Assembly: GCA_947568835.1 (NCBI GenBank)
Contig: OX387604.1
Location: 27,824,851 to 27,888,850 of the forward strand
From: Protonemura montana
Lineage: Eukaryota > Arthropoda > Insecta > Plecoptera > Nemouridae
DNA: 64,000 nucleotides
Reading direction: 5' to 3'
Numbering within the stretch: the first letter of the stretch is position 1; each line of letters begins with the position of its first letter. Made by a program: the position numbers and the translations under genes. Shown piece by piece: positions 1-64,000 of the stretch. The notes beneath the pieces are model-generated. The model did not search any database and was not told where the DNA came from. It was given only the letters and a program-made list of their open reading frames with translations.

Positions 1-168
1 TGCCAACTGAGATCAAAAACAGAAGAGCACGCCTTTATTTAAGACCAATCTAAAGAAGCACTTACTTAACAAATGTATTTATTTAATGTCCGACTTTTAA
101 CTGTATGCACCATATACTGTATGACATATTCTTATAACAATTTTTGTATTGTTCAACAAGAATAAATA

Positions 169-206
<38 letters not shown>
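1..206 (+). mobile_element. LINE 3' end with (TTA)n tail, 5'-truncated by window edge
   Basis: The first ~90 bases translate, across two frames, to the C-terminal pattern of many CR1/L2/Jockey-type LINE reverse transcriptases: an LPTEIKNR-like stretch followed by FKTNLKKHLLNKC. A short AT-rich 3' UTR follows, then a TTA microsatellite at about 166-206, the usual tail of such elements. The switch between frames means the copy is not intact. Everything 5' of this point lies outside the window. The family assignment is by motif only. Confidence 0.6.
166..206. repeat. (TTA)n microsatellite
   Basis: This is an uninterrupted run of TTA/ATT trinucleotides directly downstream of the LINE 3' UTR and directly abutting the dispersed repeat that begins at 202. 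It probably originated as the LINE tail. Confidence 0.9.
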
Positions 207-208
<2 letters not shown>

Positions 209-905
209 TGCATTTTCTCGTAGGGCACCTCAGACAAAATCCCAGTTTGATAAGAAGTTTCTTTTGTTACGGCCAAACTATTGCTGCGCACTGGAAAACT
301 CCAACCAGTAGACACGAAAAAGCTGCTGTTTTAGGAAGTTTATTCACTATCTTGTTATTGTCACATTTATTACGCCTTTTTTGGGCACCGCGATGTCCCC
401 GCGATGACTGCCGTCAGCCAACGTGGCCTAGTGAACAGTGACTACTAAACTTCTTACTGTATTGTGTAACAGCATTTTTGCCCACAATTGGGAAAAATAA
501 CTTACCCATAACCGCAAAAATAACGCAAATTCGGTCTTTTGCGTCGACAAAGAGTAAGGCGTTACGCGTAAGGCGTGAGTAGCGTTAGTGTGTAGCCTAC
601 GCACTTAGCGGCAGTAGCAATGTAGTAACTATGCAACCATTACCAGGAGTAGGCTAGTTCCACAGCCTCAATGAGATAGTGATAGTGCCTGAAATGCAAC
701 TATTAACTTTAAGATTATTTTTGCAGACAACAAATAAATTTAGCGGGGTCGTGGGCACGGGCTCGTCAATCAGCCTGAGAACGGCACGCGCCCAAGTTTT
801 TTCCCTTCTGGCAGGCCCCACGAGCCATTGCATCGCTGATTTTCCTTTCAGGGAAAAGCCTCTGGGCCCGGGGGCGGTCGCCCCGCCTGCCCTGCCGGTA
901 GTTAC
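202..905 (+). repeat. Dispersed ~0.7-kb repeat, copy 1 (hAT-like right terminus)
   Basis: This segment is almost the same as 14851-15538. They share the start TTATTACTGCATTTTCTCG, the whole middle, and the GC-rich end with GGGCCCGGGGGCGGTCGCCCC. Differences are scattered substitutions and a ~15-base indel near 620-645. In this copy the GC-rich end continues into a terminus reading, on the other strand, CAGTGGCGTAACTAC and ending at 912. That form is typical of hAT transposon tips. No matching left tip is visible, so it is probably a truncated or solo-end element. No convincing protein is encoded. Confidence 0.8.
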
Positions 906-912
906 GCCACTG

Positions 913-1430
913 AGTCCAAATAAAGGCATCACAGAGAACACTTCTTAACCAATTCGAGGACTTCTGATGTAGCCAGCACAATTCAATACTTTTCACAGAT
1001 TGGCTCGATTGAACAAAATCTTACCTCGCAGGTTGATGTGCGAACGAAGCTGATATTTGGGCGTCGATGTAACAAACCCTTTTCTTATTCATTGAATAAA
1101 TTCACATTTTGTACTTATTAATTATTAATTAATAATTACACAATTATTAATATGTATTTGGATTGAAGCTGGGGCAAAGCCGGTGGCCCGGCGCAGCTCC
1201 AGCCTCCCAACTCCACTCTCCTAGCCAACAGCCCTAACTGCATTTTCATGGCAAGCATGGGGTGGCTGACTAGTGATCTGTGAAACGATAATAATTGGTA
1301 GCGTATGTTATTTCTACCCAATAGCAAAGCCAATTCAAACCAAACAATTACACTGTTGAACGCATGCACCTTTTCCGATCCCAGTAAATGTTTTCTCTCA
1401 GCATAGTAGCGCGAGGCCCCTCCCACCAAT
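913..1430. other. Unassigned AT-rich intergenic sequence
   Basis: I see no supported gene. The stretch 1110-1150 is a near-palindromic run of TTAATTATTAATTAATAATTA type. The short frames here have no recognisable motif. Confidence 0.5.
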
Positions 1431-1464
1431 GCCTACGTTCAGTAGCGGCCAAGATTAAAGTAGT

Positions 1465-1610
1465 TTTGTCGGGCAGTTGGTTTTTCGGGCACTTTTTTTT
1501 GGGCACTTTTTCTGTCGGGCACTTTTATCTTGTGCAGTTTTATTTTCGGGGTGTTTTTTTTCGGGCGGTCGTATTGTCGGCGGTTTTTTTTCAGCCAGTT
1601 TGAGCTGTGC
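1465..1610. repeat. Imperfect short tandem repeat (TCGGGCACTTTT-like)
   Basis: The motif TCGGGCAnTTTTTT recurs about six to eight times with a spacing of roughly 15-25 bases and heavy decay. It creates spurious Phe-rich frames on the plus strand and Lys-rich frames on the minus strand. Confidence 0.6.
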
Positions 1611-1811
1611 TGTCGAGAGGTTGATAAGCAAGGCAAATGAATTTGCTGTTCTAGCTTGCGTCCCCACAAACTCCCTCCCGAATAAATAGGGTCATGTGTA
1701 TAATGGTCACCCATCCAATACCTAGCCCAGCGCAGTGTTGCCTTACTTTCGTGAGTTTACAAGGACCGGTGTTCCCAACACGCGAATTCGTTCAGTCTAT
1801 CAGAACCAGTA

Positions 1812-2045
1812 ATCACAAGATTTTATTTTTATTCGATGAGGTAATTAGATTTCGTGATTCAGAAAATGAGTAGTTTTATTGCTCAAAGGTTATTCCTAGG
1901 CATTGAAGTGTGTGATATTATGTCTGGAATAAGTAAATCCACAAGAGTGTTGTTTTTATTCGATGACCTAATTATGTAAGGTGATTCAGAAAATAAGTAG
2001 TTTTATGACTCGAAGGTGTTATGTACGCATTGAAATGCTTTATAT
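1812..2045. repeat. Diverged tandem duplication, unit ~125 bp
   Basis: Two adjacent blocks share TTTTTATTCGATGA, GTGATTCAGAAAAT, GAGTAGTTTTAT or its variant, and GCATTGAA in the same order and spacing (about 1812-1920 and 1940-2045). Identity looks moderate. No coding content is seen. Confidence 0.7.
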
Positions 2046-2890
2046 TCGTGTTATCAGCGCTACTACTTGACTTCCTGGCGCCGAGCGCGACTGGCACAAA
2101 AGTATTGAAAGAAATGAGATCATTTTAATTTTTCAAGTTTTCACCGTCTGCATTTCTAGGATTATAACTTATGTAGGATCGATTTATGCTCTGTCAAACT
2201 CTAATTAGCACCAGACTGCAACAGGTAACTATCGCTGTTGTGTCGGTAGAAACGTAGACCATAGCGACAGTCGTTCATGATTGAAATTACTTTAGCTGAC
2301 TTTTGACTGTGTTACATAAGGTTACCTCGTGTCGTAGGCAACATTCTTTAATACTGTGTTATGTTGGTACATGAAATGAGAGCGGGTAATGTTATTTACA
2401 ACAATGAAGTCAGTAGTTCCTCACCCATGTCTTCCATATGACTGGTCTCTGTGGAGATTTGTGCAAATTTGTCTAGGGTGAAAGTTCGATACAAGCCTAT
2501 AAAGCCTGAGCATAGGTGGTGACTCGCTACGCAATGTTTTCGTTGCCTGTCGACAATGCGGCAAATCCCTTAAAGCCTACGAGCATTATCTTAATCTGCT
2601 TTGAACTCGAAGGTTGCCCGCAAGTTTGAAAAGTGGTCCATTCTGCTTCAAATTTTGCTTTCACAAGTTTGCTGATTTCCTTATGAAGAGAAACGAAAAC
2701 AATTTGCAGGCTAGCAGTGACTTTATAAGATAATATGTTTTTGCTAATATTTTTTTACCCAAGATATTTGGAATGACCTGCTATGAACCTGTGACTAAAG
2801 ATGGACCACCCTATGGTTAATGGTAGGTAAACGTATGATAATTACTGGGTCAATATAAAAGTTTGATGGATTTTAAAAACTAAATACGAA
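2046..2890. other. Unassigned intergenic sequence
   Basis: I see no gene, RNA or clear repeat in this ~850-base stretch. All frames are short and carry no recognisable motif. Confidence 0.5.
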
Positions 2891-3760
2891 TTATTTATTT
2901 TATTTTATTTGTTTATTATTATTATTCAGCTTAGGCATTATCCGGTGGCTGAAGCAATATAATTGTACATTATAAGCAATATGAGTCAGGTAGAGAATAT
3001 GTTCTCCAATTGCGAAGCAGTAGGAATGGTCGTCATTTTCTTTGCAGACAGTTGGTTCCCGAGTCGACAAGTCCGGCCAAGAAACGAGTGCAGACCGATG
3101 TTGGTCTTGTAGCGCCGTAGATTTAGTTTGAGGCTATGGTAATGCCAGTTTATTTTAGTTGAGATTGACCATAGCCCATCTAGGCCTTGCCAGGCAGACT
3201 TCTTAATTAAAGCCTTGAAAAGGCATCAGAGTCCCACCCTACTTCTTTTTGTTGCTAGTGTGTCCCACCCAAGATCAGTTAGCAGTTTCTTCACGCTGAC
3301 ATAGGGTCGTCCGGTCTCATTTGACCACCATAGCAGGTTGTTTGTGACTTGCCTCGCTGCTCGTCGCTGGACTATCTCAAGGTTGTAGATCCTGCATGCA
3401 GAATAGGGATCCCACACCCCACAAAAGTATTCAAGCAATGGTCGGATGAGGCACTTGTAGGCGTGGGCTTTGGTGTGGCGAGTGCTACCACGGAGGTTTC
3501 TCATTACGAAGCTCAAATTTCTCTTCGTCTTACTGATTACTTTAGCTATGTGATTATTCCAATTTAGGCCTGATGATACAATCGATGATTTACATATGTA
3601 ATTTCAATTTGTAATTTCTGTAATATGTAATTTCTTTGTGAAACTGACTACTGTTGTTTTGCTTGCGTTAAGATTCATTCCATTGACATTGACCCAAGTG
3701 CTGATTTTATCAATGTCATCCTAGAGTTTCAGCTGATCTTCTATTCCATTTATGGTGCTG
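2891..3760 (-). pseudogene. LINE reverse transcriptase C-terminal half, degenerate (CR1/Jockey/L2-like)
   Basis: Read on the minus strand, 3740 to 3640 gives a stretch with WVNVNGMNLNASKTTVVSFT, the conserved region after the YADD box of LINE reverse transcriptases. From about 3560 the frame continues as LNWNNHIAKVISKTKRNL and AYKCLIRPLLEYFCGVWDP with VQRRAARQV, the thumb/connection region. After a stop near 3223-3225, the same kind of sequence resumes with NIGLHSFLGRTCRLGNQLSA, the usual C-terminal F..R...WN.LP motif. The 3' end (left) runs into a TTA/ATTTT-rich tail at about 2891-2930. The copy is 5'-truncated and carries at least one stop, so it is inactive. It lies about 320 bases left of the LTR element. 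Confidence 0.8.
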
Positions 3761-4080
3761 TATAACAACGTAATTGATTTCATGATTTACATAATCAACG
3801 AATCGTTGATTATGCAAACACTTTTTTGCAAGAACTACCACAATTTTTAAATAATATTATAATTGATTTTATGTTTTTTAGTATATATTTCCTAGGTTAA
3901 ACCAAAGCTAATATCTATTCTGATTCTGATCGAAAACAATCGCATGATCTCTATGATCTTTATTTTACCGTTATTAGAGTAAAATAATTGTCCCGTTGAC
4001 ACAAACGAAATTGTCACTCCTCGCAAAGTGGACATTCACAGTTGAATGTCACATTGAAATCACAGTTGCTTTTATTGTAT

Positions 4081-4390
4081 TGTTGCGAACTGCATGATTG
4101 CAGTTGGTGCTTAGGTGAGCTGTCGCGTGCGGGTAGGAATGTGCACGGTAAGCGTCAGCAATATCCAGATGGCCCAGCTGTATTCATGTGGCCAGGAAGT
4201 GCATCAGAGAGAAACCCGCTCCCGAGTTGAACGGTCCTGATTGTGCACTACGGATTTGGTGAGCACATTATTATATTCCTTTCTTTCCAAGTAGAGTCTT
4301 AATTATATCCCGGCAAGTTACGACCTCTCACATTGCCAAGCGAGATCTTTCGGCCTAGAATAAACAACAGTCTAAATTCTGGTCGTAACA
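4081..4390 (+). repeat. 5' LTR of the old LTR element
   Basis: This is a 310-bp direct repeat of 7053-7362 with TG...CA ends, preceded by GTAT, which recurs after the right LTR. Confidence 0.9.
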
Positions 4391-4480
4391 AATGGTAGAG
4401 GTGCCGGGAATTTTCAAAATTTATTGGGCAGTTTCAAAAGTTATTGAGAAAATTTCAAAATTTATTGGGCAGTTTCAAAA
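4391..4480 (+). other. Leader with primer-binding-site candidate and short internal repeats
   Basis: TGGTAGAGGTGCCGGG begins two bases after the LTR. It is followed by two to three copies of a TTCAAAATTTATTGGGCAG-like motif with ~40-base spacing (4415-4480). The leader thus holds a small tandem repeat before the gag-like region. Confidence 0.6.
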
Positions 4481-4484
4481 TTGA

Positions 4485-5102
4485 GTGGTTTGGTTCACGG
4501 CTGGTGGTTTCTCTCTCAATGTTTTAAGGCGGGTGCAGCATGTCTTAAAAGGGTTGGTACCCAGCTTGATCCAAAAAGTGGACATGTTGAGGAACGATAC
4601 CGTCGAGGGGCTACTGGAAAATGTTTGCAGGGTAGAGTCGTCGTTGGGAATGCTTCCGGGAAGGTTGGAAGACATAGCAAGCCCAGGGGAGGTTTTGCAG
4701 ACGGAAAGGAATCATGTTGAGAGTGATGAGCAGTCTGTGAGTCGTAAAGAGTTTAAGGAGGGCCTGGCGGACTTGAGGGCGGCACTTATCTATGCGATAC
4801 AGGCGCAAGATCCTGTGCAGCAGAATTTCAGGCCTAGGGATCGGTCCTGTAAGAGGGGTTCCGAGGAGGGGCTTCCTAATGGTTTCGATAGGGAGACGGG
4901 AAATCAGGCACAGGGCCAGCAGTCGAACGAGGCTTTGAGGCAGCAGGAGCTTAGCACTAGGGATGGGCGTGGTGACGTGCAATTGCGGGTTCAGCCAGAT
5001 CAGGGGCAGGACAGGGCTCGTCAGAGGTCAGTATGGGGCAGGCCAAGGTGCTATATTTGTAACCGGGTTGGGCACTTTGCATTGGCAAGTCCAGAGAGAT
5101 AG
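4485..5102 (+). pseudogene. Gag-like region with CCHC-type knuckle (fossil)
   Basis: This is a charged, Gln/Arg-rich reading frame of about 205 residues whose end resembles a retroviral zinc knuckle, CYICNRVGHFA. Its position right after the primer-binding-site candidate and before an aspartic protease-like region fits Gag nucleocapsid. As part of a broken LTR element it is treated as a fossil. I cannot assign a specific gypsy clade from it. Confidence 0.6.
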
Positions 5103-5417
5103 AGGGTAGGTAGATTTTTGGCAGAGAGTGGTAGAACAAATTCTAAAGTACTAGCTGTCGCAACAGTATCTGCAGACATTTCAGTGGCTCTAGAGACGAG
5201 GAGAGAGAGGAAAAGAAGACGGAGACGTGAGGGGAGACGAAAGCGAAGATGGAAAAAGGCTAAAGCGAAGACTCAGGAGGTGTTAAAGGGTGCAAGGAAG
5301 GGTGGTACAGACATGGCTGTTCGAGAAGACGAGTTGCGGGATCGCGAGAGATTTCTTAACGAGGTGCCGACAATCTGAAGGGAGCTGTTCGGGGGTGAAC
5401 AGACACAGGAAATCAAG

Positions 5418-6140
5418 GTGATTCGCACAATGGGGGCACTTCAGGTCGAGGCAAAGGTGGAAGGACAGGCTGTGAGGGCACTTTTGGATCCTGGAGCGGC
5501 GGTCAGCTACATTGATATTTCTTTGGTGGCTCATCTTGACATGGAGTCAGTGAGAGGTCTGGTGCTTAGTACGGCGAATAAGTCGAGGCTAAAGCTCGTG
5601 GGACGGGTGCTAGTGGAGCTTATTTTAGAGGGCGCTAAATTTCTGGTACCGATGATTGCGATTAAAGACCTTTCGGCGGCATGCGTTCTTGGAAACGACT
5701 TTTGCGAGAAACAAGAGGTCAACATAGCCTATGCTTCCAGGTCAATTTCAACTGCACATGATAGCGGAAGCGTTAGAATTCCATTCGTGTATAATGCTAA
5801 GTTGCAAAGTCAGGACATCGACCATGAGGAGAACGTTCTCTCCATTCGACAAGGGACAGAAGCGCTGCCTCGACAGATTTTTACAGACAAGGAAGTGATA
5901 GTGCTGAGTGGGCAGCAGCAGAAGGGGACTTTTAGTATCGGCATGGTTGAGCAATCTGAACACAATATTCTTGAACAAGATCCAAAGTTGTTTGTCAATG
6001 CAGAGTGGTTAGGGCCAACTGTTGTGGTCAATGAGCGATCACCGCAGGTGATTGCGATTCCAAATACAGCACCAAGTCCAGGCGTGATTCACAAGGAAGC
6101 GGTTCTAGGACATGTAAAACATGCTGTGAACGGGGTGTAG
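5418..6140 (+). pseudogene. Retroviral-type aspartic protease-like region (fossil)
   Basis: This frame of about 240 residues contains VRALLDPGAAVSYIDISLVA, which has the layout of the catalytic loop of retropepsins (usual form L.DTGA..S.I). LVPMIAIKDLSAACVLGNDF follows and matches the flap/ILG..F part of gypsy proteases. The remainder resembles the linker that in gypsy elements leads toward reverse transcriptase, but no polymerase sequence follows. It lies downstream of the gag-like region on the same strand. Confidence 0.65.
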
Positions 6141-6159
6141 GATGGACAAGGCCACGAAG

Positions 6160-6710
6160 GGGTGGACAAGGCGATAATGCAGCTACCGGAGATGGGACGT
6201 AAGATGGAGGGTGAGGGGAAGCAGAAGGACACGGACGCTATCATCACCGGACGTCACGAGGATCACGGGAGTTGCCAGCGATCGCACCGTCAAGAAGCAG
6301 CAAGAGCTGATCAATGTCGTCACGAAGGAAGCGGCGATTCCCACCAAGTTGTGCAGAAGCCTGATCGGTGCTGGCGGCAAGATTATCCACGCAGTCATGG
6401 AGGACTGGAGGAGAAGACTCCGGACTTAAAGAGCAATAAGGTGGCTGTTCGGGAGCTGGTCGAAAATGTGGAACGCGCTGTCTCTCCGCTACTGGAGCTG
6501 ACTTTGGAGAAACAGCGACACTCGTTCAAAGTCGAGGTGCGCGAAGCCATAGCGCGACGAGTTCTTCAACGGCAAGACTGGCGCGAACATAATAAAAACC
6601 GCGCGACACGATGGGCGCTCAAATCGGGATCCCAGGCAACAACAGCAGGGAGAAGGAGTCAATCACGGGCATTGGAACGAGGCATCAAGTTGGTCAAGAG
6701 TCGAACGTGA
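6160..6710 (+). pseudogene. Captured vigilin-like KH-domain sequence inside the LTR element
   Basis: Vigilin (HDLBP) is a conserved RNA-binding protein made of many tandem KH domains. Four stretches in this interval read like consecutive parts of vigilin KH repeats. DAIITGRHED matches the end of one KH unit. IPTKLCRSLIGAGGKIIHAV has the I..K..R.LIGAGG core of a KH GxxG loop. KVAVRELVENVERAV with LLELTLEKQ matches the third strand and C-terminal helix. NGKTGANI, then GAQIGIPGNN and KESITGIGT, give a further KH unit. The pieces lie in order but in more than one frame, so this is a decayed copy. It sits between the protease-like region and the 3' LTR and spans several KH units without an obvious intron, which fits capture from a spliced host RNA. 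The homology call is by eye. Other multi-KH proteins are possible but fit less well. Confidence 0.7.
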
Positions 6711-7052
6711 TCGAAGGAGACATGACAACGGGAGCTCGGCGAACTGGCTTCAGTCACTTATAACTTCCATAAGCACAGGCATTAGGAGAGACTTGGAGGG
6801 CCACGATAAGGGGATAGGGGGGGTAGGATTTTGGAGGGCAATTTGGATAATGACTTTTGGACTTATATGTTCTGTAGTTTCTATATTAGGATAAGTTAAC
6901 GACGTTGGGTCGGTATTTAAATTGTGTACAAACAAAGGAACGTGCATGGTGGGATGGGGACTTTGGGATGCATTTTCTGAGTAGCTTTTCCCCCCTTATT
7001 TTTGGATGTGACTGTTCCTCAAATCGGGGCGATTTCATCTACGGTGGAGGAG
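6711..7052 (+). other. 3' non-coding part of the LTR element
   Basis: No protein motif is seen. The sequence ends in GGTGGAGGAG directly before the right LTR, a candidate polypurine tract for plus-strand priming. Confidence 0.5.
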
Positions 7053-7362
7053 TGTTGCGAACTGAATGATCGCAGTTGGTGCTTAGGTGAGCTGTCGCGT
7101 GCAGGTAGGAATGTGCACGGTAAGCGTCAGCAATATCCAAATGGCCCAGCTGTATTCCTGTGGTCAGGAAGTGCATCAGAGAGAAACCAGCTCCCGAGTT
7201 GAACGGTCCTGATTGTGTACTACGGATTTGGTGAGGACATTATTATATTCCTTTCTTTCCAAGTAGAGTCAAAATTATATCCCGGCAAGTTACGACCTCT
7301 CACATTGCCAAGGGAGATCTTTCGGCCTAGCATAAGTAACAGTCTAAATTCTGGTCGTAACA
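7053..7362 (+). repeat. 3' LTR of the old LTR element
   Basis: This is the direct repeat of 4081-4390 with the same length and TG...CA ends, followed by the GTAT target duplication. Confidence 0.9.
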
Positions 7363-7493
7363 GTATGATAAGTTGTCTGGAAATATGTAATCAATCCAAT
7401 GGGCCGGACATTCATTCATGTCCGTTTTCAAATGTGACCCAAATAACATTGCAATTTTCGTGCGGTTTTTGAGAATGCTCTGTTTGCTTTTAC

Positions 7494-7919
7494 CGTTGAG
7501 TGTAGGTTAAAGGTAGAGAAACAACGTCAATGTTACAGTCTCTGCTTGAAAGATGACTACCTTACCGACAAAAATGCAGAGTACCGGAACGTCACGTTAA
7601 GTGGAGCCACTGTCGTATGAAATTTAATTTCGATATTTCTCGAAGTTAATCGCTGTACGTTACGTGTATATCAATCGTCGAGGTTAACATTGATGGAGAT
7701 TTTTTAAGCATGAAAAGTCTCAAAAGCGAGTTAACCTACGAGAAATATTAAAATTAAAATTCATACGACAGTGGCTCCACTTAAAGTGATGTTCCGGTAC
7801 TCTGGTCCGGTAATGTTTCCGGTCATGTTTCGGTAATGTGGTCATTTGGCGGCCATCTTTCACGCAGAGACTGTAACATTGACGTTGAAACTCTCTCTAC
7901 CTATAACCTACACTCAACG
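7494..7919. mobile_element. Foldback/MITE-like element with long inverted repeats
   Basis: The left arm (about 7494-7660) and right arm (about 7722-7919) are reverse complements over ~160-180 bases. They share CGTTGAGTGTAGGTTA, GTCAATGTTACAGTCTCTGC, AGAGTACCGGAAC and GTGGAGCCACTGTCGTATGA. CTTTTAC occurs immediately outside both ends (7487-7493 and 7920-7926), giving a 7-bp (possibly 8-bp) target duplication. No transposase is encoded in the short centre. The structure fits a non-autonomous DNA transposon. The superfamily is uncertain: a 7-9 bp duplication allows hAT or Mutator-like. Confidence 0.85.
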
Positions 7920-8177
7920 CTTTTACATACCGAAACCACGCAGATGGAGTACTAAACCATTATTGGTATATGACACTGTTGCAGTTCATCTTTTGTCCAT
8001 TTCAAGAAACACAGTTAAATAAAATTTAAAAAAAATCTAACCAACAGCCAGAAACAACCAAAGAAATAAGACATGTACTTAAAAAAATGGACAGGTTAAA
8101 AAATAAAGGAAATAAGGAAATGAGCACTGGAATAATTGAAAAAGGAATTAGTGAAAGCAGTTTAAGTGAAATAAAAT

Positions 8178-9080
8178 CTATTGCAGTTTTGCCATGTTAA
8201 GACACGGTAAAGATTTTATGTCAAGAAGATAAGAAATCCTCCAGAAATTGCCAGCATTTGCTCCAACATCTGAAGGCTCTTTCTGCAATTCATACAGAAA
8301 TTTGAGTAGACTTGCATAGTTATAAAGTGAAGACTTCAGTGACATCACCCGCACACACCAGCGAGTTGGACAGAACGCGTGAAGCTTTGCCAGAATACTC
8401 AATTTCATTTTAGTCGTCCTTCTGAAGACTTTCAAACCACGCCAATCTCTTTGGTGAATTCCTGACAATGCTAATCACATCTCGCACTAAACCTAGACAT
8501 TCCCGTGATTTCGCTTTTATTTTCATTGCGTCTTGCACTATCAAGTTAAGAGAGTGTGCTAAACAGTGCACTAATACCGCCCTAATCTCAATCTTGATTA
8601 ATTTTGCTTGTACACCATTTTTATGGCCACTGACATTGGCAGCACCATCATAGCATTGCCAATGACAATTGTTCACATCTAAATTAAAACGAAGCAGTGG
8701 AAAGAAAAGGTGAACAAGGTGAAAAGAGCGGATGACGTTGTAGAACACGTTTCATAAGACTTCAAGATTTTCATCCACTACATGAAAGCAGAGCGAAACT
8801 TGTTCTCGCACAATTAAATCTGAGGTCTCGTCAATTACAATGGAAAAATATCGAAATTTCTTTATTTTACCACAAATTCTCGTCGTCACAATTTGTGACA
8901 TGATGCTAATCAATTTGTTCACAATTTCGTGAGACAACTGTGCGAGCTAACCACTCCTTTCATTTAGATACGTCTTTTGCCCGCAATTGCAACAGACGTA
9001 ATAAGTTTGAATTTTCTTCGGTGAGTCCACGAAGAGCAGTTCCCCCAGATGTTAAATGCGTTAAAGCGCTTTGAGCGAGT
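8178..9080 (-). pseudogene. hAT transposase remnant (ZMYM1/DUF4371-like)
   Basis: On the minus strand the order is ALRGLTEENSNLLRLLQLRA (near 9040), then FSIVIDETSDLIVREQVSLC (near 8860), then QCYDGAANVSGHKNGVQAKL with LVHCLAHSLNLIVQDA (near 8600), then FCPTRWCVRVMSLKSSLYNY (near 8340). This is the order of the hAT catalytic region in ZMYM1/KIAA1586-like transposases, with an acidic residue in the IDET and YDGA boxes. An in-frame TGA at 8752-8754 and a frameshift at about 8410-8440 interrupt it. The C-terminal dimerisation part is missing left of 8178. It is therefore inactive. To its right, sequence continues to a hAT-like tip at 9504. Confidence 0.85.
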
Positions 9081-9099
9081 TTGAGCGAGTTGAGCGAGC

Positions 9100-9504
9100 G
9101 CTTTGAGTCAGTATTATTATGAGCGAGTATATTTGTCATGTATTTTTCAGAATGATTTGATAAGATTTTTTGAAAATATGTAAGGCCTCGCAGATTGCCA
9201 TTTTACCAAATCTTGACAGTAGCATGTGTTTCTTGAATTTAAAAGTAGAGTAGACCAAACTTTGCCCAAACTTAGTGATCGACACAATAACCACCTTACT
9301 GTACGGCAACTCATGCCTCACGGATGGCTTTTACTTTTAAGGCCTGGAATGTTGACAGCTATTGATGAGTTACAGAAAAAAAAATCTCGTATTGAAAGAT
9401 ATGAGAATATTTAAAAAGTTTCCGAGGTTTGCGCAGCAATCCTCGGAAAATTTCGAGGGTCGCTCGGGCACTTAGTCGGTAGACCCACTTAGTCGGCGCC
9501 CCTG
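9100..9504 (-). mobile_element. 5' non-coding end and terminal tip of the hAT remnant
   Basis: Reading inward on the minus strand from 9504 gives CAGGGGCGCCGACTAAGTGG, a hAT-like terminus, with an internal duplicate of ACTAAGTGG/CCGACTAAG. The matching left tip is absent, consistent with loss of the transposase 3' end. A stretch near 9155-9250 is similar to part of the non-autonomous hAT at 60172-61983. Confidence 0.55.
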
Positions 9505-9859
9505 TTAGAGATGATATTTTTGAACTAAATAGAGCATGGGGAACAGTTTTCTAGCAGAAAAATGAAATAGAGAGTATCAGTGAGGAGGTAGAAGAAGAGG
9601 TCAGCACACAGGATTCAGAAGAAAGTATTTGGACAGGTAGACAACCTCGAAAACTTTGCGTTTTTTCCACTCACATTATTGGTTAGTGGGAAACACATGT
9701 CCAATTGGAACAAACAAATTTTAAACACTATTTTTCCATGCAATAACTACACGGTGTCGGCACTTTCCGGTAACCAATGGAATTCATTGCAGACGTTCGG
9801 CTTTTTCTTCTCGGCTAGTTCGCCGGGGACATGCCACGCCTCTCCTCACCAAGCAGCCC

Positions 9860-10231
9860 CGCTAGTCACAGCGGCACGGCAGTAGCGACAGTCTGTAGAT
9901 CCCTCTCCTTGAAGCAAGAAGCCTAAATCCATTCACTCTTCGGATTGGCGAAGAAGTGCGAACTCTCCAAGTGATTCCAAAGAAGGAGGCTGGGCCTGGC
10001 AAGCAAACTGGTAAGTCTGATGAGAATTTCCACGCCAAATTAAATGCATTATGCAATATTTCGATTTTATTTTACTTTGTCAATCTTTAAAACGTGATTA
10101 CTTTTTTTTAGCGAACGCCGAAGCTGCTACTCGGAGATGGCTTGGGGATGCTGACAACCAGGCTCATCGTGGGCGCAAAATGATCTATCGACCGACGCGG
10201 CTTACAACCCCACATTTTATTCGGACTCGGG
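9860..10231 (+). other. Exon-intron-exon-like module A (unidentified)
   Basis: An open stretch from about 9898 reads SLNPFTLRIGEEVRTLQVIP and ends GKQ at a consensus donor, G|GTAAGT (GT at 10011). A pyrimidine-rich acceptor TTTTTTTTAG ends at 10111. The next block, 10112-10231 (120 bases, phase 1 to phase 1), stays open and includes RRWLGDADNQAHRGRKMIYR, ending at a second donor G|GTGAGT. The junction and the 101-bp intron are clearly related to module B at 16.3 kb. I do not recognise the protein. It may be a decayed gene family or part of a mobile element. Confidence 0.45.
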
Positions 10232-10354
10232 GTGAGTTGCAAGACAACTATTCCTTGTAAATACTGCTTTTTTGACTGCATGCGCTCCCAAATTTCTGAT
10301 TGTACATTTTTTTGATAGTATTTTCTTTTTCTGATTGGCAATGCAGTTTTACAT

Positions 10355-10442
10355 AAGGGACACTAATAACCTTCCGATCAGACTCTCCCGATCTCCACCT
10401 TTTGGAGGTGTTGTTCTAACCAATTGAGCTAATTGAACATGT
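10355..10442 (-). repeat. tRNA-like/SINE-like unit, minus copy
   Basis: On the minus strand, TTAGCTCAATTGGTTAGAAC matches a pol III A box, followed by CCAAAAGGTGGAGATC. It forms one arm of an inverted pair with 10492-10600: both contain AAAAGGTGGAG and an AAGGTT(A/G)TTAGTGT end. The B box is decayed. No functional tRNA is folded. Confidence 0.5.
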
Positions 10443-10491
10443 AATCTTTCGTCATCAACTGCACTCTATTCTAAGCAATGTCGAGCAATAG

Positions 10492-10600
10492 CTAATTAGT
10501 TCAATTAGTTAGAGTTACAATCGCAAAAGGTGGAGTTTTGAGTTCGAGTCCCCAACTGGACACAACTTTTTGAAAGGTTGTTAGTGTTTCTAATCAACCT
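10492..10600 (+). repeat. tRNA-like/SINE-like unit, plus copy
   Basis: TTAGTTCAATTAGTTAGAG resembles an A box and GAGTTCGAGTCCC resembles a B box about 35-40 bases on, as in tRNA-derived SINEs. The tail AAAGGTTGTTAGTG is the reverse complement of the start of the minus copy. The stem pairing needed for a real tRNA is not convincing. Confidence 0.5.
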
Positions 10601-10699
10601 CTAATAAAAACCTTAATGTTTTTGCCAAAGGCAACCCGTGGGTTGTTATAACGTTTTTACAAATTAAACGTGTCCAGGACAGTTTCAGCCAATTTGCGT

Positions 10700-11780
10700 T
10701 ATTCTCCGACTAGTCTTTGGCCTTTTATTTTCAGTGCTTGTAGTTCGTTCTCGTGTGCTTCTCCAAATATTTTATTCGTGAGCAAGTATGTTCTTCTTTT
10801 GCGCATGCAGACTTCTTTTATCTCTTCTGTTATCTAGGGTTTGCTCTTGTTCCGTTTGCTCCTTGCGGTATACTTCTTTTTTGGGAACTTGTTCTCGTAC
10901 GCTGCTTAAAAGACTTTGAGAAAGCGGTTGCATTTGTCGTCTGTTGTAGCGGCCTTCGTTATTTCTTGACATTCTCGACACGCTAGCTTTTCTTTGAATT
11001 CTTCCAGCTTTACTTCTGATATTATCCTCTTGGTGGTTGTTTTGCTTCCCTGTTCTTCAGCTGTTATTTCTATTTATACTGCTTGACCATAGTGGTCAGA
11101 AAGCCCGGTCTCCACTGATGCTGGCTTTACGTCTTAAGTAAAGTTGGCTATCACGTTGTCTATGACCGTGCTTGTTGTCCTGGTGACCTGTGTTGGGAAG
11201 TTGACATTTGGGGTCATGTTGTGCAACGCAAGTATATTTTCAAGTCTGTTCCTATTTTTGTTTTGGGTCATGAAGTCGATGTTCAGGTCACAGAGGATAA
11301 TGATCCTCTCGCTCTCCCTTTCTTATCTAGTAATTAACCGAGTAAGCCTGTCCAGGAAGTTAATGACGTTGTTTTCGTTTGACGGGCGGTATAACGACAT
11401 TATGATTGTTGGCGATGGAGCTTTTAGTTCGATTCCGCACACTTCTATGACGTTTTCTTTACCTGATTGAGCCATGTCAGTTCGATGCGTATAGTGGCAT
11501 CTCCTGTTTGCGTTTTGCGTTTGCGTTTGCGTTTGCGTTTGTGTTTGCGTTTAGTCTTTGACGTGCCGCCTCCCATTTTTTTTGCTCGCGCGAAGCTGGC
11601 TTTCAGCTCGTAGTCTTAAATTTTCACGAGGTTTTCTTGGTTTCTGTTTAGCCAATGCTCTGATATGCATAGTAAGTTGACTGCTCCCGTTATGTCAAGA
11701 AAAACCTCGAGTTCCTCGACCTTGTTTTGGATGCTGCAGATGTTTTGGTGCATTATTTTTAAGTCCATCTCGCTGTTTTT
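10700..11780 (-). pseudogene. LINE apurinic endonuclease fragment, degenerate
   Basis: Minus-strand translation in several frames gives the usual AP-endonuclease order of a LINE ORF2. IMHQNICSIQNKVEELEVFL with ISEHWL comes first (about 11770-11640). ILCDLNIDFM follows (about 11310), then PTQVTRTTSTVIDNVIANFT (about 11180) and GLSDHYGQA (about 11090), which corresponds to the terminal SDH motif. The linker toward reverse transcriptase continues to about 10740 and then stops. Several stops and frame changes are present. A GCGTTT hexamer run (about 11505-11555) has expanded within it. It is a dead copy lacking its reverse transcriptase. Confidence 0.75.
11505..11555. repeat. (GCGTTT)n hexamer repeat
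   Basis: About seven consecutive TTTGCG/GCGTTT units with one variant lie inside the LINE endonuclease remnant. Confidence 0.85.
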
Positions 11781-12526
11781 TAACTTCGCTCTCTGTCCCC
11801 TACCGGGATATGGTTTTGGGGTGTCTATCTTCTACTGGTCAGAGGGTATACTGTTTCTTCGTCCTGGGAATTTGGCGTCTTACCTGCGACTGTTGGAATT
11901 TTTCTCATGGTTTATTCTTTTACAAAATTTAACGCGGGATTAGATTTTTTTCCCTTTGACTAAAATCAATCTTATCACTTACTACACTCACGGCAGAGAG
12001 AGCACAGCGGGTGCACTGCTAGTACTTTAAAAGACGTGAAAGCGCCAGCATTGTTTGTCCGTACCCACACCGGAGGACATGTTTTCCCCATTGTGAGGTT
12101 CTTGCGAGTCGCAGGTTAAGGGATGGGGGTAATAAGATTGAAGTGTAGAATCGATTACTCGGTGAATTTGATACTTTCGGCACTCCTGACTAAGCTGTAG
12201 AGACTGATTTTCAATTCATCTGTATTTTTTTTATGGACAGCGCCTCAAGTAAGGTTGTCTTATTCACAAAATTCTGAGATTTCGTGAGTGCGTAATTGCT
12301 GACTATTTTATGGTTTGATTCTTAGCTAATTTGCTCTCTACGCGGTATGGGTTCAAATTTTTCGGTCCCTGTCTCTCGTAAGTAGGCGTGTGCAGAAAAC
12401 ATTTGTGAAATCAAGAAATCTATTGTAACAAAGCAGTAAGATTAATTGGAATTTTAAAATATAAAACGTTGGCCGAGTTTAAAAATCGGAAGCAACGGAC
12501 GCGATATGTAGGTCGTGCTCCCATCA

Positions 12527-12556
<30 letters not shown>
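12527..12556 (+). repeat. Poly-G tract (G30)
   Basis: This is an uninterrupted run of 30 G. Its length may be inexact in the assembly. It has strong G-quadruplex potential. Confidence 0.9.
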
Positions 12557-12557
<1 letters not shown>

Positions 12558-12814
12558 AGGGCAATCAATAATGCGTTGGCAACTTGAATAGTTTACTCAT
12601 TGCCAGATCAGCTCGTGTAAATATTAATTTAAAATGTGTGCTTAATTATATGTAAAAATGAATGTCCGTTTCACGGTTTTACACTGATTTGGTAAACACA
12701 ATGAACGGTCGATCTTTGTCGAGCGTTGTCGATTTTTGTTGATTTTTCTCGATGATTTTTTAACGTTCAGCGTTTTCGAGCTTAATTGAGCATGTAGAAC
12801 ACAACAAGAGGGTT

Positions 12815-12831
12815 GGGGGGGGGGGGGGGGG
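12815..12831 (+). repeat. Poly-G tract (G17)
   Basis: An uninterrupted run of G about 260 bases from the G30 tract. Confidence 0.9.
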
Positions 12832-13984
12832 CGTACACGCATTGGAACGTGACACTCCTGGGGGCTTTTGTACTTTATAAAATATTTGAAGGAGGGCATC
12901 GTTTACAATCAGCCTCGTCACAGGTGTCACCTATAGATCGATTTTAGACCAATTAGCGACCAAGGTCATGTGAGCAAATTAGTGTTTTTTGTCAACGAGT
13001 TGATATCAGCCAATTGCTCGATTTTTGTTTAATTATTTACACAGTTGACCAATTTTGTAGCGTTATGAATGTCAAATGAAATTCTAGTTCACATTTCACA
13101 TCGGCTCTTTTTACATATACGCTTCAATAGAATACAAAAACTTGTTTAACAAAACACAAATTTTAAGCGCTTGATCATTTTGACTTTTATGGAATACTTT
13201 TTTCTGGATTTCATTTTTCTGGCTCTTATTAGCATTCATCTTCATTCTTTGGACGCAAAGTGTGTAATGGGCTTGTTAAGCATAAAACGAAATAAGTAAT
13301 TATGGTCTTGACAGCGTTTGCAAGTCTCCTTTTGCTCATAGCTAATCTGAAATAATTCAGAGCAATTATTTTTGTCAATATATTCATTCAATCATATTCA
13401 TTCTTCTTCTCCAACTACAACTTCGCTCCCCACCAGACTTCTCAACAACTTCAGTTGCTGTAAACTACCGTAATCGATTCATGTCACCCTGTCACCATTT
13501 TGGTGACGTAATGTAATTGACTCAGTGTTGGTGACACGGGGTCTGTAAACAAAATGAAGTCGTAAAATGTGGTTGTGCCAAAAGTATATTTCACTGGCAA
13601 ATCATTTCGTAGATTCATATTTTCTAGTTTTATACATAAAACTTACCGTCGCAAACCGGAGCCAGGGTAGTGCTAGTTGGGGGAGGAATATTAAAACCCA
13701 ATGGTTCAGCATGAGCCCCAATGACTAAATTTGACGTTGGATAATGTTTTTGCTGTAAAATGTAATCTTAATTGGAAATGCTTAATGATAAGATTGAAAT
13801 GCTTTCGATACTTGCAATTTAAAACATTTTTATTAAATAAAATAATGATTCTGCGAGCGAAATCCATAGAAACGGTCGTTTCGCGAGAAACTATTTATGA
13901 CGCTTGTAAAACGATCGAGACACAACAACAGCTCTTCCTGGCGCCTGCAAAATAAGCGAGACATAACAATCCATTGGCGAGTTG

Positions 13985-14245
13985 CACACACATCTTAGCA
14001 TGTTAAATTCCTTCCCGAGAAAATCGTCGCGACAGGGCTTATGTCTAGTTGGCTATGTCATCCCTTTAGCTAGGTTCCCACAAGTGTGGGAACGTTTCAG
14101 AGGCAGGCGAGGACTTGTCAGCTTCTCACGACATAAGCACTAAATTGAGCATGTGCAATTTCTTCCTGAGAAGACGTCCCGACAGGGTTCATGTCAATTT
14201 AGCTAGGTAATCCCTTTCGCTTGATAATTCTTCAACTGTGGGAAC
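13985..14245. repeat. Diverged tandem duplication, unit ~150 bp
   Basis: Two adjacent blocks share AGCATGTnnAATT, TTCCTGAGAA, CGTCnCGACAGGG, TCATGTC, TAGCTAGGTnATCCCTTT and GTGTGGGAACG-like parts in order. Both end in a GTGGGAACG motif. They are non-coding. Confidence 0.65.
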
Positions 14246-14850
14246 GCCAACATTTACAAGTTTACAAGCCTACTTGTCTTTTTTCTGTCAGCAAATAGCC
14301 AACACAGTTGACAACATTCGACATCAAGTGCAGTTGATTAGCCAAGCCCTGTTTCGGATTTAGTTTCATAGTAGATGTAAAAAAAACTTCGTTTTGACTC
14401 AGTACAATTAGAAAAAGACAACGAAGTACGATACAAGCCCTTGTCAACAAGGAAATGTTTCGTACGGGCAACAACGATGTCCGGGTAATGCTTGCGAGGA
14501 GTTGGATTATTCATTATTTCTGCGTGTCAAGAAATTTGAGCTGTCTCGACATGACGAGAACGCAAATATTTCAGTCTCATACGCGTTCTGAGACAACTGA
14601 AAGATAGCTACTTTATATGGGCGGTTTTTGGGCGGTCTATATATAGCTAAAACTTAGTTTGTAATGATATTCACATCGAAGTGACCACAGATTAAAAAGC
14701 ATAATTGATTTAAGATCGAAGGGACCGCATACTAATTATTTATATGGGAGGAAATGAAACAAGACACCTTGTGCAAAATTTCATTGAGAATAACAGAAAT
14801 GGGGATTATTATTAATTCACCCCTACATTTGATTAGTATAATCTAATCTA
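14246..14850. other. Unassigned intergenic sequence
   Basis: No gene or clear repeat is seen. One 70-codon minus-strand frame here has no recognisable motif. Confidence 0.5.
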
Positions 14851-15538
14851 TTATTACTGCATTTTCTCGTAGGGCACGTCAGACAAAATCCCAGTTTGAT
14901 AAGAAGTTTCTTTTGTTACGGCCAAACTATTGCTGCACACTGGAAAACTCCAACCAGTAGACACGAAAAAGCTGCTGATTTTAGGAAGTTTATTCACTAT
15001 CTTGTTATTGTCACATTTATTACGCCTTTTTTGGGCACCGCGATGTCCCCGCGACGACTGCCGTCAGCCAACGTGGCCTAGTGAACAGTGACTACTAAAC
15101 TTCTTACTGTATTGTGTAACAGCATTTTTGCCCACAATTGGGAAAAATAACTTACCCATAACCGCAAAAATAACGCAAATTCGGTCTTTTGCGTCGACAA
15201 AGAGTAAGGCGTTACGCGTAAGGCGTGAGTAGCGTTAGTGTGTAGCCTACGCACTTAGCGGCAGTAGCAACTATTACCAGGAGTAAGCTAGTTCCACAGC
15301 CTCAATGGGATAGTGATAGTGCCTGAAATGCAACTATTAACTTTAAGATTATTTTGGCAGACAACAAATAAATTTAGCGGGGTCGTGGGCACGGGCTCGT
15401 CAATCAGCCTGAGTACGGCACGCGCCCAAGTTTTTCCTTTCTGGCAGGCCCCACTAGCCATTGCATCGCTGATTTTCCTTTCAGGGAAAAGCCTCTGGGC
15501 CCGGGGGCGGTCGCCCCGCCTGCCCTGACGGTAGTTAC
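14851..15538 (+). repeat. Dispersed ~0.7-kb repeat, copy 2
   Basis: This is near-identical to 202-905, beginning and ending at the same bases (TTATTACTGCATTTT ... GGTAGTTAC). Here the sequence after GGTAGTTAC differs from copy 1, so the shared unit stops just short of the hAT-like CAGTGGCG tip seen in copy 1. Confidence 0.8.
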
Positions 15539-15594
15539 AATGAGAAGTTTGTCCAGCGAATGGAAAAACTACCATGCCTATCGGATAGCGAAAC

Positions 15595-15665
15595 TTTGTG
15601 TAGCGCGTTAGCTGGAAATCCTAGAAAATCAACTCTGGCCCCCGGTGTCGATCCTAGGACCCTCC
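15595..15665 (+). repeat. Possible tRNA-derived SINE fragment
   Basis: TAGCGCGTTAGCTGG resembles a pol III A box and GGTGTCGATCC a B box about 40 bases later. This is weak evidence. There is no tail or second copy in the window. Confidence 0.3.
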
Positions 15666-16078
15666 GTGTGGAGGACAAGGTTGAAACATCCAATCAAATA
15701 TACTAGCGTAAATTACTAGTTTGGAATAAGGATTTGTTTGGTTGTAACCACTTAGTTGAGTAAACCGCTCTTCACTGAGGCGCACTTGCGCTAGTAGTAA
15801 CTTTTTTGCAATGCTGGGTAACAGCGGAAGGCACAGACTTTTGGAAGTAGTGCGTTAGAAGTTCTTTGCAATGAGCACAGCTGGCTGAGTTTAAACAGCT
15901 AGTAATTCCATTTTTGGAGGTGCCAAAGTCTCGAAAAAATTGTTGCAATTTTTTTATATTTGTGTGTAGAAAATTCAATTTTCCGAAACACCAAATCTGC
16001 AAAATGTGCTTCACGGTAGTGAAGGTGTTCGTGTTCTCTCGGCATTCGGAAATTTCCGTGACCAATGAAGTATATTCA

Positions 16079-16143
16079 AGACTTTCGGCTCCGCTCGGGT
16101 CCGTTCGGCTCCATTCGGCTCTGTTCGGCTCTGCTCGACTCCG
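16079..16143. repeat. ~10-bp tandem repeat (TTCGGCTCYG)
   Basis: Six to seven units of TTCGGCTCCG and variants lie immediately upstream of exon-like module B. Confidence 0.8.
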
Positions 16144-16149
16144 TTGTTT

Positions 16150-16455
16150 TAGGTCTCTCCGGGGTCTACATACATCTATCTCGGCGCTTATAGCTTCACT
16201 TCACTCCTGGCCCTCGTATTTATCACTGCGTCTTTTGTGCAACTGTTGCGTCTACCCAAGCGCTTCCAAACAAGATGGCTGAAGCTAGGCAAGCAAGCTG
16301 GTAAGTCTGATAGGAATTTCTACGCCAGATTTAACTCTATATGCTATCACAATCTACTTTAGCGATCTTTAATACGCGATTTCTTTGTTTTCAGCGAACG
16401 CTGGGCTTAGGAGACTGGAGAGTTTGCTGAAAACTAGCCTCATCGGGGCTATGGG
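16150..16455 (+). other. Exon-intron-exon-like module B (unidentified)
   Basis: One frame is open from about 16150, including SFTSLLALVFITASFVQLLR and PKRFQTRWLKLGKQ, and reaches a donor G|GTAAGT (GT at 16301). The intron 16301-16394 ends TTTGTTTTCAG. The next block, 16395-16455, remains open (ANAGLRRLESLLKTSLIGAM) and ends at another GTAAGT. Donor, intron start (GTAAGTCTGATnnGAATTTC) and acceptor junction (AGCGAACGC) match module A at 10.0 kb closely. I do not recognise the product. The hydrophobic stretch near 16200-16240 could be a membrane segment. Confidence 0.45.
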
Positions 16456-16459
16456 GTAA

Positions 16460-17020
16460 GTCATATTACACTTTTCCTCGTAGGTACAGCTTTTTTAACC
16501 TCACATATCCAATTATTATGATGATTTGAATTTAGTGTGTAACCAAATAGCTTTTGATTTAAAAGTGTCTGGGGCTAAGGCCTACATAAGCCCACCAATA
16601 CGAAATTATATGAGCTTGGCATGCGTTATAACCGTTTAGTAATAAGCTTTTGCTGTCGAGTGCATGTATTACATTGTTAACAATTCACGCATCTTTTTCT
16701 GCACGTTATTCTGCCACATCTAACAACTTCTTAGATAATGTGCAAAAGACTGTCGACCTTGGACTTAAATAGAATAATTGTGGATTGTATTATCAGTTAG
16801 TTTTGATTAGAATTTGCATCGTGCTTACAGCAGACAATGTTCCCTAGGGAAAGGGCCAAAGTTAGCTAAGCGTTGTCGAGTTTCTTCGAGCGTTGTCGAG
16901 AGTTATCGAGCATTGTTGCAGGTTGTCGAGCAACTGTTGTTTAGCTAAGTAGTCTATTTGTCCAGTAGCATAGTTGAGTAGTCCATTACGAGTGTTATTT
17001 TTGATTAGTAGTTGTATGTA
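16460..17020. other. Unassigned AT-rich sequence
   Basis: No gene is seen. 16870-16930 holds about five imperfect TTGTCGAG-type short repeats. Confidence 0.5.
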
Positions 17021-17021
17021 G

Positions 17022-17240
17022 TCCACCTAGTGATAAAGTTGGCAATGCACTCGGGTGTACACAGTCTACCCAGTGATTTAGTGGTCAATGAACGCGGGTG
17101 TGCGCAGTCCACCAAGTGATTTAGTGGTCAATGCACGCGGGTGTGCGCAGTCCACTCAGTGATGTAGTGGTGTCAATGCACTCGAGTGAACAGTCTACCC
17201 AGTGATGAAGTGGTGAATAGTCTGCTACGTAGTTAAACCT
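17022..17240. repeat. ~42-bp minisatellite, block 1
   Basis: About five units share CAGTCnACCnAGTGATnTAG, TGGTCAATGCAC and GGGTGT. The same unit recurs in block 2 at 17795-17905. Confidence 0.85.
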
Positions 17241-17794
17241 CTTAACGTAATGTTGATAAGTTTATCAGCAGTGCATGGTTTTAATTAAATATATCTTATC
17301 GACCAGTCAAAATTTGCAAACACTACGATTGTCATCATTCGCAAATGATTTATTGATAATTGGTGTTAACTCCAAATAAGCTTAACGTTCTTGTTGAGAT
17401 TTAGCACATCGACTTCTACCAATAACCGAGCTTGCACACCCTTACGTCGTCAGAATTTTAGGGGTCTAAACTTGTTCGGAAAAATCGGAAAAAAACAGTG
17501 CACAACGAAAGACTGTGGTCATAATTGCTACTATTTTATTTTTTAATTGAACGTTTGGTGTCATTACAGAAATCCCTCAAATATGTGAATTTTAGCTCTT
17601 TTTTTTAAATATCACAACCTGTAAGGATAGCAACCATAGACACACTCTACTCTTCCTTTATACACAATTTTTTTCAGATATTTTTGAGTCATATTATACC
17701 CCCACATGTCTGACCGCGTGGACCACTGCTTTCAAGGGTGGCGGGGGGGGGGGGGGGGGGGGGGGGAGGGGGGGTGTTACTGACATCACTCGTA
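17241..17794. other. Sequence separating two minisatellite blocks, with G-rich tract
   Basis: About 550 bases of AT-rich non-coding sequence end in an almost pure G tract at 17743-17774. The tract lies about 20 bases before the minisatellite resumes, so this may be an insertion into the array. No terminal repeats are visible. Confidence 0.5.
17743..17774 (+). repeat. Poly-G tract (one interruption)
   Basis: G24, then A, then G7. Confidence 0.9.
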
Positions 17795-17905
17795 ATGCAT
17801 GCAGGTGTACTCAGTCCTCCTAGTGATAGAGTGGTCAATTCACTCAGGTGTACACAGTCCTCCCAGTGATGTTGTGGTTAATGCGCGCTGGTGTAGTCGG
17901 TTCAC
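17795..17905. repeat. ~42-bp minisatellite, block 2
   Basis: Two to three units have the same elements as block 1: GGTGTACnCAGTCCTCC, AGTGAT and GTGGTnAAT. Confidence 0.8.
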
Positions 17906-18700
17906 CTAGCGCTGTTACAACCTCCGTATATAAACAAAACGGGGAACAGATACTATTTATGTTCGAGGTATAGGAGATGAAGTGGGACGGGTGCAAAATA
18001 TGCTTTTCAATTAATAGCCGGTTGAAGTAGGCCAAGTAGGCCGGCAAGTTAGCTACTGATCAAAGCTGTGACCGTGGGTGTTGAGATTTAGCGAGCAGAA
18101 AGTGGTTGGTATGTGCCTAGACTAGGCAGCCTGACTGGCTATTCTTATGGAAAGCAGACGACGTCTTTGCCCGTCTAGTGGAACCCGACACACACCGACC
18201 ACTACCTGAACGCGAAATCTCACATTAGGGATGATATTTGAAGAAAGTAGGGTTGTTGAAAAGACTTGCACTATTGGGAAAACATTTTGACCGTGTTTAC
18301 ATTTCTTTTTGTGTCTGTGAAATAAAAAATTAGAACATACTGACGTTTTAATATTTTTATTCAGCTCACGCTCGAGTCGACAATGATTCTTAAAAGTCTT
18401 GACAAAGTTGCGAGCTTGTGACATCAATAAAGTCACTTGACATATTCCTAGGTGTCTTTGTTCAGCGCAATTCAACAATTAAAACTTGAAACTTGGAAAT
18501 AATCGAAAGATGCGCTAAATTCTGCCCTGCGATTGGGCAGCTGTTTGAGAAGTAGGACCAATGGAGCTCGAGGAGTGCTTCTTCCGACAATGGCGATTAA
18601 GGTCGTTGCCATAAGATATTTTATTGATAGCTTCTTGTCCCAAACGACATAGTGTACTTTCCCTGTTTTATGTTAATATTTTGTCACAAAAATCTAAAGT
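17906..18700. other. Unassigned sequence
   Basis: No supported gene. A 118-codon minus-strand frame at 18122-18478 lacks any recognisable motif and starts or ends at no splice signal that I can defend. Confidence 0.5.
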
Positions 18701-18717
18701 TGATCATTTCTGTACAG

Positions 18718-18904
18718 GAGCACCAATCGGAGGGCACCATCGTGGAAGTTCCTTGATCCAGCTGTCCTTGCATAGCGAGAACTGCCGTGCCATTGTATCG
18801 TCTGCACTTGTATCGGCCTGCATTGTGCGGTTCTTTGGTGAAGGGAGGCGGCTGAGTTCACTCACCCCACACATATGGCAGTCATTGCAGGAAGCAGTTT
18901 TAAG
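18718..18904 (+). other. Possible isolated host exon
   Basis: A 187-base stretch is framed by an acceptor-like TTTCTGTACAG (AG at 18716-18717) and a donor AAG|GTAGGT (GT at 18905). One frame is open throughout, including GGHHRGSSLIQLSLHSEN, CRAIVSSALVSACIVRFFGE and HIWQSLQEAVL. The other two frames are closed. I do not recognise the protein, and no neighbouring exon is obvious. It could also be chance or an old element. Confidence 0.35.
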
Positions 18905-18909
18905 GTAGG

Positions 18910-19385
18910 TGGAAATATAACTATAGATTTTGAATGTGCATCTTTATGGTTGTTAACGTAGCCATCGCGCCCACCGTGCTCAATCGCCCCATCGTCATGT
19001 GGTCCATGATGATTAATTTTCATCATATATATTTTTTTTTATTATCAAATTTACAAAAACGAATCTCACATCGCTGGAGAAAAAAAACCATAGCGCCCAT
19101 ATAGGCTCATCAATAGTGGTTAATTAAATACAAGTAATACTTAGGTAGCTGTTAAATCAAATAAAATAAACACTTTAAAGTTAACGTTCTTAAATTAAGT
19201 TTAAATTTTGATAGACTAGCAGGACCCGTTGCCAAGCGGCTGCTATTGGTGTTGAGGGAGTGGGTTTTGGTTTTTGTCTAAGATAAGTATATGTTCAAAC
19301 ACTTCTCGAGTTTTGTCATATACCCTTTCCAAAGCCTCTAATGGGACCATAACCAAGGGTCTAACAAAATGCTAAGAAAAAAAGT
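18910..19385. other. Unassigned AT-rich sequence
   Basis: I see no gene, RNA or repeat that I can support here. Confidence 0.5.
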
Positions 19386-19389
19386 TTGA

Positions 19390-20510
19390 TGCCTTTAAGA
19401 CTAGATAAATAGAAAGAGGAATCCCCCAGGGTAGTACTGTAGCTCCATTATTATTCATAATTTACACTAATGATTTGTTCAACACCATAACTAATGGCGA
19501 TATAACTACATTTGCTGACGACACTACACACCTTGTGTGCGACAATATAAATACAATTGCTTCTACTTGCTCAAATGCAGTTAAGCAAATGGAAGAATGG
19601 AGTTTTAAAAACGAACTACTGCTTAACAATAATAAATCGGTTTTGATTAATTTTAAAAGGAAGAAGACATATGATGATAACGAAACGAGCCCTTTAATAT
19701 ATCTTAATGGTAGAAGTATTCAGGTAAAGACTGAAACTAAATTTCTAGGACTGATTATTGATAATAAACTCGATTGGGAAGCACACATTAAACTAGTTGC
19801 AAAAAAAGTTGCTTCGGGTTGTTATTTAGTGAAAAGAATTTTAGCTGTGTCTGATTTCAATTCAGCGAAAGCTGTCTATTACGCATATGTGCACTCAAGA
19901 CTGATGTACGGCATCACTTTATGGGGACATTCACACAAAATTAAAAAACTATTTTCACTACAAAAACGTGCAGTTAGAAACTTAGCTAAGGCAAGCTATG
20001 ACCCAACCACTACAGGAATATATTATAAGGACCATTGTAAGCCGTTGTTTGTTAAATTCTCTATTTTACCTTTGCCATGTTTGTATATATTTAGTATGAT
20101 CATGTATGTTATCAATAACAAACATCTGTACAAACCTACGATAAAAAATCATGATCATGATATAAGAGCAGGATGTAGAATTTTTAATATTAACAAGATC
20201 AACTGTGATCATGTACAGGGACCAATTATAACAGGCATCAAACTTTTTAACAAACTTCCTGTGATCTTGAAAGAAAAAAAAGGTCAAAAAGATTTTGTTT
20301 CTTTAGTAAAAGCTTTTTTAATGAAGGAATGTTTTAATTCTGTGAAGGAATTTTTAAACACGTGACTTAATCTTGTAATTGAAGATTAGTAATATTGTTG
20401 TTTTATTGTTTATTGTTTTGATGTATAGAAAAATTGACATGTCTAATATTGTAGAACAATCAATCTGGACCAATAATAAATAAATAAAAAATAAAAAAAT
20501 AAATAGAGCC
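19390..20510 (+). pseudogene. 5'-truncated LINE: reverse transcriptase C-terminal half with 3' tail
   Basis: The open frame begins before the first in-frame initiation codon. RGIPQGSTVAPLLFIIYTND (about 19415-19470) is the RT box preceding the catalytic motif. FADDTTHLV (about 19510) is the YADD-type active site. KTETKFLGLIIDNKLDWEAH is the conserved LG..iD..L.W..H region. SRLMYGITLWG and LQKRAVRNLA are the thumb. FNKLPVIL with VKAFLMKECF is the C-terminal end. The stop is at 20363-20365. A 3' UTR and an AAATA-rich tail at about 20475-20505 follow. About 300 residues are uninterrupted, so the copy is young but lacks its endonuclease and RT N-terminus. It belongs to the CR1/Jockey/L2 kind. A related 3' end occurs at 38743-38993. 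Confidence 0.85.
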
Positions 20511-20690
20511 TTTTGCCTCTACGCCAGTACCCTATGCCCTGACGGCATACTCGATAGGCAGACTATTGCTCACAAATGGCCCTAGGCCATAACCTAGGTC
20601 CTAAGATCCCGTAAAACTTGTATTTTAAAAGATATCTTTCAATGTAAATTCAGATAGCATTATTACAGCCCACTGCCCAAAAAACAAAAA
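20511..20690. other. Spacer between LINE tail and 41-bp array
   Basis: This is single-copy-looking sequence with small palindromes (CCCTAGGCCATAACCTAGG). No gene is present. Confidence 0.5.
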
Positions 20691-23600
20691 GATGCAAACA
20701 GCTAATCTCAAATAACCAGAATAGAGCAAAGAATCCAGAAAACTGATCTCAAATAACTGCGATAGGGCACATGATCAAGCCAGCTGATCTTAAATAACAT
20801 GGATAGAACATAGGATCCAGCCAGCTGATCTCAAATAACCTGGATAGAACATAGGATCCAACCAGTTGATCTCAAATAACCTGGATAGAGCATCGGATCC
20901 AGCCAGCTGATCTCAAATAACCTGGGTAGAGCATAGGATTCAGCCAGCTGATCTGAAATAACCTGGATAGAGCATAGGATCCAGCCAGCTGATCTCAAAA
21001 AACCTGGATAGAGCATAGGATCCAGCCAGCTGATCTCAAATAACCTGGATAGAGCATAGGATCCAGCCAGCTGATCTCAAAGAACCTGGATAGAGCATAG
21101 GATCCAGCCAGCTGGTCTCAAATAACCTGGATAGAGCATAGGATCCAGCCAGCTGATCTCAAATAACATGGATAGAGCATAGGATCCAGTCAGCTGATCT
21201 TAAATATACTGGATTGAGCATAGGATCCTGCCAGGTGATCTCAAAAAACCTGGATAGGGCATAGGATCCAGCAAGCTGATCTCAAATAACTTGCATAGAG
21301 CATAGCATCTAGCCAGCTGATCCTTAATAACCTGGAAAGAGCATACGATCATACCAGCTGATGTCAAATAACCTATAATGAGCAAAATATTCAGCCAGCT
21401 GATCTCAAATAACCTGAATAGTGCGTAGGATCAAGTCAGCTTTTTTCAAATAACCTGGAGAGAGCATAGGATCCAGCCAGCTGATCTCAAACAACTTGGA
21501 TAGAGCATATGATCCATCTATTTGAGCGCAAAGTACCTGGATAGAGTATAGGATCCAGCCAGCAGATCTAAAAAATATCCTGGATAGAACATAGGATCTA
21601 GCCAGTAGATCTCAAATAGCCGGGATAGAGCATAGAATCCAGACAGCAGATCTCAAACAACCTGGATAGAGCATAGGATTCAGCGATTTGATCGCAAATA
21701 ACCTGGATAGAGCATAGGATCCAGCCAGCTTATCTCAAATAACCTGGATAGAACATAGGAGCCAGCCAGCTAAGCTCAAATAACCTGGATAGAGTATAGG
21801 ATCCAGCCAGTTGATCAGTAAGAACCTAGAAAGAGCATAGGATCCAGTTAGCTTATCTCAAATAACCTGGATAGAGTATAGGATCCAGCCAGCTCATCTC
21901 AAATAACCAGGATAGAGCATAGGATCCAGCCAGCTGAGCTCAAATAACCTGGATAGAGCATAGGATCCAGCCAGCTGATTAGTAAGAACCTGGATCGAGC
22001 ATAGGATCCAGCCAGCTTAACTCAAATAACCTGAATAGAGCATAGTGTCAAGCAAGTTGATCCTAGTTAATTTAGATAGAGCGTAGGATTCAGTCAGCTG
22101 ATCTCAAACAACTTGGATAGAGCATAGGATCCAGCCAGCTGATCTCAAATAACCTTCGCATTTCATAAGAGCCAGCCAGCTGATCTCAATTAACCTGGAT
22201 AGAGCATAGGATCCAGCCAGTTGATCTTAAATAACCTGGATAAGGCATAGGTTCCAGCAAGCTGATCTTAAATAACTTGCATAGAGCATAGAATCTAGCC
22301 AGCTGATCCTTAATAACCTGGATAGAGCATAGGATCATACCAGCTGATGTCAAATAACTTGGAATGAGCAAAATATTTAGCCAGCTGATCTCAAATAACC
22401 TAAATAGTGCGTAGGATCCAGTCAGCTTTTTTCAAATTTCCTGGAGAGAGCATAGGATCCAGCCAGCTGGTCTCAAACAACTTGGATAGAGCATATGATC
22501 CAGCGATTTGATCGCAAAGAACCTGGATAGAGTATAGGATCAAGCCAGCAGATCCTAAATATCCTGGATAAAGCACAGGATTCAGCGATTTGATCGCAAA
22601 TAACCTGGATAGAGCAAAGGATCCAGCCAGCTTCTCTCAAATAACCTGGATAGAACATAGGATCGAGCCAGCTAAGCTTAAATAACCTGGATAGAGTATA
22701 GGATCCAGCCAGCTGATCAGTAAGAACCTGGATAGAGCATAGGATCCAGCCAGCTTATCTCAAATAACCTGGATAGAGTATAGGATCCAGCCAGCTCATC
22801 TCAAATAACCTGGATAGAGCATAGGATCCAGCCAGCTGAGCTCAAATAACCTGGATAGAGCATAGGATCCAGCCAGCTAAATAGTAAAAACCTGGATAGA
22901 GCATAGGATCCAGCCAGCTGATCTCAAATAACCTGAATAGAGCATAGTATCAAGCAAGTTGATCCAAGTTAATTTGGATAGAGCGTAGGATTCAGTCAGC
23001 TGATCTCAAATAACTTGGAGAGAGCATAGGATCCGGCAAGCTGATCTCAAATAACCTGGATAGAGCATAGGATCCAGCCAATTGATCCCAAATAACCTGG
23101 ATAGAGCATAGGATCCAGCCAGCTGATCTCAAATAACCTTGGCATTTCATAAGATCTAGCCAGCTGATCTCAAATAACCTGGATAGAGCATAGGATCCAG
23201 CCAGTTGATCTCAAATAACCTGGATAGAGCATAGGATCTAGCCAGCTGATCTCAAATAACCTTGGCATTTCATAAGAGCCAGCCAGCTGATCTCAATTAA
23301 CCTGGATAGAGCATAGGATCCAGCCAGTTGATCTTAAATAACCTGGATAGAGCATAGGTTCCAGCAAGCTGATCTCAAATAACTTGCATAGAGCATTGGA
23401 TCTAGCCAGCTGATCGTTAATAACCTGGATAGAGCATAGGATACAGCCAGCTGATCTCAAATAACCTGAATAGTGCGTAGGATCCAGTCAGCTTTTTTCA
23501 AATTTCCTGGAGAGAGCGTAGGATCCAGCCATCTGATCTCAAACAACTTGGATAGAGCATATGATCCAGCGATTTGATCGCAAAGAACCTGGATAGAGTA

Positions 23601-26210
23601 TAGGATCTAGCCAGCAGATCTTAAATATCCTGGATAGAGTATAGGATCTAGCCAGTAGATCTCAAATAGCCGGGATAGAGCATAGGATCCAGCCAGCTGA
23701 GCTCAAATAACCTGGATAGAGCATAGGATCCAGCCAGCTGATTAGTAAGAACCTGGATAGAGCATAGGATCCAGCCAGCTGATCTCAAATAACCTGAATA
23801 GAGCATAGGATCCAGCCAGCTTAACTCAAATAACCTGAATAGTGCGTAGGATCCAGTCAGCTTTTTTCAAATTTCCTGGAGAGAGCATAATATCCAGCCA
23901 GCTCGTCTCAAACAACTTGGATAGAGCATATGATCCAGCGATTTGATCGCAAAGAACCTGGATAGAGTATAGGATCAAGCCAGCAGATCCTAAATATCCT
24001 GGATAGAGCACAGGATTCAGCGATTTGATCGCAAATAACCTGGATAGAGCAAAGGATCCAGCCAGCTTCTCTCAAATAACCTGGATAGAACATAGGATCG
24101 AGCCAGCTAAGCTTAAATAACCTGGATAGAGTATAGGATCCAGCCAGCTGATCAGTAAGAACCTGGATAGAGCATAGGATCCAGCCAGCTTATCTCAAAT
24201 AACCTGGATAGAGTATAGGATCCAGCCAGCTCATCTCAAATAACCTGGATAGAGCATAGGATCCAGCCAGCTGAGCTCAAATAACCTGGATAGAGCATAG
24301 GATCCAGCCAGCTAAATAGTAAGAACCTGGATAGAGCATAGGATCCAGCCAGCTGATCTCAAATAACCTGAATAGAGCATAGTATCAAGCAAGTTGATCC
24401 AAGTTAATTTGGATAGAGCGTAGGATTCAGTCAGCTGATCTCAAATAACTTGGATAGAGCATAGGATCCGGCAAGCTGATCTCAAATAACCTGGATAGAG
24501 CATAGGATCCAGCCAATTGATCCCAAATAACCTGGATAGAGCATAGGATCCAGCCAGCTGATCTCAAATAACCTTGGCATTTCATAAGATCTAGCCAGCT
24601 GATCTCAAATAACCTGGATAGAGCATAGGATCCAGCCAGTTGATCTCAAATAACCTGGATAGAGCATAGGATCTAGCCAGCTGATCTCAAATAACCTTGG
24701 CATTTCATAAGAGCCAGCCAGCTGATCTCAATTAACCTGGATAGAGCATAGGATCCAGCCAGTTGATCTTAAATAACCTGGATAGAGCATAGGTTCCAGC
24801 AAGCTGATCTCAAATAACTTGCATAGAGCATTGGATCTAGCCAGCTGATCGTTAATAACCTGGATAGAGCATAGGATCCAGCTAGTTGATCTCAAATAAC
24901 CTGGATAGAGCATAGGATCTAGCCAGCTGATCTCAAATAACCTTGGCATTTCATAAGAGCCAGCCAGCTGATCTCAATTAACCTGGATAGAGCATAGGAT
25001 CCAGCCAGTTGATCTTAAATAACCTGGATAGAGCATAGGTTCCAGCAAGCTGATCTCAAATAACTTGCATAGAGCATTGGATCTAGCCAGCTGATCGTTA
25101 ATAACCTGGAAAGAGCATAGGATCATACCAGCTGATGTCAAATAACCTGGAATGAGCAAAATATTCAGCCAGCTGATCTCAAATAACCTGAATAGTGCGT
25201 AGGATCCAGTCAGCTTTTTTCAAATTTCCTGGAGAGAGCGTAGGATCCAGCCATCTGATCTCAAACAACTTGGATAGAGCATATGATCCAGCGATTTGAT
25301 CGCAAAGAACCTGGATAGAGTATAGGATCTAGCCAGCAGATCTTAAATATCCTGGATAGAGTATAGGATCTAGCCAGTAGATCTCAAATAGCCGGGATAG
25401 AGCATAGGATTCAGCGATTTGATCGCAAATAACCTGGATAGAGCATAGGATCCAGCCAGCAGATCTTAAATAACCTAGATAGAGCATAGGATCCAGCCAG
25501 CTTATCTCAAATAACCTGGATAGAGCATAGGATCCAGCCAGCTGAGCTCAAATAACCTGGATAGAGCATAGGATCCAGCCAGCTGATTAGTAAGAACCTG
25601 GATAGAGCATAGGATCCAGCCAGCTGATCTCAAATAACCTGAATAGAGCATAGGATCCAGCCAGCTTAACTCAAATAACCTGAATAGAGCATAGTATCAA
25701 GCAAGTTGATCCTAGTTAATTTGGATAGAGCGTAGGATTCAGTCAGCTGATCTCAAATAACTTGGATAGAGCATAGGATCCGGCAAGCTGATCTCAAATA
25801 ACCTGGATAGAGCATAGGATCCAGCTAGCTGATCTCAAATAACCTGGGTATTTCATAAGATCCAGCCAGCTGATCTCAAATAACCTGGATAGAGCATTGG
25901 ATCCAGCCAGTTCATCTCAAATAACCTGGATAGAGCATAGGATCCAGCCAGCTGATCTCAAATAACCTTGGCATTTTATAAGATCCAGCCAGCTGATCTT
26001 TAATAACCTGGATAGAGCATAGGATCCAGCCAGTTGATCTCAAATAACCTGGATAGAGCATAGGATCCAGCCAGCTGATCTCAATTAACCTGGATAGAGC
26101 ATAGGATCCAGCCAGTTGATCTTAAATAACCTGGATAGAGCATTGAATCCATTTTGCTGATCGGAAATAACCTGGACAGTCCATAGGATCCAGTCAGTTG
26201 ATCTTAACCT
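20691..26210. repeat. 41-bp minisatellite array (~134 units) with higher-order repeats
   Basis: The unit is 41 bp and contains GGATCCAGCCAGCTGATCTC plus a part reading AACCTGGATAGAGCATA. About 134 units fill 5.5 kb. Units at both ends are the most decayed. Variant units recur in fixed order: 22390-23420 repeats at 23825-24855 with an offset of exactly 1435 bases (35 units), and 24728-24950 repeats with an offset of 246 bases (6 units). Repeats such as the CTTGGCATTTCATAAG variant and the GCGATTTGATCGCAAA variant mark these blocks. The many ~61-codon minus-strand frames are by-products of the period (3 x 41 = 123 bases), not genes. Confidence 0.95.
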
Positions 26211-29200
26211 ATTGGTACTGAAAATTTGCTTTTTATTCATGAAGACATTTGCATACCGATTTAATGCTCCCAGCTATAATGTTAGACTTAATTTTTTTAC
26301 TTTGCTTAGAAATAGCATGAAAAGTTAAAAATTCTCGAATGAGAGCGTCAGTATATACTTGCAATTGGGCATTTGTGTGAGTTGCCAACTGTCGTAAGTT
26401 TGGATGACCAATTTAAGTTGGAATTAAAGTTTGGTTCACTCCTTGATAAACGATCAATTTAAGATGGGCTTTACTCAAGCTGTCAAAAAACAGCCGTAGG
26501 TATAAAGACACGTATTCCTACATGGTGACTTCAAACGAAGGGGAGTTAATATTTTAAAGAAGATCGTATTGAATAGGTCTTTGAACTCGAATCATAACGT
26601 TGAAGCGAAATCCTTTACCCGGCGGCATGCCATAATTAAAATTATGGGGATGCTATAAATGTGCTATACATTTTGATAATAAAAGGTAACTTAATCAGGA
26701 TACATCCGCAGGTGACGGGTCAGAGAGCCCAAAAAATAAACTTACAGTAAGAATCGTCCTCTTGATTCTCCTCTATATTTCATCCAGTCCCTTGGATGCT
26801 GGCCCAAACACGCCTCAACTTGTGGACAGACCTTTTTTTTTTCAGTGATATTAATGTATCATGCTTTGATACTTGGACACTTTATTTCTGCACTTACCGA
26901 AATGTTGCTCCAATTTGCGTCCTTTACGCATTAGAATTCCAGCTGCTACCTAAACCATTCTGATTTGATTTCCATCGCTGTACAAGTTAAGTCTCAAGTA
27001 TAATTCCTGGCGGTGAATTGCATGCGTGCGGCCCTGATGAGTGCTGTCCACTGATTGCTTTTATTTGCGTTCTTGCCGTCATAGTAGTGTAAACATTGCC
27101 TTGAATTTGTTGACCTTGGCCAACTCAAAGGTAATGACATGCTTCAATGACACCTGTTAACTGCAAGGGCAATGTGCTATACAATTCTTTGATATCCTGG
27201 TCTACGCCTGGCTACCAGAAATAATGACTTTGAGCAAGACCCCTGAGTGCCCTTCGTGCAATGGCTGTAGAACCTGCATTTTCATGACATTTTACTGCAT
27301 TTTCGTGACTCCAAACTGACTTTAGTGGAGTTCATATTTTCAAGGAGATCATATTTAGAATCAGTCTTTGAACTCGAATCATAACGTGGAAGCGAAATCC
27401 TTTATCCAGCGGCATGCCATAGATTTCTGAATCTGTTTTGTCTCTACAATCGGGACAACTATAGGGATGGATTGCACAATGCTTTTGACGTTGCTTTTAT
27501 AAACTTTGCCAACATACATAACCTCCAATAAATGCCTTTGTTTGCAAAGAAAGCAGCTTTAAAAAACTCACTTACTGTAAGATTCCCGTAACATGATTCC
27601 AGTTTTTAATATATTTTATTCATGAGTTAAAATTTGTAGACGAACAATATAAGTTACACCCCAGCCTTCTGGTAGTTGATTTTTCATCGAACAACTGTGA
27701 CAAAGCACTTAAAAGGCTAAATACACTTGGTATGATTGGTAAACAAAAATAAATTAAAACATTTGGTAAATTTGATAATAAATTTGAATTTAGTAAATAA
27801 TGGTAACAATTGTGTGGGAGCCTAAGGCTATAGATGTCAGACTTTGAAGATCTCCAGAGTTTTAAATATCAAAAAGGAAAGGAACGTTGGTGGCTTTTAA
27901 AGACTAATTATATTTCGTGAATAGCAATAGTCCAATAAATAGACATATACTAACAATCTACACTGCAGCTACATTTAACATAAATCCAAGTGATACAAAT
28001 AATAGCTACTCTCCACAAGTATAATAAAGAAATCATATACTTCTCGAGGAATTTTTTAACTTGTAAAATCTACTAGAAAAATCTCATAGGGCATAAAAAA
28101 TATGATTAAGATTCAGATTGTATGGTTTTTGGTTTTTTTTTGGTGATTCTGCTAGGGAGCTGATTCTGATGTTGCTTTTTCTGTCCTAAAAACAGTACGG
28201 AATGTGGCCTGTAAGGAAGGCAATCCAAAAGTAGTGGCAATCTGCTGATGGTGAAGCTGAGGTGTTGAAGAGCACACATTGGACAGTACCATAGTTTGCC
28301 TAAGTGTTCGTAAGTCACGAGATGCACTTCCATAGCATGTAAAAACACCTTGAAATCGATGATTGGTTTTGTGTAAGAAACTCGGCCTTTATTCTTAGAC
28401 TAGTTCAATTGGAAAACTTCTGGACTTCCATCTGGACCGTCTTCCGTCTGGACCGTCTTCCGTCAGTTCGAGGGTTGATTTTCATGTCGGGGTTTGACTT
28501 CACCTATTAAGCTGCGATCTGGTCTTGGATGGTACAAGATATAGAAACAGTATTCCTCTATATTGCGTCCCGTCCCTTGGATGCTAGCTCAAACACACCC
28601 TGCGTTGTGGACGGATCTATTTTTTACATTGGTTCTTATATATATATATATATTGTTGATTTCATCTAAAAGAAGTACAAACGGAGAAGATACCACTCAG
28701 AAGAAATGAAAAATGTGTGCGCCGTCAACCAGTGAATGCCCAAACAACGAAGTATCTTGAAAAAGCTGGTTCCATCGGTTTTTTGTGTCTGACGTCATAT
28801 TCCTCTTTTGAGTTTTTTTTCTGGTCTGCCTTCGGTTCTGAAAAATTTACTTGTCGACTTAAGCGTTCATTAAAGAGGCTATTTTCTAGCTAATGTAATG
28901 GGCTACTTCTTTGTCATCTTCCTCTGGAAAAATCTGGTTCAGTTCTGTTCTACCTCAAGATTACCGGCCACATTGATGTTTTGGTCCAGGTATCGACTTT
29001 AGTGTTCAGAATGGTGTCCTGGGTTAGGTCAATGTACTGGGCAACCTCGACTTTATTGTCCGCTTTGATGTAACAGGTCATAAAATATTTACTCCAACTT
29101 CTTGGCCCTTCCAACAGCTATATCTAATTTGTATCGTTACATTCCTGATAGTTTGCATGATATAATAAGGATTTCCACAAGACCACTCCTCACTACTCGC

Positions 29201-30180
29201 GTAACTGAATAAATCTCCCACGCGGGAATGTGCAAAATTCAGCCTCAGCTCTCCTCGAAAGGGATGATACCACTTTACACATTTGCAGTTCATAGACGAA
29301 CTTGAAGTTCAACTTGGGTATAAAACTCATGAATTTTGTATGTGACTGGTTTTCCTTACAAAAGCCTAAAAGCTAAACTAATTAGGTTCCCTGGAAAGCA
29401 ACTTTAGTAAAAGTGTTGTAGTACTATAGTTCTGAGTAATGAACTAATTCCTGCAACATTCCCGCTATTCCTCTGCACATGTTAGTTTCCTTGGTTCTTA
29501 CTTCTTAAGGTTATTGCCTTTTACGCTAATAGCATTCTCGGCTTGCGTCGTTTGAACCTCGTTGTGAACCATGCAATTTGCATCTACGTACGTACATCAC
29601 TGGCCTTTTCACTCTTTTTTTTAATGCTAATTTACTGAGATGAATTCCAAGGTCTGCCAAAGATGTGCCCTAAATATTCCACCCCCTCACTGATACATTT
29701 GCATTTTCTTCAATAGTTTTAAGGTTTCACTCTATTAAGAATTTCAGCTCTTGCTTCATAGAAATCAAATTATCTTGTACCTGGATGATGTCACGTAAGA
29801 GATAAGAGAGTGCTGGTGAGAGTATATGGTAGGAATAAAAGGCACTACCGATACTTGTAACTAACGCCAAGTGTATGTATTATGACCCACAAGCAACTTT
29901 TGATGTTGCGCTTGTTTATATCGTGAACTAAAAAGAATCAAATTTCTTTTGAATACCGCTATATTTCGTATACTGGGCGAAAAAAGTCAAATGAAATATT
30001 TTATCCAAAACTTGTATTAAAAAAATACAAACTTTCATAGACTAAGTTCTGACAAGAAATTAAAGGCTGAGATCTAAATCTTAGTCAATTCTTAGTAATT
30101 TCAATTATGTCTCATGGTCTTGTGCATCGTCGTGTACTGAGCCACACTATGTGACAAATGCATAAATGCACAAAAAAATA
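26211..30180. repeat. Decayed relatives of the 1-kb array monomer; otherwise no gene
   Basis: Scattered pieces of the monomer can be recognised. A segment with GGATGCTGGCCCAAACACnC (about 26785 and 28575) corresponds to the CCCATGGCTGCTGGCCCAAA segment of the main array. A second segment, TCTTTGAACTCGAATCATAA with GAAGCGAAATCCTTTA, occurs at about 26580 and 27355. I could not support any gene. Minus-strand frames at 28106-28348 and 29078-29293 have no recognisable motif. A TA dinucleotide run lies at about 28637-28652. Confidence 0.6.
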
Positions 30181-33100
30181 GCAGTAATATAATAATACGA
30201 TGTTTATATTTTTTCAAATCACCTTTGAAACTTTATCATGAAGCTAATAACGTTCAGCAACTTTTGTCAAGGCGCACAAATAATATGATACAAGTTGAAG
30301 TCGTTTTGTGCCTCATTGGTCTCGTGTTTACTCTGTAGGAGTACGTCGTGGCTTTTCATCCTGGGTCACTGGTGTTTTTTTCCTCGGACTTGGTTAACAC
30401 TCTTCGTCTTTTAAATGTAACATGCCAAGTACCCTTTTCCTTTTGGAAAAGTTGGAGTAAAAAATGTTCTTAATATAGACTGAAACATCCTTCAGAGAAG
30501 GGTTAATCATTACCCTAGGAACGATTATTTGTGATAAACGATGGTTACGCCACATACATCACATGATGTAGCCCGTCGGCCTATCCCATGGCTGCTGGCG
30601 CAAACAAATCTTTTGTTGGAAACGACTAGTTTCTGTTTTTTTGTTTTGTTTTGAAGTTGCTTATTTAACAAAATAATGCTATTTACAGTACATTTTACAT
30701 TTTTGTAATTTCTGAGCTTAAATTTTTACTAAGATACTAACAAAGCTTTCTAATTTTCTACTAAACTCAACAAAGTCTGCCTCACCCTGGATGTTTGCAG
30801 GAAGTACACAATATTTTCTTACTCCTCTATAAAATAAACCATTAATAGCGTTACCTTCTACACACGAAGTTTATTCTGATCTAGAATTATGTTCGTGGTC
30901 TTTGAAATTTAGTCTATTTTATAAGTACTTGGGCATCTTGCATCTTGATGAACTTAAGTACTTGATGCATCTTTGCATCAGTACAGTTTTTTTAGAGATA
31001 TTGAAAGGTAAAAAAAATATTTCAGGTATTTGTGTCTCTTATTTCTTATCTGTAAAACCGATACTTGACTCTAACGCAAGGTGTCTGTATTATGACACTT
31101 AAGCAACAGTACAGAATGCGCCTTGTATTCTTTGGAATAATGGAATAATAATGGAATAATAATGCCCACTTTTTTTTACTGTGCGCTCAGTAGTCAGAAT
31201 GAAATATTGTATCTTAACCTTGTATTAAAACCATACAGACATTCGTAGACTATGTTCTGAAAAGATTGTAAACGCATAGATCTTAATCTAATTGAAAGCG
31301 CATAAGAAAATAATGCGATTTATGTCTAAATGTCTTATGCACCGCCGTGTTCTGGGCCACAACATGCGACTAGAGCAGAAATGCACAAAATATTTGAATT
31401 AATATAATAATAAATCAATCAGATTTAATAAATCTGAAATACACATTCAACGTAAAAAAAATGTCTTACTTTAATTAAAGACAATTCAATGTCTGTTGAC
31501 CTTCTGAAGACCAGCTACAATGTGGTCGCCTAAAGTTACAAAATAGATGGACGTTATTTGTTCATGTCGTGAATTCCGTCACGTTAATCTCGACGGATCA
31601 GACACGAACACGGTTGTCTTGTCTGTGCTATGATTATATTTTTTCAAATTACCTTCGAAACATCATCATGAAGCTGGTTAACATCAGAAACTCTTGTGAA
31701 GGCTCACAAAAAAACTTGGTTTGAGTTGAAACCATTTTGTGCCTCATTGATCTCGTGTTTACTCTGCAGCAGTCATTGTAGGTTTTAATGTTGGGTCACT
31801 GGTGTTTTATATCACCGGACTTGGTTACATTCATTCGATTTTAAATAAAACATGCGAAATTCCTTTTTTCCTCTTGTTAAAGTTGGAGTTACGAAGTTTT
31901 TAACACAGGCTGAAAAATCCTTTAGAAAACGGGGAAATCATTACCGAAGGTTCAACTATTTATTATGAGCGATGGTCTCGCCACTATTATAACAGTGATG
32001 TAGCCCATCGGCCCATCCCACAGCTGCTAGCCCAAACACATCCTTTGTTGGAAACGACTATTTTCCTTGTTTTTTACTAACAGTAAGGCATTGTGAGAGA
32101 TAAGGTAAACAAGATATATCATGTATTTATTTATTTTATTTCTTAATTATGTATACACTGCTGACTTCTTACTGGTGTGTCTTTTCTAGCGGGGTTGACT
32201 TGTCTTGTGACACGAAAACGGTTAACTTGTAACAAGAGCAATCTGTACTATGATTATAACTTTTCAAATTATCTTTGAAACTTCATCATGAAGCTGGTTT
32301 TAATAAGACTCTTTTGAAAAATGCGCACAAAACATGGTTCAATCTAAAGTAATTTAGAACCTCATTGGTCTTGTCTTTACTCTTTATGAGAACTTCGTGT
32401 CTTTTTGAGCTTGGCCACTGGTGTAATTAATCATCGTCCCTCGTTAATACTCTTCGTCTTTTAAAGGTCACATGCCAAGGTCCTATTTGCCTCTTGGTAA
32501 AATTAGAGTCAGGATGTTTGTAATACTGCCTGAAACATCCTTTAGAATAGGGTAAGTCATTATCCTAAGTATGACAATTTATTATAAACGATGGTTACGC
32601 CACTTACATTACAGTGATGTAGCCCGCCGGCTTATCCTTTGACTGCTGGCCCAAACAAATCTTTTGTTGAATACAACTTGTTTCGTTTTTATACCGACAG
32701 TCAAGCTTTGTTAGAAATATTGCATGGTTAAAAAAATATTTCATGTATTTTTTTCTCCTATTTTTTTCGATGTTAAATCTGCTGACTTCCAATTGGTTTA
32801 GCGCTGAGTGTTAGCGTTAGTATTAAACGTAAGTTAAGCGCGGTTAAATCTTGCTGACCAGAATTATCAAACCGATACTTGTAACTTACGCTGAAGGTCT
32901 GTATTATGACCCTTAAGAAGCTGTAAAGAATGCTCTTTTTATTCTTTGGAATCGTGTTATTGTTTGTTATTGTACTGTGCGCTAAATGGTCGGAATGAAA
33001 TATTTTATTTGAACCTGGTTATCAAACCATACACTTATTCGTAGACTTACTTCTTGAGGGTTAAGTAGCTCATTAAGTCTTCAAATCGCTGTCACTAATT

Positions 33101-36100
33101 GACGTTCTCGTGAAATTCTCGATGATAAAGACCTGCTACGGTGTGGTCGTCTAAAGTTACAAAATAAATGGAAGTTAATGTTAATGTCGTGAATCCCGTC
33201 ACGTTAATGTCGACAGATCAGACCCAAACATGGTTGTCTTATCACAAGAGCATTCAGTGCTATAATTATATTATTTCAAACCACCTTTAAAGTCGGTTTG
33301 TGCCTCAATGGTGTCGTGTTCACTCTGTGGGTGTATGTTGTGTCTTTTAAAGCTGGGTCACCAGTGTTTTGATCATCGAACTTGGTTCACACTCTTCGTC
33401 TTTTAAAGGCCACATGCTAAGTTCCTTTTTTTCTCTGGTAATGTGGAAGCCAAGAAGTTCTTTTAACAGGCTGAAAATGTTTTGAGAAAAGGGTTTATCA
33501 TAACACTAGGTACGACTATTTGTGATAAACGATGGTAACGTCTCTAACATAACAGTGGTTTATCCCGTCCGTCTATCCCATGGCTGCTGGCCAAAACACA
33601 GTCTTTGTTAAAAACGATTATTTCTATGTATTTTCATTTACAGGAAAGCTTTTTAAGAGATGAAGTAGAGTTAACAAAATTTTGTATGTATCTCTTTCTC
33701 TTTATTTCTTTATAAGGTTAAGCGTGCTAAAATCTAGCTGACTAGCATTATCAAACCGATGCTTGTAACTTACGCAACGTGTCTGTATTATTACCCTCAA
33801 GCAGCTGTGAAGTATGCTTTTTTTATTTTGAATTACTGGGGTGATTCACATTTGTTTTACGATCCACCTTGTTTATATACTGTGCGCTAAATGGTCGGAA
33901 TGAAATATTTTTCCTCAACCTTGTAATAAAACCATACAAACAATGGGAGACTGCGTTCTTAAAAGATTTTAGAGGCAAAGATCTGTATCTTGATGAACGT
34001 GCATAAGCAAGTAGTGCGATTTATGGTAAAATGTCTTAAGCACCAACATGTTCTGAGCCATAACAGGTGATAAAAGAAGAAATGCACAAAAAATGTGCAG
34101 TAATATAATTATAAATCAATCAGATTTACAAAAATCCGGCAAACGCAAAAATGACGTCTTACCTTAACAAACGACAGTTTTATGTGTGCTGACTATTTTA
34201 TTGCATAGTAAGCCTTTTCTGGGCCCAAAAAGAAATAAGTAGTGCATGTAGTCTTCTAATCGCTGTTATTTATTGACATTCTTGTAAACTCTACTAGCAG
34301 TGAAGACCAACTACGGTTCGGTTGCTTCAAGTTACAAATAAAATGAAGTTATTTGTCGATTTCGTGATCTCCGTGGCGTTATTGTCGACAGATCAGACAC
34401 GCATACGATTGTCTTGTACCAAAAGCAGTTTGTGCTATGATTATATTTTTTTAAATTACCTTTGAAACTACATCATGAAGCTGGTTAATATCCGATTATT
34501 TTGTGAAGGCGCTCAATGCCTGGTTTCAACCGAAGTCATTTTGTGCCTCATTGATCTTGTATTTACTCTTTATGAGTATTTCGTGGCTTTTTAAGCTGGG
34601 TTACTGGTGTTTTTAATCATCGTCTCTCGTTAATACTCTTCGACTTTAAAAGGTCACATGCCAAGGTCCTATTTGCCTCTTGGTAAAGTAAGAGTCAGGA
34701 CGTTTGTAAAACTGCCTGAAACATCCTATAGAATAGGGTTAGTCATTATCCTTGGTATGACTATTTGTTATAAACGATGGTTACGCCACTAACATTACAG
34801 GGATGTAGCCCGCCGGCTTATCCTTTAGCTGCTGGCCCATACAAATCTTATGTTGGATTCGACTTGTTCCTTTTTTTTACCGACAGTCAAGCTTTGTTAG
34901 AAATACTTTATGGTTAAAAAAACATTTCACGTTTTTTTTCTCCTATTTTTTTTTTTATGTTAACACTGCTGACTTCCCATTGGTTTAGCGCTGAGCGTTA
35001 GCGTAAAAATAAACATTAAGTTAAGCGCGGTAAAATCTTGCTGACCAGAAGTATCAAACCGATACTTGTAATTTACGCTTAAGGTCTGTATTATGACCCT
35101 AAAGAAGCTGTTAAGAATGCTTTTTTAATTCTTTGAAATCGTGGAGAGAATCACACTTGTTTCAAAGTCTGACAGTTATTGTACTGTGCGCTAAATGGTC
35201 GGAATGAAATATTTTATTTGAACCTGGTTATTAAACCATACACTTTTTCGTAGACTTAGTTCTTGAGGGTTAAGTAGCTCATTAAGTCTTCAAATCGCTG
35301 TCACTAATTGACGTTCTCGTGAAATTCTCGGGCGATGGTTGACATGGTTGTCCTATCACAAGAGCATTCAGTGCTATGCTTATATTATTTTAAACCAACT
35401 TTGAAGTTAGTTTGTGCCTCAATGGCCTAGTGTTTACTCTGAAGGAGTTTGTTTTAACATTTAAAGCTGGGTCATCGGTGTTTTTATCATCGAACTTGGT
35501 TGACAATTTTCGTCTTTTAGATGTCACATGCCAAGTTTTTTTTTTCTCTTGGTAATGTGGAAGTCAAGAAGTTCTTTTCACAGGCTGACATTGTTGAGAA
35601 AGGGTTTAATCGTAACTCTAGGGACGACTATTAGTGATACACGATGGTAACGTCTCTAACATAACAGTGGTTTATCCCGTCCGTCTATCTCATGGCTGCT
35701 GGCCAAAACACAGTCTTTGTTGGAAACGATTATTTTTTGTGTGTTTTCACTTACAGGAAAACTTTTTTAGAGATGTAGTAAGGTTAAAAATCTCTTTCAT
35801 GTATCTGTTTCTCTTTATTTCTTTATTAGGTTAAGCGGGCTTAAATCTTGCTGACTTGCATTATCAAACCGATACTTGTAACTTACGCAACGTGTCTGTA
35901 TTATAAACCTCAAGCAGCTGTGAAGTATGCTTTTTTTATTTTGAATTACTGTGGTGATTCACCTTTGTTTTAAGATCCACCTTGTTTATATACTGTGCGC
36001 TAAATGGTCGGAATGAAATATTTTACCTCAACCTTGTAATAAAACCATACAAACAATGGTAGACTGTGTCCTTAAAAGATTGTAAAAGCAAAGATCTGCA

Positions 36101-39100
36101 TCTAAGTGAACGCGCATAAGCAAATAGTGCAATTTAAGAGTCTTTTTTTTACCGACAGTCAAGCTTTGTTCGAAATACTTCATGGTTCAAAAAACATTTC
36201 ACGTTTTTTTTCTCCTATTTTTTTTGATGTTAACTTTGCTGACTTCCCATTGGTTTAGCGCTGAGCGTTAGCGTAAAAATAAACCTTAAGTTAAGCGCGG
36301 TAAAATCTTTCTGACCAGAAGTATCAAACCGATACTTGTAATTTACGCTAAAGGTCTGTATTATGACCTTTAAGAAGCTGTTAAGAATGCTTTTTTAATT
36401 CTTTGGAATCGTGGAGAGAATCACCCTTGTTTTAAAGGCCGACAGTTATTGTACTGTGCGCTAAATGGTCGGAATGAAATATTTTACCTGAACCTTGTAG
36501 TAAAACCATACAAACAATGGTAGACTATGTTCTTAAAAGATTGTAAAAGCAAAGATCTGCATCCAAGTGAACGCGCATAAGCAAATAGTGCGATTTATGT
36601 AAAAATGTCTTAAGCACCAACATGTCCTGAGCGACAACATGTGAAAAGAGCAGAAATGCACAAAAAATGTGCAGTAATATAATTATAAATCAATCAGATT
36701 TCCAAAAATCTGGCAAACGCAAAAATGACGTCTATCCTTAACAAACGACAGTTTCATGTATGCTGACTGTTTTATAGCATAGGCAGCCTTTTCTGGGCCC
36801 AAAAAGAAATAAGTAGTGCATGTAGTCTTCTAATCGCTGTCATTTATTGACATTCTTGTAAACTCTACTAGCAGTGAAGACCAACTACGGTTCGGTTGCT
36901 TCAAGTTACAAATAAAATGAAGTTTTTTGTCGATTTCGTGATCTCCGTGGCGTTATTGTCGACAGATCAGACACGCATACGATTGTCTTGTACCAAAAGC
37001 AGTTTGTGCTATGATTATATTTTTTAAAATTACCTTCGAAACTACATCATGAAGCTGGTTAATATCCGATTATTTTGTGAAGGCGCTCAATGCCTGGTTT
37101 CAACCGAAGTCATTTTGTGCCTCATTGATCTTGTATTTACTCTTTATGAGTATTTCGTGTCTTTTTAAGCTGGGTCACTGGTGTTTTTAATCATCGTCTC
37201 TCGTTAATACTCTTCGACTTTTAAAGGTCGCATGCCAAGGTCCTATTTGCCTCTTGGTAAAGTAAGAGTCAGAACGTTTGTAAAACTGCCTGAAACATCC
37301 TATAGAATAGGGTTAGTCATTATCCTAGGTATGACTATTTGTTATAAACGATGGTTATGCCACTAACATTACAGTGATGTAGCCCGCCAGGTTATCCTTT
37401 AGCTGCTGGCCCATACAAATCTTATGTTGGATACGACTTTTCCTTTTTTTCACCGACATTTAAGCTTTGTTAGTAATACTTCATGAATAAAAAAAAATTT
37501 CACGTATTTTTTCTCCTATTTCTTTCGATGTTAACACTGCTGACTTCCCATTGGTTTAGCGCTGAACGTTAGCGTAAAAATAAAATTTAAGTTAAGCGCG
37601 GTAAAATCTTGCTGACCAGAAGTATCAAACCGATACTGGTAATTTATGCTAAAGGTCTGTATTATGACCCTTAAGAAGCTGTAAAGAATGCTCTTTTTAT
37701 TCTTTAGAATCGTGTTATTGTTTGTTATTGTACTGTGCGCTAAATGGTCGGAATGAAATATTTTATTTGAACCTGGTTATCAAACCATACACTTATTCGT
37801 AGACTTAGTTCTTGAGGGTTAAGAAGCTCATTAAGTCTTCAAATCGCTGTCTCTAATTGACGTTCTCGTGAAATTCTCGATGATAAAGACCTGCTACGGT
37901 GTGGTCGTCTAAAGTTACAAAATAAATGGAAGTTAATGTTAATGTCGTGAATCCCGTCACGTTAATGTCGACAGATCAGACCCAAACATGGTTGTCTTAT
38001 CACAAGAGCATTCAGTGCTATGATGATATTATTTCAAACCACCTTTAAAGTCGGTTTGTGCCTCAATGGTCTCGTGTTCAATCTGTGGCTGTATGTTGTG
38101 TCTTTTAAAGCTGGGTCACCAGTGTTTTTATCATCGAACTTGGTTTACACTCTTCGTCTTTTAAAGGCCACATGCTAAGTTCCTTTTTTGCTCTGGTAAT
38201 GTGGAAGTCAAGAAGTTCTTTTAACAGGCTGAAAATGTTTTGAGAAAAGGGTTTATCATAACACTAGGTACGACTATTTGTGATAAACGATGGTAACGTC
38301 TCTAACATAACAGTGGTTTATCCCGTCCGTATATCCCATGGCTGCTGGCAAAAACACAGTCTTTGTTGGAAACGATTATTTCTTTGTATTTTCATTTACA
38401 GGAAAGCTTTTTAAGAGATGTACCAAAGTTAACAAAATTTTGTATGTATCTCTTTATCTTCATTTCTTAATAAGGTTAAGCGTGCTTAAATCTTGCTGAC
38501 TAGCATTATCAAACCGATACTTGTAACTTACGCAACGTGTCTGTATTATTAACCTCAAGCAGCTGTAAAGAATGCTTTTTTTTATTTGAATTACTGGGGT
38601 GATTCACATTTTTTTTACGATCCGCCTTCATTTTCTACTGTGCGCTAAATGGTCGGAATGAAATATTTTACCTCAACCTTGTAATAAAACCATACAAACA
38701 ATGGTAGACTGCGTTCTGAAAAGATTTTAGGGGCAAAGATCTTTTATTTTTTTTTTTTATTTAACTTATTTTTTCCAAGATACCAATTCCTTGGTTTTTG
38801 GCAAGTCAAGGTGTTACATAAATGGATGTACAATCGAGATAAAATACCCATGGTTTCATAATATCACAAGTCAATAAATATGTACAATAAATTCAATAGC
38901 AATGGTATATCACAGTCGTATCATTTTACATAAAACAGTTCTTTTGTACTATAAAAACATTTTTCTATGAGGTAGGCCTTCAGAGTTGCTCTTAAGATCT
39001 GCATCTTAGTGAACGTGCATAAGCAATTAGTGCGATTTATGGTAAAATGTCTTAAGAACCAACATTTTCTGAGCCATAACAGGTGATAAAAGCAGAAATG

Positions 39101-42100
39101 CACAAAAAAATTTGCAGTAGTACAATTAGCTATCAATCAGATTTAAAAAATATAGCAAACGCAGTTGGCGCAAAATGACGTCATACCTTAACAAACGACA
39201 GTTTAATGTGTGCTGACTGTTTTATTGCATAGTTAGCCTTTTCTGGGCCCAAAAAAGAAATAAGTAGTGCATGTAGTCTTCTAATCGCTGTCATTTATTG
39301 ACATTCTTGTAAACTCTACTAGCAGTGAAGACCAACTACGGCTCGGTTGCTTCAAGTTACAAATAAAATGAAGTTATTTGTCGATTTCGTGATCTCCGTG
39401 GCGTTATTGTCGACAGATCAGACACGCATACGATTGTCTTGTACCAAAAGCAGTTTGTGCTATGATTATATTTTTTTAAATTACCTTTGAAACTACATCA
39501 TGAAGCTGGTTAATATCCGATTATTTTGTGAAGGCGCTCAATGCCTGGTTTCAACCGAAGTCATTTTGTGCCTCATTGATCTTGTATTTACTCTTTATGA
39601 GTATTTCGTGGCTTTTTAAGCTGGGTTACTGGTGTTTTTAATCATCGTCTCTCGTTAATACTCTTCGACTTTAAAAGGTCACATGCCAAGGTCCTATTTG
39701 CCTCTTGGTAAAGTAAGAGTCAGGACGTTTGTAAAACTGCCTGAAACATCCTATAGAATAGGGTTAGTCATTATCCTAGGTATGACTATTTGATTTGAAC
39801 GATGGATACGCCACTTACATTACAGTGATGTAGCCCGCCAGGTTATCCTTTAGCTGCTGGCCCATACAAATCTTATGTTGGATACGACTTGTTCCTTTTT
39901 TTTTTTACCGACAGTCAAGCTTTGTTAGAAATACTTCAAGAAGTAATACTTTAAGTAATACTTTAGTAGAAATAATTTGTTAGTTAATACTGCTGACTTC
40001 CTATTGGTTAAGCGCTGAGCATTAGCGTAAAAATTAACCTTAAGTTAAGCGCGGTAAAGTCATGCTGACCAGAAGTAACAAACCGATACTTGTAATTTAC
40101 GCTAATGGTCTGTATTATGACCCTTAAGAAGCTGTTAAGAATGCTTTTTTAATTCTTTGGAATCGTGGAGAGAATCACACTTGTTTCAAAGGCCGACAGT
40201 TATTGTACTGTGCGCTAAATGGTCGGAATGAAATATTTTATTTGAACCTGGTTATTAAACCATACACTTATTCGAAGACTTAGTTCTTGAGGGTTAAGTA
40301 GCTCATTAAGTCTTCAAATCGCTGTCACTAATTGACGTTCTCGTGAAATTCTCGGGCGATGGTTGACATGGTTGTCCTATCACAAGAGCATTCAGTGCTA
40401 TGATTATATTATTTTAAACCAACTTTGAAGTCAGTTTGTGCCTCAATGGTCAAGTGTTCACTCTGAAGGAGTTTGTTTTAACATTTAAAGCTGGGTCATC
40501 GGTGTTTTTATCATCGAACTTGGTTGACACTTTTCGTCTTTTAAATGTCACATGCCAAGTGTCTTTTTTTCTCTTGGTAATGTGGAAGTCAAGAAGTTCT
40601 TTTCACAGGCTGAAATTGTTTTGAGAAAAGGGTTTTATCGTATCTTTAGGTACGACTATTAGTGATAAACGATAGTAACGTCTCTAACATAACAATGGTT
40701 TATCCCGTCCGTCTATCTCATGGCTGCTGGCCAAAATACAGTCTTTGTTGGAAACGATTATTTTTTGTGTGTTTTCACTTACAGGAAAACTTTTTTAGAG
40801 ATGTAGTAAGGTTACCAAAATTTTGCATGTATCTGTTTCTCTTTATTTCTTTATTAGGTTAAGCGGGCTTAAATCTGGCTGACTTGCATTATCAAACCGA
40901 TACTTGTAACTTACGCAACGTGTCTGTATTATTAACCTCAAGCAGTTGTGAAGTATGCTTTTTTATTTTGAATAACTGGGGTGATTCACGTTTGTTTGAA
41001 GATCCACCTTGTTTATATACTGTGCGCTAAATGGTCGGAATGAAATATTTTACCTCAACCTTGTAACAAAACCATACAAACAATGGTAGACTGTGTGTTC
41101 CTAAAAGATTGTAAAAGCAAAGATCTGCATCTAAGTGAACGCGCATAAGCAAAAAGTGCAATTTATGTAAAAATGTCTTATGTAATTTATGTAAAATGTC
41201 CAACATGTTCTGAGCCATAACAGGTGATAAAAGCAGAAATTCACAAAAAATGTGCAGTAATATAATTATTAATCTATCAGATTTACAAAAATCTGGCACA
41301 CGCAAAAATGACGTCTTACCTTAACAAACGACAGTTTTATGTGTGCTGACTGTTTTATTGCATAGTAAGCCTTTTCTGGGCCCAAAAAGATATAAGTAGT
41401 CATGTAGTCCTATAATCGCTGTCATTTTTTGACATTCTTGTAAACTCTATTAGCAGTGAAGACCAACTACGGTTCGGTAGCTTCAAGTTACAAATAAAAT
41501 AAAGTTATTTGTCGATTTCGTGATCTCCGTGGCGTTATTGTCGACAGATCAGACACGCATACGATTGTCTTGTACCAAAAGCAGTCTGTGCTATGATTAT
41601 ATTTTTTTCAATTACCTTTGAAACTACATCATGAAGCTGGTTAATATCCGATTATTTTGTGAAGGCGCTCAATGCCTGGTTTAAACCGAAGTCATTTTGT
41701 GCCTCATTGATCTTGTATTTACTCTTTATGAGTATTTCGTGTCTTTTTAAGCTGGGTTACTGGTGTTTTTAATCATCGTCTCTCGTTAATACTCTTCGAC
41801 TTTAAAAGGTCACATGACAAGGTCCTATTTGCCTCTTGGTAAAGTAAGAGTCAGGACGTTTGTAAAACTGCCTGAAACATCCTATAGAATAGGGTTAGTC
41901 ATTATCCTAGGTATGACTATTTGTTATAAACGATGGATACGCCACTTACATTACAGTGATGTAGCCCGCCTGCTTATCAATAGCTGCTGGCCCATACAAA
42001 TCTTATGTTGGATACGATTTGTTCCTTTTTTTTTACTGACAGTCAAGCTTTGTTAGAAATACTTCATAGTTATTTCACGTTTTTTTTCTCCAATTTTTTT

Positions 42101-42927
42101 CGATGTTAACACTGCTGACTTCCCATTGGTTTAGCGCTGAGCGTTAGCGTAAAAATGAACATTAAGTTAAGCGCGGTAAAGTCATGCTGACCAGAAGTAA
42201 CAAACCGATACTTGTAATTTACGCTAATGGTCTGTATTATGACCCTTAAGAAGCTGTTAAGAATGCTTTTTTAATTCTTTGGAATCGTGGAGAGAATCAC
42301 ACTTGTTTCAAAGGCCGACAGTTATTGTACTGTGCGCTAAATGGTCGGAATGAAATATTTTATTTGAACCTGGTTATTAAACCATACACTTTTTCGTAGA
42401 CTTAGTTCTTGAGGGTTAAGTAGCTCATTAAGTCTTCAAATCGCTGTCACTAATTGACGTTCTCGTGAAATTCTCGGGCGATGGTTGACATGGTTGTCCT
42501 ATCACAAGAGCATTCAGTGCTATGATTATATTATTTTAAACCACATTTGAATTCAGTTTGTGCCTCAATTGTCTAGTGTTAACTCTGAAGGAGTTTGTTT
42601 TAACATTTAAAGCTGGGTCATCGGTGTTTTTATCATCGAACTTGGTTGACACTTTTTGTCTTTTAAATGTCACATGCCAAGTGTCTTTTTTTCTCTTGGT
42701 AATGTGGAAGTCAAGAAGTTCTTTTCACAGGCTGAAATTGTTTTGAGAAAAGGGTTTTATCGTAACTCTAGGTACGACTATTAGTGATAAACGATGGTAA
42801 CGTCTCTAACATAACAATGGTTTATCCCGTCCGTCTATCTCATGGCTGCTGGCCAAAACACAGTCTTTGTTGGAAACGATTATTTTTTGTGTGTTTTCAC
42901 TTATAGGAAAACTTTTTTAGAGATGTA
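30181..42927. repeat. Array of ~1-kb monomers in A/B dimers, part 1
   Basis: Landmarks recur throughout, especially TGTGCGCTAAATGGTCGGAA (near 32980, 33880, 35180, 35990, 36450, 37730, 38640, 40210, 41020 and 42330). CATCATGAAGCTGGTTAA and GATGTAGCCCG also recur. Two monomer types alternate, A (TTTGAACCTGGTTAT) and B (CCTCAACCTTGTAATAAAAC), giving dimers of about 2.1-2.2 kb. Longer spacings (about 2.5 kb) reflect insertions or partial units. Units left of ~32.5 kb are more diverged. The short frames differ in integrity between units, so I see no conserved protein. The array looks like a large complex satellite. Confidence 0.9.
38743..38993 (-). mobile_element. Severely 5'-truncated LINE 3' end inserted in the array, copy 1
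   Basis: The insertion is flanked by AAGATCT on both sides (38736-38742 and 38994-39000), a 7-bp target duplication, and interrupts a monomer whose uninterrupted form is seen elsewhere. On the minus strand it encodes only the last ~20 residues of a LINE ORF2 (RATLKAYLIEKCFYSTKELF, then YVK and stop), then a 3' UTR and an A-rich tail at the left end. The C-terminus resembles that of the LINE at 19.39-20.5 kb. Confidence 0.85.
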
Positions 42928-42932
42928 GTAAG
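42928..42932. repeat. Target-site duplication GTAAG (left), gypsy copy 1
   Basis: GTAAG flanks the left LTR and recurs at 47607-47611. The empty site AGATGTAGTAAGGTTA is seen in the related unit near 40800. Confidence 0.9.
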
Positions 42933-43146
42933 TGTTGTATTCTCTTTGTTTGAGTGCTTACAATTGGGTTGTCTTGTAGGATTGCCGGGTTCTCATATGA
43001 TCAAGATTGATAGGTCTCGTTTCCACAACAGTTCTTTATTCTCTCTCTTGTTCCCTTTCCTACTGCCCCTTCCTTCCGCTCTGGCAGCCGCTCAGCTAGC
43101 GGATCCAGGCGCGCACTGTGGCGGGTTATTTGAATGGGACATGACG
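42933..43146 (-). repeat. 3' LTR of gypsy copy 1
   Basis: 214 bp, beginning TGTTGTATTCTCTTTG on the plus strand. It matches 47395-47606 apart from a few substitutions and a 2-base length difference. Confidence 0.9.
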
Positions 43147-43514
43147 ATAAATTCCCCCTTTTTTTTATTTGTTTCAATACATGGTACAATTTATAATAGA
43201 AAGTCTGAGAGGTATGCTGGTTTTTGTTTCTTGCGCTTGGACGTTTCTTCCGGTGCTGGCATCTCGGGGACGGTGTTGTTGTGGGCCGCTGGTGTGGGTG
43301 GGGCTCTCTCCTCCTCCTTTGGGATCGTTGTGAAGTTTGTGGAGTTGTTGAGCTTGCTCAGCTCTTCCTCCTTCTCCCTTTTCAGCTCCGCGGGCACTCG
43401 TTTGAAAAATGAGGCGTTCCTCATCGTTTCCTTTGTCGTCCCTTTCTGTTTGGCTGTAACTTGGTTTCCTCGTATCTTGGTGATGGTGTACGGGTCTGGA
43501 TCGAAAAGTGGTGA

Positions 43515-46500
43515 TTATTTGTTCTTCTTCGGTTGCTTGCAGAAGACTGTATCGCCTTCTTGGTACGAGTGTGGTTTCGTGTTTCGCTTCTTGTCGGCGT
43601 ATTGTTTGGCCTTTTCTTTGTTCATTCTGTCGGTTTCTTGGATGTCGACTGGTGGTGCGGTTAGGTTTTCCGGCGTTGACGGGAGGGTGGTCCTCATTTT
43701 CCTGTTGCAGATGACTTCGTATGGGCTTCTGCCGGTGGTGGTGTGTGGTGTTGCTCTGTAGTTCAACAGGTAGTGGTTTATTTCTTTTTCAACATTTTTG
43801 TTTTCGAAGTACGCTGCCTTCACTGTTTTCCGGAGAGAACCGACGGCTCTTTCTGCTGCTCCATTGGCTTCTGGCCAGAGTGGCGTTACTCGGTGGTGTT
43901 TTATACCAAGGTCATTCAGAAATTGCTTGAACTCTTTTCCATTAAAAGGTGGTCCATTGTCGGTCTTGATTTGTGTCGGGATTCCTAGTTCGCAGAATAT
44001 TCTAAGTAGGAATGGCTTCGTTTGTGTGAAACTGGTGTTGTTTACTTTCTCTACGAAGGGATATCTCGAGTGTTCGTCTGTTACTATGCACAGGTATGTG
44101 CCGTTCGGGTATGGTCCGTCGTAGTCCATCGCCAGCTTTTGCCACGGTCCCTCCGGCAGTTCTGTCGGAGTTATGGGGTCTCTTGCTGTTTTCGGCTTTG
44201 TCATGATCTGGCACGTAATGCAGGATTTGAGTTGTTCCTCTACGCATGGTCCTAGGTCTGGGAACCAAACTTTTTCTCGGAGCAGTTCTTTCGTCTTGAC
44301 TATGCCTCGGTGTCCTCGGTGTGCTAGTTCGATCGCCTTGGATTGTAGTGATGTTGGTAAGATTATTCTTGTGCCCCTAAGGACGACGTTTTTGTGTGTG
44401 GTGATCTCTTCCTGGATTTTCCGGAATGCTTTCAGAATGCTTTCGGCCCAGAACTTGTGCGCAGTCTGTGCTGTGGCCTGTAGAGCTTGGATCAATGTTT
44501 GTAACGTCTCATCCTTGTTTGTGGCTTCAGCGACTTCCTCAATGGGTATTGCCTTTGGGCTCGCGTGATGTAGTAGGAAGTTGACATACTCGTCTGGGAC
44601 TTTGTGTGTTCGATAATTGTTCGGTGTAAATGGTAGTGGGTGTCGGGACATGTAATCCGATGGGTTATCAATTCCCACTTGATGCCTTGGCTTGAAATCG
44701 TACGTTTGAGTCCGCAATAGTAGTCTGGATATGCGTGCGGAGGGGTCTGATCTCTTGTTCTCCAGTATTGCGACTATTGGCTTGGAGTCTGTGTGTAGTA
44801 TGAATGTTGTGCCGTAAACGTACAGGTGGAAGTGTTCCATTGCCCATACTACCGCTAGCGTTTCCTTCTCAATGTGTGAATAGCGGGTCTCGACATCGGT
44901 CAGCGAGCGGCTTCCAAATGCTATGATCTCAGGATTTCCCTCTCCTTGTTGCGACAATATTGCGCCTAATCCGTTGGGCCCTGCGTCTACATGGAGGTGT
45001 GTTGTCTTGTTTAAGTCGTGATATGCCAGTGTTTGGGACGCTGACAGCTTTCCTTTCAGGGTAGTGAATATCTCTTCGTGCTTGTCTGTCCACTCCCACT
45101 CACGGTTTTGCTCGGTGAGCTCGCGCAGCGGCTTTGTAGTCTCGGCAAGATCCGGTAGGAATCGACCGCAGTAGTTCAGCATTCCCAGCAGGCTGCGGAC
45201 TTCTGTGGCGCTGGTCGGGCTGGCGAGTTCCTTGAAGGCGGCTACTTTGAGGGGGTCTGGTTTGAGACCGTTTGCTGAAAATATGTGACCAAAGAAAGTT
45301 ATTTCGGTTAGTGCAAATTGACATTTATTTTTGTTCAGGGTGAGGCCGCTGTCGGACAGCCTCTTCAGTGTTCTCTGGAGTGCCATGCCGTGTTCTTCTT
45401 TCGTCTGGCCGTATACTAAGATGTCATCGCTGACGTTGAGTGCTCCGGGGATGTTGCTAAGGACTTGTTGGATCGTGTTCTGGAATAGTTCTGCTGCGGA
45501 GTTGACGCCAAAATTCAACCTCTTGTATCTTCTTAGGCCCATGTGTGTGGAGAATGTTGTTATGTGGCGTGACTCCTGGTCTAGTTTGATCTGGTGGTAG
45601 CCTTCGTTCAGATCTAGCTTCGAAAATGTTGTTGCTCCGTTCAGCGAGGTGACGATGTCTTCTAGCGTTGGAGTGATGTGCCTTGTTCGTTTGATCGCTT
45701 GGTTTGGGCTTCGCATGTCTATGCAGAGTCGTATCTTGTTAGGATCGTTGGCTTTGGGCACAACTGTGATGGGTGATACCCATGGCGTTGGACCTGTCAC
45801 TTCTTCAATGATGTCAGCTTTTTCGAGTCGTTGTAGTTCCTGTTCTACTAGTTGTCGAGTGTGAAATGGTATGCGTCTGTGCTTTTGTGCCGTTGGTTGC
45901 ACGGATTTGTCTATGTGTAGTTTCGCCTCGAAGTTCTTGAGTGTTCCCAGTCCTTCGAATAGGGATGGGTGTTTCTTTTCGATTTCGGCGATGAATTTTT
46001 CTTGATTGGTAGCTGATGTTGCTGGCCCTGTTGTTGCGCAGGTGATGGCTATTATCCCTAGCTCGATGGAGTCCTGGAAGCTCAGGATTGGCTCTGTTGT
46101 GCCTGCCACTACATATATGCATGTGTCACACGATTTGGATTTATGACGTAGCTGGGCGTTGAATTTTCCCTTGATTGGTAGGCTCTCTGTTCTGCCGTAT
46201 GGGAATATCTTCGTCCCAGTTTTGACAAGTGGTGGGCGTGGTTGGATGGATTCATAGCTCTCACTGGATATTATTGATACCGTGGTACCTGTGTCTATTA
46301 GAAAGAGAATTGGTTTCCCGTTCGTACTTACTGTCACCTTAAGCGATTTCTTTGCTTTGTCCAGTGTTTCCGTTGCATTGGTTGACAGATGGAACGTTGA
46401 TTCTTCAGAATCGGAGTTACTTGTGTCGATCGTCCGGATGTGCTCGGCCTTTTTTTGATCGCGACTCGTTTTCTGAGTGGATTCAGTGCTCGATCGACAT

Positions 46501-46772
46501 ACGGCGGCGAAATGATTTTGTTTTCCGCATTTCTCGCAGGTTTTGTTTTGCGCGGGGCAAGGGAATCTCCCTTTGTGGTGTGGCCACTCTTCTCCACAGT
46601 TGAAACATGTCTGCTTACCCTCTCGTTTTTTCGTGACGTACCCCTCTCTGTTTTTCTGAGGTGGTTTCCCTCCGTTGCTGTTGCGCTGGTATTCATTATG
46701 GCTTGTGTTTTTCTTGTCGCAGTCGCACCTTCGAGTGGCTCGAGCTTGCTGAGCGTAGGCTTCCTGGGCCAC
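43515..46772 (-). CDS. pol: Pol-like polyprotein frame of gypsy copy 1 (fossil element)
   Basis: The open frame is 1085 residues. In order it has a two-part zinc knuckle (CFNC at 56-59 through CEKCGKQNHFAAVC at 79-92), a retropepsin (LIDTGTTVSIIS, about 158-169), reverse transcriptase (about 320-490, with LDLNEGYHQI and SDDILVYG), RNase H (about 590-680, LHVDAGPNGLGAIL) and integrase (zinc-binding HHCC part about 817-854, catalytic core from about 880 with MDYDGPY and KTDNGPPF). This knuckle-PR-RT-RH-IN order is the Ty3/gypsy order. The tract start is a GTG in frame with upstream sequence, so the true N-terminus is not fixed by this frame. An identical frame occurs at 54961-58218. It has no host role. 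Confidence 0.9.
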   Translation of the reverse strand: MAQEAYAQQARATRRCDCDKKNTSHNEYQRNSNGGKPPQKNREGYVTKKREGKQTCFNCGEEWPHHKGRFPCPAQNKTCEKCGKQNHFAAVCRSSTESTQKTSRDQKKAEHIRTIDTSNSDSEESTFHLSTNATETLDKAKKSLKVTVSTNGKPILFLIDTGTTVSIISSESYESIQPRPPLVKTGTKIFPYGRTESLPIKGKFNAQLRHKSKSCDTCIYVVAGTTEPILSFQDSIELGIIAITCATTGPATSATNQEKFIAEIEKKHPSLFEGLGTLKNFEAKLHIDKSVQPTAQKHRRIPFHTRQLVEQELQRLEKADIIEEVTGPTPWVSPITVVPKANDPNKIRLCIDMRSPNQAIKRTRHITPTLEDIVTSLNGATTFSKLDLNEGYHQIKLDQESRHITTFSTHMGLRRYKRLNFGVNSAAELFQNTIQQVLSNIPGALNVSDDILVYGQTKEEHGMALQRTLKRLSDSGLTLNKNKCQFALTEITFFGHIFSANGLKPDPLKVAAFKELASPTSATEVRSLLGMLNYCGRFLPDLAETTKPLRELTEQNREWEWTDKHEEIFTTLKGKLSASQTLAYHDLNKTTHLHVDAGPNGLGAILSQQGEGNPEIIAFGSRSLTDVETRYSHIEKETLAVVWAMEHFHLYVYGTTFILHTDSKPIVAILENKRSDPSARISRLLLRTQTYDFKPRHQVGIDNPSDYMSRHPLPFTPNNYRTHKVPDEYVNFLLHHASPKAIPIEEVAEATNKDETLQTLIQALQATAQTAHKFWAESILKAFRKIQEEITTHKNVVLRGTRIILPTSLQSKAIELAHRGHRGIVKTKELLREKVWFPDLGPCVEEQLKSCITCQIMTKPKTARDPITPTELPEGPWQKLAMDYDGPYPNGTYLCIVTDEHSRYPFVEKVNNTSFTQTKPFLLRIFCELGIPTQIKTDNGPPFNGKEFKQFLNDLGIKHHRVTPLWPEANGAAERAVGSLRKTVKAAYFENKNVEKEINHYLLNYRATPHTTTGRSPYEVICNRKMRTTLPSTPENLTAPPVDIQETDRMNKEKAKQYADKKRNTKPHSYQEGDTVFCKQPKKNK

Positions 46773-46880
46773 TTGTTCCTCTAGGAATGTTGCTCGTTGC
46801 TCTGCGGTCTGTTGTAGGCGTGCCTCCGCTAGAAGGTCGGCCAGCGAAGCTGTCGCGTTGCGCAGTGCGTATCTACAGAG

Positions 46881-47354
46881 TCAGGGGGTGGTGTGGAGTA
46901 TCAACTGGGATTTTATTTCGCGGTCTTGGTCGTGGAAATCACAGCTCGCTGCTAGCTTTTTTAGTCGGCCGTAGAAATGTTCAATCGGTTCGCCGTCTAC
47001 CGGTCGCTCATTCCGAAAGTGGAATAGTTCAATTTCTATGTTGGTTTGAGATTTGAATTTAGTGTTTAGTTTGCGCTTAGCTGATTCGTAGGCGTCGAGT
47101 GGTTGTTCTCCAGCGGCGATGGTTGGCTCTGGTAGTGTGGAGAATGCCTCGTGGATGTCTTCCCCAGCGCATGTCAGGAGCAGAGCTTTTTTTCTACTGG
47201 CAGATTCTATACCGACCGCTTCTAAGTACGTGTCGAACCTCCCAAGCCATTTCTTCCACTCGGCGGCGGCGTTGGCGCTTGAAGTGGGTGAGAATGTGGC
47301 CATGTTTAACCCTGGCATGGCGAAGTTTGCCATCACGAAATAATATGTAATCAC
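46881..47354 (-). CDS. gag: Gag-like frame of gypsy copy 1 (fossil element)
   Basis: This frame of about 157 residues starts shortly after the primer-binding-site candidate. It contains AAEWKKWLGRFDTYLEAVGI and KLNTKFKSQTNIEIELFHFR with PIEHFYGRLKKLA. These are typical of the Gag capsid region in Mag-like gypsy elements (W..W...F..y; E...F..Rn...ge....F...L..la..C.F). It lies immediately upstream of the pol-like frame on the same strand. Confidence 0.85.
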   Translation of the reverse strand: MITYYFVMANFAMPGLNMATFSPTSSANAAAEWKKWLGRFDTYLEAVGIESASRKKALLLTCAGEDIHEAFSTLPEPTIAAGEQPLDAYESAKRKLNTKFKSQTNIEIELFHFRNERPVDGEPIEHFYGRLKKLAASCDFHDQDREIKSQLILHTTP

Positions 47355-47375
47355 TCGTCGTTGGTTCGTTTAGAA

Positions 47376-47393
47376 TCCTCGTCCTCGTCGCCA
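47376..47393 (-). promoter_or_regulatory. Primer-binding-site candidate, gypsy copy 1
   Basis: TGGCGACGAGGACGAGGA on the minus strand starts one base after the 5' LTR. TGG pairs with the CCA end of a tRNA. I cannot name the tRNA. Confidence 0.65.
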
Positions 47394-47394
47394 A

Positions 47395-47606
47395 TGTTGT
47401 ATTCTCTTTGTTTGAGTGCTTACAATTGGGTTGTCGTGTAGGATTGCCGGGTTCTCATATGATCAAGATTGATAGGTCTCGTTTCCACAACAGTTCTTTA
47501 TTCTCTCTCGTACCCTTTCCTACTGCCCCTTCCTTCCGCTCTGGCAGCCGCTCAGCTAGCGGATCCAGGCGCGCTCTGTGGCGGGTTATTTGAATGGGTC
47601 ATGACA
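47395..47606 (-). repeat. 5' LTR of gypsy copy 1
   Basis: 212 bp, plus-strand ends TGTTGT...CATGACA, followed by GTAAG. Confidence 0.9.
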
Positions 47607-50600
47607 GTAAGGTTAACAAAATTTTGCATGTATATGTTTCTCTTTATTTCTTTATTAGGTAAAGCGGGCTTAAATCTTGCTGACTTGAATTATCAAACCG
47701 ATACTTGAAACTTACGCAACGTGTCTGTATTATTAACCTCAAGCAGCTGTGAAGTATGCTTTTTTATTTTGAATTACTGGGGTGATTCACCTTTGTTTGA
47801 AGATCCACCTTGTTTATATACTGTGCGCTAAATGGTCGGAATGAAATATTTTACCTCAACCTTGTAATAAAACCATACAAACAATGGTAGACTGTCTTCT
47901 TAAAAGATTGTAAAAGCAAAGATCTGCATCGCGCACGCGCATAAGCAAATAGTGCAATTTATGTAAAAATGTCTTAAGCACCAACATGTTCTGAGGCAAG
48001 AGGTGATGAAAGCAGAAATGCACAAAACATGTGCAGTAATATAATTATAAATCAATCAGATTTACAAAAATCTGGCAAACGCAAAAATGACGTCTTACCT
48101 TAACAAACGACAGTTTTATGTGTGCTGACTGTTTTATTGCATAGTAAGCCTTTTCTGGGCCCAAAAAGAAATAAGTAGTGCATGTAGTCTTCTAATCGCT
48201 GTCATTTATTGACATTCTTGTAAACTCTACTAGCAGTGAAGACCAACTACGGTTCGGTTGCTTCAAGTTACAAATATAATGAAGTTATTTGTCGATTTCG
48301 TGATCTCCGTGGCGTTATTGTCAACAGATCAGACCAGATCAGACGATTGTCTTGTACCAATAGCAGTCTATGCTATGATTATATTTTTTTAAATAACCTT
48401 AAAAACTACATCATGAAGCTGGTTAATATCAGATTATTTTGTGAAGGCGCTCAATGCCTGGTTTCAACCGAAGTCATTTTGTGCCTCATTGATCTTGTAT
48501 TTACTCTTTATGAGTATTTCGTGGCTTTTTAAGCTGGGTCACTGGTGTTTTTAATCATCGTCTCTCGTTAATACTCTTCGACTTTACAAGGTCACATGAC
48601 AAGGTCCTATTTGCCTCTTGGTAAAGTAAGAGTCAGGACGTTTGTAAAACTGCCTGAAACATCCTATAGAATAGGGTAAGTCATTATCCTAGGTATGACT
48701 ATTTGATTTGAACGATGGATACGCCACTTACATTACAGTGATGTAGCCCGCCAGCTTATCCTTTAGCTGTTGGCCCATACAAATCTTATGTTGGATACGA
48801 CTTGTTCCTTTTTTTTTACCGACAGTCAAGCTATGTTAGAAATACTTCATGGTTAAAAAAACATTTCACGTTTTTTTTCTCCTATTTTTTTCGATGTTAA
48901 CATTGCTGACTACCCATTGGTTTAGCGCTAAGCGTTAGCGTAAAAATAAACCTTAAGTTAAGCGCGGTAAAATCTTGCTGACCAGAAGTATCAAACCGAT
49001 ACTTGTAATTTACGCTAAAGGTCTGAATTATGACCCTTTAGAAGTTGTTAAGAATTATTTTTTAATTCTTTGGAATCGTGGAGAGAATCACCCTTGTTTC
49101 AAAGGCTAACAGTTATTGTACTGTGCGCTAAATGGTCGGAATGAAATATTTTATTTGAACCTGGTTATGAAACCATACACTTATTCGTAGACTTAGTTCT
49201 TGAGGGTTAAGTAGCTCATTAAGTCTTCAAATCGCTGTCACTAATTGACGTTCTCGTGAAATTCTCGATGATAAAGACCTGCTACGGTGTGGTCGTCTAA
49301 AGTTACAAAATAAATGGAAGTTAATGTTAATGTCGTGAATCCCGTCACGTTAATGTCGACAGATCAGACCCAAACATGGTTGTCTTATCACAAGAGCATT
49401 CAGTGCTATAATTATATTATTTCAAACCACCTTTAAAGTCGGTTTGTGCCTCAATGGTGTCGTGTTCACTCTGTGGGTGTATGTTGTGTCTTTTAAAGCA
49501 TGGTCACCAGTGTTTTGATCATCGAACTTGGTTCACACTCTTCGTCTTTTAAAGGCCACATGCTAAGTTCCTTTTTTTCTCTGGTAATGTGGAAGCCAAG
49601 AAGTTCTTTTAACAGGCTGAAAATGTTTTGAGAAAAGGGTTTATCATAACACTAGGTACGACTATTTGTGATAAACGATGGTAACGTCTCTAACATAACA
49701 GTGGTTTATCCCGTCCGTCTATCCCATGGCTGCTGGCCAAAACACAGTCTTTGTTAAAAACGATTATTTCTATGTATTTTCATTTACAGGAAAGCTTTTT
49801 AAGAGATGAAGTAGAGTTAACAAAATTTTGTGTGTATCTCTTTCTCTTTATTTCTTTATAAGGTTAAGCGTGCTAAAATCTAGCTGACTAGCATTATCAA
49901 ACCGATGCTTGTAACTTACGCAACGTGTCTGTATTATTACCCTCAAGCAGCTGTGAAGTATGCTTTTTTTATTTTGAATTACTGGGGTGATTCACATTTG
50001 TTTTACGATCCACCTTGTTTATATACTGTGCGCTAAATGGTCGGAATGAAATATTTTACCTCAACCTTGTAATAAAACCATACAAACAATGGGAGACTGC
50101 GTTCTTAAAAGATTTTAGAGGCAAAGATCTGTATCTTGATGAACGTGCATAAGCAAGTAGTGCGATTTATGGTAAAATGTCTTAAGCACCAACATGTTCT
50201 GAGCCATAACAGGTGATAAAAGAAGAAATGCACAAAAAATGTGCAGTAATATAATTATAAATCAATCAGATTTACAAAAATCCGGCAAACGCAAAAATGA
50301 CGTCTTACCTTAACAAACGACAGTTTTATGTGTGCTGACTATTTTATTGCATAGTAAGCCTTTTCTGGGCCCAAAAAGAAATAAGTAGTGCATGTAGTCT
50401 TCTAATCGCTGTTATTTATTGACATTCTTGTAAACTCTACTAGCAGTGAAGACCAACTACGGTTCGGTTGCTTCAAGTTACAAATAAAATGAAGTTATTT
50501 GTCGATTTCGTGATCTCCGTGGCGTTATTGTCGACAGACCAGACACGCATACGATTGTCTTGTACCAAAAGCAGTTTGTGCTATGATTATATTTTTTTAA

Positions 50601-52311
50601 ATTACCTTTGAAACTTCATCATGAAGCTGGTTAATATCCGATTATTTTGTGAAGGCGCTCAATGCCTGGTTTCAACCGAAGTCATTTTGTGCCTCATTGA
50701 TCTTGTATTTACTCTTTATGAGTATTTCGTGGCTTTTTAAGCTGGGTCACTGGTGTTTTTAATCGTCTCTCGTTAATACTCTTTGACTTTACAAGGTCAC
50801 ATGCCAAGGTCCTATTTGCCTCTTGGTAAAGTAAGAGTCAGGACGTTTGTTGAACTGCCTGAAACATCCTATAGAATAGGGTTAGTCATTATCCTTGGTA
50901 TGACTATTTGTTATAAACGATGGTTATGCCACTAACATTAAAGTGATGTAGCCCGCCAGGTTATCCTTTAGCTGCTGGCCCATACAAATCTTATGTTGGA
51001 TACGACTTTTCCTTTTTTTCACCGACATTTAAGCTTTGTTAGTAATACTTCATGAATAAAAAAAAATTTCACGTATTTTTTCTCCTATTTCTTTCGATGT
51101 TAACACTGCTGACTTCCCATTGGTTTAGCGCTGAACGTTAGCGTAAAAATAAAATTTAAGTTAAGCGCGGTAAAATCTTGCTGACCAGAAGTATCAAACC
51201 GATACTGGTAATTTATGCTAAAGGTCTGTATTATGACCCTTAAGAAGCTGTAAAGAATGCTCTTTTTATTCTTTAGAATCGTGTTATTGTTTGTTATTGT
51301 ACTGTGCGCTAAATGGTCGGAATTAAATATTTTATTTGAACCTGGTTATCAAACCATACACTTATTCGTAGACTTAGTTCTTGAGGGTTAAGAAGCTCAT
51401 TAAGTCTTCAAATCGCTGTCTCTAATTGACGTTCTCGTGAAATTCTCGATGATAAAGACCTGCTACGGTGTGGTCGTCTAAAGTTACAAAATAAATGGAA
51501 GTTAATGTTAATGTCGTGAATCCCGTCACGTTAATGTCGACAGATCAGACCCAAACATGGTTGTCTTATCACAAGAGCATTCAGTGCTATGATGATATTA
51601 TTTCAAACCACCTTTAAAGTCGGTTTGTGCCTCAATGGTCTCGTGTTCAATCTGTGGCTGTATGTTGTGTCTTTTAAAGCTGGGTCACCAGTGTTTTTAT
51701 CATCGAACTTGGTTTACACTCTTCGTCTTTTAAAGGCCACATGCTAAGTTCCTTTTTTGCTCTGGTAATGTGGAAGTCAAGAAGTTCTTTTAACAGGCTG
51801 AAAATGTTTTGAGAAAAGGGTTTATCATAACACTAGGTACGACTATTTGTGATAAACGATGGTAACGTCTCTAACATAACAGTAGTTTATCCCGTCCGTA
51901 TATCCCATGGCTGCTGGCAAAAACACAGTCTTTGTTGGAAACGATTATTTCTTTGTATTTTCATTTACAGGAAAGCTTTTTAAGAGATGTACCAAAGTTA
52001 ACAAAATTTTGTATGTATCTCTTTATCTTCATTTCTTAATAAGGTTAAGCGTGCTTAAATCTTGCTGACTAGCATTATCAAACCGATACTTGTAACTTAC
52101 GCAACGTGTCTGTATTATTAACCTCAAGCAGCTGTAAAGAATGCTTTTTTTTATTTGAATTACTGGGGTGATTCACATTTTTTTTACGATCCGCCTTCAT
52201 TTTCTACTGTGCGCTAAATGGTCGGAATGAAATATTTTACCTCAACCTTGTAATAAAACCATACAAACAATGGTAGACTGCGTTCTGAAAAGATTTTAGG
52301 GGCAAAGATCT

Positions 52312-52562
52312 TTTATTTTTTTTTTTTATTTAACTTATTTTTTCCAAGATACCAATTCCTTGGTTTTTGGCAAGTCAAGGTGTTACATAAATGGATGTAC
52401 AATCGAGATAAAATACCCATGGTTTCATAATATCACAAGTCAATAAATATGTACAATAAATTCAATAGCAATGGTATATCACAGTCGTATCATTTTACAT
52501 AAAACAGTTCTTTTGTACTATAAAAACATTTTTCTATGAGGTAGGCCTTCAGAGTTGCTCTT
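52312..52562 (-). mobile_element. LINE 3' end, copy 2 (duplicated with the array)
   Basis: This is the same 251-bp insertion, same AAGATCT flanks and same surrounding monomer as 38743-38993, at an offset of 13569 bases. It was therefore copied by array duplication rather than inserted independently. Confidence 0.85.
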
Positions 52563-52936
52563 AAGATCTGCATCTTAGTGAACGTGCATAAGCAATTAGT
52601 GCGATTTATGGTAAAATGTCTTAAGAACCAACATTTTCTGAGCCATAACAGGTGATAAAAGCAGAAATGCACAAAAAAATTTGCAGTAGTACAATTAGCT
52701 ATCAATCAGATTTAAAAAATATAGCAAACGCAGTTGGCGCAAAATGACGTCATACCTTAACAAACGACAGTTTAATGTGTGCTGACTGTTTTATTGCATA
52801 GTTAGCCTTTTCTGGGCCCAAAAAAGAAATAAGTAGTGCATGTAGTCTTCTAATCGCTGTCATTTATTGACATTCTTGTAAACTCTACTAGCAGTGAAGA
52901 CCAACTACGGCTCGGTTGCTTCAAGTTACAAATAAA

Positions 52937-53188
52937 ATGAAGTTATTTGTCGATTTCGTGATCTCCGTGGCGTTATTGTCGACAGATCAGACACGCATAC
53001 GATTGTCTTGTACCAAAAGCAGTTTGTGCTATGATTATATTTTTTTAAATTACCTTCGAAACTACATCATGAAGCTGGTTAATATCCGATTATTTTGTGA
53101 AGGCGCTCAATGCCTGGTTTCAACCGAAGTCATTTTGTGCCTCATTGATCTTGTATTTACTCTTTATGAGTATTTCGTGGCTTTTTAA
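52937..53188 (+). other. 83-codon ATG frame within an array monomer (doubtful)
   Basis: From an ATG the frame reads MKLFVDFVISVALLSTDQTR, then a Cys-containing stretch, and closes after FTLYEYFVAF. The N-terminus looks like a short signal-peptide-like hydrophobic run. The same DNA in neighbouring units (about 34345, 36918, 39368, 41497 and 50488) is interrupted by a stop or lacks the ATG. The gypsy-flanking copies (48280 and 59726) have a different middle. I regard it as a chance frame unless expression is shown. Confidence 0.2.
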
Positions 53189-54373
53189 GCTGGGTTACTG
53201 GTGTTTTTAATCATCGTCTCTCGTTAATACTCTTCGACTTTAAAAGGTCACATGCCAAGGTCCTATTTGCCTCTTGGTAAAGTAAGAGTCAGGACGTTTG
53301 TAAAACTGCCTGAAACATCCTATAGAATAGGGTTAGTCATTATCCTAGGTATGACTATTTGATTTGAACGATGGATACGCCACTTACATTACAGTGATGT
53401 AGCCCGCCAGGTTATCCTTTAGCTGCTGGCCCATACAAATCTTATGTTGGATACGACTTGTTCCTTTTTTTTTTACCGACAGTCAAGCTTTGTTAGAAAT
53501 ACTTCAAGAAGTAATACTTTAAGTAATACTTTAGTAGAAATAATTTGTTAGTTAATACTGCTGACTTCCTATTGGTTAAGCGCTGAGCATTAGCGTAAAA
53601 ATTAACCTTAAGTTAAGCGCGGTAAAGTCATGCTGACCAGAAGTAACAAACCGATACTTGTAATTTACGCTAATGGTCTGTATTATGACCCTTAAGAAGC
53701 TGTTAAGAATGCTTTTTTAATTCTTTGGAATCGTGGAGAGAATCACACTTGTTTCAAAGGCCGACAGTTATTGTACTGTGCGCTAAATGGTCGGAATGAA
53801 ATATTTTATTTGAACCTGGTTATTAAACCATACACTTTTTCGTAGACTTAGTTCTTGAGGGTTAAGTAGCTCATTAAGTCTTCAAATCGCTGTCACTAAT
53901 TGACGTTCTCGTGAAATTCTCGGGCGATGGTTGACATGGTTGTCCTATCACAAGAGCATTCAGTGCTATGATTATATTATTTTAAACCACATTTGAATTC
54001 AGTTTGTGCCTCAATTGTCTAGTGTTAACTCTGAAGGAGTTTGTTTTAACATTTAAAGCTGGGTCATCGGTGTTTTTATCATCGAACTTGGTTGACACTT
54101 TTTGTCTTTTAAATGTCACATGCCAAGTGTCTTTTTTTCTCTTGGTAATGTGGAAGTCAAGAAGTTCTTTTCACAGGCTGAAATTGTTTTGAGAAAAGGG
54201 TTTTATCGTAACTCTAGGTACGACTATTAGTGATAAACGATGGTAACGTCTCTAACATAACAATGGTTTATCCCGTCCGTCTATCTCATGGCTGCTGGCC
54301 AAAACACAGTCTTTGTTGGAAACGATTATTTTTTGTGTGTTTTCACTTATAGGAAAACTTTTTTAGAGATGTA

Positions 54374-54378
54374 GTAAG
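54374..54378. repeat. Target-site duplication GTAAG (left), gypsy copy 2
   Basis: Same GTAAG as in copy 1. It recurs at 59053-59057. Confidence 0.9.
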
Positions 54379-54592
54379 TGTTGTATTCTCTTTGTTTGAG
54401 TGCTTACAATTGGGTTGTCTTGTAGGATTGCCGGGTTCTCATATGATCAAGATTGATAGGTCTCGTTTCCACAACAGTTCTTTATTCTCTCTCTTGTTCC
54501 CTTTCCTACTGCCCCTTCCTTCCGCTCTGGCAGCCGCTCAGCTAGCGGATCCAGGCGCGCACTGTGGCGGGTTATTTGAATGGGACATGACG
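54379..54592 (-). repeat. 3' LTR of gypsy copy 2
   Basis: 214 bp, same sequence as 42933-43146. Confidence 0.9.
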
Positions 54593-54960
54593 ATAAATTC
54601 CCCCTTTTTTTTATTTGTTTCAATACATGGTACAATTTATAATAGAAAGTCTGAGAGGTATGCTGGTTTTTGTTTCTTGCGCTTGGACGTTTCTTCCGGT
54701 GCTGGCATCTCGGGGACGGTGTTGTTGTGGGCCGCTGGTGTGGGTGGGGCTCTCTCCTCCTCCTTTGGGATCGTTGTGAAGTTTGTGGAGTTGTTGAGCT
54801 TGCTCAGCTCTTCCTCCTTCTCCCTTTTCAGCTCCGCGGGCACTCGTTTGAAAAATGAGGCGTTCCTCATCGTTTCCTTTGTCGTCCCTTTCTGTTTGGC
54901 TGTAACTTGGTTTCCTCGTATCTTGGTGATGGTGTACGGGTCTGGATCGAAAAGTGGTGA

Positions 54961-57900
54961 TTATTTGTTCTTCTTCGGTTGCTTGCAGAAGACTGTATCG
55001 CCTTCTTGGTACGAGTGTGGTTTCGTGTTTCGCTTCTTGTCGGCGTATTGTTTGGCCTTTTCTTTGTTCATTCTGTCGGTTTCTTGGATGTCGACTGGTG
55101 GTGCGGTTAGGTTTTCCGGCGTTGACGGGAGGGTGGTCCTCATTTTCCTGTTGCAGATGACTTCGTATGGGCTTCTGCCGGTGGTGGTGTGTGGTGTTGC
55201 TCTGTAGTTCAACAGGTAGTGGTTTATTTCTTTTTCAACATTTTTGTTTTCGAAGTACGCTGCCTTCACTGTTTTCCGGAGAGAACCGACGGCTCTTTCT
55301 GCTGCTCCATTGGCTTCTGGCCAGAGTGGCGTTACTCGGTGGTGTTTTATACCAAGGTCATTCAGAAATTGCTTGAACTCTTTTCCATTAAAAGGTGGTC
55401 CATTGTCGGTCTTGATTTGTGTCGGGATTCCTAGTTCGCAGAATATTCTAAGTAGGAATGGCTTCGTTTGTGTGAAACTGGTGTTGTTTACTTTCTCTAC
55501 GAAGGGATATCTCGAGTGTTCGTCTGTTACTATGCACAGGTATGTGCCGTTCGGGTATGGTCCGTCGTAGTCCATCGCCAGCTTTTGCCACGGTCCCTCC
55601 GGCAGTTCTGTCGGAGTTATGGGGTCTCTTGCTGTTTTCGGCTTTGTCATGATCTGGCACGTAATGCAGGATTTGAGTTGTTCCTCTACGCATGGTCCTA
55701 GGTCTGGGAACCAAACTTTTTCTCGGAGCAGTTCTTTCGTCTTGACTATGCCTCGGTGTCCTCGGTGTGCTAGTTCGATCGCCTTGGATTGTAGTGATGT
55801 TGGTAAGATTATTCTTGTGCCCCTAAGGACGACGTTTTTGTGTGTGGTGATCTCTTCCTGGATTTTCCGGAATGCTTTCAGAATGCTTTCGGCCCAGAAC
55901 TTGTGCGCAGTCTGTGCTGTGGCCTGTAGAGCTTGGATCAATGTTTGTAACGTCTCATCCTTGTTTGTGGCTTCAGCGACTTCCTCAATGGGTATTGCCT
56001 TTGGGCTCGCGTGATGTAGTAGGAAGTTGACATACTCGTCTGGGACTTTGTGTGTTCGATAATTGTTCGGTGTAAATGGTAGTGGGTGTCGGGACATGTA
56101 ATCCGATGGGTTATCAATTCCCACTTGATGCCTTGGCTTGAAATCGTACGTTTGAGTCCGCAATAGTAGTCTGGATATGCGTGCGGAGGGGTCTGATCTC
56201 TTGTTCTCCAGTATTGCGACTATTGGCTTGGAGTCTGTGTGTAGTATGAATGTTGTGCCGTAAACGTACAGGTGGAAGTGTTCCATTGCCCATACTACCG
56301 CTAGCGTTTCCTTCTCAATGTGTGAATAGCGGGTCTCGACATCGGTCAGCGAGCGGCTTCCAAATGCTATGATCTCAGGATTTCCCTCTCCTTGTTGCGA
56401 CAATATTGCGCCTAATCCGTTGGGCCCTGCGTCTACATGGAGGTGTGTTGTCTTGTTTAAGTCGTGATATGCCAGTGTTTGGGACGCTGACAGCTTTCCT
56501 TTCAGGGTAGTGAATATCTCTTCGTGCTTGTCTGTCCACTCCCACTCACGGTTTTGCTCGGTGAGCTCGCGCAGCGGCTTTGTAGTCTCGGCAAGATCCG
56601 GTAGGAATCGACCGCAGTAGTTCAGCATTCCCAGCAGGCTGCGGACTTCTGTGGCGCTGGTCGGGCTGGCGAGTTCCTTGAAGGCGGCTACTTTGAGGGG
56701 GTCTGGTTTGAGACCGTTTGCTGAAAATATGTGACCAAAGAAAGTTATTTCGGTTAGTGCAAATTGACATTTATTTTTGTTCAGGGTGAGGCCGCTGTCG
56801 GACAGCCTCTTCAGTGTTCTCTGGAGTGCCATGCCGTGTTCTTCTTTCGTCTGGCCGTATACTAAGATGTCATCGCTGACGTTGAGTGCTCCGGGGATGT
56901 TGCTAAGGACTTGTTGGATCGTGTTCTGGAATAGTTCTGCTGCGGAGTTGACGCCAAAATTCAACCTCTTGTATCTTCTTAGGCCCATGTGTGTGGAGAA
57001 TGTTGTTATGTGGCGTGACTCCTGGTCTAGTTTGATCTGGTGGTAGCCTTCGTTCAGATCTAGCTTCGAAAATGTTGTTGCTCCGTTCAGCGAGGTGACG
57101 ATGTCTTCTAGCGTTGGAGTGATGTGCCTTGTTCGTTTGATCGCTTGGTTTGGGCTTCGCATGTCTATGCAGAGTCGTATCTTGTTAGGATCGTTGGCTT
57201 TGGGCACAACTGTGATGGGTGATACCCATGGCGTTGGACCTGTCACTTCTTCAATGATGTCAGCTTTTTCGAGTCGTTGTAGTTCCTGTTCTACTAGTTG
57301 TCGAGTGTGAAATGGTATGCGTCTGTGCTTTTGTGCCGTTGGTTGCACGGATTTGTCTATGTGTAGTTTCGCCTCGAAGTTCTTGAGTGTTCCCAGTCCT
57401 TCGAATAGGGATGGGTGTTTCTTTTCGATTTCGGCGATGAATTTTTCTTGATTGGTAGCTGATGTTGCTGGCCCTGTTGTTGCGCAGGTGATGGCTATTA
57501 TCCCTAGCTCGATGGAGTCCTGGAAGCTCAGGATTGGCTCTGTTGTGCCTGCCACTACATATATGCATGTGTCACACGATTTGGATTTATGACGTAGCTG
57601 GGCGTTGAATTTTCCCTTGATTGGTAGGCTCTCTGTTCTGCCGTATGGGAATATCTTCGTCCCAGTTTTGACAAGTGGTGGGCGTGGTTGGATGGATTCA
57701 TAGCTCTCACTGGATATTATTGATACCGTGGTACCTGTGTCTATTAGAAAGAGAATTGGTTTCCCGTTCGTACTTACTGTCACCTTAAGCGATTTCTTTG
57801 CTTTGTCCAGTGTTTCCGTTGCATTGGTTGACAGATGGAACGTTGATTCTTCAGAATCGGAGTTACTTGTGTCGATCGTCCGGATGTGCTCGGCCTTTTT

Positions 57901-58218
57901 TTGATCGCGACTCGTTTTCTGAGTGGATTCAGTGCTCGATCGACATACGGCGGCGAAATGATTTTGTTTTCCGCATTTCTCGCAGGTTTTGTTTTGCGCG
58001 GGGCAAGGGAATCTCCCTTTGTGGTGTGGCCACTCTTCTCCACAGTTGAAACATGTCTGCTTACCCTCTCGTTTTTTCGTGACGTACCCCTCTCTGTTTT
58101 TCTGAGGTGGTTTCCCTCCGTTGCTGTTGCGCTGGTATTCATTATGGCTTGTGTTTTTCTTGTCGCAGTCGCACCTTCGAGTGGCTCGAGCTTGCTGAGC
58201 GTAGGCTTCCTGGGCCAC
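54961..58218 (-). CDS. pol: Pol-like polyprotein frame of gypsy copy 2 (fossil element)
   Basis: The 1085-residue frame is identical in translation to 43515-46772, with the same knuckle, protease, RT, RNase H and integrase order. Identity over this length after an insertion old enough to have diverged LTRs shows the copy is recent. Confidence 0.9.
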   Translation of the reverse strand: MAQEAYAQQARATRRCDCDKKNTSHNEYQRNSNGGKPPQKNREGYVTKKREGKQTCFNCGEEWPHHKGRFPCPAQNKTCEKCGKQNHFAAVCRSSTESTQKTSRDQKKAEHIRTIDTSNSDSEESTFHLSTNATETLDKAKKSLKVTVSTNGKPILFLIDTGTTVSIISSESYESIQPRPPLVKTGTKIFPYGRTESLPIKGKFNAQLRHKSKSCDTCIYVVAGTTEPILSFQDSIELGIIAITCATTGPATSATNQEKFIAEIEKKHPSLFEGLGTLKNFEAKLHIDKSVQPTAQKHRRIPFHTRQLVEQELQRLEKADIIEEVTGPTPWVSPITVVPKANDPNKIRLCIDMRSPNQAIKRTRHITPTLEDIVTSLNGATTFSKLDLNEGYHQIKLDQESRHITTFSTHMGLRRYKRLNFGVNSAAELFQNTIQQVLSNIPGALNVSDDILVYGQTKEEHGMALQRTLKRLSDSGLTLNKNKCQFALTEITFFGHIFSANGLKPDPLKVAAFKELASPTSATEVRSLLGMLNYCGRFLPDLAETTKPLRELTEQNREWEWTDKHEEIFTTLKGKLSASQTLAYHDLNKTTHLHVDAGPNGLGAILSQQGEGNPEIIAFGSRSLTDVETRYSHIEKETLAVVWAMEHFHLYVYGTTFILHTDSKPIVAILENKRSDPSARISRLLLRTQTYDFKPRHQVGIDNPSDYMSRHPLPFTPNNYRTHKVPDEYVNFLLHHASPKAIPIEEVAEATNKDETLQTLIQALQATAQTAHKFWAESILKAFRKIQEEITTHKNVVLRGTRIILPTSLQSKAIELAHRGHRGIVKTKELLREKVWFPDLGPCVEEQLKSCITCQIMTKPKTARDPITPTELPEGPWQKLAMDYDGPYPNGTYLCIVTDEHSRYPFVEKVNNTSFTQTKPFLLRIFCELGIPTQIKTDNGPPFNGKEFKQFLNDLGIKHHRVTPLWPEANGAAERAVGSLRKTVKAAYFENKNVEKEINHYLLNYRATPHTTTGRSPYEVICNRKMRTTLPSTPENLTAPPVDIQETDRMNKEKAKQYADKKRNTKPHSYQEGDTVFCKQPKKNK

Positions 58219-58326
58219 TTGTTCCTCTAGGAATGTTGCTCGTTGCTCTGCGGTCTGTTGTAGGCGTGCCTCCGCTAGAAGGTCGGCCAGCGAAGCTGTC
58301 GCGTTGCGCAGTGCGTATCTACAGAG

Positions 58327-58800
58327 TCAGGGGGTGGTGTGGAGTATCAACTGGGATTTTATTTCGCGGTCTTGGTCGTGGAAATCACAGCTCGCTGCTA
58401 GCTTTTTTAGTCGGCCGTAGAAATGTTCAATCGGTTCGCCGTCTACCGGTCGCTCATTCCGAAAGTGGAATAGTTCAATTTCTATGTTGGTTTGAGATTT
58501 GAATTTAGTGTTTAGTTTGCGCTTAGCTGATTCGTAGGCGTCGAGTGGTTGTTCTCCAGCGGCGATGGTTGGCTCTGGTAGTGTGGAGAATGCCTCGTGG
58601 ATGTCTTCCCCAGCGCATGTCAGGAGCAGAGCTTTTTTTCTACTGGCAGATTCTATACCGACCGCTTCTAAGTACGTGTCGAACCTCCCAAGCCATTTCT
58701 TCCACTCGGCGGCGGCGTTGGCGCTTGAAGTGGGTGAGAATGTGGCCATGTTTAACCCTGGCATGGCGAAGTTTGCCATCACGAAATAATATGTAATCAC
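58327..58800 (-). CDS. gag: Gag-like frame of gypsy copy 2 (fossil element)
   Basis: Identical in translation to 46881-47354. It is a Gag capsid-like region between the primer-binding-site candidate and the pol-like frame. Confidence 0.85.
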   Translation of the reverse strand: MITYYFVMANFAMPGLNMATFSPTSSANAAAEWKKWLGRFDTYLEAVGIESASRKKALLLTCAGEDIHEAFSTLPEPTIAAGEQPLDAYESAKRKLNTKFKSQTNIEIELFHFRNERPVDGEPIEHFYGRLKKLAASCDFHDQDREIKSQLILHTTP

Positions 58801-58840
58801 TCGTCGTTGGTTCGTTTAGAATCCTCGTCCTCGTCGCCAA

Positions 58841-59052
58841 TGTTGTATTCTCTTTGTTTGAGTGCTTACAATTGGGTTGTCGTGTAGGATTGCCGGGTTC
58901 TCATATGATCAAGATTGATAGGTCTCGTTTCCACAACAGTTCTTTATTCTCTCTCGTACCCTTTCCTACTGCCCCTTCCTTCCGCTCTGGCAGCCGCTCA
59001 GCTAGCGGATCCAGGCGCGCTCTGTGGCGGGTTATTTGAATGGGTCATGACA
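58841..59052 (-). repeat. 5' LTR of gypsy copy 2
   Basis: 212 bp, same sequence as 47395-47606, followed by GTAAG. Confidence 0.9.
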
Positions 59053-60171
59053 GTAAGGTTAACAAAATTTTGCATGTATATGTTTCTCTTTATTTCTTTA
59101 TTAGGTAAAGCGGGCTTAAATCTTGCTGACTTGAATTATCAAACCGATACTTGAAACTTACGCAACGTGTCTGTATTATTAACCTCAAGCAGCTGTGAAG
59201 TATGCTTTTTTATTTTGAATTACTGGGGTGATTCACCTTTGTTTGAAGATCCACCTTGTTTATATACTGTGCGCTAAATGGTCGGAATGAAATATTTTAC
59301 CTCAACCTTGTAATAAAACCATACAAACAATGGTAGACTGTCTTCTTAAAAGATTGTAAAAGCAAAGATCTGCATCGCGCACGCGCATAAGCAAATAGTG
59401 CAATTTATGTAAAAATGTCTTAAGCACCAACATGTTCTGAGGCAAGAGGTGATGAAAGCAGAAATGCACAAAACATGTGCAGTAATATAATTATAAATCA
59501 ATCAGATTTACAAAAATCTGGCAAACGCAAAAATGACGTCTTACCTTAACAAACGACAGTTTTATGTGTGCTGACTGTTTTATTGCATAGTAAGCCTTTT
59601 CTGGGCCCAAAAAGAAATAAGTAGTGCATGTAGTCTTCTAATCGCTGTCATTTATTGACATTCTTGTAAACTCTACTAGCAGTGAAGACCAACTACGGTT
59701 CGGTTGCTTCAAGTTACAAATATAATGAAGTTATTTGTCGATTTCGTGATCTCCGTGGCGTTATTGTCAACAGATCAGACCAGATCAGACGATTGTCTTG
59801 TACCAATAGCAGTCTATGCTATGATTATATTTTTTTAAATAACCTTAAAAACTACATCATGAAGCTGGTTAATATCAGATTATTTTGTGAAGGCGCTCAA
59901 TGCCTGGTTTCAACCGAAGTCATTTTGTGCCTCATTGATCTTGTATTTACTCTTTATGAGTACTTCGTGGCTTTTTGAGCTGATTAACTGGTGTTTTTAA
60001 TCATCGTCTCTCGTTAATACTCTTCGACTTTAAAAGGTCACATGCCAAGGTTCTATTTGCCTCTTTGTAAAGTAAGAGTCAGGACGTTTGTAAAACTGCC
60101 TGAAACATCCTATAGAATAGGGTAAATCATTATCTTAGGTATGACTATTTGTTTTAAACGATGGTTACGCC
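59053..60171. repeat. Array of ~1-kb monomers, part 3
   Basis: This matches the sequence right of gypsy copy 1 (47607 onward, offset 11446) until about 59960, where the two diverge (here TTTTTGAGCTGATTAACTGG). The monomer then continues to the hAT insertion at 60172. Confidence 0.9.
60164..60171. repeat. 8-bp target-site duplication GTTACGCC (left)
   Basis: It recurs immediately after the element at 61984-61991. Joined across the element, the flanks give the normal array sequence GATGGTTACGCCACTTACAT. Confidence 0.95.
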
Positions 60172-61983
60172 CAGTGTTGGACTTGCCAGTGCAGCCAGGC
60201 GGCTAATGTCGCCTGTGCCTCTAGCCGGCCGGGGCCCCGGCTGTCTGGATATTTCAAATTTGATTTTCTTGCTTAAACCTACAAATCAGGGTTCCAAAAA
60301 TAATTTTGGGAAATTTTTAAGATCACCTTTGTAGACTTACGGAATAACATTATGCGCCTGTCATTCGGGCCTCGCGACACTGTCACAAACGGGGTGCCGG
60401 TTTAGCTTGTTTCAATTGTCTCTCGCTCTTTCAACGCGACACCAAAGTTAACAGTTTTTTATACAACGCACTTGTGTAGCACTTTTAGCACATACAAAGA
60501 AACTGCACACTCAGGGGGCCCCAAAAACGCATGGGGTGGCCGCCGAATTGGGTTTTCTTTTAAATGTAAAGTAAAGAAGTCGAAGTAAAGTAGTAAGTAA
60601 TGTTGGACAAAATTGAGAAGTTATGCTAAGCATGGTGGTTAATAATCGAATAAGAATTACATGAATTTCGAAAATATAACTTTCAAATTTGCATCGTATG
60701 GGTTATTAAATGATGAGGGTTTGCATAGAGCTAACCTCATATTTGCAGTCGACTACGCACCTATTTCACATTAGCAACAATAATTATTGGCGTTTCTATG
60801 GGGAAATTAAGATTTTTATTTGTTAGCTACACGGGTCTGGCGGATTTACTCGTGCTTTGCTGATCACAGATTGTTGCGTGAATGATGACCCCAAGCAAAT
60901 TTGAAGTCTGAGCTGGCCGAAAAAAACGGCTAAAATTACAGCGAATTTTTCATTGAATTAACATTGAAACAATATCCACTCTTTCGAGTGTCGCAGTGCT
61001 TTGCCGGCGCTGCGTCGAGCCTAGATAGTTCAATCGCTTTGCGTTGTCATCATATTAGCTGTACTCCTACAACACTTCGAGTTTCGGGTGTTGGCACACT
61101 ATTTTCAGAATGATAAGATCCTATGAAAATACGTACGTTATCGCAGATTTTCGTTTACAAATAAATTGTTCACTAACACGTAAAAATAACACGTGCTTCT
61201 TGAATATAAAAGCAGAGAAGAGCTAACCTCTCCGGAAATAAATGATTGATTAACAGTGTCGCAAGAAAAAGTGGGTACGCGGAGCTAACGTGAGCTTACG
61301 CCAAAAATAACCTCTGCAGTGGGCAGAAATTGTATCGTATTCCAGACGAAGAAATGCACCAGTATGTTTTTGCCCTAACACAAGCATTTTTCTGAGAAGT
61401 AGATAGGCGATTTCAAAAAGGCTTTATTTTCAGTAATTCCAAAGGCAATTAATATTGTTTTGCAATATCGTGTTAATATCGTGTATCGTGTTTCTACGAT
61501 TTCGTAGAGTCCTATAGCCTTGTTGTAAATCGTCTATTCAATTTTATGAATCGTCGACGTGTTGACTCTTGTCGACAAATGTTTTCATTTAATTTTGGTG
61601 TGTGCCGTGCTGCCTGAGTTTTTTTCGGGGCACAAAATTTGGGTCTTGCTTCGGGTGCCCAAACCCTACACTTTGCGTACACAACACAATCGGATCTCAA
61701 GTCGATACGTCACAGGTGTATAATTTTGGGTAATTAATTTAAAATTGGCCATTGATCGATCATTGTATCTATACAATCTCCATTCTCTAATGTCGGACTT
61801 GGGCGCTGCTACAAGTTTATGTGTATACAACCCTTATTTATCTATTCACCACCTTGCCTATACATTCCTTTCCTAAGTGGCGGACCCCCCCTCCCCCACC
61901 CCCCCCCCCCCCTAAGGCATGGGCTTTGCGGGGCCCCAAAAGTCTCATTGCCGCCGGGGCCTTTTGGAGCCAGTCCGACACTG
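60172..61983. mobile_element. Non-autonomous hAT transposon (1812 bp)
   Basis: The left end is CAGTGTTGGACTTGCCAG. The right end reads, on the other strand, CAGTGTCGGACTGGCTCC, giving a short imperfect terminal inverted repeat with the hAT CAGTG start. An 8-bp duplication GTTACGCC flanks it exactly, as expected for hAT. GC-rich subterminal stretches (GGCCGGGGCCCCGG at left, GGGGCCCC and CCGCCGGGGCC at right) frame an AT-rich middle. No transposase frame is present, so movement would need an enzyme supplied from elsewhere. A C tract (61885-61912) lies near the right end. Confidence 0.9.
61885..61912 (+). repeat. Poly-C tract with two interruptions
   Basis: C7, T, C5, A, C14 inside the hAT element. 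Confidence 0.9.
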
Positions 61984-62292
61984 GTTACGCCACTTACATT
62001 ACAGTGATGTAGCTCGCCGGCTTATCCTTTAGCTGCTGGCCCATACAAATCTTATGTTGGATATGACTTGTTTCCTTTTTTTCACTGACAGTCAAGCTTT
62101 GTTAGAAATACTTTATGGTTAAAAAAATGTTTATGTATTTTTTTCTCCTATTTTTTTCTATGTCAACACTGCTGACATCCCATTGGCTTAGCTCTGATTA
62201 TTAGCGTTAGTATTAAACGTTAGTTAAGCGCGGTTAAATCTTGCTGACCAGAAATATCAAACCGATACTTGTAACTCACGCTAAAGGTCTGT
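61984..62292. repeat. Array of ~1-kb monomers, final partial unit
   Basis: The monomer interrupted by the hAT resumes (CACTTACATTACAGTGATGT) and ends abruptly after ACGCTAAAGGTCTGTG at about 62292. Beyond that point no array landmark is found, so this is the right edge of the array in the window. Confidence 0.85.
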
Positions 62293-62690
62293 GCCCTTGA
62301 AGTACCCTTTTGAAGCTGAAAAGCTCAACGCGTTTTCTTTCATTTTCATGTCTGTTTTCGTATTTTCCTCCCCTTTTCTTCGACAATATTGTTTGTGTTT
62401 GTCTCTTACATAGTTTGCATATTAATCCCTTATTCTATATTCATTTTTAAATTTTCTTATATTATTCTCGTTCTATTCGACATTTTCATTCTCTGTTATT
62501 TTTTGTTCATTTTAATTTTGGTTTTGGAATTAATTACTTATTCCACTTGTCTTAATGTTATCAATTTCGCATTTCGTCGTACAGCATACGACAACTACCG
62601 TTTTTCTTTTCGTGTTCTCTCTCTCTTTTTCCGCGTGCCGCGTTCTCTGCTCCTGTCTCTGTTACGTTCATTCTCTATAGGCGGCTTGGC
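62293..62690. other. T-rich transition sequence
   Basis: Pyrimidine-rich, with a long Phe/Ile-rich frame caused by composition. No recognisable motif. Confidence 0.4.
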
Positions 62691-63480
62691 GCCTTCTTGT
62701 CCGTTCGTTCATCTCTCCGTTCGCGTTCCGGTAGCCTTGGCGTGCAGATCTCAAGATTTTCCTCCTGCCATACCAGCGGTATGGCGCCGACAACATCGCG
62801 CCAACAACGCTGCACTGTTTACCGCGTCAGCTGATATCCACTTCTATACCGACGCATAGTGCTCCGACGCAATTGCACATTCCGCACCTGCCGTCCCGGA
62901 CGCCGTCGCCTCTCCAAGCGCCGCATGCAGTCATTCCGGCGGACCACGTCACCAACACCGTCTCTCTATGACCGTGCGCGACGCACGGCGCTCTGCTTCG
63001 CCGTCGTCGTCTGTCTGCGACGCCCCACTCGCTCGTGTCGTTGTTTCGACGTCTGTCCCTCACGTGACTTCGTTGCCAATCTCAACCCATTTGGATGCGC
63101 TTTCCTCGAGCAACACGCGCTGTGTTGCAAGGTCACCAAGCTCTACTTTGCACTGCCTGGCATCCCCTCGACGACGCTGTCACCTTTGCTGACCGCGTCC
63201 GCATCTCACTCTCCATCTTTGACGCTGTCTACCGGCTTTGTTCGCGCGGCCAACAACGAACTGGACGCCCCGTTTCACCACATCAACACAGCGGTTTCAC
63301 CAAGTCTTTGACGCAACCCTCGTCACCCTGACGACCGACTCCGTCGCTGACGCCGACGCTACGATACCACGTACGCACTGCGCACGAATCGTTTTCACCG
63401 ACGTCCACCGCCTCTCATGCTTCAGTGAAGCCAAGTTCTCTCGTCAGTTTCCTGACTTGTTGCTGTATACTTACTACTTT
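62691..63480 (+). other. CpG-rich, coding-like but unidentified segment
   Basis: Base composition changes sharply from the AT-rich array to a CG-rich sequence with dense CpG (for example GACGCCGACGCTACG). Several overlapping plus-strand frames of 70-150 codons are open, rich in Ala, Ser, Thr, Pro and Arg, and no single frame stands out. One frame is open from about 62389 to 63192 except for a TAG at 62857-62859. I recognise no domain. It could be a CpG-island promoter/5' region, an exon of an unknown gene, or part of an unrecognised mobile element. Confidence 0.35.
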
Positions 63481-63683
63481 TAACGTTTCTCTTCTTGACA
63501 TGTGCCGTACATTCACCGATACATTGTTGTGTATCTCATTGTTCACTTATCCATACGGTCACGTTTTATTTACTACTTTTTGATTTGTATGTTGGCGTCT
63601 TTGCAATCTATATTATTCGTCCCTTGCAACTAACTTCGTCTCTTTTATTTCGGTGACTGCCGTTTATTTTCTGTCCACTGCAG

Positions 63684-64000
63684 ATGCATCCTTGGCGGGT
63701 CCCACGGGTCGTCGCTCGAGTTGACACGTCACTATGCCGTCCGTGCACCAAAGAGTCGCGATCGGGTCCTCCGGACGTGGCCTTCTCACGCCATGCATTT
63801 TCATACGCCGCATCTGCTGCTGGCTTCGCTACCCGGTGCTTGGACCCTCTCGCTGAATCGACTCTTCTTTTTCATAACTGCGCGCACCATCATTTCGTGT
63901 GCCGCCAAAATGTCAACATAATAACTTACTACGTGACGTGTGCATTCATAAGTGTCTCTCGACGTCGTCCCGTCGGCTGCCCTGCCTCGGAAGCCTCTTC
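63684..64000 (+). CDS. Open frame running off the window edge, possible 5' exon
   Basis: From an ATG at 63684 one frame stays open for 105 codons to the end of the window. It includes MHPWRVPRVVARVDTSLCRP and AFSYAASAAGFATRCLDPLA. The ATG directly follows TTTTCTGTCCACTGCAG, which is a good acceptor-like sequence, so the exon may begin at 63684 with coding sequence from the first base. No domain is recognised, and the CpG-rich composition makes long frames more likely by chance. A competing frame at 63721-63921 is shorter. Confidence 0.35.
   Translation, partial: MHPWRVPRVVARVDTSLCRPCTKESRSGPPDVAFSRHAFSYAASAAGFATRCLDPLAESTLLFHNCAHHHFVCRQNVNIITYYVTCAFISVSRRRPVGCPASEAS

Follow-up and report, generated by a model that had tools for sequence, protein, structure and literature searches.

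Structure of the element and its insert

The window, that is the whole stretch of 64,000 nucleotides of Protonemura montana DNA that was analysed, contains at positions 4081-7362 a 3.3-kb LTR element whose LTRs are 95% alike and which is bounded by a 4-bp target duplication (Table 1). The LTRs enclose a gag-like ORF, to which related DNA is present elsewhere in the genome, an aspartyl protease ORF with a linker, a vigilin-derived stretch and the end of an env-like gene. At the joint with the vigilin-derived stretch the protease ORF meets a stop codon, and another copy, C15, reads through there. No reverse transcriptase (RT) or integrase was found among the ORFs of the element that were tested. 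The element is a non-autonomous LTR retrotransposon, probably of an env-bearing, Ty3/Gypsy-like family. Just 3' of it, positions 7494-7919 hold three nested inverted-repeat pairs with arms of 26, 41 and 69 nt, resembling a MITE or a palindromic element.

Table 1. Features of the LTR element, with positions numbered from the first letter of the window
Feature	Positions	Strand	Remarks
Target-site duplication GTAT, left copy	4077..4080	.	right copy at 7363-7366
5' LTR	4081..4390	+	15 of 310 sites differ from the 3' LTR; K2P 0.050; TG..CA ends
Probable primer-binding-site region	4391..4412	+	directly 3' of the 5' LTR; placed by position only
Gag-like ORF, 205 aa	4485..5102	+	CCHC-like knuckle at its end; Pfam zf-CCHC 0.012, below cut-off
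Aspartyl protease ORF and linker	5379..6140	+	Pfam Asp_protease_2 1.3e-6; relatives in the genome
Open composite frame across the vigilin-derived stretch, 189 aa	6141..6710	+	no Pfam match
Vigilin piece 1: last part of host exon Y, first part of exon Z	6151..6230	+	intron absent; score 54 vs 36 for the best of 300 shuffles
Short patch like the env-like gene of related elements (QKDTDAII)	6222..6247	+	L060, C3, C16a
Vigilin piece 2: host exons B and C	6243..6683	+	no intron; indels disrupt the vigilin frame
Start of host vigilin exon D (NVIEGDMT)	6704..6738	+	score 34 vs 32 for the best of 300 shuffles; collinear; C-D intron absent
End of env-like gene and 3' untranslated region	6807..7052	+	common to vigilin-free relatives
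3' LTR	7053..7362	+	paired with the 5' LTR; TG..CA ends
Target-site duplication GTAT, right copy	7363..7366	.	left copy at 4077-4080

Relation of the insert to the host vigilin gene

An earlier note on this DNA had recognised motifs of vigilin, in the right order, between the protease region and the 3' LTR, and these are indeed present in that order, far above chance. The note had placed the segment at 6160-6710; the vigilin sequence begins a little before this, at 6151, and runs to about 6738. A search of the segment gave significant KH matches, positions 6178-6426 matching human vigilin 2ctj with E=1.2e-4 and Pfam KH_1 with 5e-4, the latter at 20.2 bits, just below the cut-off of 21.5. ITGRHED, one of the motifs named, straddles a joint, where the env-like patch meets vigilin in frame at ATCAC.

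The genome searched comprised 258 Mb on 34 contigs; only the best candidates were scored, and the copy counts given here are lower bounds. A protein search returned 19 matches, seven from a single gene on C14 and 12 from five element loci, and a DNA search with 6150-6760 returned seven, representing five element loci (C3 twice) and the host gene. A second host vigilin gene was considered as donor and rejected, none being found in the protein search of the genome. The C14 gene is a vigilin: among named database entries, insect vigilins match it best, at up to 73% identity, and the relatives listed for it also include crustaceans and one fish-labelled record. Its exons Y, Z, A, B, C, D and E were read in L012, with introns that by eye begin and end in GT/AG. 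With the host vigilin the captured peptides reached a score of 457, and the 120 proteins listed among 1571 matches gave no score above 346, so that none of the 120 exceeded the host gene. By this measure, the insert is nearer to the C14 vigilin than to the 120 relatives listed.

When positions 6243-6683 were aligned with the spliced vigilin exons A-D of the host, a score of 386 was obtained, compared with 41 for the best of 30 shuffles; the alignment contains 329 identities, 110 mismatches and 24 gap positions. Exons Y and Z emerged as the source of the 5' part of the insert from a scan of the host gene region, and in the C15 copy this first piece extends over 82 bp ungapped with a score of 76 (39 for the best of 300 shuffles). 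Two other sources of 6120-6225 were tried and rejected, namely the protease-RT linker of the relatives and host exon A; shuffle tests were unconvincing for both, and with exon A global scores were high and local ones were not. The exon D piece scored 34 against 28 in C15; there, as in the window, it is weak alone, yet collinear, and the C|D joint deduced from these alignments is likewise weak when taken alone. For 6739-6806, the genome search revealed no source beyond the five copies.

Intron removal at B|C is spanned in all five copies, and at Y|Z in both copies that reach this boundary. Because the insert matches the spliced exons of the host with the introns gone, these comparisons support its derivation from vigilin mRNA after splicing, and the capture from spliced RNA into an LTR element that had been proposed is upheld: one host vigilin gene was found, on C14 and with introns, and the insert lacks them at both boundaries. 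The accompanying claim that several KH units run on without an intron is correct as to the introns; the units are not continuous, since the vigilin pieces in the window occupy three frames. That the KH resemblance arose by chance or from an assembly artefact is next to impossible in view of five loci on three contigs, strong scores and collinear exons, and nothing turned up in its favour. A role of the insert at the RNA level, such as giving rise to small RNAs that match vigilin, is also very unlikely. Retrocopies in Plutella that yield gene-targeting silencing RNAs offer a parallel (PMC9674220), but here the main window match to spliced vigilin is 71% identical, and no exact match to it in the five copies exceeds 15 bases.

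Other copies, vigilin-free relatives and the joints

At least five loci, distributed over three contigs, hold the vigilin insert. Its 3' side is the same in all five, but three types of partner adjoin it 5' (protease linker, env-like gene and foreign gag). A genome search with the LTR yielded 139 candidates, of which 40 matches, including the two of the window itself, were scored. C16b (C16:23821586-23824828) is a second LTR-to-LTR element, flanked by the duplication ATAT, whose LTRs show 298 identical and 12 mismatched positions. The long element C3 (27008122-27019081) carries a 5' LTR, DNA resembling gag and protease, RNase H, integrase, the start of an env-like gene and vigilin; its 3' LTR is cut, the first 58 bp remaining. 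Ty3/Gypsy elements have protease, RT, RNase H and integrase in this order. The protease-like part of C3, whose match was below cut-off, is followed by a presumed RT stretch that had no Pfam match, and then by RNase H and integrase, which share one ORF (RNase H 2e-33, H2C2 1e-11 and, below cut-off, rve 1e-6). C15 (8203821-8205149) ends in a 3' LTR, and no 5' LTR was found in the stretch read; C16a (21212055-21212770) contains vigilin and env-like DNA, had no LTR match and loses homology at window position 6931. Two of the five are therefore not established as complete elements. Long arrays with a 31-bp step were observed between the gag-like and protease-like parts of C3 and C5 relatives (L051, about 2573-4988; L053, about 2025-8715), with none in the window element, and L011 carries at 2492-2913 a 69-bp unit in six perfect copies at the integrase C-terminus, open in frame.

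A genome search with 6775-7052 gave 16 matches at 15 loci, made up of the five copies and ten loci that were called vigilin-free from the DNA and protein searches of the genome with vigilin; five of these ten, L030-L033 and L060, were read. The vigilin-free relatives have LTRs similar to those of the window element. In L030-L033, the end of the integrase adjoins the 3' region directly. These four loci represent a vigilin-free element on four contigs (C30, C10, C8 and C5:20786 kb); as their match values are identical, they may be a duplicated block or unplaced duplicates. L060, to whose positions 626-51 the window sequence 6807-7367 is 88% alike, carries between integrase and 3' LTR, at the site where C3 has an env-like start followed by vigilin, an ORF of 276 aa that has hydrophobic stretches as well as a basic cleavage-like site, and which by its motifs we take to resemble F-type env. 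Of the relatives of this ORF in the genome, one in L063 is open over at least 627 aa and matches it at 35%. The env-like ORFs that were tested had no Pfam match and no relative in a protein database search, and since these searches leave the L060 ORF unnamed, env is kept as a likely label that rests on anatomy.

In C3 and C16a, the env-like gene runs to ATCATCAC and is then followed by vigilin; at the joint, the two sources have the five bases ATCAC in common and their frames agree. In C15, the end of the protease linker and vigilin are joined in one frame, and this joint recurs in the window, where a stop codon precedes it and the env-like patch is added. C16b contains a 1165-bp gag block that is 96-98% like five loci and abuts both its own gag and its vigilin part; the block looks, from these similarities, as if it came from another element family, and at its joints the matches between partners are very short. 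Compared with L060, C3 has lost the env-like DNA between the joints, and C16a has the 5' joint of C3. Because this DNA is missing, the comparison identifies the event as a replacement of env-like DNA by vigilin rather than a plain insertion. On the evidence of the copies, the vigilin segment is part of the mobile unit, and its presence inside other family members disposes of the later unrelated insertion that the earlier note had held against its own reading.

The joints also bear on the idea that a LINE produced a processed vigilin pseudogene, which by chance ended up in an LTR element and was then copied by it. The introns are gone, as for any processed pseudogene, and outside the element lies an ORF of 125 aa (3226-3603, minus strand) that is LINE reverse transcriptase-like and, by its look, presumably the end of a non-LTR reverse transcriptase. 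However, both ends of the vigilin segment are inside exons, no poly(A) was seen by eye after the vigilin part, and an insertion would have split the env-like DNA that is missing between the joints of C3. Such a course of events is improbable.

Very probably, an LTR element transduced part of the host vigilin mRNA, and the segment then spread among element copies. Spliced vigilin mRNA would have been packaged together with element RNA, and the reverse transcriptase would have changed from one template to the other at short matches; a protease-linker/vigilin fusion like that of C15 was probably the first product. As minus-strand synthesis starts at the 3' end, later switches would have kept the block of vigilin plus 3' end and exchanged the upstream partner for the env-like gene or a foreign gag; this is the order of events that we infer among the recombinants. 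The constant side from vigilin to the 3' end in all five copies fits template switches during minus-strand synthesis. Lacking RT and integrase, the window element and copies like it would need enzymes from full-length relatives.

Known captures and the coding capacity of the segment

Acutely transforming retroviruses have gag-onc fusions in a defective genome, with a piece of host mRNA beside a gag/protease part, and need a helper. The window element likewise combines gag and protease parts with a fragment of host mRNA but, unlike these viruses, shows no sign of retained host-gene function. For such retroviruses, PMC4299795 describes captures in which coding parts of the virus are lost. The same paper presents CrocERV29 (KIT-ligand) and CrocERV31 (nectin3) as animal LTR elements with captured host mRNA; in CrocERV31 the host sequence came in at the cost of env, just as C3 has lost most of its env-like gene. 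In the crocodilian elements, however, the host ORFs are reported to be intact and under purifying selection, whereas none of the five copies retains an unbroken vigilin frame. During LTR-mediated retroposition in metazoans (Tan et al. 2016, as described in PMC5408686), an LTR element reverse-transcribes cellular mRNA, frequently just a part of it, by switching between templates at short stretches of similarity. The present case is alike in that a partial cellular mRNA was copied into an LTR element, and differs in that the segment stayed in a mobile family, at five loci with three kinds of upstream partner. Maize Bs1 is also an LTR element with transduced cellular gene fragments, but it carries pieces of three genes (PMC13317346), compared with two pieces of one gene in what is probably an env-bearing insect family. 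The mechanism is known from a rice and sorghum survey too. Among the matches listed by a literature search on vigilin with retrotransposons and on host gene capture, plant and crocodilian cases were present and no vigilin case. The mechanism is already known, as LTR-mediated retroposition, from Bs1 and the CrocERVs, and the set of recombinants is unusually clear. It provides a clear example from an animal of a host mRNA fragment that, once inside an LTR family, was used again in several recombinants while the 3' side stayed constant, and the mosaic set may allow the direction of template switching to be read from genomic copies.

The suggestion that the segment, if once expressed with Gag, could have added RNA binding is not borne out. 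Relative to the host, deletions of 2 and 4 bases, both frame-breaking, are common to all five copies, indicating that the vigilin frame was lost before the copies spread; four of them (the window, C15, C16a and C16b) also lack 16 bases at a site where C3 is different. In the composite frame of the window, roughly 70 residues, divided among three blocks, keep the vigilin register, and the GXXG loops fall outside this long open frame. Full KH function was therefore rejected, a continuous frame with GXXG loops being absent. With the frame broken before the five copies spread, the segment is most likely a passenger that adds no KH-type RNA binding now.

Selection of the captured KH repeats as an RNA-binding extension of Gag or Env is quite unlikely for the same reasons, although the reading frame continues across the joints with the protease linker in C15, within vigilin, and with env in C16a, and open frames of 189 (window), 267 (C15) and 770 aa (C16b) run through the segment. 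A vigilin-derived composite ORF of 172 aa on a 1318-bp contig from another data set (P0121) matches that of C15 at 58%. In simulated decay, 12% of frames of C16b length were still open after 2% change, and of window-length frames 50% were open after 2.5% and 27% after 5%; because many frames stay open, openness is weak evidence. Differences at first, second and third codon positions numbered 49/28/54 in the core (10 non-independent pairs summed), and this low second position is the sole result leaning towards constraint. The 5' part showed no such dip (16/15/10 from three non-independent pairs), and the third-position excess in the 3' part (16/26/58) occurs in a frame read there by the window only and not by the other copies. 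Over the five copies, compared as non-independent pairs, the codon-position counts give no clear sign of constraint.

It is unlikely, if slightly less so, that the composite frame has been recoded as a C-terminal extension of the Gag or protease polyprotein, aiding packaging or trans-mobilisation. Such an aid would explain the retention of the segment through several recombinations, and a frame in use would show a host RNA-binding gene turned into a new retroelement part.
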